Origin: Actinotalea caeni
GTDB lineage: Bacteria; Actinomycetota; Actinomycetes; Actinomycetales; Beutenbergiaceae
Assembly (NCBI RefSeq): GCF_009733795.1
Contig: NZ_WNXX01000001.1
Coordinates: 248,001-312,000 of the forward strand
Direction: 5' to 3'
DNA: 64,000 nt
Position numbers and translations under genes: made by a program. Under the pieces are notes generated by a model. The model was not told where the DNA came from. It worked only from the letters and a program-made list of their open reading frames with translations, and ran no database searches. Below, one piece after another: positions 1 to 64,000 of the stretch. Each line of letters opens with the position of its first letter. The stretch's first letter is position 1.

Positions 1-150
1 GACGATCTGCAGCCAGAAGGGCGCGCCGAGCGCACCCGCGAGGCCACCGGCGGCCGCGCCGCCCGCGAGCATGAGGAAGGTCAGGTCGACCGTCAGCAGC
101 TCGATGACGCCGAGCACGAGCGCCAGCCCCAGCCACCACAACCAGCCCAT
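1..150 (-). CDS. NfeD family membrane protein, C-terminus cut by window edge
   Basis: Only the first 50 residues are present, reading from an ATG at 150 towards the window edge. They begin MGWLWWLGLALVLGVIELL and form a hydrophobic hairpin with a TVDLTFLMLAGGAAA segment, which is the membrane N-terminus typical of NfeD-type proteins that partner SPFH/stomatin proteins. The ABC ATPase at 215-1009 lies just upstream on the same strand, so the two may be cotranscribed. The soluble OB-fold that would confirm the family is outside the window. Identification rests on N-terminal pattern only. Confidence 0.6.
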   Translation of the reverse strand, partial: MGWLWWLGLALVLGVIELLTVDLTFLMLAGGAAAGGLAGALGAPFWLQIV

Positions 151-214
151 GGGACCCTCCTTCACCTCGTCGTCGTCGACACCAGTGTAATGGTCGCAGG
201 GCTGTAAAGACTCT

Positions 215-1009
215 CTAAAGTCTCCGGGCGTGCGCGCGAGCGGCGTATCGACCCTGCTGACGGGACACGATGAGGTCGAGCCCGAACGTCGCCGAGAGGT
301 TCTGCGGGGTCATCACCCGCTCGAGCTCGCCGGCGGCCACCACCTGCCCCTCACGCAGCAGCAGCGCGTCCGTGAAGCCCGGCGGCACCTCCTCGACGTG
401 ATGCGTGATCAGCACCAGCACCGGGGCCTTGGGGTAGTTCGCGAGCTCCGACAGCGCGGCGACCAGCTCCTCGCGACCGCCGAGGTCGAGGCCGGCGGCC
501 GGCTCGTCGAGGATCAGCAGCTCGGGGTCGGTCATGAGCGCCCGCGCGATCTGGACGCGCTTGCGCTCCCCCTCCGACAGGGTGCCGAACATCCGCTCGG
601 CGAACCGCTCCACGCCGAACGCGGCGAGCAGGTCGCGTGCCCGGCTCTCGTCGACCGGGTCGTAGTCCTCGCGCCAGCGGCCGGTGACGCCGTAGGAGGC
701 GGTCAGCACGACGTCGAGCACCCGCTCGCCCCCGGGGATGCGGTCGGCCAGCGCGGCGCTGGCGAGCCCGATCCGCGGGCGCAGCTCGAAGACGTCGACC
801 TTGCCGAGCCGCTCGCCGAGCACGTCGACGGTGCCCGACGTCGGGTGCATGCGCGCCGCCGCCAGCTGCATGAGCGTCGTCTTGCCGGCCCCGTTGGGCC
901 CCAGGACGACCCAGCGCTCGCCCTCCTCGACCGACCAGGACACCTTGTCCAGGATCACCGTCGACCCCCGACGGACGGTCACCTCGGTCATGTCCAGCAC
1001 GTCGCCCAT
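215..1009 (-). CDS. ABC transporter ATP-binding protein
   Basis: A single ABC ATPase domain of about 264 residues. Walker A is GPNGAGKTT, the signature is LSEGERKRVQIARAL, and Walker B is LLILDEPAAGLD followed by an ITHHVEEVP switch region. It has no membrane segments, so it would need a separate permease, and none is adjacent. Members of this soluble type are common in Actinobacteria with no known substrate. The ATG at 1009 is preferred over an in-frame TTG at 1018 because a -10-like AAACTA (TAGTTT on the minus strand, 1018-1023) sits 8 nt before it, suggesting a leaderless transcript; another ATG lies at 991. The gene diverges from 1052-1813. Confidence 0.88.
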   Translation of the reverse strand: MGDVLDMTEVTVRRGSTVILDKVSWSVEEGERWVVLGPNGAGKTTLMQLAAARMHPTSGTVDVLGERLGKVDVFELRPRIGLASAALADRIPGGERVLDVVLTASYGVTGRWREDYDPVDESRARDLLAAFGVERFAERMFGTLSEGERKRVQIARALMTDPELLILDEPAAGLDLGGREELVAALSELANYPKAPVLVLITHHVEEVPPGFTDALLLREGQVVAAGELERVMTPQNLSATFGLDLIVSRQQGRYAARAHARRL

Positions 1010-1017
1010 GAGGGTCA

Positions 1018-1043
1018 AAACTAGTCGCTCCGACGGCTAGCCT
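1018..1043. promoter_or_regulatory. Divergent leaderless-type promoters (-10 boxes)
   Basis: The 42-nt gap between the ABC ATPase and the hypothetical gene holds two -10-like hexamers: TAGTTT on the minus strand (1018-1023), 8 nt before ATG 1009, and TAGCCT on the plus strand (1038-1043), 8 nt before GTG 1052. Neither start codon has a Shine-Dalgarno sequence. That spacing places transcription start at or near the start codon. No clear -35 boxes are visible. Confidence 0.5.
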
Positions 1044-1051
1044 GAGACCCG

Positions 1052-1813
1052 GTGAGCGTGTCCCTGCCTCGGAGCGTCGTTGCGGCCCTGTGGGTCGGCT
1101 CCGCCGACGACGGCGAGAGCTGGCTCACCGATGCCGTCGCGGCGGTCACCGGTACCGACGAGCCGCACCGGACCGACGACGACGCCCCGCTCGCGCTGCT
1201 GCTCAGCCGGCTCGCCGAGCACCGCCGTCCGCGTGCGGCGACCTTCGCCGCGCTGCCGGTGCCGCACGAGCCCGTGGGGCTCGCGGGCGCCGCGGGGGTG
1301 GCCGCGATGGACGCCGGCGAGTGCGTGGTCGTCGACGGCGGCGTGCTCGGGCAGGCGCTGGTCGCGGTGCCCGACGTGGTGGCGTTCGGGTCGGCCCTGG
1401 AGCCCGGCGCGATGGTGCGCTGGCAGCTGCACAGCACGCAGGTGTCGGCGGTGCCGGTCAACCTGGGCGAGGCGCGCCGCATGCTGGCCGAGGCGCTGGT
1501 CGTCGCGGTCGACACGCTCGAGGCGATGGACGTCGCCCGGTGGCGGCCGGACGCGGCCGAGGAGATCGCGGAGCTGGCCTCGGCGGTCGTGCCCGAGCAG
1601 GTGGCGCGCACGCTGCCGCCCGACCTCGACCCGCGCCGCAGCGACCTGCTGGTGCGGGGCGCACGCCTGGAGGCGATCGCCGAGCTCGCGATGGCCGACG
1701 ACGGCGCGGCCGTCACGATGTGGGCCGCCGACCAGCGGCACGCCGCGCTGCGGCACGTCGCCACGGCCGCGCGTCACGCGATGTCGGCCGCCAGCACGTT
1801 CGTGCGGCAGTGA
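1052..1813 (+). CDS. Conserved-looking hypothetical protein, 253 aa
   Basis: Reads from GTG 1052, 8 nt after a TAGCCT -10 box, so probably leaderless. The 253-residue product is Ala/Val-rich, acidic and soluble, with no signal peptide or membrane segment. It carries a central SALEPGAMVRWQLHSTQ stretch and ends with a helical, His/Ala-rich tail. No catalytic motif or known domain was recognised. Coding is supported by strong third-position GC bias and by exact fit between its divergent neighbour and the convergent glgA-type gene (7 nt between stop codons). Function unknown. Confidence 0.7.
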   Translation: MSVSLPRSVVAALWVGSADDGESWLTDAVAAVTGTDEPHRTDDDAPLALLLSRLAEHRRPRAATFAALPVPHEPVGLAGAAGVAAMDAGECVVVDGGVLGQALVAVPDVVAFGSALEPGAMVRWQLHSTQVSAVPVNLGEARRMLAEALVVAVDTLEAMDVARWRPDAAEEIAELASAVVPEQVARTLPPDLDPRRSDLLVRGARLEAIAELAMADDGAAVTMWAADQRHAALRHVATAARHAMSAASTFVRQ

Positions 1814-1820
1814 CCCGCCG

Positions 1821-3017
1821 CTACAACACCCCGCGGTAGACGTCGAGGGTCCGCTCGGCGATCGACTCCCAGGAGAAGTGCTCCTCGGCGCGACGGCGGC
1901 CGGCGGCCCCCATCTCCGCGGCGCGGGCCGGGTCGCCGGTCACCCGGGTGAGCGCGTCGGCGAGGTCGGCGACGAACCGCTCGGGGTGCACGGGCGTGCC
2001 GGTGCCGTCGTCGACCTGCTCGATCGGGACCAGCAGCCCCGTGACGCCGTCGTCGATCACCTCCGGGATGCCGCCGGTCGCCGAGCCCACCACCGGCACC
2101 CCGACCGCCATCGCCTCGAGGTTGACGATGCCCAGCGGCTCGTAGACGCTCGGGCACACGAACACCGTCGACGCCGCGAGCAGCGCGACCACCTGCTCGC
2201 GCGGCAGCATCTCCTCGATCCAGATCACCCCGGTGCGCTGCTCGCGCAGGCCGAGGAACGCCGTCGACACCTCGCGCGCGATCTCGGGCGTGTCGGGCGC
2301 CCCGGCGCACATGACGAGCTGGACGTCCGCGGGCAGCCGCTGCGCGGCCTGCAGCAGGTACGGAAGGCCCTTCTGCCGGGTGATGCGACCGACGAAGATC
2401 ACCGTCGGGCGGCTGCGGTCGACGCCGAACCGCTCGGCGACGGCGTCGATCGCCTCCTCGCTCGGCCGCGTCCAGCCCGCGAGGTCGATGCCGTTGTGGA
2501 CGACGACGACGTCGTCGGGGTCGAGCGAGGGATAGGCGCGCAGGATGTCGGTCCGCATGCCGGCGCTGACCGCGATGACGCGCGCCGCACCCTCGTAGGC
2601 GGTGCGCTCGGCCCACGACGAGAGCGCGTAGCCGCCGCCGAGCTGCTCGGCCTTCCAGGGCCGCAACGGCTCCAGGCTGTGCGCGGTGACCACGTGCGGC
2701 ACGTCGTGCAGCAGGCCGCCGAGGTGGCCCGCCATGTTCGCGTACCAGGTGTGGGAGTGCACGACGTCGGCGCCCTCGACGTCGGCCGCCATCGCGAGGT
2801 CGACCCCGAGGGTGCGCAGCGCGGCGTTGGCGTGCGCCAGCCCGGCCGGCTCGTCGTAGCCCTGCACACCGGGCTCGGCGTCGGGACGAGGTCCCTCGAA
2901 GCACCGCACCCGGACGTCCGCGTGCGGCCGCAGCACCCGCGCCAGCTCGGCCACGTGCACCCCCGCGCCGCCGTAGACGTGCGGCGGGTACTCGCGGGTG
3001 AGCAGGTCGACACGCAT
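1821..3017 (-). CDS. glgA: GT4 glycogen synthase / maltose-1-phosphate synthase (GlgA/GlgM type)
   Basis: A 398-residue retaining glycosyltransferase of family GT4. It starts [21 protein letters not shown], with the Rossmann-type ADP-glucose entry loop, and has a C-terminal donor site around [17 protein letters not shown]. It matches the short corynebacterial-type GlgA rather than the longer E. coli GT5 enzyme. In mycobacteria the orthologue (Rv1212c, GlgM) makes maltose-1-phosphate from ADP-glucose and glucose-1-phosphate, so that activity is equally likely here. The start at ATG 3017 has GGAGG seven nt upstream; the longer upstream open frame is ignored. It is divergent from glgC, which supplies ADP-glucose. 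Confidence 0.9.
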
Positions 3018-3074
3018 CGGTGAACCTCCGTGGTCGTGGTGGCGTTTCCGTGGCTGTTCGCCGTCCAGGCAGCC

Positions 3075-3080
3075 TAGGGT
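3075..3080 (+). promoter_or_regulatory. glgC leaderless-type -10 box
   Basis: TAGGGT lies 7 nt before the glgC ATG at 3088. No Shine-Dalgarno sequence is present between them, so transcription and translation probably begin together. Confidence 0.45.
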
Positions 3081-3087
3081 TGCGCAC

Positions 3088-4332
3088 ATGGCCGCACCAC
3101 GTGTTCTGGCGATCGTCCTGGCGGGCGGCGAGGGCAAGCGACTGATGCCGCTGACGACCGACCGCGCGAAGCCCGCCGTGCCCTTCGGCGGCATCTACCG
3201 GCTCGTGGACTTCGCGCTGTCCAACGTGGTCAACGCCGGCTACCTGCGGGTCGTGGTGCTCACGCAGTACAAGTCCCACTCGTTGGACCGGCACATCGCG
3301 AAGACGTGGCAGATGTCGCGGATGCTCGGCAACTACGTCGCCCCGGTGCCGGCGCAGCAGCGGGTCGGGAAGAACTGGTTCCTCGGCAGCGCCGACGCGA
3401 TCTACCAGTCGCTCAACATCCTCCACGACGAGCGGCCCGACATCGTCGTCGTGGTCGGCGCCGACCACGTCTACCGGATGGACTTCTCCCAGATGGTCGA
3501 GGCGCACATCGCCTCCGGCGCGGAGATGACGGTCGCGGGCATCCGGCAGCCGATCTCGCTGGCGGACCAGTTCGGCGTCATCGCCGCCCACCCGGACGAC
3601 CCGACGCGGATCGCGGACTTCCTCGAGAAGCCGAGCGACCCGCAGGGGCTGGCCGACTCCCCCGGCGAGGTGCTCGCCTCGATGGGCAACTACGTCATGA
3701 ACGCCGACGCGATGATCGACGCCGTCACGCAGGACTCCAGGAACCCGGCGTCCAAGCACGACATGGGCGGCGACATCGTGCCGTTCTTCGTCGCCAAGGG
3801 GCAGGCCGGGCTGTACGACTTCATCCACAACGACGTGCCGGGGTCGACCGACCGGGACCGCGACTACTGGCGCGACGTCGGGACGCTGGACTCCTACTAC
3901 GACGCCAACATGGACCTCATCGCGGTGGAGCCGGTCTTCAACCTCTACAACGACTCCTGGCCGGTGCACACCGGGTACACGGGGCTGCCGCCGGCGAAGT
4001 TCGTCCACTCGGTCGGCGACCGCGTGGGGCACGCGACCGACTCGATCATCTCGCCCGGCGTGGTCGTCTCCGGCGGCGAGGTGCGCACGTCGGTGCTCTC
4101 CCCCGGTGTGCGCGTGAACTCGTGGGCCGACGTCGAGGGCTCGGTGCTCATGGACGGCACCGAGGTGCACCGGCACGCCCAGGTGCGCAAGGCGATCCTC
4201 GACAAGCTGGTCGTCGTCGAGGAGGGTGCGACCGTCGGCGTCGACCGCGAGCTGGACCGCTCGCGCGGGTTCGTCGTCACCGACGGCGGCGTCACGGTCG
4301 TCCCCAAGGGCGCGAGGGTCACCAAGGCGTGA
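3088..4332 (+). CDS. glgC: Glucose-1-phosphate adenylyltransferase (ADP-glucose pyrophosphorylase)
   Basis: Makes ADP-glucose from ATP and glucose-1-phosphate, the committed step to glycogen or GlgE-pathway alpha-glucan. The 414-residue protein has the nucleotidyltransferase motif [13 protein letters not shown] near the N-terminus, the [14 protein letters not shown] region, the GADHVYRMD metal-binding loop, a sugar-phosphate site around FLEKPSD, and a C-terminal left-handed beta-helix ([17 protein letters not shown]). Length is usual for the family. The start at ATG 3088 is 7 nt after TAGGGT; an upstream in-frame ATG at 2998 would overlap the divergent glgA-type gene. Its stop overlaps the GTG of serB by four nt. 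Confidence 0.96.
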
Positions 4333-4967
4333 GCACGAACGATCGCCGGCGTCTGCTCGTCATGGACGTCGACTCCACCTTCATCACGGCCGAGCAGATC
4401 GAGCTGCTCGCCGCCCACGCCGGCACCGAGCAGCTCGTCGCCGCGGTCACCGAGCGCGCGATGCGCGGCGAGCTCGACTTCGCCGCCTCGCTGCACGAGC
4501 GGGTCGCGACGCTCGCCGGGCTGCCGGTCGAGACGCTCGACGCCGTCCGCGACGAGATCAGCCTGACCCCGGGCGCCCGCGAGCTCGTCGAGGCGTGCGC
4601 CGAGCGAGACTGGCCGGTCGGGCTGGTCTCGGGGGGCTTCCACGAGATCATCGACCCCCTCGTGGCCGAGCTGCCGATCGCGCGCGTGCAGGCCAACCGT
4701 CTCGAGGTGGTCGACGGCGAGCTCACCGGGCGGGTGAGCGGCGCCGTCGTCGACCGCGCGGCGAAGGCCGCGTTCCTGCGGTCCTTCGCCGACGAGGCCG
4801 GCGTGCCCCTCGCCGACTGCGTCGCGATCGGCGACGGCGCCAACGATCTCGACATGATCGCCGCCGCCGGCCTCGGGGTCGCGTTCGCGGCCTACCCGGT
4901 CGTGGCCGCGCAGGCCGACCTCGCGCTCCCCGGGCCGCGGCTCGACGAGGTGCTCGCGCACCTCTGA
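4329..4967 (+). CDS. serB: Phosphoserine phosphatase SerB (HAD family)
   Basis: Dephosphorylates L-phosphoserine, the last step of serine synthesis. The 212-residue protein has the HAD motifs: [12 protein letters not shown] with the nucleophilic Asp, the LVSGGFHEI Ser motif, a conserved Lys in DRAAKAAFL, and [11 protein letters not shown]. It lacks the N-terminal ACT domains found in longer SerB proteins, so it represents the catalytic core. The GTG start at 4329 overlaps the glgC stop (GTGA), indicating translational coupling to glgC. It ends 4 nt from the convergent gap stop. Confidence 0.92.
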
Positions 4968-4971
4968 GGGG

Positions 4972-5973
4972 TCAGAGTGCGGCGCCGAGCCGCTCGGAGA
5001 ACTCCACCAGCCGGTGGGAGAAGCCCCACTCGTTGTCGTACCAGCCGTGCACCTTGACGTGCCGGCCGACCGCCTGCGTGAGCGGTGCGTCGAAGATCGA
5101 CGAGTGCGGGTTGCCGACGATGTCGGCCGAGACCAGCGGCGCCTCCGAGTACTGCAGGTAGCGCTGCAGGCGACCCGACGCGGCCTCGCGGAACGCGGCG
5201 TTGACCTCCTCGACGGTCACCTCGCGCGCGAGCACGGCGGTGAGGTCGGTGATCGAGCCCACGGGCACGGGGACCCGCATCGCGGCGCCCGTGAGACGCC
5301 CGTCGAGCTCGGGCAGCACCTTGCCGATCGCGCGCGCAGCGCCCGAGGACGCCGGGATGATCGACATCGCAGCGGCGCGGGCGCGCCGCATGTCCGAGTG
5401 CGGCGCGTCGTGCAGCCGCTGGTCGGCCGTGTAGGCGTGCACGGTCGTCATCAGCCCGGACTCGACGCCGAACGCCTCGTGCAGCACCGCGACGAGCGGA
5501 GCCAGCGAGTTCGTCGTGCACGAGCCGTTGGAGAAGACGTCGTGCGCGCCGGGATCGAGCCGGTCGTCGTTGACGCCGAGCACGAACGTCGGCACGTCGC
5601 CCTTCGCGGGTGCCGAGACGACGACCTTCCTGGCGCCGCCGCGCAGGTGCGCCGCCGCGGCCTCGCCGTCGGTGAACCGCCCGGTCGACTCGATGACGAC
5701 GTCGGCCCCGACCTCGCCCCACGGGATGCTCCCGGGCTCGCGCTCGGCGAGCACGGCGATGCGGCGGTCGCCCACCTGGAGCGCGCCGTCGACCTCCGTG
5801 ACGCCGTCGAGGTGACCGTTGATCGAGTCCCACTCCAGCAACGTGGCCAGCGTGTGCACGTCGGCGATGTCGTTGACCGCCACCACCTCGACGTCGGCCC
5901 CGCTCGCGAGCGCGGCACGCAGGTAGCTGCGCCCGATGCGGCCGAAGCCGTTGATGCCGATGCGAACCGTCAT
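4972..5973 (-). CDS. gap: Glyceraldehyde-3-phosphate dehydrogenase, NAD-type
   Basis: A 333-residue phosphorylating GAPDH. The Rossmann motif INGFGRIGRS opens the protein, an acidic residue follows in AVNDIADV (favouring NAD), the catalytic Cys is residue 152 in SNGSCTTNS, and the catalytic His lies in TVHAYTADQ. The usual second Cys of the SCTTNC motif is Ser here. The C-terminal NEWGFSHR segment is also present. Its ATG overlaps the stop of the upstream TetR gene (ATGA), an unusual coupling of a glycolytic enzyme to a local repressor. Whether it is the main glycolytic gap or a second copy cannot be told from this window. Confidence 0.93.
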   Translation of the reverse strand: MTVRIGINGFGRIGRSYLRAALASGADVEVVAVNDIADVHTLATLLEWDSINGHLDGVTEVDGALQVGDRRIAVLAEREPGSIPWGEVGADVVIESTGRFTDGEAAAAHLRGGARKVVVSAPAKGDVPTFVLGVNDDRLDPGAHDVFSNGSCTTNSLAPLVAVLHEAFGVESGLMTTVHAYTADQRLHDAPHSDMRRARAAAMSIIPASSGAARAIGKVLPELDGRLTGAAMRVPVPVGSITDLTAVLAREVTVEEVNAAFREAASGRLQRYLQYSEAPLVSADIVGNPHSSIFDAPLTQAVGRHVKVHGWYDNEWGFSHRLVEFSERLGAAL

Positions 5974-6578
5974 GGTCGTTCCCTCTCCTCGGTGTTCCTG
6001 CCAGGTCCGTGGGGCCGCGACGGTGCGGCGGCCCGCAGCAGCGCGAGCGCACCGCTGCAGGCGTCGTCGAAGGGGCGCTGGTCCTGCTGGGCGATCGCGA
6101 GCACGTAGCCGCCCTGCAGCACCGCCATCAGCGTCCGCGCAAGCTGCTCGGGGTCGAGGTCGTCACGGAGCTCGCCGGCGGCCACGGCCGCCCGCAGCGC
6201 GCGGGCCCAGGCGCCGTGCACCTGCTGGAACGCCCGCGCCACGGGCGCCAGCAGCACCGGGTCCTCGCGCACCTGCGGGTCCTGCGTCATCCGGCCGACC
6301 TTGCAGCCCTTGAGCGCGTCGCGCGGACGCATGAGGTAGGCCTCGATCCGGGCCATCGGGCTGCCGGGGCCGTCGAGCTCGGCCGCGGCCGGCAGCAGGT
6401 CCACGACGTTGCGCTCGAGCGCGGCCAGGGCGAGGTCCCGCTTGCTCGGGAAGTGGTGGTACATGCTGCCCTGCCCCACGCCCGCGCGCTCCCGCACCTC
6501 ACGCGGGCTGGTGTCGGCGTAGCCGCGCTCCCACATCAGCTCCGACATCGTCGTGACGAGGCGTTCGCGGGAGTCCAT
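5970..6578 (-). CDS. TetR family transcriptional regulator
   Basis: A 202-residue TetR repressor. The N-terminal helix-turn-helix is recognisable in GYADTSPREVRERAGVGQGS followed by MYHHFPSKRDL, and the C-terminal ligand domain includes GCKVGRMTQDPQV. The ATG at 6578 is chosen because it starts the HTH domain at the usual distance and lies 14 nt from a TACCT-GT-AGGTA palindrome (6593-6604), a plausible autoregulatory operator. The stop codon overlaps the gap start, so repressor and GAPDH are probably made from one mRNA. The ligand is unknown. Confidence 0.9.
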   Translation of the reverse strand: MDSRERLVTTMSELMWERGYADTSPREVRERAGVGQGSMYHHFPSKRDLALAALERNVVDLLPAAAELDGPGSPMARIEAYLMRPRDALKGCKVGRMTQDPQVREDPVLLAPVARAFQQVHGAWARALRAAVAAGELRDDLDPEQLARTLMAVLQGGYVLAIAQQDQRPFDDACSGALALLRAAAPSRPHGPGRNTEERERP

Positions 6579-6592
6579 GGCACGAGTGTACA

Positions 6593-6604
6593 TACCTGTA
6601 GGTA
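6593..6604. promoter_or_regulatory. Probable TetR operator palindrome
   Basis: TACCT-GT-AGGTA is a perfect 5-bp inverted repeat with a 2-nt centre, 14 nt upstream of the TetR start codon. It sits within a wider tgtac...gtaca context. Position and symmetry fit autoregulation of the TetR-gap operon. Confidence 0.6.
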
Positions 6605-6658
6605 CAGAATGCGCCGACCTTCGCTGCCGCCCGCGGGCGGCGGGTCGCGGGCGGCCTC

Positions 6659-7180
6659 TCAGACCCCGGGGCTGAGCACCTCGACCAGGCGCGCGGAGCC
6701 CGGTGCGAGATCGGCCCAGCCGCCGTCGACCTCGAGCAGCGACAGGCCTGCGGTCGGCACCCCGACCCGCACCTGCGCGAGCGCCGCCGGGTCGGAGCCG
6801 GGGCCGGCGAGTCGTGCGGCGGTCTGCGACATCGTCGGCTCGTGCCCGACGACCAGCAGGTCGCCGACCTCGTCGTGGACCTCGGCGACCGCCGCGAGCA
6901 CGTCGGAGACGTCGGCGAGGTACAGCGCGTCGAGGTAGACCACCTCGGGCTGTCCCTCCCCCAGCGCGTCGGCGACCAGCTGCCACGTCTGCCGGGTGCG
7001 GGCCGCGGTCGAGCACAGCACGAGCTGCGGCAGCCGCCCGTGGTCGCGCAGCTGCTCCGCGACGACGGGCGCCTGTCGGCGGCCGCGCGCCGCCAGCACG
7101 CGTTCGTGGTCGGGCGAGCCGTCCTGGTCGGACTTGGCGTGCCGCAGCAGCGTCAACCTGCGCGGCTCGGTCCCGGCCAT
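6659..7180 (-). CDS. SixA-like histidine phosphatase family protein
   Basis: A 173-residue protein of the histidine phosphatase (phosphoglycerate-mutase-like) superfamily. The catalytic LTLLRHAKSD motif lies at the N-terminus, and the second His lies in LLVVGHEPTMSQ. Length and the RHAKS form match SixA-type phosphatases, which remove phosphate from phosphohistidine or small substrates. The real substrate is unknown. It follows fabI by 11 nt on the same strand, so it is likely the third gene of the fabG-fabI operon. Confidence 0.85.
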   Translation of the reverse strand: MAGTEPRRLTLLRHAKSDQDGSPDHERVLAARGRRQAPVVAEQLRDHGRLPQLVLCSTAARTRQTWQLVADALGEGQPEVVYLDALYLADVSDVLAAVAEVHDEVGDLLVVGHEPTMSQTAARLAGPGSDPAALAQVRVGVPTAGLSLLEVDGGWADLAPGSARLVEVLSPGV

Positions 7181-7191
7181 GCCCGGGCCGC

Positions 7192-7959
7192 CTACTGCCC
7201 CATCGCGTGCACGCCGCCGTCGACGTGCACGACCTCACCGGTCGTGGCGGGGAACCAGTCGCTCAGCAGCGCCACGACCGCGCGGGCGCTGGGCTCGGGG
7301 TCGTTGACGTCCCAGCCCAGCGGTGCGCGCTCGCTCCACACGCTCTCCATCGTCTCGAAGCCGGGGATCGACTTCGCGGCGGTGCTGCGCACCGGTCCGG
7401 CGGAGACGAGGTTGCAGCGGATGCCCTCGGGCCCGAGGTCGCGCGCCAGGTAGCGGCTTGTCGCCTCGAACGCGGCCTTGGCCACGCCCATCCAGTCGTA
7501 CACCGGCCACGCGTACCGGGCGTCGAAGGTCAGCCCGACGATCGAGGAGCCCTGGCCCATGAGCGGCTTGGCCGCGACCGCGAGCGCCTTGAGCGAGTAG
7601 GCGGAGGTCTGCAGCGCGACCGCGACGTCCTCCCACTGCCCGGCGAGGAAGTTGCCACCCATGACGCTCTGCGGTGCGAACCCGATCGAGTGGACGACGC
7701 CGTCGAGGCCGCCGACGTGCTCGGAGACCCGCTCGGCGAGCGCGTCCAGGTCCTCGGTCGAGTTGACGTCGAGGTGCACCACGGGCGCCTCGGCCGGCAG
7801 CCGGCGCGAGATCACCTGGGTGAGCCGGTACGCCTTGCCGAAGCTGGTGAGCACCACGGTGGCGCCCTCCTGCTGGGCCAGCCTGGCGACGTGGAACGCG
7901 AACGAGCTCTCCACGAGCACGCCGGTCACCAGGATGCGCTTGCCTTCGAGCAGCCCCAC
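7192..7959 (-). CDS. fabI: Enoyl-[acyl-carrier-protein] reductase (FabI/InhA type)
   Basis: Catalyses the NADH-dependent last step of fatty-acid chain elongation. The 255-residue SDR protein starts MGLLEGKRILVTGVLVESSF, which matches the InhA-style nucleotide loop. The catalytic Tyr and Lys are in YDWMGVAKAAFEA, and the substrate-loop motif is NLVSAGPVRSTAAKSI. fabG lies 31 nt upstream on the same strand, the same order as mycobacterial fabG1-inhA. The family is the target of isoniazid and triclosan; resistance-associated residues were not assessed. Confidence 0.95.
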   Translation of the reverse strand: MGLLEGKRILVTGVLVESSFAFHVARLAQQEGATVVLTSFGKAYRLTQVISRRLPAEAPVVHLDVNSTEDLDALAERVSEHVGGLDGVVHSIGFAPQSVMGGNFLAGQWEDVAVALQTSAYSLKALAVAAKPLMGQGSSIVGLTFDARYAWPVYDWMGVAKAAFEATSRYLARDLGPEGIRCNLVSAGPVRSTAAKSIPGFETMESVWSERAPLGWDVNDPEPSARAVVALLSDWFPATTGEVVHVDGGVHAMGQ

Positions 7960-7990
7960 TCCGGGCTCCTTCCGTTGTTCGTCGGTTCGG

Positions 7991-8722
7991 TCAGTGCCCC
8001 ATGCCGAGGCCGCCGTCGACCGGGATGACGGCGCCGCTGATGTAGGCGGCGTCGTCGGACGCGACGAACTCGACGGCTGCCGCGACCTCCTCCGGCTGCG
8101 CGAAGCGACCCGCGGGGATGGCGGCGCGGTACTTCTCCTGCGTGGCCTCGGGCAGCGCCTGCGTCATCGCGGTGTCGATGTAGCCGGGCGCGACGACGTT
8201 GCACGTGATGCCACGCCCGCCGAGCTCACGGGTGACCGAGCGGGCCATGCCGACCAGCGCCGCCTTCGACGAGGCGTAGTTGACCTGGCCGGGCGAGCCG
8301 TACAGCCCGACGACCGAGGAGATGAGCACGATGCGACCGTAGCGGCCGCGCACCATGTTCTTCGTCACCCGACGCACGCACCGGAACGTCCCGGTGAGGT
8401 TGACGTCGAGGACGTCGGCGAAGTCCTCGTCCGACATCCGCATGAGCAGCGTGTCCTTGGTGACACCGGCGTTGGCGACCAGCACCTGCACCGGGCCCAG
8501 CTCGGCCTCGATCGAGGCGAACGCCGTGTCGACCGCGGCGCTGTCGCGCATGTCGGCGACGGCGCCGAAGACGCCCTCGGGCAGGTCGCCGCTGCGGTAG
8601 ATCGTCGCGACCTTCTCGCCGGCGGCCACGAAGCGCTCCGCGATCGCGCGCCCGATGCCCCGGTTGGCCCCCGTCACGACGACGACCCGCTGGTCCCGCC
8701 CGTTGTCTGCGGCACCGCTCAC
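7991..8722 (-). CDS. fabG: 3-oxoacyl-[acyl-carrier-protein] reductase FabG
   Basis: An SDR enzyme of 243 residues that reduces 3-oxoacyl-ACP with NADPH. The cofactor motif TGANRGIGRAIAE, the VLVANAGVTKD segment, the catalytic Ser in ISSVVGLYG, the YASSK Tyr/Lys pair and the PGYIDTAMT region are all present. The GTG start at 8722 is chosen because a GGGAAGGGG Shine-Dalgarno sequence lies just upstream. The open frame continues further upstream but into a compositionally poor stretch. It is first gene of a fabG-fabI-phosphatase operon and diverges from the DUF3099 gene. Confidence 0.95.
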   Translation of the reverse strand: MSGAADNGRDQRVVVVTGANRGIGRAIAERFVAAGEKVATIYRSGDLPEGVFGAVADMRDSAAVDTAFASIEAELGPVQVLVANAGVTKDTLLMRMSDEDFADVLDVNLTGTFRCVRRVTKNMVRGRYGRIVLISSVVGLYGSPGQVNYASSKAALVGMARSVTRELGGRGITCNVVAPGYIDTAMTQALPEATQEKYRAAIPAGRFAQPEEVAAAVEFVASDDAAYISGAVIPVDGGLGMGH

Positions 8723-8811
8723 GTCGGCCCCTTCCCTCGTCGAGTCTCGGCCCGGGCACGCGGCGTCGTCCGCCCCTGCCCGCAGGCCAGGATAGGGGCC
8801 CGGACGAGGCG

Positions 8812-8817
8812 TAGTGT
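8812..8817 (+). promoter_or_regulatory. Leaderless-type -10 box for the DUF3099 operon
   Basis: TAGTGT lies 7 nt before the GTG at 8825, with no Shine-Dalgarno sequence between. It would drive the three overlapping genes that end with SURF1. Confidence 0.5.
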
Positions 8818-8824
8818 GGACCAG

Positions 8825-9103
8825 GTGACGGACGTCCACGCGATCACCTCGGCGGGCCGCAGCCAGAGCGACCAGCTGCACGATCGCACGCGCAACTACC
8901 TCATCTCGATGAGCATCCGCGCGGCGGCCTTCGTGGCGGCGTTCCTCACCGACGGCTGGGTGCGCTGGGCGTGCGTGCTGCTGGCGTTCGTGCTGCCGGT
9001 CGTCGCGGTCATCTTCGCGAACTCCGGGACCGAGCGTCGCAGCGTGCCGAGCAGCTACGTCGACGCGCGGGCGCTGCCGCCGGGCGAGGAGAAGCAGCGG
9101 TGA
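8825..9103 (+). CDS. DUF3099 family small membrane protein
   Basis: A 92-residue protein with a polar N-terminus (VTDVHAITSAGRSQSDQL), two hydrophobic helices (ISMSIRAAAFVAAFL and WACVLLAFVLPVVAVIFA) and a short polar tail. This matches the actinobacterial DUF3099 pattern; its function is unknown. The GTG start at 8825 lies 7 nt after TAGTGT, implying a leaderless mRNA. Its stop overlaps the next gene's GTG. The coupling to SURF1 suggests a membrane or respiratory-assembly role, which is inference only. Confidence 0.82.
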   Translation: MTDVHAITSAGRSQSDQLHDRTRNYLISMSIRAAAFVAAFLTDGWVRWACVLLAFVLPVVAVIFANSGTERRSVPSSYVDARALPPGEEKQR

Positions 9104-9303
9104 ACGAGCTGGTCTGCAGCGCGAAGGGCTGCCGGGAGAACGCGGTCTGGGCGCTGCGGTGGAACAACCCGAAGCTGCACGACGCCGAGCGCCGCAAGAC
9201 GTGGCTCGCGTGCCCCGACCACCGCCAGCACCTCGAGCACTTCCTCACCGCGCGCTCGTTCCTGCGCGAGACGATCCCGGTCGCGGAGCTGCCCACGGCA
9301 TGA
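9100..9303 (+). CDS. Small Cys/His protein, 67 aa, probable zinc-ribbon-like
   Basis: A short protein beginning VNELVCSAKGC, with Cys pairs at residues 6 and 11 and a C-P-D-H motif near residue 38. These four ligands could bind one metal ion. The centre (AVWALRWNNPKLH) and the LEHFLTARSFLRE helix are distinctive, but I do not recognise the family with certainty. GTG at 9100 overlaps the stop of the DUF3099 gene and its own stop overlaps the ATG of the SURF1 gene, so all three are translationally coupled. Possible role as a metal-handling partner of respiratory assembly is inference. Confidence 0.78.
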   Translation: MNELVCSAKGCRENAVWALRWNNPKLHDAERRKTWLACPDHRQHLEHFLTARSFLRETIPVAELPTA

Positions 9304-10141
9304 CGGCGCGCTACGCCTTCCTCCGGTCACGACGCTGGGTGGGGATCGCCGTCCTCACGGTGCTCGTCGCGGCCGTGTGCGGCCTGCTCGGGTCCTGGCA
9401 GCTGGCCCGGCACGAGTACCGAGCCGAGGCGATCGCGCGGGTCGAGGCCAACCGCGACCAGCCGGCGGTGCCGCTCGCGCAGCTGCTCCCCGACCCAACG
9501 ACCGAGGTCGGCGACGACCTCGAGTGGCGCACCGTGACCACCACCGGGCGCTACGTCGGCGACCCGGTGGCGCTGCCGCAGCGCGGCGTCGAGGGCGGGC
9601 CGGCCGACCACGCGCTGGCGGTGCTCGAGGTGCCCGGCCCGGACGGCGAGCGGTGGCTGCTGGCCGTCGACCGCGGCTGGTACCCGACGGACGCCTTCAC
9701 CGACCCGACCGACCGCCTCGCGCTGCCCGACGGCGACCTGCAGCTGGTGCTGCGGCTGCGCCCCGCGGAGGAGCCCAGCGACCGCCAGCAGGTGCCCGGC
9801 CAGGTGCACCGGATCGCGCCCGAGCAGGTGCTCGCCGCGGCGGGCGCGACCGCCGGGCCCGGCACTCTCGTCACCACCGCCTACGCGTGGGTGGTCGAGG
9901 AGACGCCGACGACGGCGAACCCGCCGACGCCGATGACGGTGCCGTCCCCGAACTACCGCTCCAACCTGTCCTACGCGCTGCAGTGGTGGACGTTCGGGCT
10001 GCTGGCGTTCCTCGGCTACGCCGTGCTCGCACGCCGCGAGCGTGCGGCGATGGATCGCGACGAGGGCGTGGCACCCGCGCCGCCGCGGCCGCGGTCACGC
10101 CGTCGCACCGACGCCGAGATCGAGGACGCCGAGATCGAGGC

Positions 10142-10169
<28 letters not shown>
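9300..10169 (+). CDS. SURF1 family cytochrome oxidase assembly protein
   Basis: A 289-residue SURF1-type protein with an N-terminal membrane helix (VGIAVLTVLVAAVCGLLGSW), the QLARHEYRAEAI segment typical of the family, a periplasmic domain, and a second helix near residue 230 (WTFGLLAFLGYAVLA). SURF1 proteins assist heme a insertion or stability in cytochrome oxidase. The ATG at 9300 overlaps the previous stop (ATGA). The last 28 nt overlap the convergent ABC-F gene, so the 3' ends of the mRNAs are antisense to each other. The tail after the second helix is charged and low in complexity. Confidence 0.9.
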
Positions 10170-11740
<1,571 letters not shown>

Positions 11741-11748
11741 GTGGCACG

Positions 11749-11818
11749 AGTCTAGGTAGCCACCGTCGCACCGACCCACGTGATAACGCTCGGGTGAGGC
11801 ATCTCACGCGGCTATCGT
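11749..11818. promoter_or_regulatory. Divergent leaderless-type promoters between ABC-F and metallopeptidase
   Basis: The minus strand has TAGACT (11749-11754), 8 nt before GTG 11740. The plus strand has TATCGT (11813-11818), 6 nt before ATG 11825. Neither gene has a Shine-Dalgarno sequence. The two promoters share an 84-nt gap. Confidence 0.5.
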
Positions 11819-11824
11819 GCCCGC

Positions 11825-12706
11825 ATGACGTTCAACGACGACGCCAGGCTCGACGCCAGCCGGGTCCGGCGTGGTGGGCGCGGCGGCACCGGCATCGCCG
11901 TCGGCGGCGGCGCCGCGCTCGTGCTGTTCCTGCTGTCGCAGCTGCTCGGTGTCGACCTCACAGGGCTGGCCCCGACGACCGGCGAGCCCGTCGAGCAGGG
12001 CACCGACACCAGCCTCGCGGAGGAGTGCCGCACGGGCGCGGACGCGAACGAGAACGTCGACTGCCGGATGGTCGGCGCGTACAACTCGCTGGACGACTAC
12101 TGGGCGACGGCGTTCCCGCGTCTGGGCGGGCAGTACGTCTCCCCCGGCATGTACCTGGAGAGCGGCCAGTGGCAGACCGGCTGCGGCACCGCGTCGAGCG
12201 CGATGGGGCCGTTCTACTGCCCGCCCGACCAGAGCATCTACCTGGACACGGCCTTCTTCGACGTGCTCACCAGCCAGCTCGGCGCCGAGGGCGGCCCGCT
12301 GGCCGAGATGTACGTCATCGCCCACGAGTGGGGCCACCACGTCCAGAACCTCTCCGGCACGATGGACAGGCTCGACCGCAGCGAGACCGGGCCGACGTCG
12401 GACGGCGTGCGGCTGGAGCTGCAGGCGGACTGCTTCGCCGGTGCGTGGGCGCAGAACGCGCAGGGCACCGAGGACGCCGCCGGCGTGACGCTGCTGGAGG
12501 AGTTCACGCAGGCGCAGCTCGCGAGCGCGATGGACGCCGCGGCGGCTGTCGGCGACGACCACATCCAGAGCTCGCAGGGCGGTCGCGTGAACCCCGAGCA
12601 GTGGACGCACGGCTCCTCCGAGCAGCGGCAGCGGTGGTTCTGGCAGGGCTACACCGACGGCCCGAGCGCGTGCGACACCTTCGGGGTCCCCGGTGGGGAC
12701 CTCTGA
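11825..12706 (+). CDS. Neutral zinc metallopeptidase, YpfJ family
   Basis: A 293-residue membrane-anchored protease. Residues 20-45 form a single hydrophobic helix (GIAVGGGAALVLFLLSQLLG), followed by an extracytoplasmic domain with the zinc motif HEWGHHVQ and a downstream Glu in the ADCFAGAWAQ segment. This arrangement matches the YpfJ/KPN_02809 family, whose substrates are unknown. The ATG at 11825 lies 6 nt after TATCGT, implying leaderless translation. The catalytic motif is intact. Confidence 0.92.
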   Translation: MTFNDDARLDASRVRRGGRGGTGIAVGGGAALVLFLLSQLLGVDLTGLAPTTGEPVEQGTDTSLAEECRTGADANENVDCRMVGAYNSLDDYWATAFPRLGGQYVSPGMYLESGQWQTGCGTASSAMGPFYCPPDQSIYLDTAFFDVLTSQLGAEGGPLAEMYVIAHEWGHHVQNLSGTMDRLDRSETGPTSDGVRLELQADCFAGAWAQNAQGTEDAAGVTLLEEFTQAQLASAMDAAAAVGDDHIQSSQGGRVNPEQWTHGSSEQRQRWFWQGYTDGPSACDTFGVPGGDL

Positions 12707-12755
12707 CATCCGCCCCACCTGACGCGCCCCAGGGGCTGCGTGACATGATCGACGC

Positions 12756-13556
12756 ATGACGAACGTGCCGCAGGAGCCCGACGAGTTCCAGACCCGGATG
12801 CGCACCCCGCAGCCCGACGACACCCTGGACACCCACCGCGCAGCGGCGAACCGGGGCGCGGGCGAGCAGCCGACGGGCGGGCAGCCCTCGCCGTTCGCGC
12901 CGCCGCCGTTCGGCTCGGCCTCGCAGCCTCGTCCCGCTGCCCCGCCGCCGGGGTACGGCCCGTCGGCGCCGCCGCCGCAGCCCGGTCAGGCGCCTGGTCA
13001 GGCGCAGCAGCAGTCCTACGGGCAACCGCCGCAGGGCTTCGGCCAGCACAGCCAGCCCGCGTTCGGACAGGGCGCCCAGGGTTACGGCCAGCCCAATCAG
13101 CCCGGTCAGCAGCCGGGGTTCGACCAGCAGCCCGGCTTCGGGCAGCAGCCCGGCTACCCGCAGCAGGCGCCGCAGGGCTGGGGGCCGCCGCAGCAGCAGC
13201 CGCGCGACCCGAACCCGCTCAAGGCGGCCTTCGACCTCTCGTTCCGCGACTACGCCACGCCCGGCATCGTCAAGGTGCTGTACGTGCTGGGCATCGTGAT
13301 GGCGGGCCTGTGGTACCTCGGCACGGTCATCGGGGCGTTCGCGGCGTTCGCACCGAGCCGCGACATCGGTTTCGGCGTCGAGGTCCCCGGCACCCCGGTC
13401 CCCGGCATCCTGGCGCTGCTGCTGGCCTGGATCCCCGCCGCGTTCTTCGTGCTGCTGCTGCGGATGGCGCTGGAGATGGTGCTCTCGAGCGTGCGCACCG
13501 CTGCCGACGTGCGGGTGCTGCGCGAGCGCAGCGACGCCGACGCCGCCGACGACTGA
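12756..13556 (+). CDS. DUF4282 membrane protein with Pro/Gln/Gly-rich N-terminal tail
   Basis: A 266-residue protein in two parts. Residues 1 to about 150 are disordered and dominated by Pro, Gln, Gly, Phe and Tyr, with repeated QPGF, GYGQP and QQPG units. The C-terminal part (from about LKAAFDLSF) has two membrane helices and a charged end, matching DUF4282. The function of DUF4282 is unknown. The ATG at 12756 has a CATGAT box 6 nt upstream. The tail resembles aromatic-spaced low-complexity regions that can self-associate. Confidence 0.85.
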   Translation: MTNVPQEPDEFQTRMRTPQPDDTLDTHRAAANRGAGEQPTGGQPSPFAPPPFGSASQPRPAAPPPGYGPSAPPPQPGQAPGQAQQQSYGQPPQGFGQHSQPAFGQGAQGYGQPNQPGQQPGFDQQPGFGQQPGYPQQAPQGWGPPQQQPRDPNPLKAAFDLSFRDYATPGIVKVLYVLGIVMAGLWYLGTVIGAFAAFAPSRDIGFGVEVPGTPVPGILALLLAWIPAAFFVLLLRMALEMVLSSVRTAADVRVLRERSDADAADD

Positions 13557-13590
13557 CTGTCGGCGGGCGCGGCGCGCTCAGCGGCTCGGC

Positions 13591-13968
13591 TCAGACGTTG
13601 AAGCCGAGCGCGCGCAGCTGCTGGCGGCCGTCCTCGGTGATCTTGTCCGGGCCCCACGGCGGCATCCACACCCAGTTGATGCGCTGACCGTTCGTGATGC
13701 CGTCGAGCGCCTGCGCGGCCTGGTCCTCGATGACGTCGGTGAGCGGGCACGCGGCCGACGTGAGGGTCATGTCGATGACCGCCTCGCCGTCGGGCTCCAT
13801 GTGCACGCCGTAGACGAGGCCGAGGTCGACGACGTTGATGCCCAGCTCTGGGTCGATGACGTCGCGCAACGCCTCCTCGACGTCGGCGACGTCGGCCACG
13901 GCGGTCGCGCCCTCCGGGGTGCCCGCAGCCTCGACCGGGGTCGGGGTGGGTTCGGTGCTCTCGGTCAT
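13591..13968 (-). CDS. sufT: MIP18/DUF59 metal-sulfur cluster assembly factor (SufT-like)
   Basis: A 125-residue protein whose core VIDPELGINVVDLGLVYG and the SAACPLTDVIED Cys motif match the MIP18/DUF59 (SufT) family, which helps mature iron-sulfur proteins. The first 30 residues are an acidic, Thr/Pro/Ala-rich extension. It is last in the SUF operon, 4 nt after sufU. Confidence is high in the family and moderate for the gene name. Confidence 0.88.
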   Translation of the reverse strand: MTESTEPTPTPVEAAGTPEGATAVADVADVEEALRDVIDPELGINVVDLGLVYGVHMEPDGEAVIDMTLTSAACPLTDVIEDQAAQALDGITNGQRINWVWMPPWGPDKITEDGRQQLRALGFNV

Positions 13969-13972
13969 GACC

Positions 13973-16468
<2,496 letters not shown>

Positions 16469-16485
16469 CTGTCGGTTCTTTTCTC

Positions 16486-16836
16486 TCAGTTCAGGGTCGC
16501 GTTGATCTGGACGTCGACGTCGACGAGCACGTCGTCGCCGTCGTACGTGACGGGGTAGGTCGGCACCGGCCGGGTCGCCGGCAGCCCGGTCGGCCGGCCG
16601 GTGCGCAGGTCGAAGGTCGAGCCGTGCAGCCAGCACTCGAGCGTGGTGCCCTCGACCTCCCCCTCCGACAGCGAGACCTGACCGTGGGAGCACACGTCGT
16701 TGATCGCGTAGTACTCGCCGTCCTCGGCGCGCACGAGCGCCACCTCCACGAGCGAGCCGTCGGGACCGTCGAGCTCCAGCCGCAGGGTCTCGCCGGGCTC
16801 GAGGTCCTCGCGCGAGGCGACGACCTGGGCCGTCAT
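16486..16836 (-). CDS. Rieske-type [2Fe-2S] ferredoxin-like protein in the SUF operon
   Basis: A 116-residue protein with both Rieske ligand motifs, CSHGQVSL and CWLHGSTFDL, and a PVPTYPV strand. It resembles the ferredoxin subunit of non-heme iron oxygenases but lacks an oxygenase partner here. Its location between sufD and sufC is common in Actinobacteria, where it may carry electrons or clusters for assembly. The ATG at 16836 overlaps the sufD stop. Confidence 0.92.
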   Translation of the reverse strand: MTAQVVASREDLEPGETLRLELDGPDGSLVEVALVRAEDGEYYAINDVCSHGQVSLSEGEVEGTTLECWLHGSTFDLRTGRPTGLPATRPVPTYPVTYDGDDVLVDVDVQINATLN

Positions 16837-18083
16837 GCGTCGACCTCGGCCCCGGCCGTCTGCATGGCGATCTCGAGCTCGGCCTCGATCGCGGCGAGCA
16901 TGCGCTCACCGACGACGTCGACGCCGATCCGCCCGATCATCTCGGCGAAGAAGCCGCGGAGCACCAGCCGGCGCGCGGCCTCCTCAGGGATGCCGCGAGC
17001 GCGCAGGTAGAACAGCTGCTCGTCGTCGAAGCGACCCGTCGCCGAGGCGTGCCCGGCGCCCTCGATCTCACCGGTCTCGATCTCGAGGTTCGGCACCGAG
17101 TCCGCGCGGGCGCCGTCGGTCAGCACCAGGTTGCGGTTGAGCTCGTAGGTGTCGATGCCCTCGGCCTCGGGCCGGATGAGGACGTTGCCGATCCACACGC
17201 TGTGCGCGCCGTCGCCCTGCAGCGCGCCCTTGTAGAGCACGTCGCTGCGGGTCTTGGGCTCGTTGTGGTCGACGAACAGGCGGTGCTCGATGTGCTGCCC
17301 GGCGTCGGCGAAGTAGAGGCCGAGCAGCTCGGCCGACCCGCCGGGGCCGTCGTAGACCGCGGTGGTGTCGTGGCGCACCAGGTCGCCGCCGAAGGACACC
17401 GAGACGTGCTTGAGCTCGGCGTCGCGACCGACGACGGCGTGCGCGTTGCTGTGGTGCACCGCGTCGGGCTGCCAGTCCTGGTACGAGACGAACGTCAGCG
17501 CCGCACCGTCGCCCAGCACGATCTCGACGTTCTCGGCGTAGGTGGCGCTGCCCTCGAAGAACACGACGACGCTCGCGCGGGCGTTCGCGCCGACGGTCAC
17601 CAGCAGGTGACCCGCGACCGCCTCGCTGCCGCCGTCACCGGTGAGGGTGACGACCAGCGGCTCGGCGACCTCGGTGCCCGCGGGCACGTCGATCGTCATG
17701 ACCTTCTCGGTCGCGGCCCAGGCGCGGGCGCTCACGCGGTCGATCGGCACGTAGCCCGACAGCCCGCGACGCGACTCGGCGACCGGCACGATCTGGACCG
17801 TCACGCCGTCGACGCCCCTGACGTCGGCGGTCACGCCCTCGCCGCGCAGCGGCGCGTCCTGCAGCAGGCCGCGCAGGCGGCGCAGCGGGGTGAACCGCCA
17901 CTCCTCCTCGCGCCCGGTCGGCACCTCGAACGCCTCGGGGTCCGTCGAGGCGAACCGGTCGGCGTAGCTGGTGCCCGGCGACGTGCGCACGCCGTGGCTG
18001 TGGGCGGCGTCGGCGGACGCGCGCGAGTGATCGGTGGACAGTCCGGTGGTCTCGACCGGGCTGTCCGTGGTGTCGGTGGTCAT
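16833..18083 (-). CDS. sufD: Fe-S cluster assembly protein SufD
   Basis: A 416-residue SufD scaffold subunit. The core shows the family's long beta-helix, with motifs such as GREEEWRFTPLRRL near the N-terminus, VLYKGALQGDGAHSVWIGNV, and the C-terminal SATGRFDDEQLFYLRARGI. The N-terminal 30-40 residues are a Thr/Asp/Ser-rich linker. The ATG at 18083 shares one base with the sufB stop (TGATG). It forms SufBC2D with its neighbours. Confidence 0.95.
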   Translation of the reverse strand: MTTDTTDSPVETTGLSTDHSRASADAAHSHGVRTSPGTSYADRFASTDPEAFEVPTGREEEWRFTPLRRLRGLLQDAPLRGEGVTADVRGVDGVTVQIVPVAESRRGLSGYVPIDRVSARAWAATEKVMTIDVPAGTEVAEPLVVTLTGDGGSEAVAGHLLVTVGANARASVVVFFEGSATYAENVEIVLGDGAALTFVSYQDWQPDAVHHSNAHAVVGRDAELKHVSVSFGGDLVRHDTTAVYDGPGGSAELLGLYFADAGQHIEHRLFVDHNEPKTRSDVLYKGALQGDGAHSVWIGNVLIRPEAEGIDTYELNRNLVLTDGARADSVPNLEIETGEIEGAGHASATGRFDDEQLFYLRARGIPEEAARRLVLRGFFAEMIGRIGVDVVGERMLAAIEAELEIAMQTAGAEVDA

Positions 18084-19540
18084 CAGCCGACGGCCCCTTC
18101 CATCTGCAGCTCGATGAGGCGGTTGAGCTCGAGGGCGTACTCCATGGGCAGCTCGCGCGCGATGGGCTCGACGAACCCGCGCACGATCATGGCCATCGCC
18201 TCGGTCTCCTCCATGCCTCGGGACATGAGGTAGAACAGCTGGTCCTCGCTCACCTTCGAGACGGTCGCCTCGTGACCCATCTCGACGTCGTCCTCGCGGA
18301 CGTCGACGTAGGGGTAGGTGTCGGACCGGGAGATCGTGTCCACGAGCAGCGCGTCGCAGAGCACGTTCGACTTGCTCGCCTCGGCGCCCTCGAGCACCTG
18401 CACGAGGCCGCGGTAGGAGGCGCGACCACCGCCGCGGGCCACCGACTTCGACACGATCGAGCTCGACGTGCGCGGCGCCATGTGCACCATCTTCGAGCCG
18501 GTGTCCTGGTGCTGCCCCTCGCCGGCGAAGGCGATCGAGAGCGTCTCGCCACGGGCGTGCTCGCCCATGAGGTAGACCGCCGGGTACTTCATCGTCACCT
18601 TGGAGCCGATGTTGCCGTCGATCCACTCCATGGTGCCGCCCTCGGCGACGGTGGAGCGCTTGGTCACCAGGTTGTAGACGTTGTTCGACCAGTTCTGGAT
18701 GGTCGTGTAGCGCACGCGGGCGTTCTTCTTCACGACGATCTCGACGACGGCCGAGTGCAGCGAGTCGCTCGAGTAGATCGGCGCCGTGCAGCCCTCGACG
18801 TAGTGCACGTAGGAGCCCTCGTCGGCGATGATCAGCGTCCGCTCGAACTGGCCCATGTTCTCGGTGTTGATCCGGAAGTAGGCCTGGAGCGGGATCTCGA
18901 CGTGCACGCCCGGCGGCACGTAGACGAACGAGCCGCCCGACCACACCGCGGTGTTGAGCGCAGCGAACTTATTGTCGCCCGCCGGGATCACCGAGCCGAA
19001 GTACTCCTCGAAGATCTCCGGGTGCTCGCGCAGGCCGGTGTCGGTGTCCATGAAGATGACACCCTGCCGCTCGAGCTCTTCGTTGATCTGGTGGTACACC
19101 ACCTCGGACTCGTACTGGGCCGCGACGCCGGCCACGAGGCGCTGCTTCTCCGCCTCCGGGATGCCGAGCCTGTCGTAGGTGTTCTTGATGTCCTCCGGAA
19201 GCTCCTCCCAGCTGGTGGCCTGCTTCTCGGTGGTGCGGACGAAGTACTTGATCTGATCGAAGTCGATGCCGGAGAGGTCGGCGCCCCAGGTCGGCATCGG
19301 CTTGCGCTCGAACATCCGCAGACCCTTGAGGCGCTGGTTGAGCATCCACTCCGACTCGTTCTTGAGCGCGGAGATGTTGCGCACGACCTGCTCGGACAGA
19401 CCGCGCTCGGCGCTGGCGCCGTAGACGTCGGGGTCGTGCCAGCCGAACGTGTAGTTGCCGATCGAGGCGATCGTCTCGTCCTGCGTCAGCGGCCGGTCGA
19501 CCGGCTCCGCCGCGGTGGCGGCCTGTGGCTCGACAGTCAT
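18083..19540 (-). CDS. sufB: Fe-S cluster assembly protein SufB
   Basis: A 485-residue SufB scaffold. Characteristic motifs include [18 protein letters not shown], the [13 protein letters not shown] segment with a candidate Cys, [17 protein letters not shown], and the end [18 protein letters not shown]. It follows the sufR stop without overlap (start ATG 19540, sufR stop at 19541). It is the first structural gene of the SUF operon. No intein is present, unlike some mycobacterial SufB genes. Confidence 0.97.
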
Positions 19541-20284
19541 TCAGCTGTCCTTCCGGGTCGGGATCTTCAGAGGGATGTGGGTCGTGCAGACGTGCCCGCC
19601 GGTGGCCAGGGTGGCCAGCCGTTGGACGTGCACGCCGAGCAGGTCGGAGAAGGCGCGGGTCTCCGCCTCGCACAGCTCGTTGTAGGCCTCGGCGACGTCG
19701 AGCACCGGGCAGTGGCCCTGGCACACCTGCACCGCGATGCCACCCGGCATCGGACGCGCGGTGGCAGCGTAGCCGTCCTCGGCGAGCAGTCGCGCCAGCG
19801 TCTGGGCACGCGCGGCGAAGTCGTCCCCGGCGGCCTCGATCGCGGGGGCGTAGCGGGCGCGCATCTCCTCCGAGCGCGCCTGCGCGAAGGCGGTGATGCC
19901 CTCGGGCCCCAGCGCCTGCTTGATCTGCGCGAGCGCCGCCAGCGCGGCCTGCGCGTAGGCAGTGCCGAGGTGGGAGTGCGCGGAGGCGGCCGCGACGTAC
20001 TTGCGCGCGGGGCGGCCGCGGCCACGCTTGGTGACCGGGACGTCGTCGCGCGCCTCGACCTGCCCCTCGGTCTCCAGCGTGATGAGGTGGCGACGGACGG
20101 CGGCGGAGGTCAGCGTGAGGCGGCGCGCCAGCTCGGCGGCGCTGATCGGGCCGAGCTCGACGATCAGCCGCAGCACCCGGTCGCGCGTGGTCGCCTCGTC
20201 GTGGCTCTCGACGCTCTCGGCCGGTGCACGGCCGGTGGCGAGCGCGTCCTCGGTGGCGGTCGGGTTCGGGGCAGCGGTTGGCAT
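19541..20284 (-). CDS. sufR: SufR-type iron-sulfur sensing repressor
   Basis: A helix-turn-helix protein of 247 residues: winged-helix region around ISAAELARRLTLTSAAVRRH and a C-terminal Fe-S domain with Cys at about 188 and 192 (VCQGHCPV), 205 (NELCEAE) and 233 (GHVCTTH). These four Cys fit the [4Fe-4S]-binding pattern of SufR regulators, which repress suf operons when clusters are sufficient. Start uncertain: a GGAGG lies 2 nt from GTG 20296, 8 nt from TTG 20290 and 14 nt from ATG 20284. It stands upstream of sufB and downstream of an inverted-repeat operator. Confidence 0.92.
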   Translation of the reverse strand: MPTAAPNPTATEDALATGRAPAESVESHDEATTRDRVLRLIVELGPISAAELARRLTLTSAAVRRHLITLETEGQVEARDDVPVTKRGRGRPARKYVAAASAHSHLGTAYAQAALAALAQIKQALGPEGITAFAQARSEEMRARYAPAIEAAGDDFAARAQTLARLLAEDGYAATARPMPGGIAVQVCQGHCPVLDVAEAYNELCEAETRAFSDLLGVHVQRLATLATGGHVCTTHIPLKIPTRKDS

Positions 20285-20347
20285 CGTCAAGCGCACTCCC
20301 TCCTCACGGCTCAGGGGTGGCGACCGACCGGCCGCGACGAGCCCCTG

Positions 20348-20376
20348 ATTTAGACAACATTCTCCGTTGTCTAAAT
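20348..20376. promoter_or_regulatory. Inverted-repeat operator, probable SufR box
   Basis: ATTTAGACAAC (20348-20358) and GTTGTCTAAAT (20366-20376) are perfect inverted 11-mers with a 7-nt spacer. The inner CAAC...GTTG resembles the half-sites known for SufR in other bacteria. The repeat is AT-rich in a GC-rich region and includes a -35/-10-like pair on the minus strand (TTAGAC, 16 nt, TAAATC). Location 64 nt before sufR supports autoregulation of the SUF operon. Confidence 0.8.
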
Positions 20377-20455
20377 GGTTCCCGCAAGCAAGGCGACCCT
20401 AAGTGAGACGCGTCACGCGGCCGCTCGCGCGGCGGCTGCAGGCCGTCGCGCGGGC

Positions 20456-20461
20456 TACCGT
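20456..20461 (+). promoter_or_regulatory. ctaA leaderless-type -10 box
   Basis: TACCGT lies 6 nt before the GTG at 20468. It would place ctaA under its own promoter, separate from the SufR box about 80 nt upstream. Confidence 0.45.
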
Positions 20462-20467
20462 AGGGGG

Positions 20468-21415
20468 GTGTCGGACGCCCTGCTCCGGCGCCTCACCGGC
20501 GCCGCCGTGATCGCCAACCTGGTCGGCCAGGTCCTCATCGTCGTCACAGGCGGTGCCGTGCGGCTGACCGGCTCGGGGCTGGGTTGCTCGACGTGGCCGC
20601 AGTGCGAGCCCGGCAGCTTCACGCCGGTGTTCCACGAGGCGATGGGGATGCACGTCTTCGTCGAGTTCGGCAACCGGATGATCGGCGTGCTGCTGGGCCT
20701 GGTGGGGATCGCGCTGGCGGTGCTCACGACGCTCGCCGTGCGTCGGCTGGGTCGCTCCGAGGACGTGAGCTGGCTCGCCTACGGCGTGCTGGTCGGTGTC
20801 GTGCTGCAGGGCGTCGTCGGCGGCGTCTCGGTGCGGCTGGACCTGCACCCCGGCATCGTCGGCTCGCACTTCCTGCTCTCGGGCGCGCTGCTGGTGCTGT
20901 CCACGCTGCTCGCCGTGCGGTGGTTCGAGGGCGACGGCGCCCGTCGGCTGCTCGGCGGTCGCACGCTGCGCTCGGTGGCCGCGGTCGTCGCCCTGCTGGC
21001 CGTCCTGGTCGTCGTGCTCGGCGTCGTCGTCACCGGCGCGGGGCCGCACTCGGGCGACGACGAGGTGGGCTACCGGTTCGCCGTCGACCCCTACCTGGTG
21101 GCGCGCATGCACGCCGCGGCGGTGTGGCTGCTCCTCGTGACGCAGGTGGCGCTGCTCGTGGCCGCCGCCCGCACCCGCCCGGTGCTGCCGGCGCTGCGCC
21201 GCTGGAGCCTGGTGCTGCTCGCGGTCACGCTCGCCCAGGGCCTGATCGGGTACGTGCAGTTCTTCACCGGGCTGCCGGAGCTGCTCGTCGGCGCCCACAT
21301 GCTCGGCGCGGCCCTCCTCATCGTCGCCACCACCCGCACGGTGCTCACGCTGCGCACGCGCGAGCCGGAGGTCGTCGAGCAGCCGCGCCGGCCGGCGGCC
21401 GCGACGGCGGACTGA
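20468..21415 (+). CDS. ctaA: Heme A synthase, CtaA/COX15 family
   Basis: A 315-residue integral membrane protein with about eight helices. Conserved His are in HEAMGMHVFVEFGNR, LHPGIVGSHFLL, HAAAVWLLLV and GAHMLGAALL, matching heme A synthases that convert heme O to heme A for cytochrome aa3 oxidase. The GTG at 20468 (VSDALLRRLTGAAV) lies 6 nt after TACCGT; the open frame extends further upstream but has no start signal. It diverges from sufR. Confidence 0.92.
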   Translation: MSDALLRRLTGAAVIANLVGQVLIVVTGGAVRLTGSGLGCSTWPQCEPGSFTPVFHEAMGMHVFVEFGNRMIGVLLGLVGIALAVLTTLAVRRLGRSEDVSWLAYGVLVGVVLQGVVGGVSVRLDLHPGIVGSHFLLSGALLVLSTLLAVRWFEGDGARRLLGGRTLRSVAAVVALLAVLVVVLGVVVTGAGPHSGDDEVGYRFAVDPYLVARMHAAAVWLLLVTQVALLVAAARTRPVLPALRRWSLVLLAVTLAQGLIGYVQFFTGLPELLVGAHMLGAALLIVATTRTVLTLRTREPEVVEQPRRPAAATAD

Positions 21416-21436
21416 GCCGGGCGCCGTCGGGTCGGG

Positions 21437-22059
21437 CTAGCGCACCCAGGCGGCGTCGGCGGGCCGCAGCGGGGCCCAGCCCTGCGCCTGCGCCGCCTGC
21501 GCGGCGAGCAGCCCGGCGACCGCGCTCGGGTTGTGCACCGCGCCGCCCAGCACCAGCTGCACCGCGTCGCGCAGCGGCACCCACGCGGTCCGCATGCCCA
21601 GCTCCTCCTCCGACCTCGTGTGCCGCGCGTCCTCGGGGACATCGGCGAGGTCGCGCGCGAGGAACACGCGCAGCGCCTCGTCGGAGCCGCCCGGCGAGGT
21701 GTAGTAGTCGACGAGGGTGTCCCAGCGCCCCGCGGTGAGGTCGGCCTCCTCGGCGAGCTCGCGGCGAGCAGCGTCGACGAGCGGCTCACCCGGCACGTCG
21801 AGCAGCCCGGCGGGCACCTCCCACAGGTAGGCGCGCACGGGGTGGCGGTACTGCCGCAGCAGCAGCACGCGCCCCTGCTCGTCGAGCGCGACGACGGCGA
21901 CCGCGCCGGGGTGCCGGACGAACTCGCGCGTCACGCGGCCGCCCTCGCCGAGGTCGACCGTCTCGCTCACGAGGTCGAGCACGCGCCCCTCGTGGAGCAC
22001 GCGGGACTCCGAGACCGGCAGCGCGACCGGCTCGTCGGCGACCGGGGGCTCCCCCGCCG

Positions 22060-22063
<4 letters not shown>
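21437..22063 (-). CDS. Nudix hydrolase, ADP-ribose pyrophosphatase-like
   Basis: A 208-residue Nudix protein. The Nudix box reads [21 protein letters not shown], with one extra residue before the first Glu compared with the consensus, as is usual for actinobacterial ADP-ribose/NDP-sugar hydrolases next to pyrG. Substrate preference is not established by the sequence. GTG 22063 overlaps the pyrG stop, so it is coupled to pyrG. Confidence 0.88.
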
Positions 22064-23775
<1,712 letters not shown>

Positions 23776-23781
23776 GGATTT

Positions 23782-24861
23782 TCACCCTATCACCGAGCGG
23801 TAGACGTCAAGGACCTGGGCCAGTGCGTCGTGCGCGCGCGGCAGCTCGGCGGCGCGCGCCCGGGCCGCCGCCCGCAGCCCCTCGGCGACCGCGGGCTCCC
23901 GCAGCACCGAGACGATCTGGGAGCACAGGCGGTCGGGATCGCCGTAGGGCACCAGCCGCGCCGCCGGGCCCGTCACCTCGCGGGTCCCGCCCACGTCGGT
24001 GGCGACGACTGCCGCGCCCGCGTGCAGCGCCTCCTGCAGCCACAGCGGCTGGCCCTCCCACTCGGCGGTGCTGACGACGACGTCGGCGCCGGCGAGCAGG
24101 TCGGGCACGTCGTCGCGGCGTCCGAGCAGCCGCACCGGGAGCGCCTCGTCGGCCACGGCCCTCTCCAGCTCGGCGCGGCGAGGGCCGTCGCCCGCGACGA
24201 GCCACACCGCGTCCGGGACCCGGTCGGCGAGCAGCGCCGCGGTGTCCAGCAGCAGGTCGAGCCCCTTCTGGGGCGCGAGCCGGGCGAGCGTGAGCACCAG
24301 CGGCGCGGTGCCGACGTCGAGCGCGTCACGGTCCAGCGGCCCCGGTGCCCGCACCGGCGCGGGCACCAGCGCCCGTGCCACGTGCGCGGCACCCATCCCC
24401 CGCATCCGGTCGACGATGTCGCCCGAGACGCCGAGCACCGCGTCCGCACGCGCGGCGACCACCCGCTCCAGCCCGGCGGCCACCGCCTGCACCGCCGGGC
24501 CGCCGACCGGGAGGTTGTGCAGCGTCACGACCAGCGGGACCGGCAGCCCGGTGAGGGCGAGCGCGGCGAGCGCGCCGGCGCGCAGCCCGTGGGCGTGCAC
24601 GACGTCCGCGCGGCGCGCCAGCCCGCGCAGCGCACCGATCACGGCGGCGTCCTGGGCGCGCGGGCGGTCGGTGATGTCGACCACGTGCGAGCGGGCGCCG
24701 TGGACCCCGGGGACCACGACCTGCTCGGGACCGGCGAGGATGACGCGGTGGTCGACGGCGAGGCCCGCCGCGAGCTCACGGACGTGCCCGCGCGTGCCGC
24801 CGGTCGCCGAGCCGGCGACCTGCAGGACACGCAGCTCGGACGCCGCGGCGGCGTCAGCCAT
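23782..24861 (-). CDS. GT4 family glycosyltransferase
   Basis: A 359-residue cytosolic glycosyltransferase. The N-terminal glycine-rich loop is GSATGGTRGHVRELAAGL, and the C-terminal GT4 signature is EWEGQPLWLQEALHAGAAV followed by ATDVGGTREV. The nucleotide-sugar donor and acceptor cannot be read from sequence. The ATG at 24861 overlaps the murJ end by 8 nt. Position in the steA-steB-MraY/WecA-like-murJ operon suggests it extends a polyprenyl-linked glycan, which is inference. Confidence 0.88.
   Translation of the reverse strand: MADAAAASELRVLQVAGSATGGTRGHVRELAAGLAVDHRVILAGPEQVVVPGVHGARSHVVDITDRPRAQDAAVIGALRGLARRADVVHAHGLRAGALAALALTGLPVPLVVTLHNLPVGGPAVQAVAAGLERVVAARADAVLGVSGDIVDRMRGMGAAHVARALVPAPVRAPGPLDRDALDVGTAPLVLTLARLAPQKGLDLLLDTAALLADRVPDAVWLVAGDGPRRAELERAVADEALPVRLLGRRDDVPDLLAGADVVVSTAEWEGQPLWLQEALHAGAAVVATDVGGTREVTGPAARLVPYGDPDRLCSQIVSVLREPAVAEGLRAAARARAAELPRAHDALAQVLDVYRSVIG
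23784..23789 (-). promoter_or_regulatory. pyrG leaderless-type -10 box inside upstream gene
   Basis: Minus-strand TAGGGT lies 8 nt before the pyrG GTG and overlaps the last codons of the GT4 gene. It suggests pyrG can be transcribed apart from the glycan block. Confidence 0.45.
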
Positions 24862-26494
24862 GCGCGCTCCTCATGCTGGCCAGGATCGCACGGTCGAACG
24901 TGCGCACCGCAACGAACGTCGTCAGCAGCACGACGAGAGCGCCGAGCGCGGCGGCCATCACCGTCGCGAGCATCGAGCCCTCGCCGAGCGACAGGACCGC
25001 GTCGACGCCGAGCCGGCCCACGACGCCGCCGACCGCGGCGCTGCCGGCACCGACGACGAGCGTGCGGAGGAGGCCGCGCGTGAACCCGCTGGGCATGATG
25101 CTCCGCAGCACGAGCACGACGACGACGCCGCCGACGGTCATGCCGATCGTGTGCGCGGCGCCGAGGCCGACGAGGGTCGCGACGCCGTCGCCGCCGTCGG
25201 GCGCCAGCAGCGCGACCGCGACGACGGCCGCCACGGCGGTCACCAGCCAGGCACCCGCGGTGGCGGCGACCGCGGCGCGGCTGCGGTCGAGCGCGAGCAG
25301 CATCCGGCCCGCGTGCAGCAGCAGGCCGAGCCCGACGACGCCGGGCGCCATCCAGGTGAGCGCCTCGGTCATGCCCGGGACGGGGTCGCTGCCCCCGTCG
25401 CCGGTCGCGAGCGCCCCGAACGTGGCGTGCGCGGCCGGCGCGAGGGCCACCAGCAGGCCGGCCCCCAGCAGCCCCACCGCGATCACGGTCCGGCTGGAGC
25501 GCTCGGCGAGACGCGCGAGCGCGCCCCCGACGCCGTCGGCGGACAGCTCGGCCAGGCGCGGCTGGAAGACCGTGACGAGCGGCACGGCCAGCACCGCGTA
25601 CGGCAGCAGGTAGACCGCCTGCGCGTACTGGAAGACGTTGAACGTGCCCGCGACACCGCCGGACCGGGCCTGCACCATGACGACGAGCACCGCGACCTGC
25701 TGCGCGAGCACGCCGCCGACGCCTGCGGCGGCGAGGTGCCCGAGCCGGCGCGCGACCCCGGGCGGGAACGACAGCCGCGGCCGCAGCCGCACGCCGCACC
25801 GCAGCACCGGCACCAGCAGCGGCAGGCTCAGCGCGACGACACCCGCGGTCGTGCCCCACGCCAGCACCGCGAGCGCGGGGTCGGACAGCCCCGCCGGGTC
25901 GTTCTGCAGACCCTGCGCCAGCCGGCCGAACACCAGGTAGCTCGCGACCACGACGAGCGTCGAGGCGATCGGGACGATCGCCGGCGCCATGAAGCGCCGG
26001 TGCGCCTGCAGCACCCCCGTGAGCACGATGCCGACGCCGTACAGCGGCACCTGCGGCGAGAACACGACGAGGAAGTACGTCGTCAGGTCCTCGACGGCCG
26101 CCTGGTCGGCACCGGTCGGGACCGGCAGCAGACCGGCGATCGGGCGCGCCAGCAGCGCGACGGCCAGGCCGAGGGGCACCAGGACCACGAGCACCCACGT
26201 GAGCAGCGCCGAGGCGACGTCGTCGACCTCCTCGCGCAGCCGCTTGGCGACGGGCGCCGCGAGCAGCGGCACGACGACGCCTGCGAGCGCACCGCCCGCG
26301 ACGACCTCGTACAGCACGTTCGGCAGCAGGTTCGCCGCCGCGTAGGCGTCGCCCGTCGCCGTGGGTCCGACGGTCGCCGACTGCACCATCCAGCGCCCGA
26401 AGCCGAGCACCCGGGATGCCACCGTGAGCACCGCGATGGCACCCGCCGCCCCGGCGACGCCGCCGAGCAGGCGCCGCAGCCGCGACCCGCTCAC
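24854..26494 (-). CDS. murJ: MurJ/MviN family lipid-linked precursor flippase
   Basis: A 546-residue membrane protein with about 13-14 hydrophobic helices. The MviN/MurJ family pattern is visible at residues 15-60 (ASRVLGFGRWM, then ATGDAYAAANLLPN), in VVVPLLAAPVAKRL, and in the NVFQYAQAVYLLPYAVLAVP region. MurJ proteins flip lipid II or related undecaprenyl-linked molecules across the membrane. It lacks the long cytosolic pseudokinase tail found in mycobacterial MurJ. The GTG at 26494 overlaps the upstream stop. It may be the main MurJ or a paralogue; the rest of the genome is needed. Confidence 0.87.
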   Translation of the reverse strand: MSGSRLRRLLGGVAGAAGAIAVLTVASRVLGFGRWMVQSATVGPTATGDAYAAANLLPNVLYEVVAGGALAGVVVPLLAAPVAKRLREEVDDVASALLTWVLVVLVPLGLAVALLARPIAGLLPVPTGADQAAVEDLTTYFLVVFSPQVPLYGVGIVLTGVLQAHRRFMAPAIVPIASTLVVVASYLVFGRLAQGLQNDPAGLSDPALAVLAWGTTAGVVALSLPLLVPVLRCGVRLRPRLSFPPGVARRLGHLAAAGVGGVLAQQVAVLVVMVQARSGGVAGTFNVFQYAQAVYLLPYAVLAVPLVTVFQPRLAELSADGVGGALARLAERSSRTVIAVGLLGAGLLVALAPAAHATFGALATGDGGSDPVPGMTEALTWMAPGVVGLGLLLHAGRMLLALDRSRAAVAATAGAWLVTAVAAVVAVALLAPDGGDGVATLVGLGAAHTIGMTVGGVVVVLVLRSIMPSGFTRGLLRTLVVGAGSAAVGGVVGRLGVDAVLSLGEGSMLATVMAAALGALVVLLTTFVAVRTFDRAILASMRSAHG

Positions 26495-27339
26495 CCGATC
26501 CGTGCCCAGGCGTCGAGCTCGCGCAGCCCCGGGGTGGTGGCGATGACGCGGGAGAAGCTCACCTTCTCGCTCAGCAGCACGAGACCGACCGCGGTGCCGG
26601 TCGCGACCGCACGCGCGCGTGCCGAGCCGAGCAGCGCGAGGGCGGTGCCGGTGAGCGCGCCGAGCGCGTTGGCGCCGGCGTCGCCGAGCATCGTCTCCTC
26701 GCCGAGGTCGCCCTCCCACGACGCGACGACGGCGCCCAGCGCGGCGCCCGCGACGCGGCCGCTCGGCCCGGGAGCGGCCGCCGCCAGCGGCGCGCAGACG
26801 AGCCCGACGAGCTTGAGCGCGCGACCCGGGCGCAGGTCGAAGAGGTTGACGAGGTTCGCGGTCGCGGCGATCAGCACGCCCGAGCCGGCGACGTCGACGG
26901 CTCGCTCGGCCCAGCCCGGCACCGCCTCGGCAGGGGCGCCGCGCCGGCCGAACCCGGTCGCGACCGCGCTCGCCACCAGCGCGGCCGAGGAGATGCCGAC
27001 CAGCTTGACGAGCCCGGTCGTGACCCGACCCTGCTGCAGTGCGCTCAGGTGCCCGCGCAGGCCCTTGGACGTCGAGTCGACGTCGGCGTCGTCGATCGCA
27101 CCGAGGAGCCCCGCGGTGGTCGTGACGACCGTCGCCCCCGCGCCCGCGGCGCCGCCGCACGCCAGCGCGCCGGTCGCAGCACCCGCGGCGGTCGCGACCC
27201 CGCCGAGCAGGTCGACCTCGCGACCGCGATAGTTCGTGCGCCGCCAGCGCCACGACCCGCCGGGCTGCCGCGCCCGCAGCACCGCAGCCGCACCCGCCGT
27301 GGTCGCGGCCGCCAGCAGCGCCGTCGCGAGGCGGTTCAC
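26491..27339 (-). CDS. MraY/WecA-like polyprenyl-phosphate sugar transferase homologue
   Basis: A 282-residue hydrophobic protein, probably several membrane helices. Three motifs align with the MraY/WecA family: an acidic pair in LGAIDDADVDS with a following KGLRGHL, a NLVNLFDLRPGRALK stretch in place of the Asn/Asp-rich loop, and MLGDAGANALGAL in place of the GDxGS motif. The match is partial and the protein is shorter than usual, so it may be a degenerate or divergent transferase. GTG at 27339 overlaps the steB stop. Its place beside murJ, GT4 and steAB suggests a lipid-linked glycan pathway. Confidence 0.72.
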   Translation of the reverse strand: MNRLATALLAAATTAGAAAVLRARQPGGSWRWRRTNYRGREVDLLGGVATAAGAATGALACGGAAGAGATVVTTTAGLLGAIDDADVDSTSKGLRGHLSALQQGRVTTGLVKLVGISSAALVASAVATGFGRRGAPAEAVPGWAERAVDVAGSGVLIAATANLVNLFDLRPGRALKLVGLVCAPLAAAAPGPSGRVAGAALGAVVASWEGDLGEETMLGDAGANALGALTGTALALLGSARARAVATGTAVGLVLLSEKVSFSRVIATTPGLRELDAWARIG

Positions 27340-28421
27340 GACGTCGCCCCGGCGCTCGCCTCGGCGTCGTCGGGCGCCTGCGTCCCGTCGGCGTCGTCCG
27401 TGCCGCTGCTCTCGTCGCCGTCGGTGCCGTCGGTGCCGGGCTCGTCGCTCTCCTCGCCCGACGGGTCCTCCGGCGGCGGCGGGAGCGCCGGCAGCACGGC
27501 CGCCGCGCCGGGCTCGAGCCCGTAGTGGTCGACGCCGACGCCGCGCGCCGTGGCGGCGAGCACCAGCGGAGCGATCACCTGGCCGGTGACGACCTCGATC
27601 GAGTCCACGGTCGAGACCGCCTCGGCGGCGTCGGCGTCCGCGCGGACGGCGTCGACCAGGTCGGACGGGAGCGCGTCGGTGCCGGCCAGCACGGCGTTGC
27701 GGCCGGCGAACCCGGTGATCGTGTCGACCTCGAGCGCCACGACCGCCGCGACGGCGTCCGCCTCCCCCTCGGCGGGCTCGCTGGAGGCGGGCGCGACGAG
27801 CAGCACGACGTCCGCGGGCACCGAGAGCGCCTCGACCTCCTCGACGAGCTGCTCCTCGAGCAGCGTCTCGTAGATCGTGCGGGCCGACGTCGTGAACGAG
27901 GAGGAGCTCAGCGGGTCGCGCTCGGTCAGCGAGATCGCGAGCCCCTGCCCGAGCACCTGGGAGGGCGGGGTGTCGTCGGCCGGCGGGATCAGCATCTGCT
28001 CGCCGACCGCGACGGCGACCTCGTCCCGCGGGGCGGACTCCGCGGCGTCGGTCCATCGCGGCATCATGCGCACGTGCCCGACCAGCGTGCCGCCGGCCTG
28101 CGAGACCCTCTCCAGCAGCGCCTCGACCTGGGAGCCCTGCGCGCCCGGCAGCTCGACGACCGCGACGCCGGTCTCGGCCAGGGCGTCCTGCAGCAGCGTG
28201 GGCGCCGCGGCGTCGACGAACTCCACCATGTCCTCGTTGGCGGCGGCCGCCGCCTCGAGCTCGACCCGCAGCGCCTCCTTCTCCTCGCGCAGGGTCTCGA
28301 TCTGGGCGGTCAGCTGCTCGCCGAGCGAGCCGCGCAGCGGCCCGGCACCCAGCACGACGCCGACGGCGAGCGCCAGGAACACCGCGATGAGCGAGACGAT
28401 GTGGTAGCGGAAGTCGATCAT
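27336..28421 (-). CDS. steB: SteB / MctB-like membrane protein
   Basis: A 361-residue protein with one N-terminal membrane helix (IVSLIAVFLALAVGVVLGAG), a coiled coil (residues about 40-75), an extracytoplasmic domain and an acidic C-terminal tail of roughly 45 residues rich in Asp, Glu, Ser and Gly. It matches the copper-transporter-annotated MctB family and its Corynebacterium homologue SteB, which acts with SteA at the division septum. Copper transport is therefore not the only possible role. It lies directly downstream of steA. Confidence 0.86.
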   Translation of the reverse strand: MIDFRYHIVSLIAVFLALAVGVVLGAGPLRGSLGEQLTAQIETLREEKEALRVELEAAAAANEDMVEFVDAAAPTLLQDALAETGVAVVELPGAQGSQVEALLERVSQAGGTLVGHVRMMPRWTDAAESAPRDEVAVAVGEQMLIPPADDTPPSQVLGQGLAISLTERDPLSSSSFTTSARTIYETLLEEQLVEEVEALSVPADVVLLVAPASSEPAEGEADAVAAVVALEVDTITGFAGRNAVLAGTDALPSDLVDAVRADADAAEAVSTVDSIEVVTGQVIAPLVLAATARGVGVDHYGLEPGAAAVLPALPPPPEDPSGEESDEPGTDGTDGDESSGTDDADGTQAPDDAEASAGATS

Positions 28422-28454
28422 GGGTCCTCGTACGTGACGGGCGCGGGGGCCGCG

Positions 28455-29648
28455 CTAGAAGATCGCGTCGAACAGGATGCGGAACCAGGACAGGATGTCG
28501 TCGATGCGCGCCAGCACGACGGCGAAGAAGGCGCGTCCCACCGGGGTGACCGCGAGCGCCGCCATCAGGGCCGCCAGCCCCGCGAGGATCAGCAGCGCGA
28601 CCTGCCGGTTGGAGACGCGGTGCCGGTACAGCCGGGAGACGCCCTTGGCGTCGATGAGCTTGCCGCCCACCCGCAGCCGGGTGAGGAAGGTCGAGGCCAT
28701 GCCGCTGCGGCCCTTGTCGAGGAACTCCACCAGCGTCTCGTGGGTGCCGACCGCGACGATCAGCTCCGCGCCCTTGTCGTCGGCGAGGAGCATCGCGACG
28801 TCCTCGCTGGTACCGGTGGCCGGGAACACCACGTGCGGGACGCCCAGCCGCTCCACGCGGTCCCGCCCGGGCGCGCGCCCGTCGCGGTAGCCGTGCACGA
28901 CGATCTCGGCGCCCGAGGTCAGCGCCTTGTCGGAGACGGAGTCCATGTCGCCGACGATCATGTCGAGCCGCAGCCCGGCCTCGAGGATCGCGTCGGCGCC
29001 GCCGTCGACACCGATGAGCAGCGGCCGGTACTCGCGGATGTACGGCCGCAGCATCGCCAGGTCCTCCTTGTAGGAGTACCCGCGCACGACGATGAGCACG
29101 TGCCGGCCGGACATGTCCGTCGTCACGTCCGGGACGCCGATGCCGTCGAGCAGCAGCTCGCGCTCGCGCCGGATGTAGTCCATCGTGTTGGTCGCGAACG
29201 CCTCGATCTGCTCCGACAACCCGGCGCGCGCGGCCTCCATCGCCTCGGCGACGGTCTCCGGCGTCTGCCGCGTGCCCTCGGCGATCACCTCGCCGTCGGG
29301 CCCCTGCACGACGCCGCCGTCGATGCGCACGCGCGCACCCTCGGTCAGCTCCATGATCGCCGGACCGAGGTCGTCGATGAGCGGGATGCCCGCCTCGACG
29401 AGGATCTGCGGACCCACGTTCGGGTAGCGCCCCGACGTCGAGCGGGCGGCGTTGAGCACGGCGGAGGGTCCGATCGAGGCGAGCGCCTCGGCGGAGACTC
29501 GGTCGATGTCGACGTGGTCGATCACCGCCACCTCGCCCGGCTGCAGACGCTTCGTCAGCGTCTTGGTCGAGGCGTCGACACGCACGCGCCCGAGCGGGGA
29601 GTCCTCCGGCTCGCGGACGCGCTGACGTCTGTTCAGCAGCGGGGCCAT
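28455..29648 (-). CDS. steA: SteA, septal ring protein with thiamin pyrophosphokinase-like fold
   Basis: A 397-residue protein with a pyrophosphokinase-like core (LIGVDGGADAILEAG and GDMDSVSDKAL) and one C-terminal membrane helix (VALLILAGLAALMAALA). It matches SteA, which in Corynebacterium acts with SteB at the division septum and affects cell-wall hydrolase activity. Catalytic thiamin kinase activity is not expected. ATG 29648 is 5 nt after the recN stop. It stands between recN and steB. Confidence 0.9.
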   Translation of the reverse strand: MAPLLNRRQRVREPEDSPLGRVRVDASTKTLTKRLQPGEVAVIDHVDIDRVSAEALASIGPSAVLNAARSTSGRYPNVGPQILVEAGIPLIDDLGPAIMELTEGARVRIDGGVVQGPDGEVIAEGTRQTPETVAEAMEAARAGLSEQIEAFATNTMDYIRRERELLLDGIGVPDVTTDMSGRHVLIVVRGYSYKEDLAMLRPYIREYRPLLIGVDGGADAILEAGLRLDMIVGDMDSVSDKALTSGAEIVVHGYRDGRAPGRDRVERLGVPHVVFPATGTSEDVAMLLADDKGAELIVAVGTHETLVEFLDKGRSGMASTFLTRLRVGGKLIDAKGVSRLYRHRVSNRQVALLILAGLAALMAALAVTPVGRAFFAVVLARIDDILSWFRILFDAIF

Positions 29649-29653
29649 CGTCG

Positions 29654-31381
29654 CTATCGTCGCACGTCGGCGCGTTCCGGCCGCTCGAGCAGCTCGGCCG
29701 CGTGCCGGAGCGCGGTCTCGGAGTCCTCGCCCGAGAGCATGCGCGCGAGCTCCCGCTCGCGGTCCTCGCCGGTGACGGCGTGCACGGTGGTCGTGACGCC
29801 GTCGTCGTCCGACGAGCGGCTCACGACGAGGTGGGTGTCCGCGAACGCGGCGACCTGCGCGAGATGGGTGACGACGACGACCTGGGTGTGCCGGGCGAGC
29901 TCGGCGAGCCGCCGGCCGACCTCGGTCGCGGCGCGGCCACCGATGCCGGCGTCGACCTCGTCGAACACGAAGACGGGCAGCGCGCCGTCGGCGGCGCGCC
30001 GGTCGGCCAGCGCGACCTCGAGCGCGAGCATGATGCGCGACAGCTCGCCGCCGGAGGCACCACGGGCGATCGGGCGGGGCGGCACGTCCGGGTGCGGGCT
30101 CAGCTGCAGCTCGACGTCCTCGGCGCCGTGCGGGCCGATCTCGGCGCGCGGCGTGAGCTCGACGTGCAGGTGCGCGCCGCGCATCGACAGCCCCTCGAGC
30201 TCGGCGTCCACCTGCGCCGACAGCCCCTCCGCCGCGCGGCGGCGGTTCTCGGTGACCTCGGCCGCGGCGACCTGCTCGTCGGCGACCGCCTGCGCGAGCC
30301 GCTCCTCGATCGCCTCGCGGCCGCCGCCCGGGGCCGTGAGCTCCCCCACACGGGCCCGGGCACGCTCGGCGAACGCGAGCACACCCGCCAGCGGGTCGGG
30401 GTCGTCGGCGGCGGCCTCGGCCCCGAGACCGCGCACGAGGTCGGTCAGCGCGGCGCGGCGCTCGTGCAGCGCCTCGAGCCGCGCGGGGTCGGCCTCCAGC
30501 GACGCGGCGTACGAACCGGTCTCGGTGACGACGTCGTTGACGACGTGGATCGCCTCGGTCAGCCGCTCCGCCCACGCTCCCAGCCGGGAGTCGTGGACCG
30601 CGCCGCTCTCGAGCGCCCGCCGCGCGGCCTCGAGCGCGGTGAGCGCACCCGGCACGCCGCCCTCGTCGTCGCCGTCGAGCGCGGCGCGCGCGCTGGCCGC
30701 TGCGCCGAGCAGCAGCTCGACGTTGCCGAGCCGCTCCGTCTCCTCGCGCAGCGCGTCGATCTCCCCCAGCCGGGGCTCGAGGGCGTCGATGCGCTCCAGG
30801 GCGCGCTCCAGCCGGTCGAGCTCGTCGGCACGGGAGCTGGTCTCGGCGTCCCAGCGCTCGAGCTCGGCCGCGAGCTCCCGACGGCGAAGGTGGGCCGCGG
30901 CGAGCGCGGCGAGAGCCTCCTGCTGGGCCGGTCCGGCGTAGGCGTCGAGGGCCGCGCGCTGCTCCGCCGGCGCGCGCAGCCGGATCTGGTCGGACTGCCC
31001 GTGCACGGCGACGAGCTCCGACCCCATCTCGGCGAGCACGCCGACCGGCACCGAGCGCCCGCCCAGGTGCGCACGGGAGCGCCCCTCGGCGGCGACCGTC
31101 CGGACGACGACGAGCTCGCCGTCGTCGAGCATCGCACCGGCGTCCTCGGCGATCCGCAGCGCCTCGCCGTGCACGACCAGGCGGCCCTCGACGGCGGCCT
31201 GCCGCGCGCCGGCGCGCACGGCCGAGGAGTCCGCCCGGCCACCCAGCAGGAGGCCGAGCCCGGTGAGCAGCATCGTCTTGCCGGCCCCGGTCTCACCGGT
31301 GATCGCCGTCAGACCCTCGCCGAGCTCGATCGTCGCGTCCGCGATCACCCCGAGGTCGAGCAGCCGCAGCTCGCGGATCAC
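29654..31381 (-). CDS. recN: DNA repair protein RecN
   Basis: A 575-residue SMC-like ATPase. Walker A is ITGETGAGKTMLL at the N-terminus, the signature is GASGGELSRIMLAL, and Walker B is FVFDEVDAGIGG. Long Ala/Glu/Arg-rich coiled-coil arms fill the middle. RecN acts in double-strand-break repair. The GTG at 31381 overlaps the nadK stop (GTGA). Confidence 0.95.
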   Translation of the reverse strand: MIRELRLLDLGVIADATIELGEGLTAITGETGAGKTMLLTGLGLLLGGRADSSAVRAGARQAAVEGRLVVHGEALRIAEDAGAMLDDGELVVVRTVAAEGRSRAHLGGRSVPVGVLAEMGSELVAVHGQSDQIRLRAPAEQRAALDAYAGPAQQEALAALAAAHLRRRELAAELERWDAETSSRADELDRLERALERIDALEPRLGEIDALREETERLGNVELLLGAAASARAALDGDDEGGVPGALTALEAARRALESGAVHDSRLGAWAERLTEAIHVVNDVVTETGSYAASLEADPARLEALHERRAALTDLVRGLGAEAAADDPDPLAGVLAFAERARARVGELTAPGGGREAIEERLAQAVADEQVAAAEVTENRRRAAEGLSAQVDAELEGLSMRGAHLHVELTPRAEIGPHGAEDVELQLSPHPDVPPRPIARGASGGELSRIMLALEVALADRRAADGALPVFVFDEVDAGIGGRAATEVGRRLAELARHTQVVVVTHLAQVAAFADTHLVVSRSSDDDGVTTTVHAVTGEDRERELARMLSGEDSETALRHAAELLERPERADVRR

Positions 31382-32214
31382 GAGTCACCTCGCCAGCCGG
31401 AGACGGGCAGGTCGAACTTGCGCACCAGGCGGTCGGTGAACGGCGCGGTGTGCAGGCGGGCGAGCCGGACCGGCTCGGCGCCGCGCACGACCTCGATGTG
31501 CGAGCCGGGCGGGGCGTCGATCCGCCGGCGGCCGTCGCACCAGACCTGGGCACCCGAGAAGCTGCGCGCCAGCACCTCGACCGCCATGGTCGACGTCGGC
31601 GCGACCACGAGCGGGCGCGCGAACAGCGCGTGAGCGCTCGTCGGCACGAGCAGCATCGCCTCCACGTCGGGCCACACGACCGGCCCGCCCGCGGAGAACG
31701 CGTACGCCGTCGAGCCGGTCGGGGTGGCGAGCACGACGCCGTCGCAGCCGAACGTCGACAACCCGCGCCCGTCGATGCCGATCGCGACCTCGATCATGCG
31801 GGCGCGCTCGTCCTTCTCGACGCTGGCCTCGTTGATCGCCCAGCTGCGCTCGACCGTGCCGTCGGGGCGCGACACCGTCACGTCGAGGGTCATCCGCTCC
31901 TCGACGACGTAGTCCCGCTCGACCGCGCGCCGCACGACGTCGGCGACCTCCTCGACCTCGGACTCCGCCAGGAAGCCGATGTGGCCGAGGTTGACCCCGA
32001 CGAGCGGTGTGCGGCGCTCGCGCGTCACCTCGGCGGCGCGCAGGATCGTGCCGTCGCCGCCGAGCACGATCGCCAGCTCGACGTCGTGATCGGCGAGGTC
32101 GTCCTCGTGGACGGGGGCGATGCCCTGGCGGCGCAGCTCGTTCGCGACGAGCTCGGCGGCCTGCTGGGCCTCGGGGCGGGTCGGGTGCACCTGCAGGAGG
32201 ATGCTGCGGCTCAC
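31378..32214 (-). CDS. nadK: NAD kinase
   Basis: A 278-residue ATP/polyphosphate NAD kinase. The GGDGT motif is in LGGDGTILRAAE, with NLGHIGFLAE, the STFGCDGVVLATPTGSTAYA region and the C-terminal beta-sandwich. Makes NADP. The GTG at 32214 overlaps the tlyA stop; its own stop overlaps the recN start. Confidence 0.95.
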   Translation of the reverse strand: MSRSILLQVHPTRPEAQQAAELVANELRRQGIAPVHEDDLADHDVELAIVLGGDGTILRAAEVTRERRTPLVGVNLGHIGFLAESEVEEVADVVRRAVERDYVVEERMTLDVTVSRPDGTVERSWAINEASVEKDERARMIEVAIGIDGRGLSTFGCDGVVLATPTGSTAYAFSAGGPVVWPDVEAMLLVPTSAHALFARPLVVAPTSTMAVEVLARSFSGAQVWCDGRRRIDAPPGSHIEVVRGAEPVRLARLHTAPFTDRLVRKFDLPVSGWRGDS

Positions 32215-33038
32215 GACGCCACTCCTTCCTGGGCCGGTCCGGTCTCGACGGCGTGCCGGACCACCTGGGCGGGGTCCTCGACGCCGGGCCCGCGGCGCAG
32301 GTGCACGAAGTACTCGACGTTGCCGCTCGGCCCCGGCAGCGGGCTGGCGACGGCGGCCCGCAGGCCGAGCCCCAGCGCCGCGGCGGCCTCGACGACGCCG
32401 AGCACGGCGTCGACGTGCAGCGTGGGGTCGCGCACCACGCCGCCGGCGCCGAGCCGCTCCTTGCCGACCTCGAACTGCGGCTTCACCATGAGCAGCAGGT
32501 CGGCGTCGGGGGTCGTGACGGCGGACAGCGCCGGCAGCACCAGCGTGAGCGAGATGAAGGACAGGTCGCCGACGACCAGCTCGACCGGCGGGTCGATCGT
32601 CGCCGGGTCGAGGGTGCGGATGTTGGTGCGGTCCATGACGGTGACGCGCGGGTCGTTCTGCAGCGACCACACCAGCTGGCCGTACCCGACGTCGACCGCG
32701 ACGACGTGGGCGGCGCCGCGGCGCAGCAGCACGTCGGTGAAGCCGCCGGTCGAGGCTCCGGCGTCCAGCGCCCGGCGGCCCGCCACCTGCGGCGCGGCGT
32801 CGCCGAGCGCGTCGAGGGCGCCGGCGAGCTTGTGCCCGCCGCGGCTGGCGTACTCCGGGCCCGCCGGGTCGGCCTGCACCTCGACGGGCTGCGCGGGGTC
32901 GACCTGGGTGGCGGGCTTGGTCGCCGTCGTCCCGGAGACGGTCACGCGACCGGCCGCGATGAGGTCGGCGGCGTGCTGGCGCGACCGAGCCATCCCGCGA
33001 CGGACCAGCTCGGCGTCCAGGCGGATTCGTCGTGCCAC
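32211..33038 (-). CDS. tlyA: TlyA family rRNA methyltransferase / hemolysin-like protein
   Basis: A 275-residue protein with an N-terminal S4 RNA-binding domain (LDAELVRRGMARSRQHAADL) and a C-terminal FtsJ-like methyltransferase with the SAM loop LDAGASTGGFTDVLL. TlyA 2'-O-methylates 16S and 23S rRNA in mycobacteria, and its loss gives capreomycin resistance there. It lies 19 nt after a 58-residue gene. Confident by motifs and by synteny with the mycobacterial tlyA-nadK-recN block. Confidence 0.94.
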   Translation of the reverse strand: MARRIRLDAELVRRGMARSRQHAADLIAAGRVTVSGTTATKPATQVDPAQPVEVQADPAGPEYASRGGHKLAGALDALGDAAPQVAGRRALDAGASTGGFTDVLLRRGAAHVVAVDVGYGQLVWSLQNDPRVTVMDRTNIRTLDPATIDPPVELVVGDLSFISLTLVLPALSAVTTPDADLLLMVKPQFEVGKERLGAGGVVRDPTLHVDAVLGVVEAAAALGLGLRAAVASPLPGPSGNVEYFVHLRRGPGVEDPAQVVRHAVETGPAQEGVAS

Positions 33039-33057
33039 GCGGCTGTCTCCCCCGCCC

Positions 33058-33234
33058 CTAGGTGGTCTCGCCCAGCCGTCGCTGCAGCAGCTCGTGCAGG
33101 TGCTCGAACGCCGCGACGTGCTCGGTCAGCGGGGCGCCCTCGAGGTTCTCGGCAGCCGTGAGCGCAGCCTCGAGCTCGTCGGGCCGCTCGGGCTGCCGGG
33201 TGTCGGTGCTGGTCTCGACGTCCACGTCGCTCAC
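33058..33234 (-). CDS. Small acidic protein, 58 aa, conserved position before tlyA
   Basis: Reads from GTG 33234, overlapping the stop of the HAD phosphatase (GTGA), to a stop 19 nt before tlyA. The 58 residues start VSDVDVETSTDT and continue as a helical segment (DELEAALTAAENLEG and FEHLHELLQRRL). No domain recognised. M. tuberculosis has a small gene of similar size at the same position between its HAD phosphatase and tlyA, which supports it being real. Function unknown. Confidence 0.8.
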   Translation of the reverse strand: MSDVDVETSTDTRQPERPDELEAALTAAENLEGAPLTEHVAAFEHLHELLQRRLGETT

Positions 33235-34316
33235 GCTATCGCGCCGACATCCTCCGGGCGGGTGCGCACGCTGATGTCCACACCCGCGTCCGCCAGGGTG
33301 GTGGGCAGGCCGGCCTCGTCGCTCGCGGCCCACGCGGCCGCGCACGCGGCGCGCAGCTCGTCGAGGTCGAGCACGACCTCACCCTGCACCCGCCGCTCGC
33401 CGTCGCCGGTGCGGAGCACGACGACCGCTTCCCCGGGGGCTCCCTCGACCCAGGCGACGGCGTCCGCGCAGACCCACCGGTCGCCGTCGCGACGCACGGG
33501 CGGGTGCGGCACCAGCAGGCCCCGGAGGTCGAGCGCGAGCAGGCTCGGACGCCGCGCCGGCGCGCAGCGGAGCAGCTCCGCGGGGCCGTCGACGCCCGTG
33601 AGGACGTGCAGCCCTGGGTACCCGGCCGCGCGGGCGCCCTCGAGGTCGGTGTCGAGCCGGTCGCCGACGACCAGCGGACGCCGGGCACCGGCACGCTGCG
33701 CGGCCTGGTGGAAGATCGCGGGCTGCGGCTTGCCGGTGCTGCGCGGGTGCCGCCCGGTGGCGTTGACGAGCGCGGCGACGAGCGAGCCGTTGCCGATGGC
33801 GATCCCACGCTCCAGCGGGATGGTGGCGTCGAGGTTGCTCGCGATGTGCTCGGCGCCGCGGTCGATCGCGAGCAGCGCCTCGGAGAGCTGCTGCCAGCCG
33901 ACGTCGGGCGCGAAGCCCTGCACGACGACCGCCGGGTCGTCGTCGGCGGACTCGACGACCGTCATCCCGACCTCGGTCAGTGCCTCCCGCAGGCCGACGC
34001 CGCCGACGACCAGCACCCGGGTGCCTGCCGGGTGCTCGTCGGCGACGAGCCCGGCCGCCGCCTGGGCGGCCGTCGTCACCTCGTGCGGCTCGGTCGGGAT
34101 GCCGAGCTCGGTGAGGTGGTCGGAGACGGTGGCCGGGGGCCTGCTGGCGTTGTTCGTGACGTACATGACGCCGACGCCGCGCTGCCGCAGCGCCGCGATC
34201 GCCTCGGGCGCGTGCGGCACGGCGTGGGCGCCGCGGTACACGACGCCGTCCAGGTCGAGCAGCACCGTGTCGTGCTGGTCGACCAGCGGTTCCGTGCTGC
34301 CGGGCTGCTCGGTCAC
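33231..34316 (-). CDS. HAD-superfamily phosphatase (p-nitrophenyl/phosphoglycolate type)
   Basis: A 361-residue HAD hydrolase. The nucleophile motif is LLDLDGVVYRGAHAV, the YVTNNASRPP segment holds the second motif, KPQPAIFHQAA the Lys, and VVGDRLDTDLEGARAAG the metal Asp. Length and cap type match the NagD/phosphoglycolate group. The last 100 residues form an extra C-terminal region (ACAAAWAASDEAG) seen in actinobacterial members. GTG at 34316 overlaps the upstream stop. Substrate unknown. Confidence 0.88.
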   Translation of the reverse strand: MTEQPGSTEPLVDQHDTVLLDLDGVVYRGAHAVPHAPEAIAALRQRGVGVMYVTNNASRPPATVSDHLTELGIPTEPHEVTTAAQAAAGLVADEHPAGTRVLVVGGVGLREALTEVGMTVVESADDDPAVVVQGFAPDVGWQQLSEALLAIDRGAEHIASNLDATIPLERGIAIGNGSLVAALVNATGRHPRSTGKPQPAIFHQAAQRAGARRPLVVGDRLDTDLEGARAAGYPGLHVLTGVDGPAELLRCAPARRPSLLALDLRGLLVPHPPVRRDGDRWVCADAVAWVEGAPGEAVVVLRTGDGERRVQGEVVLDLDELRAACAAAWAASDEAGLPTTLADAGVDISVRTRPEDVGAIA

Positions 34317-35617
34317 TCCCCCTCCAGGGTGTCCTCGACGGCGACGATGTCGGCGTCGTCGGTGCCGTCGCTCTCGACGGAGGCGTCGGCGGCGGGCTCC
34401 TCGCGCGGGGCCGCGCGGCCGAGTCGCACCAGCACCTCGTGCCGCGCCTCCGCGAGCCGCGCGGCGGTGTCGGCGTCCAGGCGTGACTGCTCGGCTCGCT
34501 CGAGGACCGACAGGGCGGCCTCCGGCTCGTCGAGGTCCAGCCGCGCGCCGGAGGCGACGATGGCGAGCTCGGCGCGCTCGGAGGCGCTCAGCGTCGCCGG
34601 TGCCTCGGCGATGATCGCGAGGGCGCGGTCGGGACGCCCGAGACCGCGCTCGCAGTCGGCCTCGACGGCTCGGTGAGCGTCGACGCCCGAGAGCCGGCGG
34701 ACGGTCCGCAGCTCGCGCAGCGCCTCGGCGTAGCGGCCGGTGGCGTAGGCGGTGAGCGCGGCGGCCTCGCGCACGACGTCGACACGCCCAGCGCGGCGCA
34801 CGGCCGCCTGGGCGTGCTCGTAGGCCTGCTCCGGGTCGCCCTCGAGCAGCCGTCCCGCCATGACGAGGTGCTGCGCGACGCGCTCGGCGTTCGGCTTCGA
34901 CAGGGTGCGCAGCCGGGACCGTGCTGCCCGGTCGAGCTCTGCGGGCTCCACGCCCTCGGGGATCTCCGGCTCCGGGGGCCGGTCGGGACGAGGCGGACGC
35001 GGGTGCGCGCCGTCGCGATCGTCCCGTCGCGGCCCGCGATCGCCGTGCCCGAGACCGCCGCCGGCGCGGACGTCACGCGTACGATCGCCACGGGAGCGGT
35101 CGTCACCGCGGGGTCCGCGGTCGCCGCCGGGACGCCCACCGCTCGGCCGGTCGTCACGACGGGGACCGCTACGGCGCCCGTCGCTGTCGCTCCCCCGCCG
35201 CTCGTCACGATCGCCGGCCCGCGCGGACCCACGGTCGAGTCCCCCGCGGCCCCGGCTGGCACGCTCCCGCTCGGCGCGGCCCTGACCGCGACCGCGCCCA
35301 CCGGGCTCGTCGTCGCGTTGACGGGCGTCGCGGGAGCGGCCGGTGCCGGCGCCGCGCGAGCGCTCACCGCCACCTGGCGCGTCGCCGCCCTCCCGGTCGC
35401 GCCCGCCGCGGGACCGGTCCTCGCGGTCCGGGCTCGGCCGCTGTCCCGAGCGCTGCGACCGTCCACCGGCGGGGCGGCCACGCCCGGCCGCCGGGCGGGA
35501 GCTGGGTCCGGGCGCGTCGCCGTCACGGCGGCTCTGCTGCGAGCCGCTGCGGCCGCCGATCTCCTCGTGCGGGGCCGGCGCGCCCGATGCGTCGTGCTGC
35601 TCGGGTTCCGACGTCAT
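34313..35617 (-). CDS. RG-rich disordered protein with TPR-like helical domain
   Basis: A 434-residue protein in two parts. The first 190 residues or so are almost only Gly, Arg, Asp, Ser, Pro and Glu, with many RG/GR and RDD units. The rest, from about AARSRLRTLSKPNAERVAQH, is helical with TPR-like repeats (GRLLEGDPEQAYEHAQAA, YAEALRELRTV, GRPDRALAIIAEA). It ends in an acidic tail. The ATG at 35617 has GGAG upstream, and an extended in-frame upstream start (35656) is less likely. It matches the position of an M. tuberculosis TPR-like gene in the same series. Confidence 0.85.
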   Translation of the reverse strand: MTSEPEQHDASGAPAPHEEIGGRSGSQQSRRDGDAPGPSSRPAAGRGRPAGGRSQRSGQRPSPDREDRSRGGRDREGGDAPGGGERSRGAGTGRSRDARQRDDEPGGRGRGQGRAERERASRGRGGLDRGSARAGDRDERRGSDSDGRRSGPRRDDRPSGGRPGGDRGPRGDDRSRGDRTRDVRAGGGLGHGDRGPRRDDRDGAHPRPPRPDRPPEPEIPEGVEPAELDRAARSRLRTLSKPNAERVAQHLVMAGRLLEGDPEQAYEHAQAAVRRAGRVDVVREAAALTAYATGRYAEALRELRTVRRLSGVDAHRAVEADCERGLGRPDRALAIIAEAPATLSASERAELAIVASGARLDLDEPEAALSVLERAEQSRLDADTAARLAEARHEVLVRLGRAAPREEPAADASVESDGTDDADIVAVEDTLEGE

Positions 35618-35673
35618 GTGTGCACTCCTCGTTCGGCGGCGCGGTCGCGCCGGCAAGACAGCCTAGACATACA

Positions 35674-35706
35674 ACAAGGGCCGCCCCGGAACGGGGCGGC
35701 CCTTGT
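35674..35706 (-). terminator. rRNA operon terminator
   Basis: A perfect 15-bp stem (35674-35688 with 35692-35706) with a 3-nt loop GAA, just after the 5S gene. The minus-strand transcript continues into a T-rich stretch. It ends the rRNA operon. Confidence 0.9.
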
Positions 35707-35716
35707 CGAAAGGATG

Positions 35717-35834
35717 TCCGGCGGTGACCTACTCTCCCACGCAGTCTCCCACGCAGTACCATCGGCGCTGAGGGGCTTAGCTTCCGGGTTCGGAATGGAT
35801 CCGGGCGTTTCCCCCTCGCTATGGCCGCCGTAAC
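35717..35834 (-). rRNA. rrf: 5S ribosomal RNA
   Basis: About 117 nt with the usual 5S core: on the minus strand the transcript starts GTTACGGCGGCCATAGC and ends near CACCGCCGG, with the conserved GGAAGCTAAGCC centre. Ends are approximate to a few nt. Confidence 0.95.
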
Positions 35835-35874
35835 TCTATGGAGATGTCAATCGGTGTTCCCGACCGTATCTCGG

Positions 35875-35899
35875 GAACCGCACAGTGGACGCGTAGCAT
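35875..35899 (-). other. 3' strand of the pre-23S processing stem
   Basis: This 25-nt stretch in the 23S-5S spacer is complementary, with one bulge and one G-U pair, to the segment at 39055-39078 before the 23S 5' end. It should close a long helix around pre-23S for RNase III-type processing. Confidence 0.7.
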
Positions 35900-35918
35900 A
35901 CATATGAAGTGTGTATGT

Positions 35919-39041
<3,123 letters not shown>

Positions 39042-39054
39042 ACAAAAATCAAAG

Positions 39055-39078
39055 ATGCTCGCGTCCACTGTGCAGTTC
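39055..39078 (-). other. 5' strand of the pre-23S processing stem
   Basis: Lies in the 16S-23S spacer and pairs with 35875-35899. It is followed by the conserved CTTGAGAACTGCACAGTG element. Confidence 0.7.
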
Positions 39079-39191
39079 TCAAGCTACGGGCGGTTCCGTG
39101 CGTACCAGCGCCTGCCCCGTCCGGAGCGGTTCGACTGGTCGTGACGGACCGACAGTCCGAGGTTGCCGAGCGTGTGCCCGTTCCCTCAGGA

Positions 39192-39206
39192 CCCAACAGT
39201 GTGTCA
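39192..39206 (-). other. 3' strand of the pre-16S processing stem
   Basis: This spacer segment is complementary to the leader segment 41088-41102 (15 bp with one G-U), and the pairing extends to about 23 nt with mismatches. It would close a helix around pre-16S. No tRNA gene is present in the 333-nt spacer. Confidence 0.65.
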
Positions 39207-39369
39207 GGCGATGCTCCCGGCTTCGGCTGTTCCAGACCCCGAAGGGTCGTACTGAGCCGGCGCCGTGGTGCGCCGCCAACTAATCGATGTTCCACCCATG
39301 AGCTCCACCGCAGGTCGTTCGCCTGCGTTGTGGGCCTGGACGCTCGAGCGAGCCCGAGCGCCAGATGCT

Positions 39370-40903
<1,534 letters not shown>

Positions 40904-41087
40904 GTCTTACGAGGCCACCGAGGCGGCTTCGACATTACGAAGCGGCTCCGAGGAGCCGTATCGATCTTGGCAGAACGGAAACTTGGCGTTTCCATTCGTC
41001 CAAAAGGAATCCTTCAGGGTCTGACACCGTTCAGCTGATGCTGCGCCGGATGCCATACCCATCGGGGTATTATTTGGCATCGATTTT

Positions 41088-41110
41088 TGACACACTGTTG
41101 AGTTCTCAAG
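41088..41110 (-). promoter_or_regulatory. 16S leader boxA-like element and 5' processing strand
   Basis: CTTGAGAACTCAACAGTGTG in the 16S leader is near-identical to the element repeated in the 16S-23S spacer. It pairs with 39192-39206 and may also be part of the antitermination signal of the rRNA operon. Confidence 0.6.
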
Positions 41111-41164
41111 GAGCGGACGCGCACCACCGCCGGCCGCTAGGCCGTTGTCTGGGGCAACCTCTCT

Positions 41165-41194
41165 ACCTTAGATCTTGCTCGCCCGGCTCGTCAA
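41165..41194 (-). promoter_or_regulatory. rRNA operon promoter P2
   Basis: On the minus strand, TTGACG (41189-41194), an 18-nt spacer and TAAGGT (41165-41170). It lies about 260 nt before the 16S gene. Confidence 0.6.
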
Positions 41195-41405
41195 CTCGGC
41201 GGGATGCGGTCCCGGTCACACCGGGCGCTCCGCCTCGTCCGCTAGCCTGACGGTCAAGCTCTGAGGCTGGATCCTCTGATCCTGGTCGCGCCTCATCGGC
41301 GTGATCCTGGACCTTCTGGATCCGATCGCTGCTCCGCTTCGGGGACCGGCCGTGTCCTCGAGATCGAGGCCGTCCGTTCCTCCCCCGTGGGGCGCAACGA
41401 GAAGA

Positions 41406-41434
41406 ACATTACGGGGGTCGGGCCGCAGGGTCAA
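41406..41434 (-). promoter_or_regulatory. rRNA operon promoter P1
   Basis: On the minus strand, TTGACC (41429-41434), a 17-nt spacer and TAATGT (41406-41411). The strong -35/-10 match and position about 500 nt before 16S fit the main rRNA promoter. Confidence 0.75.
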
Positions 41435-42388
41435 ATCGCCCTGCATCTCGGGCGTGTCGCGCCGGGCGCCGCAGTCCAGCCAGCAGCGCCGCAGGCCTCT
41501 GACCTGGGCAAATGCCCGATCGGGCCAGGTGGCGTCCTCTCCGGCTTCGGGGCCGTCGGTGCGGCATGGAGGCCGGTGAGCCGCGCAACCCCTGGTGAGA
41601 CCTGGGTCACTCCCGCACGACGTCTGCCGGTCGTGCCGGTCCCCACCCGCAGCCGGCTCCGTGCCGCGACGGAACAGCACGACGCTCTCCGGTTCTGCGC
41701 GACACGCGTTCCGGCTCGGCGTCCATCCGATGCTGCAGTCCTGCGCACGGGTTCGACGAGCCGGCGCCCGCGCCCGCGCCACCGGCCGCAGCCCCGGCCG
41801 GCCTCGCTGCTCTCTCGGCGTCGAGCCCGTGCCCTGGCAGGTGCGGGCTGCAGCGGGCGACCTCGACGCCGCGGTGCGAGGCCGACGCTGGTGCAGCACG
41901 GGGGTCCGGCGGCACGTAGCGCGGCCGCTCCGGGGCAGGAGCCGTGATCGTCAGGGCGGCGATCGCTACGTACGGCGACGCAGGAGTGCCGGACGGGAGG
42001 AGCGAGCGACAGGCGAGCGCGCACCGGGCGGCCCCGCGTACGCGACCGCCGAGGGCAGGACCTGGTGCGCGGGCGCAGGACGACCGAGCGGCAGGGACGG
42101 TCTCGCGTACGCCACCAGCCGGGACCAGAGCCGGTGCCCACGAGGCGTCGAGCGACAGGGTGGCCCCACGTGCACCAGCGGTCGAGCGCGCGACGGGCGC
42201 GTGACGAACCGCCAGCGACCGAGCCCGAGCCCACACGCTGCCGTCGAGTTCGGACCGTGCCGTCGAGCTCGCACCGTGCACCGTCCGAACTCGGCGCGGC
42301 GGCACGAACTCGGCGGGAGGGGGCCCCACGCGCACAGGGACAACACCCACCGGCGACCGTCGTGGACGGCCACCGGCAGGCGCGCGAC
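41435..42388. other. About 950 nt with no supportable gene
   Basis: Between P1 of the rRNA operon and the tyrS stop. Open frames exist on both strands because of GC content, but they are compositionally simple, overlap each other, lack start signals and have no recognisable domain. It contains an inverted repeat near tyrS (42245-42293). It may hold regulatory sequence for the rRNA operon or relics of a lost gene. Confidence 0.6.
42245..42293 (-). terminator. Possible tyrS terminator-like inverted repeat
   Basis: CGAGTTCGGAC (42245-42255) and GTCCGAACTCG (42283-42293) are perfect inverted 11-mers about 95 nt after the tyrS stop. Related GAACTCG-type units occur nearby. No T-tract follows, so termination is only suggested. 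Confidence 0.4.
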
Positions 42389-43654
42389 TCAGCCCTGCGT
42401 CGTCGCGACGGCGAGGTTGCGGCGGCCGCGGCGCACGAGGGCGACACCGCCGGCGAGGAGGTCCTCGGCACCGATCACGCGGTCGGGGTCGGTGATCTTC
42501 TCGTTGTTGAGGTAGGCGCCGCCGTCGCCGACGGTGCGGCGGGCCTCGCTGCGGCTGCTGGACAGACCGGTGGCGACCAGAGCGTCGACGATCGTCGTCT
42601 CGCCGGCGGTCACCCGCCCGCGCGGGACCTCGGCGACCGCGTCGGCCAGCGTGCCCTCGTCGAGCGTGCGGAGGTCACCCCGTCCGAACAGCGCGGCGGA
42701 GGCGGCCTCGACGCGCTCGCACGCGTCGGCGCCGTGCACGAGCGTCGTCACCTCGCGGGCGAGGACGCGCTGCGCCTCGCGCGCCTGCGGCCGCTCGGCG
42801 ACCGCCGCCTCCAGCTCGCCGATCCGCTCGCGGTCGAGGAACGTGAACACCTTGAGGTAGCCCACGACGTCGGCGTCGGCCGTGTTCAGCCAGAACTGGA
42901 AGAACGCGTAGGGGCTCATCATGTCCGGCGCGAGCCAGACGGCGCCGCCCTCGGTCTTGCCGAACTTGGTGCCGTCGGCCTTGGTGATGAGCGGCGTCGT
43001 CATCGCGTGCACGCGCGCGCCCTCGGCCTTGTGGACGAGGTCGACGCCGGAGAGCAGGTTCCCCCACTGGTCGTTGCCGCCGGTCTGCAGCGTGCAGCCG
43101 TACCGCCGGAACAGCTCGCGGAAGTCGTTGCCCTGCAGGATCTGGTAGCTGAACTCGGTGAAAGAGATGCCCTCCTCGGACGCCAGCCGCCGTGCGACGG
43201 TCTCCTTGGCGAGCATCGTGCCGAGCCGGTAGTGCTTGCCGATGTCGCGGAGGAAGTCGATCGCCGACAGCTCGGCGGTCCAGTCGAGGTTGTTGACCAT
43301 CCGGGCTGCGTTGTCGCCCGAGAAGTCGAGGAACCGCTCGATCTGGGCGCGCAGCCGGTCGGTCCAGGCGGCGACGGTCTCCTTGTCGTTGAGCACCCGC
43401 TCCCCCGACATGCGGGGGTCGCCGATCATGCCGGTCGCACCACCGACGAGCGCGAGCGGCCGGTGCCCGGCCCTCTGCAGGTGCCGCATGAGCACCAGCT
43501 GCACGAGGTGGCCGTGGTGCAGGCTCGGCGCGGTCGGGTCGAAGCCGCAGTAGTACGTGACCGGTCCCGCGGCCAGCGCCTCGGCGAGCGCCTCGGCGTC
43601 GGTGGTCTGCGCGATGAGCCCGCGCCAGCGGAGCTCGGACAGGATGTCGGTCAC
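42389..43654 (-). CDS. tyrS: Tyrosyl-tRNA synthetase
   Basis: Charges tRNA-Tyr. The 421-residue class I enzyme has the HIGH-like motif SLHHGHLVQ preceded by YYCGFDPTAPS, the KMSKS-equivalent DGTKFGKTEGG, and a C-terminal S4 domain (SSRSEARRTVGDGGAYLN). GTG at 43654 (VTDILSELRWRGL) is chosen because the upstream open frame is poor. It lies upstream of the rRNA operon on the same strand. Confidence 0.95.
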   Translation of the reverse strand: MTDILSELRWRGLIAQTTDAEALAEALAAGPVTYYCGFDPTAPSLHHGHLVQLVLMRHLQRAGHRPLALVGGATGMIGDPRMSGERVLNDKETVAAWTDRLRAQIERFLDFSGDNAARMVNNLDWTAELSAIDFLRDIGKHYRLGTMLAKETVARRLASEEGISFTEFSYQILQGNDFRELFRRYGCTLQTGGNDQWGNLLSGVDLVHKAEGARVHAMTTPLITKADGTKFGKTEGGAVWLAPDMMSPYAFFQFWLNTADADVVGYLKVFTFLDRERIGELEAAVAERPQAREAQRVLAREVTTLVHGADACERVEAASAALFGRGDLRTLDEGTLADAVAEVPRGRVTAGETTIVDALVATGLSSSRSEARRTVGDGGAYLNNEKITDPDRVIGAEDLLAGGVALVRRGRRNLAVATTQG

Positions 43655-43715
43655 GAGTCGGTCTTCCCTTGCGTCACGGGCGGCAGGCCCGTCGGGCTCC
43701 TTGCCCTCGGCGAGC

Positions 43716-44305
43716 CTAACGAGTCGCGGACACGTGCCGGTCACCGGCGACCCAGAACCGCCACGGCCACGACGCCGCCTCCGCGCCTGCACCGGCGATG
43801 CCGACCCGCGGCCCGGTCGCGATCGCGGTGCCCGACGGCGCAGCCTCGATCGTCACGAGCCCGTCGCCACCGGTGCCGACCGCCAGCCCGTCGTGCTCGC
43901 GGGTCAGGCCCAGCACGACGGCGAGCCGGGCCGGGCCGCGCGCGAGGTCACGCTCGTGGCGGCACACGCCCGAGGCCAGCCGTCGGCGCCAGGCGACGTC
44001 GGCGCCGTCGACCACCTCCGCCGCCCGCAGCAGCACGGCGGACGCCGTGCCCTCGGTGCCGACGACGAGGTTCGCGCAGTGGTGCAGCCCCATGTGCCGG
44101 TACACGTACAGGTGCCCGGCCGGCCCGAACATCACCCGGTTGCGGGGCCGCTCGCCCCGGTAGGCGTGCGAGGCCGGGTCGTCGGTGCCCTCGTACGCCT
44201 CGACCTCGACGAGCCGGACCGTCACCTGCTCGCCGCCGACCCGCGAGGTCAGGTGCGCGCCGAGCAGCTCGGGTGCCACCTGCAGCGCGCGACGCGTCAG
44301 GTCGA

Positions 44306-44309
<4 letters not shown>
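43716..44309 (-). CDS. mpg: DNA-3-methyladenine glycosylase (Mpg/AAG type)
   Basis: A 197-residue base-excision enzyme. The family core is seen in VRLVEVEAYEGTDDPASHAY, MFGPAGHLYVYRHMGLHHC and LARGPARLAVVLGLTREHDG. It removes alkylated purines. GTG at 44309 overlaps the upstream kinase stop. M. tuberculosis has the same glycosylase next to tyrS. Confidence 0.9.
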
Positions 44310-47784
<3,475 letters not shown>

Positions 47785-47788
<4 letters not shown>

Positions 47789-49038
47789 GAGGACCTCACG
47801 GAGTCGAGGACGGCGGGCAGGTCGGCGAGGAAGTCCGCGGCCTGCGCCTGGCTGAGGACGTAGGGCGGTGCGAGCCGGATCGCGGTCGGCGCGACCGCGT
47901 TGACGACGTAGCCGGCGTCGAGCGCCGCCCGCGCCACGTCGGGGGCCACGGGTGCGGTGAGCTCGATCGCGAGCAGCAGGCCGACGCCCCGGGCGCCCGC
48001 CACCAGCGGGTGGTCGAGCGCCTCGACGCCGGTGCGCAGCTGCTCGCCGCGCTCGGTGACCGCGTCCAGCAGGCCGTCGCGCTCGATGACGTGGATCGTG
48101 GCCAGGCCCGCGGCGGCGGCCACCGGGTTGCCGCCGAACGTCGTCCCGTGCGTGCCGGGGGTCAGCACGCTCGCGGGCCCCTCGCCGAGGGCGACGAGCG
48201 CCCCGACGGGGAAGCCGCCGCCCAGCCCCTTGGCCAGCGCGACGACGTCGGGCACCGCACCGCCGCCGATCTCGGGGTGGTGGTGGGCCATCCAGGCGCC
48301 CGTGCGCCCCATGCCGGACTGCACCTCGTCGAGCACGAGCAGCGCACCGTGCTCGCGGGTGAGCTCGCGCGCCCGCACCAGGTAGCCGGGCGGCAGCGGC
48401 CGCACGCCGGCCTCGCCCTGCACCGGCTCGACGACCAGGGCCGCGATGCCGACGTCGCCCGCGAACGCCTCCTCGAGCGCGGCGACGTCGCCGAACGGCA
48501 GGTGCACGACGTCGACCGGCATCGCCCCGAAGGGCTCCTTGTAGGCGGCCTTGTGCGTGAGGGACAGCGCGCCCAGCGAGCGCCCGTGGAAGCCGCCCTC
48601 GAGCGCGAGCAGCCGGGGCCGCTCGGTGCCGCCGTGCTTGCGCGCGAGCTTGACGGCGGCCTCCATCGCCTCGGTGCCCGAGTTGGTGAAGAACACCCGC
48701 GACCCCTCGGGCGCGCCGCCGGGCACGACGAGCTGCAGCAGCCGCTCGGCGAGCGCGATCTGCGTCGGCGAGGCGAAGAAGTTCGAGATGTGGCCCAGCG
48801 TGTTCAGCTGCGCGCCGATCGCACCGGTGAGCGTCGGGTGGGCGTGGCCGAGCGCGTTGACGGCGATGCCCGCGAGCAGGTCGAGGTAGCGCGTGCCCTC
48901 GGAGTCCCACACGTAGCAGCCCTCGCCGCGGACCAGCACCCGCTGCGGCGGCCCGAAGGTGTTCATGAGCGCGCTGCCGTAGCGGCGCTGCCACTCGACC
49001 TCGCCGGCCTGCGCGGTGACGCCGAGCACCTCGCTCAC
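47785..49038 (-). CDS. argD: Acetylornithine aminotransferase
   Basis: Transfers an amino group to N-acetylglutamate semialdehyde. The 417-residue PLP enzyme has the cofactor-binding Asp in [15 protein letters not shown], the PLP Lys in [14 protein letters not shown], and [22 protein letters not shown] at 49038 overlaps the argB stop and gives the usual N-terminus. Overlaps argF downstream. Confidence 0.95.
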
Positions 49039-49985
49039 GACTCGCTCCCTTCCGGCCCCTCGGGGCTGACCATCGTGCCGATGCCCTCGGCGGTGAAGAT
49101 CTCCAGCAGCAGCGAGTGCGGACGACGCCCGTCGACGATGTGCGCGCGGTGCACGCCGCCGCGCACCGCGCGCAGGCACGCCTCGACCTTGGGCACCATG
49201 CCGGCCTGCAGCGACGGCAGCAGCGCCTCGAGGTCGGACGCGACGATCCGGCGCACGAGCGAGGAGGTGTCGGGCCAGTCGAGGTAGAGCCCCTCGACGT
49301 CGGTGAGCACGACGAGCTTGCGGGCGCGCAGCGCGACCGCGATCGCGGCGGCGGCGGTGTCGGCGTTGACGTTGAGGACGTCGCCGGGGTTGTCGACGTC
49401 GGGGGCGATCGTCGAGACCACCGGGATGCGGCCGGCGTCGAGGATGCCCTTGAGGATGTGGGCGTTGACGCGCACGACGTCGCCGACCAGGCCGACGTCG
49501 ACCTCCTCGCCGTCGACGACGGCGGTGCGCCGCCGGGCGCCGAGCAGCCCGGCGTCCTCCCCCGACATCCCGACCGCGAGCGCCTCGTTGACGTTGAGCA
49601 TGTTGACGAGCTTGCGCTGCACCTGCCCGGTGAGGACCATCCGGACGACGTCCATCGCCTCGGGCGTGGTCACGCGCAGCCCGCCGCGGAACTCGCTGGC
49701 GATCTCCAGCCGCTCCAGCATCGCGCTGATCTGCGGTCCGCCGCCGTGCACGACGACGGGCTGCAGGCCGACGTAGCGGAAGAACCGGATGTCCTCGGCG
49801 AACGCCCGCTCGAGGTCGGCGTCGACCATCGCGTTGCCGCCGAACTTGATGACGACGACCGCGCCGGCGAAGCGCTCCAGCCAGGGCAGCGCCTGGATGA
49901 GCACCTCGGCCTTCTGGTCCGGCAGAAGATCGGTGGCGGGGTCGAAGGTGGTCGCCGGGTCGCTGCCCGGGGGCTGGTCGCTCAT
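49035..49985 (-). CDS. argB: Acetylglutamate kinase
   Basis: Phosphorylates N-acetylglutamate. A 316-residue amino-acid-kinase-fold protein with [10 protein letters not shown] and [13 protein letters not shown] near the N-terminus. An N-terminal helix before the kinase core is present, as in arginine-inhibited forms, which fits feedback control. ATG 49985 overlaps the argJ stop. Confidence 0.95.
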
Positions 49986-51145
49986 GTGGAGTAGGCGCTG
50001 TTCTCGTGGACGTAGGCGTGCGTGAGGTCGTTGGTCCAGACGGTGGCGGCGTGGTCGCCGGCGTGCAGGTCGATCAGGATGTGCACCTCTCGTGCGCTCG
50101 CGAGGTCGACGGCGTCACGCGGCTCGTGCGCCCCGCCGGCCCGGCAGACCATCACGCCGTTGATCGACACGTCGATCGCGTCGGGCTCGAAGGCGGCGAC
50201 CGTCTCCGGCACGGTACCGACCTGGGCGAGGATGCGCCCCCAGTTGGGGTCGTTGCCGAAGATCGCGGTCTTGACGAGGTTGGAGCGGGTGACCGCGCGC
50301 GCGACGGCGACGGCGGCCTCCTCGCTGTCGGCACCGACCACCTCCACGGCGACGTCGTGAGAGGCGCCCTCGGCGTCGGCGAGGAGCGCCCGGGCCAGCG
50401 TCGCGCACACCTCGGTGACGGCGGCGGTGAGCTCGTCGCGGTCGGGCGCGACACCGCTCGCACCGGAGGCGAGCAGCACGACGGTGTCCGACGTCGACAT
50501 CGCGCCGTCGGAGTCGATCCGGTCGAACGTGGTGCGGGTCGCCGCGCGCAGCGCGGCCTCGGCGTCGGCGGCGTCCACGACGGCGTCGGTCGTCAGCACG
50601 ACCAGCATCGTCGCGAGCGCGGGCGCGAGCATGCCTGCACCCTTGGCGATGCCGCCCACGGTCCAGCCCTCGCGCTCGGCCGCGGCCTGCTTCGGCACGG
50701 TGTCGGTGGTCATGATCGCCTCGGCGGCACGCGGGCCGCCGTCGTCGGAGAGGTCGGCGACCAGCGGGTCGATGCCGGCGAGGAGCCGGTCGATCGGCAG
50801 CCGCTCGCCGATGAGCCCGGTCGAGGCGACGAGCACGTCGGCGGCGGAGACGCCGAGCGCGGCCGCGACCGTCTCGGCGGTGCGGTGGGTGTCGAGGAAC
50901 CCCTCGGGCCCGGTGCACACGTTCGCCCCGCCGGAGTTGAGCACGACGGCGTGCGCCACGCCGTCGGACACCGCCTGCCGCGACCACGTGACCGGGTGGC
51001 CGACCACCCGGTTGGACGTGAACACGGCCGCGGCGACGTGCTCGGGCCCGTCGTTGACGACGAGCGCCAGGTCGGGACGGCCCGACGCCTTGAGACCGGC
51101 GGTGACGCCGGCGGCGCGGAAGCCCTTCGGGCTGGTGACGGTCAC
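49982..51145 (-). CDS. argJ: Ornithine acetyltransferase / N-acetylglutamate synthase
   Basis: Recycles the acetyl group from acetylornithine to glutamate. The 387-residue precursor is cut by itself at the Ala-Thr-type site in [11 protein letters not shown]; the following Thr becomes the nucleophile. GTG 51145 ([13 protein letters not shown]) is chosen. Whether it also makes acetylglutamate from acetyl-CoA is not clear from sequence. It follows argC by 11 nt. Confidence 0.95.
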
Positions 51146-51156
51146 GCGTCCTCCGA

Positions 51157-52245
51157 TCAGGGGGCGACGGCGGTCGTCGGCAGACCGAGCGTCTCGGGCA
51201 GGCCCAGCGCCAGGTTCATCGACTGCACCGCGCCGCCCGCGGTGCCCTTGACGAGGTTGTCGATCGCGCAGACCGTGACGACGCGGCCCGCCTTGGCGTC
51301 GACGGCGACCTGCACGAGCGCGGTGTTCGCGCCCGTGGTCGCGCCGCTGGTCGGCCACTGCCCCTCCGGCAGCAGCCGCACGAACGGCTCGTCGGCGTAG
51401 TACGCCTCCCACGCGGCGCGCACCGAGGCGGCGGAGACGCCGGCGGCCAGCGGCGCCGTCGTCGTCGCGAGGATGCCGCGCGCCATCGGGACGAGCACGG
51501 GGGTGAAGGAGATCCGGACCTCGCCCGCGCCGGCGGCGCCGAGGTTCTGCACGATCTCGGGGATGTGCCGGTGGCTGCCGCCGACCGCGTACGGCACCGC
51601 GCTGCCCAGGCCCTCGGACGCGAGCAGGTGGGTCTTGGCAGCCTTGCCGGCCCCGGAGTACCCGACCGCGAGCACCGCGACGACGTCGGTGGTGTCGACG
51701 AGACCGGTCGCGACCCCGGGCTGCAGCCCGAGCGTGACCGCGGTGACGTTGCACCCGGGGACGGCGACCCGGGTCGTGCCGGGCAGCACCTCGCGCTGGC
51801 GGGTCAGCCGGGAGTCGCCCTCGGCCGCGAGGATCAGCTCCGGGAGCCCGTACGTCCAGGTGCCGGCGTGCTCGGAGCCGTAGTACTCGCGCCAGGCTGC
51901 GGCGTCGACGAGGCGGTGGTCGGCACCGCAGTCGAGGATCAGCGGGCCGGCACCGGGCGCGCTGAGCGCCTCGAGCTCGGCGGCGACCCTGCCGGAGGCG
52001 CCGTGCGGCAGCGCGAGCACGACGACGTCGTGCCCGGCGAGGTTCTGCGCCGTGGTCTCGGCGAACGTGCGGCCGGCGAGCGCCGGGTGCGCCGCGAGGT
52101 GCGGGTGCGCGGAGAGGACGGGCTCACCCGCGTTCGAGTGCGCCGTCAGGGCGCCGATCTCGATCTCGGGGTGGTCGAGGAGCAGTCGGAGCACCTCGCC
52201 GCCGGCGTAGCCGGAGGCCCCGGCGATCGCAAGACTTGCAGTCAC
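51157..52245 (-). CDS. argC: N-acetyl-gamma-glutamyl-phosphate reductase
   Basis: A 362-residue reductase with the Rossmann motif [16 protein letters not shown] and the catalytic Cys in [18 protein letters not shown], plus the GSHRHIPEI His motif. The preferred start is GTG 52245, 7 nt after a TATACT -10 box (52253-52258), which gives a leaderless mRNA; ATG 52251 would add two residues and lies inside the promoter. It opens the argCJBDFRH series, with an ARG box over its promoter. Confidence 0.93.
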
Positions 52246-52261
52246 TCGCATAAGTATACAT
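52246..52261 (-). promoter_or_regulatory. ARG box over the argC promoter
   Basis: Minus strand ATGTATACTTATGCGA resembles the ARG-box consensus (TGNAT-N4-ATNCA) and overlaps the TATACT -10. ArgR bound here would block transcription of the arginine genes. Confidence 0.65.
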
Positions 52262-52298
52262 CCGAGCCTCGTTCACCACGCTACGCCATGCGCTGGAC

Positions 52299-52325
52299 TT
52301 AGCACTCGATGCACTCGAGTGCTAA
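52299..52325 (+). promoter_or_regulatory. CIRCE element (HrcA operator)
   Basis: TTAGCACTC, nine nt and GAGTGCTAA match the CIRCE consensus perfectly. It overlaps a promoter for the hsp20 gene: TTAGCA (52299-52304), 18 nt, TAATCT (52323-52328). HrcA would repress the gene until heat stress. Confidence 0.9.
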
Positions 52326-52431
52326 TCTTGAGATGCCCCTCGGGGCACTGCCTCGCAGGGGCGACGACGCCACGACACGCCGGGACGCCGCAGGGTGCGG
52401 CGCCCGCCGGATCTGCAAGGAGGTGGTGGTT

Positions 52432-52896
52432 GTGGCACTGACCTTCGACCCCTTCCGTGAGATGGACCGGCTGACGGCCCGGCTGCTCACCGGTGACGGC
52501 GTCACTCGCGCCGCCAGCTGGATGCCGATGGACCTGTACCGGGTGGACGACCACTACGTCGTCAACGTCGACCTGCCCGGCGTCGACCCGGGCTCGATCG
52601 ACCTCGACGTGGACGGCAGCACCCTGACGATCGCGGCCGAGCGCACGATCGGCGCGGCGGAGGGTGCCCGCTGGCTGGCCCAGGAGCGCCCGGCCGGTCG
52701 CTTCACGCGTCAGCTCGCCCTGGGTCGTGACATCGACATGGACGCGATCCACGCGACCTACGAGAACGGCGTGCTGTCGCTGAGCATCCCGATCGCGGAC
52801 CGCGCGAAGCCGCGCAAGATCGCCGTCGAGCACAGCGCCGGCCCGCGCGAGATCACGCACGAGGAGGCTCCCGCGACCGTCGAGTCGAGCAGCTGA
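52432..52896 (+). CDS. hsp20: Hsp20/alpha-crystallin small heat-shock protein
   Basis: A 154-residue ATP-independent chaperone. The alpha-crystallin core runs from about MPMDLYRVDDHYVVN to the end, including LPGVDPGSIDLDV, and GVLSLSIPIADRAKP. The GTG at 52432 has an AAGGAGG eight nt upstream, which makes this start clear. A CIRCE element lies about 105 nt upstream, so it is probably HrcA-controlled. It diverges from argC. Confidence 0.94.
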   Translation: MALTFDPFREMDRLTARLLTGDGVTRAASWMPMDLYRVDDHYVVNVDLPGVDPGSIDLDVDGSTLTIAAERTIGAAEGARWLAQERPAGRFTRQLALGRDIDMDAIHATYENGVLSLSIPIADRAKPRKIAVEHSAGPREITHEEAPATVESSS

Positions 52897-52952
52897 GCCG
52901 ACGCCGTCCTGCTGCCCCGGGTCCGCCCCGGCGCCGGTCGGGCCCGCGGGGC

Positions 52953-53471
52953 TCACCGGGGCAGCAGGCCCGCTCCCTCGCGGTGGTCGAACACCAGGTG
53001 GGTCTCGGTCTGACGTACGACGCGGTGCGTCGTGATGTGGTTGAGCACCAGGTCCCGCAGCGCGAGCGCGTCGGCCGCCGCGACGTGCAGGTAGAAGTCG
53101 TCGGCACCGGCGACGTGGAAGACCTGCAGCGCGCCCGGCACCGCCGCCAGCGCGTCGTAGAGGGTGTTGACGTGCTCGTGGCTGTGGCTGCCGAGGCGCA
53201 CCTTGATCATCGCCTGCACGGGGCTGCCGAGGGCGGCCGGGTCCAGGCGCACCGTCGCGCCCCGGATCACGCCGCGGCGTCGCAGCGCGCGCACCCGGTA
53301 GGCGCACGTCGACTCGGCGACGCCGAGCCGGCGCGCGAGCGCCTTGTTGGTGGTGCTCGCGTCCTCGACCAGGGCCAGCAGGATGGCCCGGTCCAGCGGG
53401 TCGAGCCCGGTCTCCGCCTGCGTTCCGGCCAATGCCGCCGCCTCCCCCGCTCCATCGGTTGCGCGATCCAC
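52953..53471 (-). CDS. Lrp/AsnC family transcriptional regulator
   Basis: A 172-residue regulator with an N-terminal HTH (LDRAILLALVEDASTTNKAL to RRLGVAESTCAYRVRAL) and a C-terminal RAM ligand domain (MIKVRLGSHSHEHVN, FHVAGADDFYLHV). It likely senses an amino acid. It diverges from a PLP sulfur-amino-acid enzyme, its probable target. Start GTG 53471 is uncertain. Confidence 0.9.
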   Translation of the reverse strand: MDRATDGAGEAAALAGTQAETGLDPLDRAILLALVEDASTTNKALARRLGVAESTCAYRVRALRRRGVIRGATVRLDPAALGSPVQAMIKVRLGSHSHEHVNTLYDALAAVPGALQVFHVAGADDFYLHVAAADALALRDLVLNHITTHRVVRQTETHLVFDHREGAGLLPR

Positions 53472-53545
53472 GCATCATCGCAGCCCGTGCTGCACGACGT
53501 GCAACCGAGGTGGCTGCGGGTTGCGCGCTCGCCCATGCTGGCGCC

Positions 53546-54745
53546 ATGACGCTGCGCCCCGAGACCCTGGCCGTGCACGCGGGCCGCGACGACCTCGCAG
53601 CCCTGGGTGTGCACGCGCCGCCGATCGACCTGTCCTCGACCTATCCGCTGCTCGACGTCGAGCACGGCGGCGACTCGTACGAGTCGATGGCGCTCGGCGG
53701 CGAGCCGCTGGCGGCGGGCGGCATGGTCTACCAGCGCCTGTGGAACCCGACGGTCGCGCGCTTCGAGGGCGCGCTGGCGGCGCTCGAGGGTGCCGAGGCG
53801 GCGGTCGCCTTCGCCTCCGGCATGGCCGCGGTCACGGCGGCCGTGCTCGCCTCCACGACCGCCGTCGGGCGGCGCCACGTCGTCGCCGTCCGTCCGCTCT
53901 ACGGCGGCACCGACCACCTGCTCGCGAGCGGCCTGCTCGGCACCGAGACGACGTTCTGCGCACCGGGGTCGGTGCGGTCCGCCCTCCGGCCCGACACCGG
54001 TCTGGTGGTGCTCGAGACGCCCGCGAACCCGACCCTGGACCTCGTCGACGTCGCGGCGGTCGCCGAGCAGGCGGGCGACGTGCCGGTGCTCGTCGACAAC
54101 ACGTTCGCGACGCCGGTGCTGCAGCAGCCGCTGCGCTGGGGCGCCCGGATGTCGCTGCACAGCGCGACCAAGTACCTCGGCGGCCACGGCGACGTGGTGG
54201 GCGGCGTCGTGGCGTGCGACCGCGAGACGGCGGCCGCGCTGCGCCGGGTCCGCGCGGTCACGGGCGGGCTGATGCACCCGCTCGCCGGCTACCTGCTGCA
54301 CCGCGGCCTGGCGACGCTGCCGACGCGCGTCCGGGCCCAGGAGGCCTCGGCGCGGACGCTCGCGACGTGGCTGACCGAGCACCCCGCCGTCGAGCGCGTG
54401 CACCACCCCGCGCTCGCCGAGGACCCCGACGGCGTCGTCGGCCGGCAGCTGCTCGGCACCGGCGCGATGGTCACGATCGAGGTGCGCGGCGGCTACGAGG
54501 CCGCGCGCGCCACGATCGAGGCGCTGCGCGTGTTCACGCACGCGGTCTCGCTCGGCGGGGTGGACTCCCTCGCCCAGCACCCGGCGGCGCTGACGCACCG
54601 CCCGGTCGCGCCCGACGCCCGACCGGCCGCGAACGTCGTGCGGCTCTCGGTCGGGCTCGAGGCCGTCGAGGACCTGCAGGCCGACCTCGACCAGGCGCTG
54701 CGGGCGGCGGCACGGACGGTCGGGGTGAGCGCCCTGGCGGGCTGA
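53546..54745 (+). CDS. Cys/Met metabolism PLP-dependent enzyme (trans-sulfuration family)
   Basis: A 399-residue PLP enzyme. The PLP Lys is residue 209 in SLHSATKYLGGHGD, with YQRLWNPTVARFE, FASGMAAVTAAV and the VDNTFATPV motif. It belongs to the group of cystathionine gamma-synthases, gamma-lyases and methionine gamma-lyases; which reaction is not clear. ATG 53546 lies 6 nt after a CATGCT box. The divergent Lrp gene suggests amino-acid-regulated expression. Confidence 0.9.
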   Translation: MTLRPETLAVHAGRDDLAALGVHAPPIDLSSTYPLLDVEHGGDSYESMALGGEPLAAGGMVYQRLWNPTVARFEGALAALEGAEAAVAFASGMAAVTAAVLASTTAVGRRHVVAVRPLYGGTDHLLASGLLGTETTFCAPGSVRSALRPDTGLVVLETPANPTLDLVDVAAVAEQAGDVPVLVDNTFATPVLQQPLRWGARMSLHSATKYLGGHGDVVGGVVACDRETAAALRRVRAVTGGLMHPLAGYLLHRGLATLPTRVRAQEASARTLATWLTEHPAVERVHHPALAEDPDGVVGRQLLGTGAMVTIEVRGGYEAARATIEALRVFTHAVSLGGVDSLAQHPAALTHRPVAPDARPAANVVRLSVGLEAVEDLQADLDQALRAAARTVGVSALAG

Positions 54746-54775
54746 GCACCCCGCGCGACCTGGAAGACTGCTCCC

Positions 54776-55444
54776 ATGCGAACGTTCGTCCAGGGTGTCG
54801 AGGTCTCCGACTACCCCGAGGTGCCGCCGGAGACCCTGCGCGGCAAGGTGCTGCGCGTGACCGAGGTCGGCGAGGAGGTGCTGCACCGGCGCAACGCCGA
54901 CGTCCCCGAGGAGATGTTCGGGACCGACGAGCTGCGCACGCTCGTCGACGACATGTTCACGACGATGGCGGTCGCCGAGGGCGTCGGGCTGGCGGCGAAC
55001 CAGGTCGGTGTCGACCTGCGGCTGTTCGTCTACGACCTGCCCGACACCGACGACGACGCCCGGCACGTCGGCCACATCTGCAACCCGGTCGTCGAGGTGG
55101 ACCCCTCGGCCGGCACCAACGAGCACGAGGAGGGCTGCCTGTCGGTGCCCGGGCCGGGCGCGGACCTGTTCCGGCCCAGCCGCGTCGTCGTCACCGGCAC
55201 CGACATCGAGGGCGCGCCGCTGCGGATCGAGGGCACCGGCTACTTCGCCCGCTGCCTGCAGCACGAGACCGACCACACCAACGGGCGCCTCTACATCGAC
55301 CTGCTCGCCAAGCGCGAGCGCAAGCGCGTGCTCGCCGACATGCTCGAGCTGCGCGACCGGGTCATCGAGCGGCGCACCCGGCTCGCGCGCGAGCTGGACC
55401 GCGAGCCCGCCGAGTACCCCGCGCAGCCGCCCAGCGCGGGCTGA
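54776..55444 (+). CDS. def: Peptide deformylase
   Basis: Removes the formyl group from nascent N-terminal Met. A 222-residue protein with the three motifs GVGLAANQVG, EEGCLSVPG (Cys 121) and LQHETDHTNG (His 163, His 167, Glu 164), so it is complete. It has an N-terminal extension of about 20 residues. ATG 54776 lies 6 nt after AAGACT. Confidence 0.95.
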   Translation: MRTFVQGVEVSDYPEVPPETLRGKVLRVTEVGEEVLHRRNADVPEEMFGTDELRTLVDDMFTTMAVAEGVGLAANQVGVDLRLFVYDLPDTDDDARHVGHICNPVVEVDPSAGTNEHEEGCLSVPGPGADLFRPSRVVVTGTDIEGAPLRIEGTGYFARCLQHETDHTNGRLYIDLLAKRERKRVLADMLELRDRVIERRTRLARELDREPAEYPAQPPSAG

Positions 55445-55456
55445 GCCGCCCGCCCC

Positions 55457-56971
55457 TCAGCGGGGCGGCAGGGTCGGCAGGTCGAGCGCACGCAGCGCGG
55501 CGAACGTCGGGGCGAGCGCGTCGTAGAGGCCGTCGAGCACGGGCCGCAGCCGCGCGTAGGTCTCGACGTGCGCGGGCACCGGCTCGACCGTCCGCACCAC
55601 GCGCACGGCGGCCGCGGTCGCCTCGAGGGAGTCGACGATCCCCAGCGCCCTCATGCCCAGGATCGCGGCGCCGTAGCCCGACCCCTGCTGGCCGTCCAGC
55701 AGGTCGAGCGGCATCGCGAAGGCGTCGGCGAGCAGCTGCTGCCACAGCGCGCTGCGCATGACGCCGCCCGTGCCGCGCACCGAGTCGACCGCGATCCCGG
55801 CGGCGCGCATCGAGTCCAGCACGAGCGCGAGCTGCAGCGCGACGCCCTCGATCGCGGCGCGCACCATGTGCGGGCGGCCGTGCTCGCGCGTGAGCCCGAC
55901 GAAGGCGCCCCGCCCCAGCGAGGTCCACCGCGGGGCGCGCTCGCTCATGAGGTACGGCGCCATCAGCAGGCCGCCGCTGCCGGGCGGTGCCTGCGCCGCC
56001 AGGGCCAGCAGCGCCTCCTCGGCGCCCGGGCCCAGGTCCGGGGCGAGCGCCTCGAGCGCCCACCGCATGACGATCCCGCCGTTGGTGACCGCTCCCCCGA
56101 CGACCCACAGCCCCGGCGCGAGCGCGTAGCAGAACACCCGGCCGGCGGGGTCGACGACCGGACGGTCGACGACGACGCGCAGCGCCCCGGACGTGCCGAG
56201 CGAGCACGCCGCCATGCCGGGGCGGACGGCACCGACGCCGAGGTTCGCGAGCGGCCCGTCGCCGCCGCCGACGACGACCGGCGTGCCCGTCGGCAGCCCG
56301 ACCCGTGCGGCGGGGGCGGCGGCGAGCGGCAGCGCCTGGGTGGTCGGCACGAGCTCGGGCAGCTGCTCGGCCGTCACGCCGGCGAGCGCGAGCGCCTCGG
56401 CGTCCCAGCGCAGCGACGCGAGGTCGAGCAGCCCGGAGGCCGAGGCGAGCGAGTGGTCGACGACCAGCCGGCCGGTGAGGTGCAGCAGCAGGTACTCCTT
56501 GACGCCGCACCACCAGCGCGCCCGGTCGCACAGCTGCGGCGCGTGCCGCGCGAACCAGCGCAGCCGCACCAGCGGCGACATCGGGTGCACGGGGGTGCCG
56601 GTGCGACGGTGCAGCGCGAGACCCGGCCCCGCCCGGAGCTCGTCGGCCTCGGCCTGGGCGCGCGTGTCGGCCCACGAGGTCAGCGCGGTGAGCGGGCGCC
56701 CGTCGCCGTCGAGCGCCATCAGCGTGTGCATCGCCGAGCTCAGCGCGACGCCCGCGACCCGGCCGGGACCGACGGCCGCGACCACCTCGGCGAGCAGCGA
56801 CTCCACGGTCGCGCGGATCTGCTCGGGGTCCTGCTCGGCGTGGCCGGGGTGCGGCGCGTGCAGCGGGTAGCCGCGCTCGGCCTCGGCGACCGCCCGGCCG
56901 CTGGGCTCGTAGGCGACGACCTTGGTGGCGGTGGTCCCGACGTCGACGGCGATGACGAGCGGTCCGGGCAC
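55457..56971 (-). CDS. gntK: FGGY family carbohydrate kinase, probable gluconokinase
   Basis: A 504-residue sugar kinase. The N-terminal phosphate motif is IAVDVGTTATKVVAY, and the YPLHAPHPGHAEQDPEQI stretch and GGAVTNGGIVMRWALE segment resemble FGGY gluconate kinases (GntK). It would phosphorylate gluconate to 6-phosphogluconate; xylulose or a related sugar is possible. GTG 56971 lies 7 nt after TACGGT on the minus strand, so it is likely leaderless. It diverges from a quinone oxidoreductase across 40 nt. Confidence 0.87.
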   Translation of the reverse strand: MPGPLVIAVDVGTTATKVVAYEPSGRAVAEAERGYPLHAPHPGHAEQDPEQIRATVESLLAEVVAAVGPGRVAGVALSSAMHTLMALDGDGRPLTALTSWADTRAQAEADELRAGPGLALHRRTGTPVHPMSPLVRLRWFARHAPQLCDRARWWCGVKEYLLLHLTGRLVVDHSLASASGLLDLASLRWDAEALALAGVTAEQLPELVPTTQALPLAAAPAARVGLPTGTPVVVGGGDGPLANLGVGAVRPGMAACSLGTSGALRVVVDRPVVDPAGRVFCYALAPGLWVVGGAVTNGGIVMRWALEALAPDLGPGAEEALLALAAQAPPGSGGLLMAPYLMSERAPRWTSLGRGAFVGLTREHGRPHMVRAAIEGVALQLALVLDSMRAAGIAVDSVRGTGGVMRSALWQQLLADAFAMPLDLLDGQQGSGYGAAILGMRALGIVDSLEATAAAVRVVRTVEPVPAHVETYARLRPVLDGLYDALAPTFAALRALDLPTLPPR

Positions 56972-56978
56972 GTGCCCG

Positions 56979-57005
56979 ACCGTAGCGGACACGCGTCGGT
57001 AGGTT
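56979..57005. promoter_or_regulatory. Divergent leaderless-type promoters between gntK and quinone oxidoreductase
   Basis: Minus-strand TACGGT (56979-56984) lies 7 nt before GTG 56971. Plus-strand TAGGTT (57000-57005) lies 6 nt before GTG 57012. The whole intergenic gap is 40 nt and neither gene has a Shine-Dalgarno sequence. Confidence 0.5.
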
Positions 57006-57011
57006 GGACAC

Positions 57012-57998
57012 GTGCGAGCGATCGAGGCAGCGACGAGCGGTGGTCCCGAGGTTCTCGAGCAGGTGGAGGTCCCCGACCCCGTGCCCGGTCCCGGCCAGCT
57101 GCTGGTGCGGACCGAGGCGATCGGGCTGAACTTCATCGACACCTACCAGCGCAGCGGCACCTACCAGGTCGAGCACCCGTTCCGTCCAGGTGGCGAGGGC
57201 ACCGGCACCGTCGTCGCGGTCGGCGACGGCGTGGACTCGCCGGCGGTGGGCGACGCCGTCGCGTGGGCGGTCTCGGTCACGGGCTCCTACGCCGAGCTCG
57301 TCGTGGTCGACGCCGACCACGCCCTCCCGGTGCCCGACGGCCTCGACCTGCGCACGGCCGCGGCGCTGCCGCTGCAGGGGCTCACCGTGAGCATGCTGGT
57401 CGACGGCGCCTTCCACCTGCGGGAGGGCCACGACGTGCTGCTGACCGCGGGCGCGGGCGGCGTCGGGCTGCTGCTCACCCAGGTCGCCGCGCACCTCGGC
57501 GCGCGCGTGCTCACGACGACCTCGACCGACGAGAAGGAACGCCTCTCGCGCGAGGCGGGCGCCGCCGAGGTGATCCGCTACGACCGGATGGACGACCTCG
57601 CCACCGAGCTCCCGGCCGCGGTGCGCGAGCTCACCGGCGGCGCGGGCGTGCACGTCGTCTACGACGGCGTCGGGCGCGCCACGTTCGACGGCTCTCTCGG
57701 CTCGCTGCGTCGCCGCGGCACGCTGGTGCTGTTCGGCGCCGCGAGCGGTCCGGTGCCGCCGTTCGACCCGCAACGCCTCAACCGTGCCGGCTCGCTGTTC
57801 CTCACGCGGCCGACGATGATGCACTACATCGCCGACGTCGACGAGCGGGCGCGTCGCTGGCAGCAGGTGTCGGGCTGGGTGACCGACGGCGTCGTCGACC
57901 TCCGGGTCGGCGCGACGTTCCCGCTGGTTGACGCCGCGGCGGCGCACACGGCGCTCGAGGGGCGTCAGACCACGGGCAAGGTGCTGCTGCTGCCCTGA
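57012..57998 (+). CDS. NADPH:quinone oxidoreductase (zeta-crystallin type MDR)
   Basis: A 328-residue zinc-free medium-chain dehydrogenase/reductase. Motifs are GLNFIDTYQRSG near the N-terminus, ALPLQGLTVSMLVD and the nucleotide loop GAGGVGLLLTQVAAHLGAR, with NADPH-type residues after it. It likely reduces quinones with NADPH. GTG 57012 lies 6 nt after TAGGTT. Its last 34 nt overlap the convergent flavodoxin-like gene. Confidence 0.9.
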   Translation: MRAIEAATSGGPEVLEQVEVPDPVPGPGQLLVRTEAIGLNFIDTYQRSGTYQVEHPFRPGGEGTGTVVAVGDGVDSPAVGDAVAWAVSVTGSYAELVVVDADHALPVPDGLDLRTAAALPLQGLTVSMLVDGAFHLREGHDVLLTAGAGGVGLLLTQVAAHLGARVLTTTSTDEKERLSREAGAAEVIRYDRMDDLATELPAAVRELTGGAGVHVVYDGVGRATFDGSLGSLRRRGTLVLFGAASGPVPPFDPQRLNRAGSLFLTRPTMMHYIADVDERARRWQQVSGWVTDGVVDLRVGATFPLVDAAAAHTALEGRQTTGKVLLLP

Positions 57999-58504
57999 GC
58001 CTGCACGGCGAGCCGGCACGCCACCGCCTGCGCCCAGGCGCGCACCATCTCCGGGTCGCGGCGGTCGCGGTCGGCGGCCCCCACGGCGCCGATGAGCGCA
58101 CGCTCGGCCGCGCTGAGCCGCCGGGTGTCGACGACGCCGCCGAACACCGGGTAGCGGGCACCGCGGTAGCCGTCGCTCGCGGGTGCCGTGACGGCGGGGC
58201 GCAGCGGGTCGGCGGTCGGGCTCTTGATCCCGACGGCGAAGACCCACACCGGCCCGGCGAGCGTGCGCGTGAGCCGCTCGGCCACGGCCTTGCCCTGCGC
58301 CAGCACGCGCGCGCCGTACACGGGGCTGCCGACCACGGCGGCGTCGACGTCGGTCAGCTCGTCGACGACGTCGGCGAGCTCCAGGAGCACCGCGGCGTCG
58401 GCGGTGCGGACCTCGTGGCCGGCGAGCCGCAGCTCGTCGGCGACGAGCGCGCCGACCTCGTGGGTGCTGCCGTGCTTGGACGCTGTGGCGACGAGAACTC
58501 TCAT
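57965..58504 (-). CDS. Flavodoxin-like protein
   Basis: A 179-residue flavodoxin-fold protein with the FMN phosphate loop VATASKHGSTHEVG and VVGSPVYGARVL. It resembles the menaquinone-dependent protoporphyrinogen oxidase HemG group but the substrate is unclear. ATG 58504 has GATGCT six nt upstream. The end overlaps the convergent quinone oxidoreductase gene by 34 nt. Confidence 0.85.
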   Translation of the reverse strand: MRVLVATASKHGSTHEVGALVADELRLAGHEVRTADAAVLLELADVVDELTDVDAAVVGSPVYGARVLAQGKAVAERLTRTLAGPVWVFAVGIKSPTADPLRPAVTAPASDGYRGARYPVFGGVVDTRRLSAAERALIGAVGAADRDRRDPEMVRAWAQAVACRLAVQAQGSSSTLPVV

Positions 58505-58564
58505 GGGCTCAGCATCGGGCCGGCCCACGGACCGGGTCTGGGACCCAGGTCCCGGGTGGTGGCG

Positions 58565-59157
58565 CTACTGGATGCCCTGCGCCATCAGCCGGTCGATCGC
58601 CGCCAGCGCCGTCTCGGTGCCGGTGACGGCGACGCCGCCCTCCTCGGGCCGGCGCACCCACGCCCACCGGGCGAGCTGCTCGACCGGGCCGCTCACGCGC
58701 GCGGTGGGCTCGCCGTCGTGCAGCCGGACGGCGCGTGGCTCGTCGAACTCCTTGCCGGACTTCGGGCCTCGTAGGTCTGCATCCGGCGCGTGAAGCCGGC
58801 GGTCTGGTCGGCGTCCCACCAGGTCCAGCGCGGCACCTCGTCGTCGAGCGCACCCAGCTGCTCGAGCAGCGCCGCGGTGGCGGCCTCGCGCACCGGCAGC
58901 AGCTCGGCGACCGTCGCGGGGCGCGCGGGCTTGTCCTCCTCGATCGCCTCGACGGCCGCGTCGTCGCGAGGGTCGCGGGCGAGCACGGCGGACCAGAAGG
59001 TGTGCACCTCGGTGAGGTGGTAGAGCAGGTCGGCGAGGTCCCACCCCGGGCACGTCGGCACGGGGGCCTGCGGGTCGGCCTGCGCCACCACCTCGGCGAG
59101 CCGTCGCAACTCGGTCTCGATCACGGCGTGCCTGACGTGCTTGGCGAGCGTGTCCAT
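58565..59157 (-). pseudogene. Maleylpyruvate isomerase (mycothiol) family gene, broken by deletion and frameshift
   Basis: The first 130 residues (MDTLAKHVRHAVIETELRRL to TWWDADQTAGFTRRMQTYEA) read as the DinB-like family N-terminus. At about 58765-58770 the frame is lost and the continuing family sequence (SGKEFDEPRAVRLHD, VEQLARWAWVRRPEEG, LMAQGIQ) runs in another frame to 58565. About 70-80 residues of the usual middle are missing, so an internal deletion with a frameshift is the best reading. The start has TACCGT six nt before ATG 59157. A sequencing error alone would not remove this much. Confidence 0.75.
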
Positions 59158-59163
59158 CGATCG

Positions 59164-59169
59164 ACGGTA
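59164..59169 (-). promoter_or_regulatory. Leaderless-type -10 box of the broken gene
   Basis: Minus-strand TACCGT lies 6 nt before ATG 59157. Retained promoter suggests recent decay. Confidence 0.35.
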
Positions 59170-59189
59170 GCCCGCAGGGCCGACAGCCG

Positions 59190-59837
59190 TCAGGTGTCCG
59201 GGTCGTCGAGCCAGGCGATGACGGCGAGCACGCGCCGGTGGTCGTCGGGCGACGGCGGCAGGTCGAGCTTGTCGAGGATCGACGACACGTGCTTCTCGAC
59301 CGATTTCGGCGTGATGAACAGCATCCGCGCGATCGCGGTGTTGGTGCGGCCCTGGGCCATGAGCGAGAGCACCTCGCGCTCGCGCTCGGTCAGCCGCTGC
59401 AGCGGCCGGGCGCGGCGGCCGGCGAACAGCTGCGCGACCACGGTCGGGTCGAGCACGGTGCCGCCCTCGACGAGCCGGCGCAGCGCGTCGGTGAGCTCCT
59501 CGAGCGCCGCGACCCGGTCCTTGAGCAGGTAGCCGACCCCGGCGCCGGTCGCCAGCAGGTCGGCCGCGTAGGACTGCTCGACGTACTGCGAGAGCACGAG
59601 CACCGCCGTCCCGGGCACCTCGGACCGGATCCGCACCGCGGCGCGGAGCCCCTCGTCGGTGAACGACGGCGGCATCCGCACGTCGAGCACCGCGACGTCG
59701 GGGTGGTGCTCGACCACGGCGGCGACCGCGGCGTCGCCGTCGTCGACGGCGGCGACGACCTCGCAGCCCGCCTCGTCGAGCAGGCGGACGAGACCCTCCC
59801 GCAGCAGCAGGGAGTCCTCGGCGAGCACGGCACGCAT
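59190..59837 (-). CDS. LuxR/NarL-type response regulator
   Basis: A 215-residue regulator. The receiver domain has an acidic patch (LAEDSLLLREGL), phospho-acceptor Asp 52 in VLDVRMPPSFTDEG and a Lys in YLLKDRV. The C-terminal LuxR HTH reads LTEREREVLSLMAQG and FITPKSVEKHVSSIL. It is the partner of the histidine kinase 17 nt upstream. Confidence 0.93.
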   Translation of the reverse strand: MRAVLAEDSLLLREGLVRLLDEAGCEVVAAVDDGDAAVAAVVEHHPDVAVLDVRMPPSFTDEGLRAAVRIRSEVPGTAVLVLSQYVEQSYAADLLATGAGVGYLLKDRVAALEELTDALRRLVEGGTVLDPTVVAQLFAGRRARPLQRLTEREREVLSLMAQGRTNTAIARMLFITPKSVEKHVSSILDKLDLPPSPDDHRRVLAVIAWLDDPDT

Positions 59838-59854
59838 CGAGACCCGAGCCTAGG

Positions 59855-61135
59855 TCACGGGGCGGGGATCGTCGCGAGCACCGTGGTGCCGCCGTCCTCG
59901 GGGCTGACGACCTCCAGCCGCCCGTCGACCCCGCCCAGCCGGTCGGCGAGCCCGGCGAGCCCGTGCCCCTTGGCGGGGTGCGCGCCGCCGCGCCCGTCGT
60001 CGGTCACGCGCACGCGCAGCGTGCCCGCGGCGGTCTCGTCGACCTGCACCTGGACGATCGTGGCGTCGCTGTGCTTGGCGGCGTTGGCGAGCGCCTCGGA
60101 CACGACGAAGTAGGCGGCGGTCTGCTGCTGGAACCCGTGCCGGTGGTCCTCGGGCAGCCTGACCTCGACCTGCACCCGCAGCGGGCTCTGGCCCGCCAGC
60201 GAGGTGATCGCGGCCGCCAGCCCCCGGTCGGCCAGCACCGGCGGCGCGATCCCGCGCGACATCGTGCGCAGCTCGCCGAGGCCGGCCTGCACCTGCTCGA
60301 GGGCCGACGCGAGCGGCTCGCGCGCGGCCTCGGGGTCGCCGGCGTCGAGTCGCCGCAGCGCCGCCTGGACGTCCATCGTGGTCCGCACGAGCCGCTGCTG
60401 CGGGCCGTCGTGCAGGTCCCGCTCGATCCGACGCAGCGCCTGCGACTCTGCGTCGACGACGGCCGCCCGGCTGGCGGTGAGGTCGTCGATCCGGGCGCGC
60501 AGCCGCGCGGGGCGGCTGGCGAGCAGCGCGAACCGCTCCAGCCCGACGTGCGCCATCACCAACGCCCGCACGACCCACGGCGCGGTGAGCAGCAGCAGAG
60601 CGCCGGCAGCGAGCTGGACGAGCCACTCCGGCACGAGCCCGTCGAGGCCCAGCAGCCAGGCGAGCCCGCGGGAGTCCTCGTCGACGGGGAGGAACCGGCC
60701 CCAGAACCAGTAGAGCAGACCGGCCGCGCCCGCGACCCACCACGTGACCGTGACCACGAAGGTGGTGATCGAGAGCGGGAAGTCGAGCAGCGCGCGGAAG
60801 ACGTCCATCCAGCTCTGCCCGTGCCGCATCCGCGCGAGCGATCGGCGCCACACGGTGCGCCGCTCCGGCCGCGGCGGGCGCGTGCCCTGCTCGAGCCGGT
60901 GCCCGTGCGCCCGCAGCCTGTCCCGGGTCAGCTCGCCGATGCCGTTGACCGCGGTGAGCAGGCCGCCGAGGACGACGACACCGATCCCCAGCACCAGCAG
61001 CGGCACCCCGAGCGAGGGCACGAGCACCATCAGCACGAAACCGGCGATCGCCAGCGGCAGCTGCGCGAGCAGGAACCCGGTGTCGTGCGCCGCGCGCGCG
61101 TACCGACCGGGACGGGGCGCGGTGGGGGCTGCCAT
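59855..61135 (-). CDS. Sensor histidine kinase, HisKA_3 type
   Basis: A 426-residue kinase. The N-terminal half has about four membrane helices (LPLAIAGFVLMVLVPSLG and three more) resembling the actinobacterial 'putative sensor' domain. The phospho-acceptor is His 242 in ERDLHDGPQQRLV. The ATPase region has the N-box in SEALANAAKHSDAT and DDGRGGAHPAKGHGLAGL. ATG at 61135 overlaps the acyltransferase stop. It pairs with the LuxR regulator; the signal is unknown. Confidence 0.93.
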   Translation of the reverse strand: MAAPTAPRPGRYARAAHDTGFLLAQLPLAIAGFVLMVLVPSLGVPLLVLGIGVVVLGGLLTAVNGIGELTRDRLRAHGHRLEQGTRPPRPERRTVWRRSLARMRHGQSWMDVFRALLDFPLSITTFVVTVTWWVAGAAGLLYWFWGRFLPVDEDSRGLAWLLGLDGLVPEWLVQLAAGALLLLTAPWVVRALVMAHVGLERFALLASRPARLRARIDDLTASRAAVVDAESQALRRIERDLHDGPQQRLVRTTMDVQAALRRLDAGDPEAAREPLASALEQVQAGLGELRTMSRGIAPPVLADRGLAAAITSLAGQSPLRVQVEVRLPEDHRHGFQQQTAAYFVVSEALANAAKHSDATIVQVQVDETAAGTLRVRVTDDGRGGAHPAKGHGLAGLADRLGGVDGRLEVVSPEDGGTTVLATIPAP

Positions 61136-62445
61136 CACGCCACCATGCCCGTTCGACGGCCCGGTGCGCCAGCCGGGTGCGCGCCGAGCAGCAGCGCTCC
61201 CGCGACCAGCGCCCAGGTCGCCACGAGCGGTCCGTGCAGGGCCGGCAGCCGCGCCGGGTCGAACCCCGAGACGGTCAGCGCCAGCACGCCGAGCACGACC
61301 AGCGCGGCACCACCGACCAGCCGGCGGCCCGTCACACCGGCGCCGCGCAGCGCGAACCGGCGCGTCGCGGCGACGCTCAGGGCCAGCACGGCACCCGAGC
61401 CGAGCAGCCACACCGGCACCATCAGCCACCAGCCGGCGCTGCCCACCGGGTGCCCCTCGACACCGAGCGCCACCATCCCGGTCGCGACCACCACCGCGGC
61501 GGGCGTGTGCCACAGGTACACCGCCATCGTGTGCGGCACCCAGCGGTCGACGGCGGCCGCGACCACGGGACGCTCGACCAGCCGGGTCAGCGGTCCCCGC
61601 AGGGCGTGCAGCAGCCCGACCTGCCCGACGGCGAGCGCGAGCAGCGCGGCCGAGGGCGGGTTCATGTTCGACACGGTCGTGCCCGGCAGCCCGATCATCG
61701 CGGCCGGGTAGGGGCCGAGCACGACGAGCAGCCCGAGGGCCGCGACGCCGGCGAGACCCACGAGCGCCGCAAACCGGCCGTGCAGCCGACCGAGCCTGCC
61801 GCGGGCCGCGTGCATGCCGAGAGCGTGCACGGCCGCCCAGACGAGCACGGCGTTGACGTAGCCGGCCTCCTCCCAGCCGAGCCCGAACCGCAGCACGTCG
61901 ACGCCGACCGCCGCGGCCGCGAGGACGCCGATCTCGACGCCGCGGCACCGGTCGACCACCCGCAGCAGCACAGGCGTGAGCACGGTGAGGAGCACGAGCA
62001 CGACGAGGAACCACAGCAGCCCGCCGATCATGCGGCCGCCGACGCTCACCAGCTCGGGGTCGAGCCCGGCGGCCAGCAGCACCGGGGGCAGCGGCAGCCA
62101 GACGGCGGCCAGCACGACGAGACCGCCGACGAGCCGCACGAGCCGGCGCGACACCCACGCGCCGTCGGGCACCGCTCGGCCGCGCAGGCTGAGCACGGTC
62201 GCGGCGCCGGAGGTGAAGAACACCAGCGGCATCACCTGCGTGACCCAGGTGGCGGGCCACAGGTGGGCGAGCACGTCGGCGCGCTCGGGCACGACGGCCG
62301 CGCCGTCGAGCACGAGCATCGGCAGCAACCAGTGCTGGGCGACGACGAGCACCATCGCAGCGAGCCGGACGAGGTCGAGGAACCGGTCGCGCGCGCCGGC
62401 GGATGGTGGCGTCACGGCGGGACGAGCGGGAGCAGCCGTGGTCAT
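61135..62445 (-). CDS. Acyltransferase 3 family membrane protein
   Basis: A 436-residue protein with about ten membrane helices. The N-terminus, RFLDLVRLAAMVLVVAQHWL, holds the Arg/His motif of acyltransferase-3 (OafA/NodX-like) enzymes, and WLWHTPAAV-like segments recur (VYLWHTPAAVVVA). They add acyl groups to surface glycans or lipids. It leads the kinase-regulator operon, with one shared base (TGATG) with the kinase gene. Confidence 0.87.
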   Translation of the reverse strand: MTTAAPARPAVTPPSAGARDRFLDLVRLAAMVLVVAQHWLLPMLVLDGAAVVPERADVLAHLWPATWVTQVMPLVFFTSGAATVLSLRGRAVPDGAWVSRRLVRLVGGLVVLAAVWLPLPPVLLAAGLDPELVSVGGRMIGGLLWFLVVLVLLTVLTPVLLRVVDRCRGVEIGVLAAAAVGVDVLRFGLGWEEAGYVNAVLVWAAVHALGMHAARGRLGRLHGRFAALVGLAGVAALGLLVVLGPYPAAMIGLPGTTVSNMNPPSAALLALAVGQVGLLHALRGPLTRLVERPVVAAAVDRWVPHTMAVYLWHTPAAVVVATGMVALGVEGHPVGSAGWWLMVPVWLLGSGAVLALSVAATRRFALRGAGVTGRRLVGGAALVVLGVLALTVSGFDPARLPALHGPLVATWALVAGALLLGAHPAGAPGRRTGMVA

Positions 62446-62544
62446 GCGACCAGCCTCGCGACCGCGACGGGCCGCTCCCAGGGTGCCCGCCGGTCGAGGC
62501 GGGGTGGGGCGCTCCCTACCCCGCGGCGGCGGCGGACCCCCGGC

Positions 62545-64000
62545 TCAGGCGCGCAGCGTCGCCCCGAACCGCTCCCCCGCGGCCCGCACGACGGCGTCCC
62601 GCACCGCGGCGGTCTCCTCGCCGGTGAGCGTGCGGTCGCCGCGCAGCCGAAGCGCGAACGCGAGCGACTTCGTTCCCTCCGGGAGGTTGGCACCGGTGTA
62701 GACGTCGAAGAGGCGGACCTCCTCGGCGACCTCGCCCGCGGCGGCGGTCACGACGTCGAGCACCTCGCCGGCCGGCACGTCGGCAGGCACCACGAGCGCG
62801 ATGTCCTCCTTCGCGAGCGGGAAGGTCGACAGCCCGCGCACCTGGCGCGGCCGGTCCGGCGCGGCGTCGAGCAGCAGGCCGAGGTCGATCTCGAGCGCGA
62901 CCGCGCGCGGCGGCAGCCCGAGCTCGGCGACCACGCGCGGGGCGAGCTCGCCCGCGTGCCCGACGAGGGCGCCGTCGGCGGTCGTCACGCGCGCGCACCG
63001 CCCGGGGTGCCACGGGGCGTGGTCGGGGTCGTTGGCGACGTGCACGGCCGCACCGAGCTCGCGGGCGACGTCGCGGACGAGCGCGACCGCGTCGGCGGCG
63101 TCGTAGGCACGGGCCTCGGTCCCCGGACCGGCGGGTACCGCCTCGCCGACGAGCACCGCGGCGAGACGCAGCGGCTGCGGCGGCACGGCGGCCCGCACGG
63201 CCTCGAGGTCGGCGGGCTCCGGGAGCCGGCCGGGAGGCGGCAGCGGCGAGGACGACAGCGGCCCGGTGGGCCGGGTGACCGAGCCGATCTCGTAGATCGC
63301 GAGGTCGGTGCTGCCCCGGCCGACGTTGCGGACCGCGGCCTCGAGCAGCGTGTCGAGCAGCGAGGTCCGCATGAGCGGCGCGTCCTGCGCGAGCGGGTTG
63401 CGCAGCCGCACCGCCCGGCGGCGGGGGTCGTCGGCCGGCAGCCCGAGGGCGTCGTGCCGCGACGCGCCGACGAACGGGTAGGTGAGCACCTGCACGAGAC
63501 CGGCGTCGGCGAGCAGGTCCGCGACGCGACGACGCCGGCGTTGCCGCAGCGTCAGCCCCGTGCCGGCGGGGGCCTGCGGGAGCACCGAGGGCACCTGGTC
63601 GTAGCCGCGCAGCCGCACGACCTCCTCGACGAGGTCGGTGGGCTCCACGAGGTCGGGGCGCCAGGACGGCGGCGTCACCAGGACCCGCGAGACGCGCGCG
63701 GCGTGACGACCGCTCGGGGCGTCGTCGGTCGGCACGTCGGAGACCTCGGCGCCCACGCTGCGCAGGGTCTCCACGACCTGCTCGTCGGTGTAGTCGACGC
63801 CGACGAGCCGGCTCGCGAGCTGGGTGTCGAGCTCGATCGGCGCGGGCGGGGTGGTCCGGTCGACGTCGGTGACGGCCTCGTCGTCGGCGACCCCGCCGCC
63901 GAGCTCGACGAGCAGCTCGACGGCGCGCTGCGCGGCCGCGGCCTGCAGCCGCGGGTCGACGCCGCGCTCGAACCGCTTGGACGCCTCGCTCGGCAGCCGG
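62545..64000 (-). CDS. pheT: Phenylalanyl-tRNA synthetase beta subunit, N-terminus cut by window edge
   Basis: The last 485 residues or so of PheT. They include SEASKRFERGVDP near the window edge, the B5 domain (PIELDTQLASRLVG), the catalytic-like core (VTPPSWRPDLVEPTDLVEEV, LTYPFVGASRHDALG) and the C-terminal anticodon-binding domain (LSTFPLAKEDIALVV). The stop is at 62545. The N-terminal tRNA-binding and editing parts and pheS lie beyond the edge. Confidence 0.95.
   Translation of the reverse strand, partial: RLPSEASKRFERGVDPRLQAAAAQRAVELLVELGGGVADDEAVTDVDRTTPPAPIELDTQLASRLVGVDYTDEQVVETLRSVGAEVSDVPTDDAPSGRHAARVSRVLVTPPSWRPDLVEPTDLVEEVVRLRGYDQVPSVLPQAPAGTGLTLRQRRRRRVADLLADAGLVQVLTYPFVGASRHDALGLPADDPRRRAVRLRNPLAQDAPLMRTSLLDTLLEAAVRNVGRGSTDLAIYEIGSVTRPTGPLSSSPLPPPGRLPEPADLEAVRAAVPPQPLRLAAVLVGEAVPAGPGTEARAYDAADAVALVRDVARELGAAVHVANDPDHAPWHPGRCARVTTADGALVGHAGELAPRVVAELGLPPRAVALEIDLGLLLDAAPDRPRQVRGLSTFPLAKEDIALVVPADVPAGEVLDVVTAAAGEVAEEVRLFDVYTGANLPEGTKSLAFALRLRGDRTLTGEETAAVRDAVVRAAGERFGATLRA

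What the first reader, a model, noticed from the sequence alone, without database searches (positions are those of the whole stretch)
20348..20376. 11-bp perfect inverted repeat with 7-nt centre as SufR operator
The symmetric site (20348-20358 / 20366-20376) overlaps promoter-like elements and lies before sufR. SufR half-sites of the CAAC/GTTG type are known with a 6-nt centre; here it is 7. ctaA on the other side may also be affected, linking heme A and Fe-S supply.
Basis: partly seen in the sequence, partly recalled or inferred. Interest (0 to 1): 0.5.

Follow-up and report, generated by a model that had tools for sequence, protein, structure and literature searches.

The report
SufR operator with seven-base centre
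A perfect mirror-image DNA site sits on the promoter of the operon that builds iron-sulfur clusters, where it is almost certainly the docking site of the operon's own repressor SufR; the only unusual point is one extra base between its two halves, shared by the three species of this genus that were examined.

Summary
The palindrome is real: 11-bp perfect arms and a 7-nt centre at 20348-20376, the only such site in the genome, and above chance. It lies in the sufR-ctaA intergenic region of a Pseudactinotalea genome. A footprint over 24 of 24 family genomes shows it is the local version of the actinobacterial SufR operator, whose published form is CAAC-N6-GTTG. It covers the presumed -10 of the sufR promoter: in 24 of 24 promoters the six bases before the right half-site read NANNNT, and in 23 of 24 a TTG lies 17 nt upstream. 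The likely mechanism is textbook: [4Fe-4S]-SufR blocks the promoter; loss of the cluster derepresses suf. The 7-nt centre is genus-wide (3 of 3 genomes); of the other 21 family promoters 13 have a clear 6-nt site and 8 are unclear, none favouring 7. The left CAAC moved 1 bp upstream, while right half-site, -10 and -35 stayed fixed. No matching indel was seen in SufR's DNA-binding part. The ctaA link is not supported: ctaA has its own, probably leaderless, promoter about 100 bp away, and lay beside sufR in 6 of 128 loci. A new variant of a known operator, of modest interest; binding was not tested.

The parts
20348..20376 (.). SufR operator: half-sites ATTTAGACAAC / GTTGTCTAAAT with 7-nt centre (core CAAC-N7-GTTG)
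   Evidence: unique in genome; family footprint
20359..20364 (-). putative -10 hexamer of the sufR promoter, GAGAAT, inside the operator centre
   Evidence: NANNNT in 24 of 24 family promoters; not mapped by experiment
20382..20387 (-). putative -35 hexamer TTGCGG, 17 nt upstream of the -10
   Evidence: TTG at this place in 23 of 24 family promoters
20384..20402 (-). conserved block TTAGGGTCGCCTTGCTTGC, iron-box-like
   Evidence: family consensus; 12 of 19 matches to the DtxR consensus; a lead only
20403..20416 (.). CRP-like GTGA-N6-TCAC site between the two promoters
   Evidence: GTG-N8-CAC in 3 of 3 genomes of the genus; the name CRP is recalled
20456..20461 (+). putative -10 of ctaA, TACCGT, 6 nt before GTG 20468
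   Evidence: same box and spacing, GTG in frame, in 3 of 3 genomes of the genus
20468..21415 (+). ctaA (heme A synthase family), divergent, probably leaderless
   Evidence: COX15-CtaA 4.5e-25
19541..20296 (-). sufR; start uncertain among GTG 20296, TTG 20290, ATG 20284
18083..19540 (-). sufB, next gene of the operon
   Evidence: SUFBD_core 3.8e-88

Best explanation
The palindrome is the operator of SufR at the promoter of its own operon (sufR-sufB-...). A SufR dimer with its [4Fe-4S] cluster binds the two half-sites AWTTNNNCAAC, which flank and cover the -10 hexamer, and keeps RNA polymerase off; when clusters are short or damaged, apo-SufR lets go and suf is expressed. In this genus the upstream CAAC lies 1 bp further out, giving a 7-nt centre, while the downstream half-site and the promoter stayed in place. 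Shown here: the site, its uniqueness, its conservation, its register with the presumed promoter, and the cysteines. Inferred from studied SufR proteins: binding, repression and cluster dependence.
For: Footprint at the same place in 24 of 24 family promoters; 33 nt from TTGCTTG to the right half-site in all 21 that have that exact heptamer, N6 and N7 alike. Among 208 loci scored, 66 of the 79 with a clear site are N6 (which corrects for one wrong offset). Published SufR sites: S. avermitilis CAAC-N6-GTTG overlapping the -10, and C. glutamicum GAAC-N6-GTTG (PMC11995493, passages); cyanobacterial CAAC-N6-GTTG (PMC8593673, passages). Cysteine spacing +4, +13, +28 as given for C. glutamicum SufR. 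The 7-nt site occurs once in the genome, next to sufR.
Against: No binding or expression data for this organism. The SufR score against TIGR02702 is below its curated cut-off (68.6 against 178.8 bits). 129 of 208 surveyed sufR upstream regions gave no clear site by my threshold, many of them Micrococcaceae. S. avermitilis is reported to place its -10 three bases nearer the left half-site (AACAAT); the equivalent hexamer here, AACGGA, is a poorer -10, so the promoter register is my inference. A +1 spacing could weaken binding.
Confidence: 0.92

Rival explanations
1. One SufR site controls both sufR and ctaA, coupling heme A to Fe-S supply.
For: ctaA is divergent and adjacent in 3 of 3 genomes of the genus.
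Against: ctaA has its own TACCGT box and probably leaderless start, about 106 bp from the operator centre. A CtaA match beside sufR was found in 6 of 128 loci. The operator is in register with the sufR promoter.
Confidence: 0.06
2. The palindrome is the site of another regulator that controls suf, and SufR acts elsewhere.
For: Other regulators act on suf operons in relatives (OxyR in C. glutamicum, PMC11995493 passages; DtxR predicted in C. diphtheriae, PMC524172 passages).
Against: The core is the published SufR half-site pair and sits at the published SufR position on the -10; no second CAAC/GTTG-type site was found upstream of sufR or elsewhere in the genome, apart from one 3-mismatch N6 match.
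Confidence: 0.04
3. The 7-nt centre makes a weakened operator, so that suf is partly constitutive in this genus.
For: Published SufR sites have a 6-nt centre; no indel in the DNA-binding part of SufR compensates.
Against: The 7-nt form and the CAAC/GTTG cores are kept in 3 of 3 species, and the window's own arms are perfect over 11 bp, which argues for selection on binding.
Confidence: 0.2

Closest known systems
SufR operator of Streptomyces avermitilis (sufRBDCSU promoter)
   Same: Autoregulated suf operon; CAAC/GTTG half-sites overlapping the -10 (PMC11995493 passages)
   Different: 6-nt centre there, 7 here; reported -10 lies 3 nt nearer the left half-site
SufR site proposed in Corynebacterium glutamicum
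   Same: GAAC-N6-GTTG at the main sufR promoter; same cysteine spacing
   Different: 6-nt centre; several start sites there
Cyanobacterial SufR operator (Synechocystis)
   Same: CAAC-N6-GTTG palindrome bound by holo-SufR (PMC8593673 passages)
   Different: 6-nt centre; sufR there is divergent from sufBCDS (PMC6034842 passages)

Membership tests
SufR operator | CAAC and GTTG half-sites as an inverted repeat | tested here: met
SufR operator | 6-nt centre | tested here: not met
   7 nt here and in the other two species of the genus; I therefore call it a spacing variant
SufR operator | lies on the promoter of sufR / the suf operon | tested here: met
   position and conserved -35/-10-like register; promoter not mapped
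SufR operator | bound by holo-SufR | not testable with these tools
   needs gel shift or footprint
actinobacterial SufR protein | winged helix plus four cysteines spaced +4, +13, +28 | tested here: met
   spacing as in C. glutamicum
cyanobacterial SufR equivalog (TIGR02702) | score above curated cut-off | tested here: not met
   68.6 against 178.8 bits; a relative, not that equivalog

The most novel reading that the evidence does not exclude
SufR can work with a dyad one base wider. In Pseudactinotalea the upstream CAAC slid 1 bp while the downstream half-site, locked to the -10 and -35, could not move. Operator geometry would thus be set by the promoter, and a repressor without any indel in its DNA-binding part would accept an odd-length centre, perhaps helped in the window's species by its perfect 11-bp symmetry (7 and 8 of 11 in the other two species).
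Probability: 0.55. Interest if true: 0.35.

Novelty: new variant of a known kind. Interest (0 to 1): 0.22.

Why it matters
It puts a SufR operator with a non-canonical, lineage-conserved spacing on the map and shows which half of the site stays in register with the promoter. Motif searches that demand CAAC-N6-GTTG would miss it. It offers a natural spacing variant for asking how rigid the SufR dimer is on DNA. It does not support a new link between heme A and Fe-S supply.

Tried and rejected
Effect on ctaA: examined by promoter conservation and gene order, not supported. Further SufR targets: degenerate patterns with up to 3 mismatches in the own genome gave only this site for N7, and one 3-mismatch match for N6, taken as chance; the reversed control pattern also had one match. 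N7 elsewhere: TTNNNCAAC-N7-GTTGNNNAA hit 11 of 248 order genomes; two are Pseudactinotalea (at sufR); for the other 9 a SufR search of one fetched 3-kb locus each found nothing. Three of those 9 (G497, G485, G491) have a second hit whose locus was not fetched; these lie away from the sufR places. Extended arms TAGACAAC-N4..10-GTTGTCTA: 1 of 396 phylum genomes, the own one (the other two species of the genus were not in that draw). A matching indel in SufR: none seen in the DNA-binding part. Rfam: no match in 19400-20700. Sigma-70 scan: no promoter.

Weak points of the survey. The site score was made from the family's own half-sites. 'Clear' means score at least 18 of 23 and 2 above the next spacing. 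In some searches one locus, L034, had a wrong offset (short contig); one search corrects it, which moves the clear count from 65 N6 of 78 to 66 N6 of 79. Seven loci were 'clear' for N5 (L039, L041, L049, L146, L147, L148, L217) and one for N8 (L055), which I did not follow up. Family: 13 of the 21 non-genus promoters are clear N6; L006, L015, L016, L018 and L024 fit 6 best but below threshold; L019, L022 and L023 show no preference for 6. In one search only 6 and 7 were allowed. In the other two species of the genus the outer AATT arm can be read in either register; only the CAAC shift is unambiguous there.

Full report
Observation. The inverted repeat is as described: ATTTAGACAAC, 7 nt, GTTGTCTAAAT at 20348-20376. 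It is 31% G+C in a 68% G+C intergenic region, and 2 of 2000 dinucleotide shuffles of that region hold any perfect repeat with arms of at least 11 and a centre of 3-12. With a 7-nt centre and up to 3 mismatches it is the only match in the 4.0-Mb genome.

Setting. On the minus strand lie sufR (19541-20296) and sufB (18083-19540); further suf-like genes follow down to about 13973 (translations; SUFBD_core for sufB and the next SufBD protein; the other names are recalled from their sequences). On the plus strand lies ctaA, COX15-CtaA family, most likely starting at GTG 20468.

SufR. The protein has a winged-helix N-terminus (several Pfam HTH families) and cysteines C188, C192, C205 and C233, invariant in 14 of 14 aligned relatives (numbering from ATG 20284). 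The spacing +4, +13, +28 is that given for C. glutamicum SufR residues 171, 175, 188 and 216 (PMC11995493, passages). Its TIGR02702 score is below the curated cut-off.

Footprint. All 24 family genomes searched have SufR. In their 24 promoter regions, read in the sufR direction, the order is T.AGG.T.GCCTTGCTTG, then the left half-site, six or seven bases, then the right half-site. The distance from TTGCTTG to the right half-site is 33 nt in all 21 that have that exact heptamer; the other 3 have one changed base in it. The hexamer just before the right half-site is NANNNT in 24 of 24, and TTG begins 17 nt before it in 23 of 24. I take these as -10 and -35. The operator centre is then the -10 itself in the 6-nt form, and one base plus the -10 in the 7-nt form.

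Spacing. Three of 3 Pseudactinotalea genomes have 7 nt. Of the other 21 family promoters, 13 are clear 6-nt sites, 5 fit 6 best but below threshold, and 3 have decayed left arms with no preference for 6. In the 21 the left AWTT-like arm starts in one fixed column; in the window it starts one column further upstream together with its CAAC; in the other two species the CAAC is shifted while the outer AATT is readable either way. Among 208 loci (repeats included) 79 gave a clear site: 66 N6, 7 N5, 5 N7 (three Pseudactinotalea species, two counted twice) and 1 N8; 129 were unclear. Exact CAAC-Nx-GTTG cores: 28 N6, 6 N7, 1 N8, 1 N5; the sixth N7 (Sinomonas, L191) lies at another distance and lacks the outer arms. 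In 248 genomes of the order an N7 pattern hit 11, of which the two Pseudactinotalea lie at sufR; no SufR match was found in the one locus fetched for each of the other 9.

Mechanism. In studied actinobacteria cluster-bearing SufR represses suf and the apo form derepresses it (PMC11995493; PMC10848736; passages). In M. tuberculosis a SufR binding site was mapped by ChIP-seq 20 bp upstream of a sufR start codon (PMC6034842, passages). The same is most likely here; none of it was tested on this organism.

ctaA. The three genomes of the genus share TACCGT 6 nt before a GTG that is in frame with CtaA. TACCGT is a good actinobacterial -10 (TANNNT, recalled), which implies a leaderless ctaA transcript from its own promoter, about 106 bp from the operator centre. 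A CtaA match lies divergently beside sufR in 6 of 128 loci (upstream sequence was 900-1500 nt, less for L034, L061 and L110). A direct effect of SufR on ctaA is therefore unlikely, though not excluded.

Other control. The block TTAGGGTCGCCTTGCTTGC matches the published DtxR consensus (PMC1382209, passages) at 12 of 19 positions, a level reached by 4 of 374 tiles of the window. DtxR control of the suf operon was predicted in C. diphtheriae (PMC524172, passages), and iron-dependent-repressor-family genes exist in the genome (3 matches over the cut-off). This is a lead only.

Literature limits. I saw no report of a 7-nt SufR operator in searches (listings, plus passages of the papers named here). 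The primary papers on the S. avermitilis and M. tuberculosis sites were not held, so no claim of priority is made.

Verdict. A SufR operator of the usual kind with an unusual, genus-wide spacing.

Noticed in passing
20384-20402: Conserved block on the sufR side overlapping the presumed -35, 12 of 19 matches to the DtxR iron box; possible double control of suf by iron and by Fe-S clusters.
   Followed up: partly
20403-20416: CRP-like GTGA-N6-TCAC palindrome about 58 bp upstream of both the presumed ctaA start and the presumed sufR start; GTG-N8-CAC in 3 of 3 genomes of the genus.
   Followed up: partly
52299-52325: Perfect CIRCE element (TTAGCACTC-N9-GAGTGCTAA), the usual HrcA heat-shock operator (the name is recalled).
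   Followed up: no
35674-35706: Strong G+C-rich hairpin, terminator-like, shortly before what looks like a 5S rRNA end (recalled, not searched).
   Followed up: no
L162-L221, e.g. L165: Many Arthrobacter-type sufR promoters share ATTACGACATG-ATTGT-GTTGTGTATTC instead of a clear CAAC-N6-GTTG, possibly another operator geometry.
   Followed up: no
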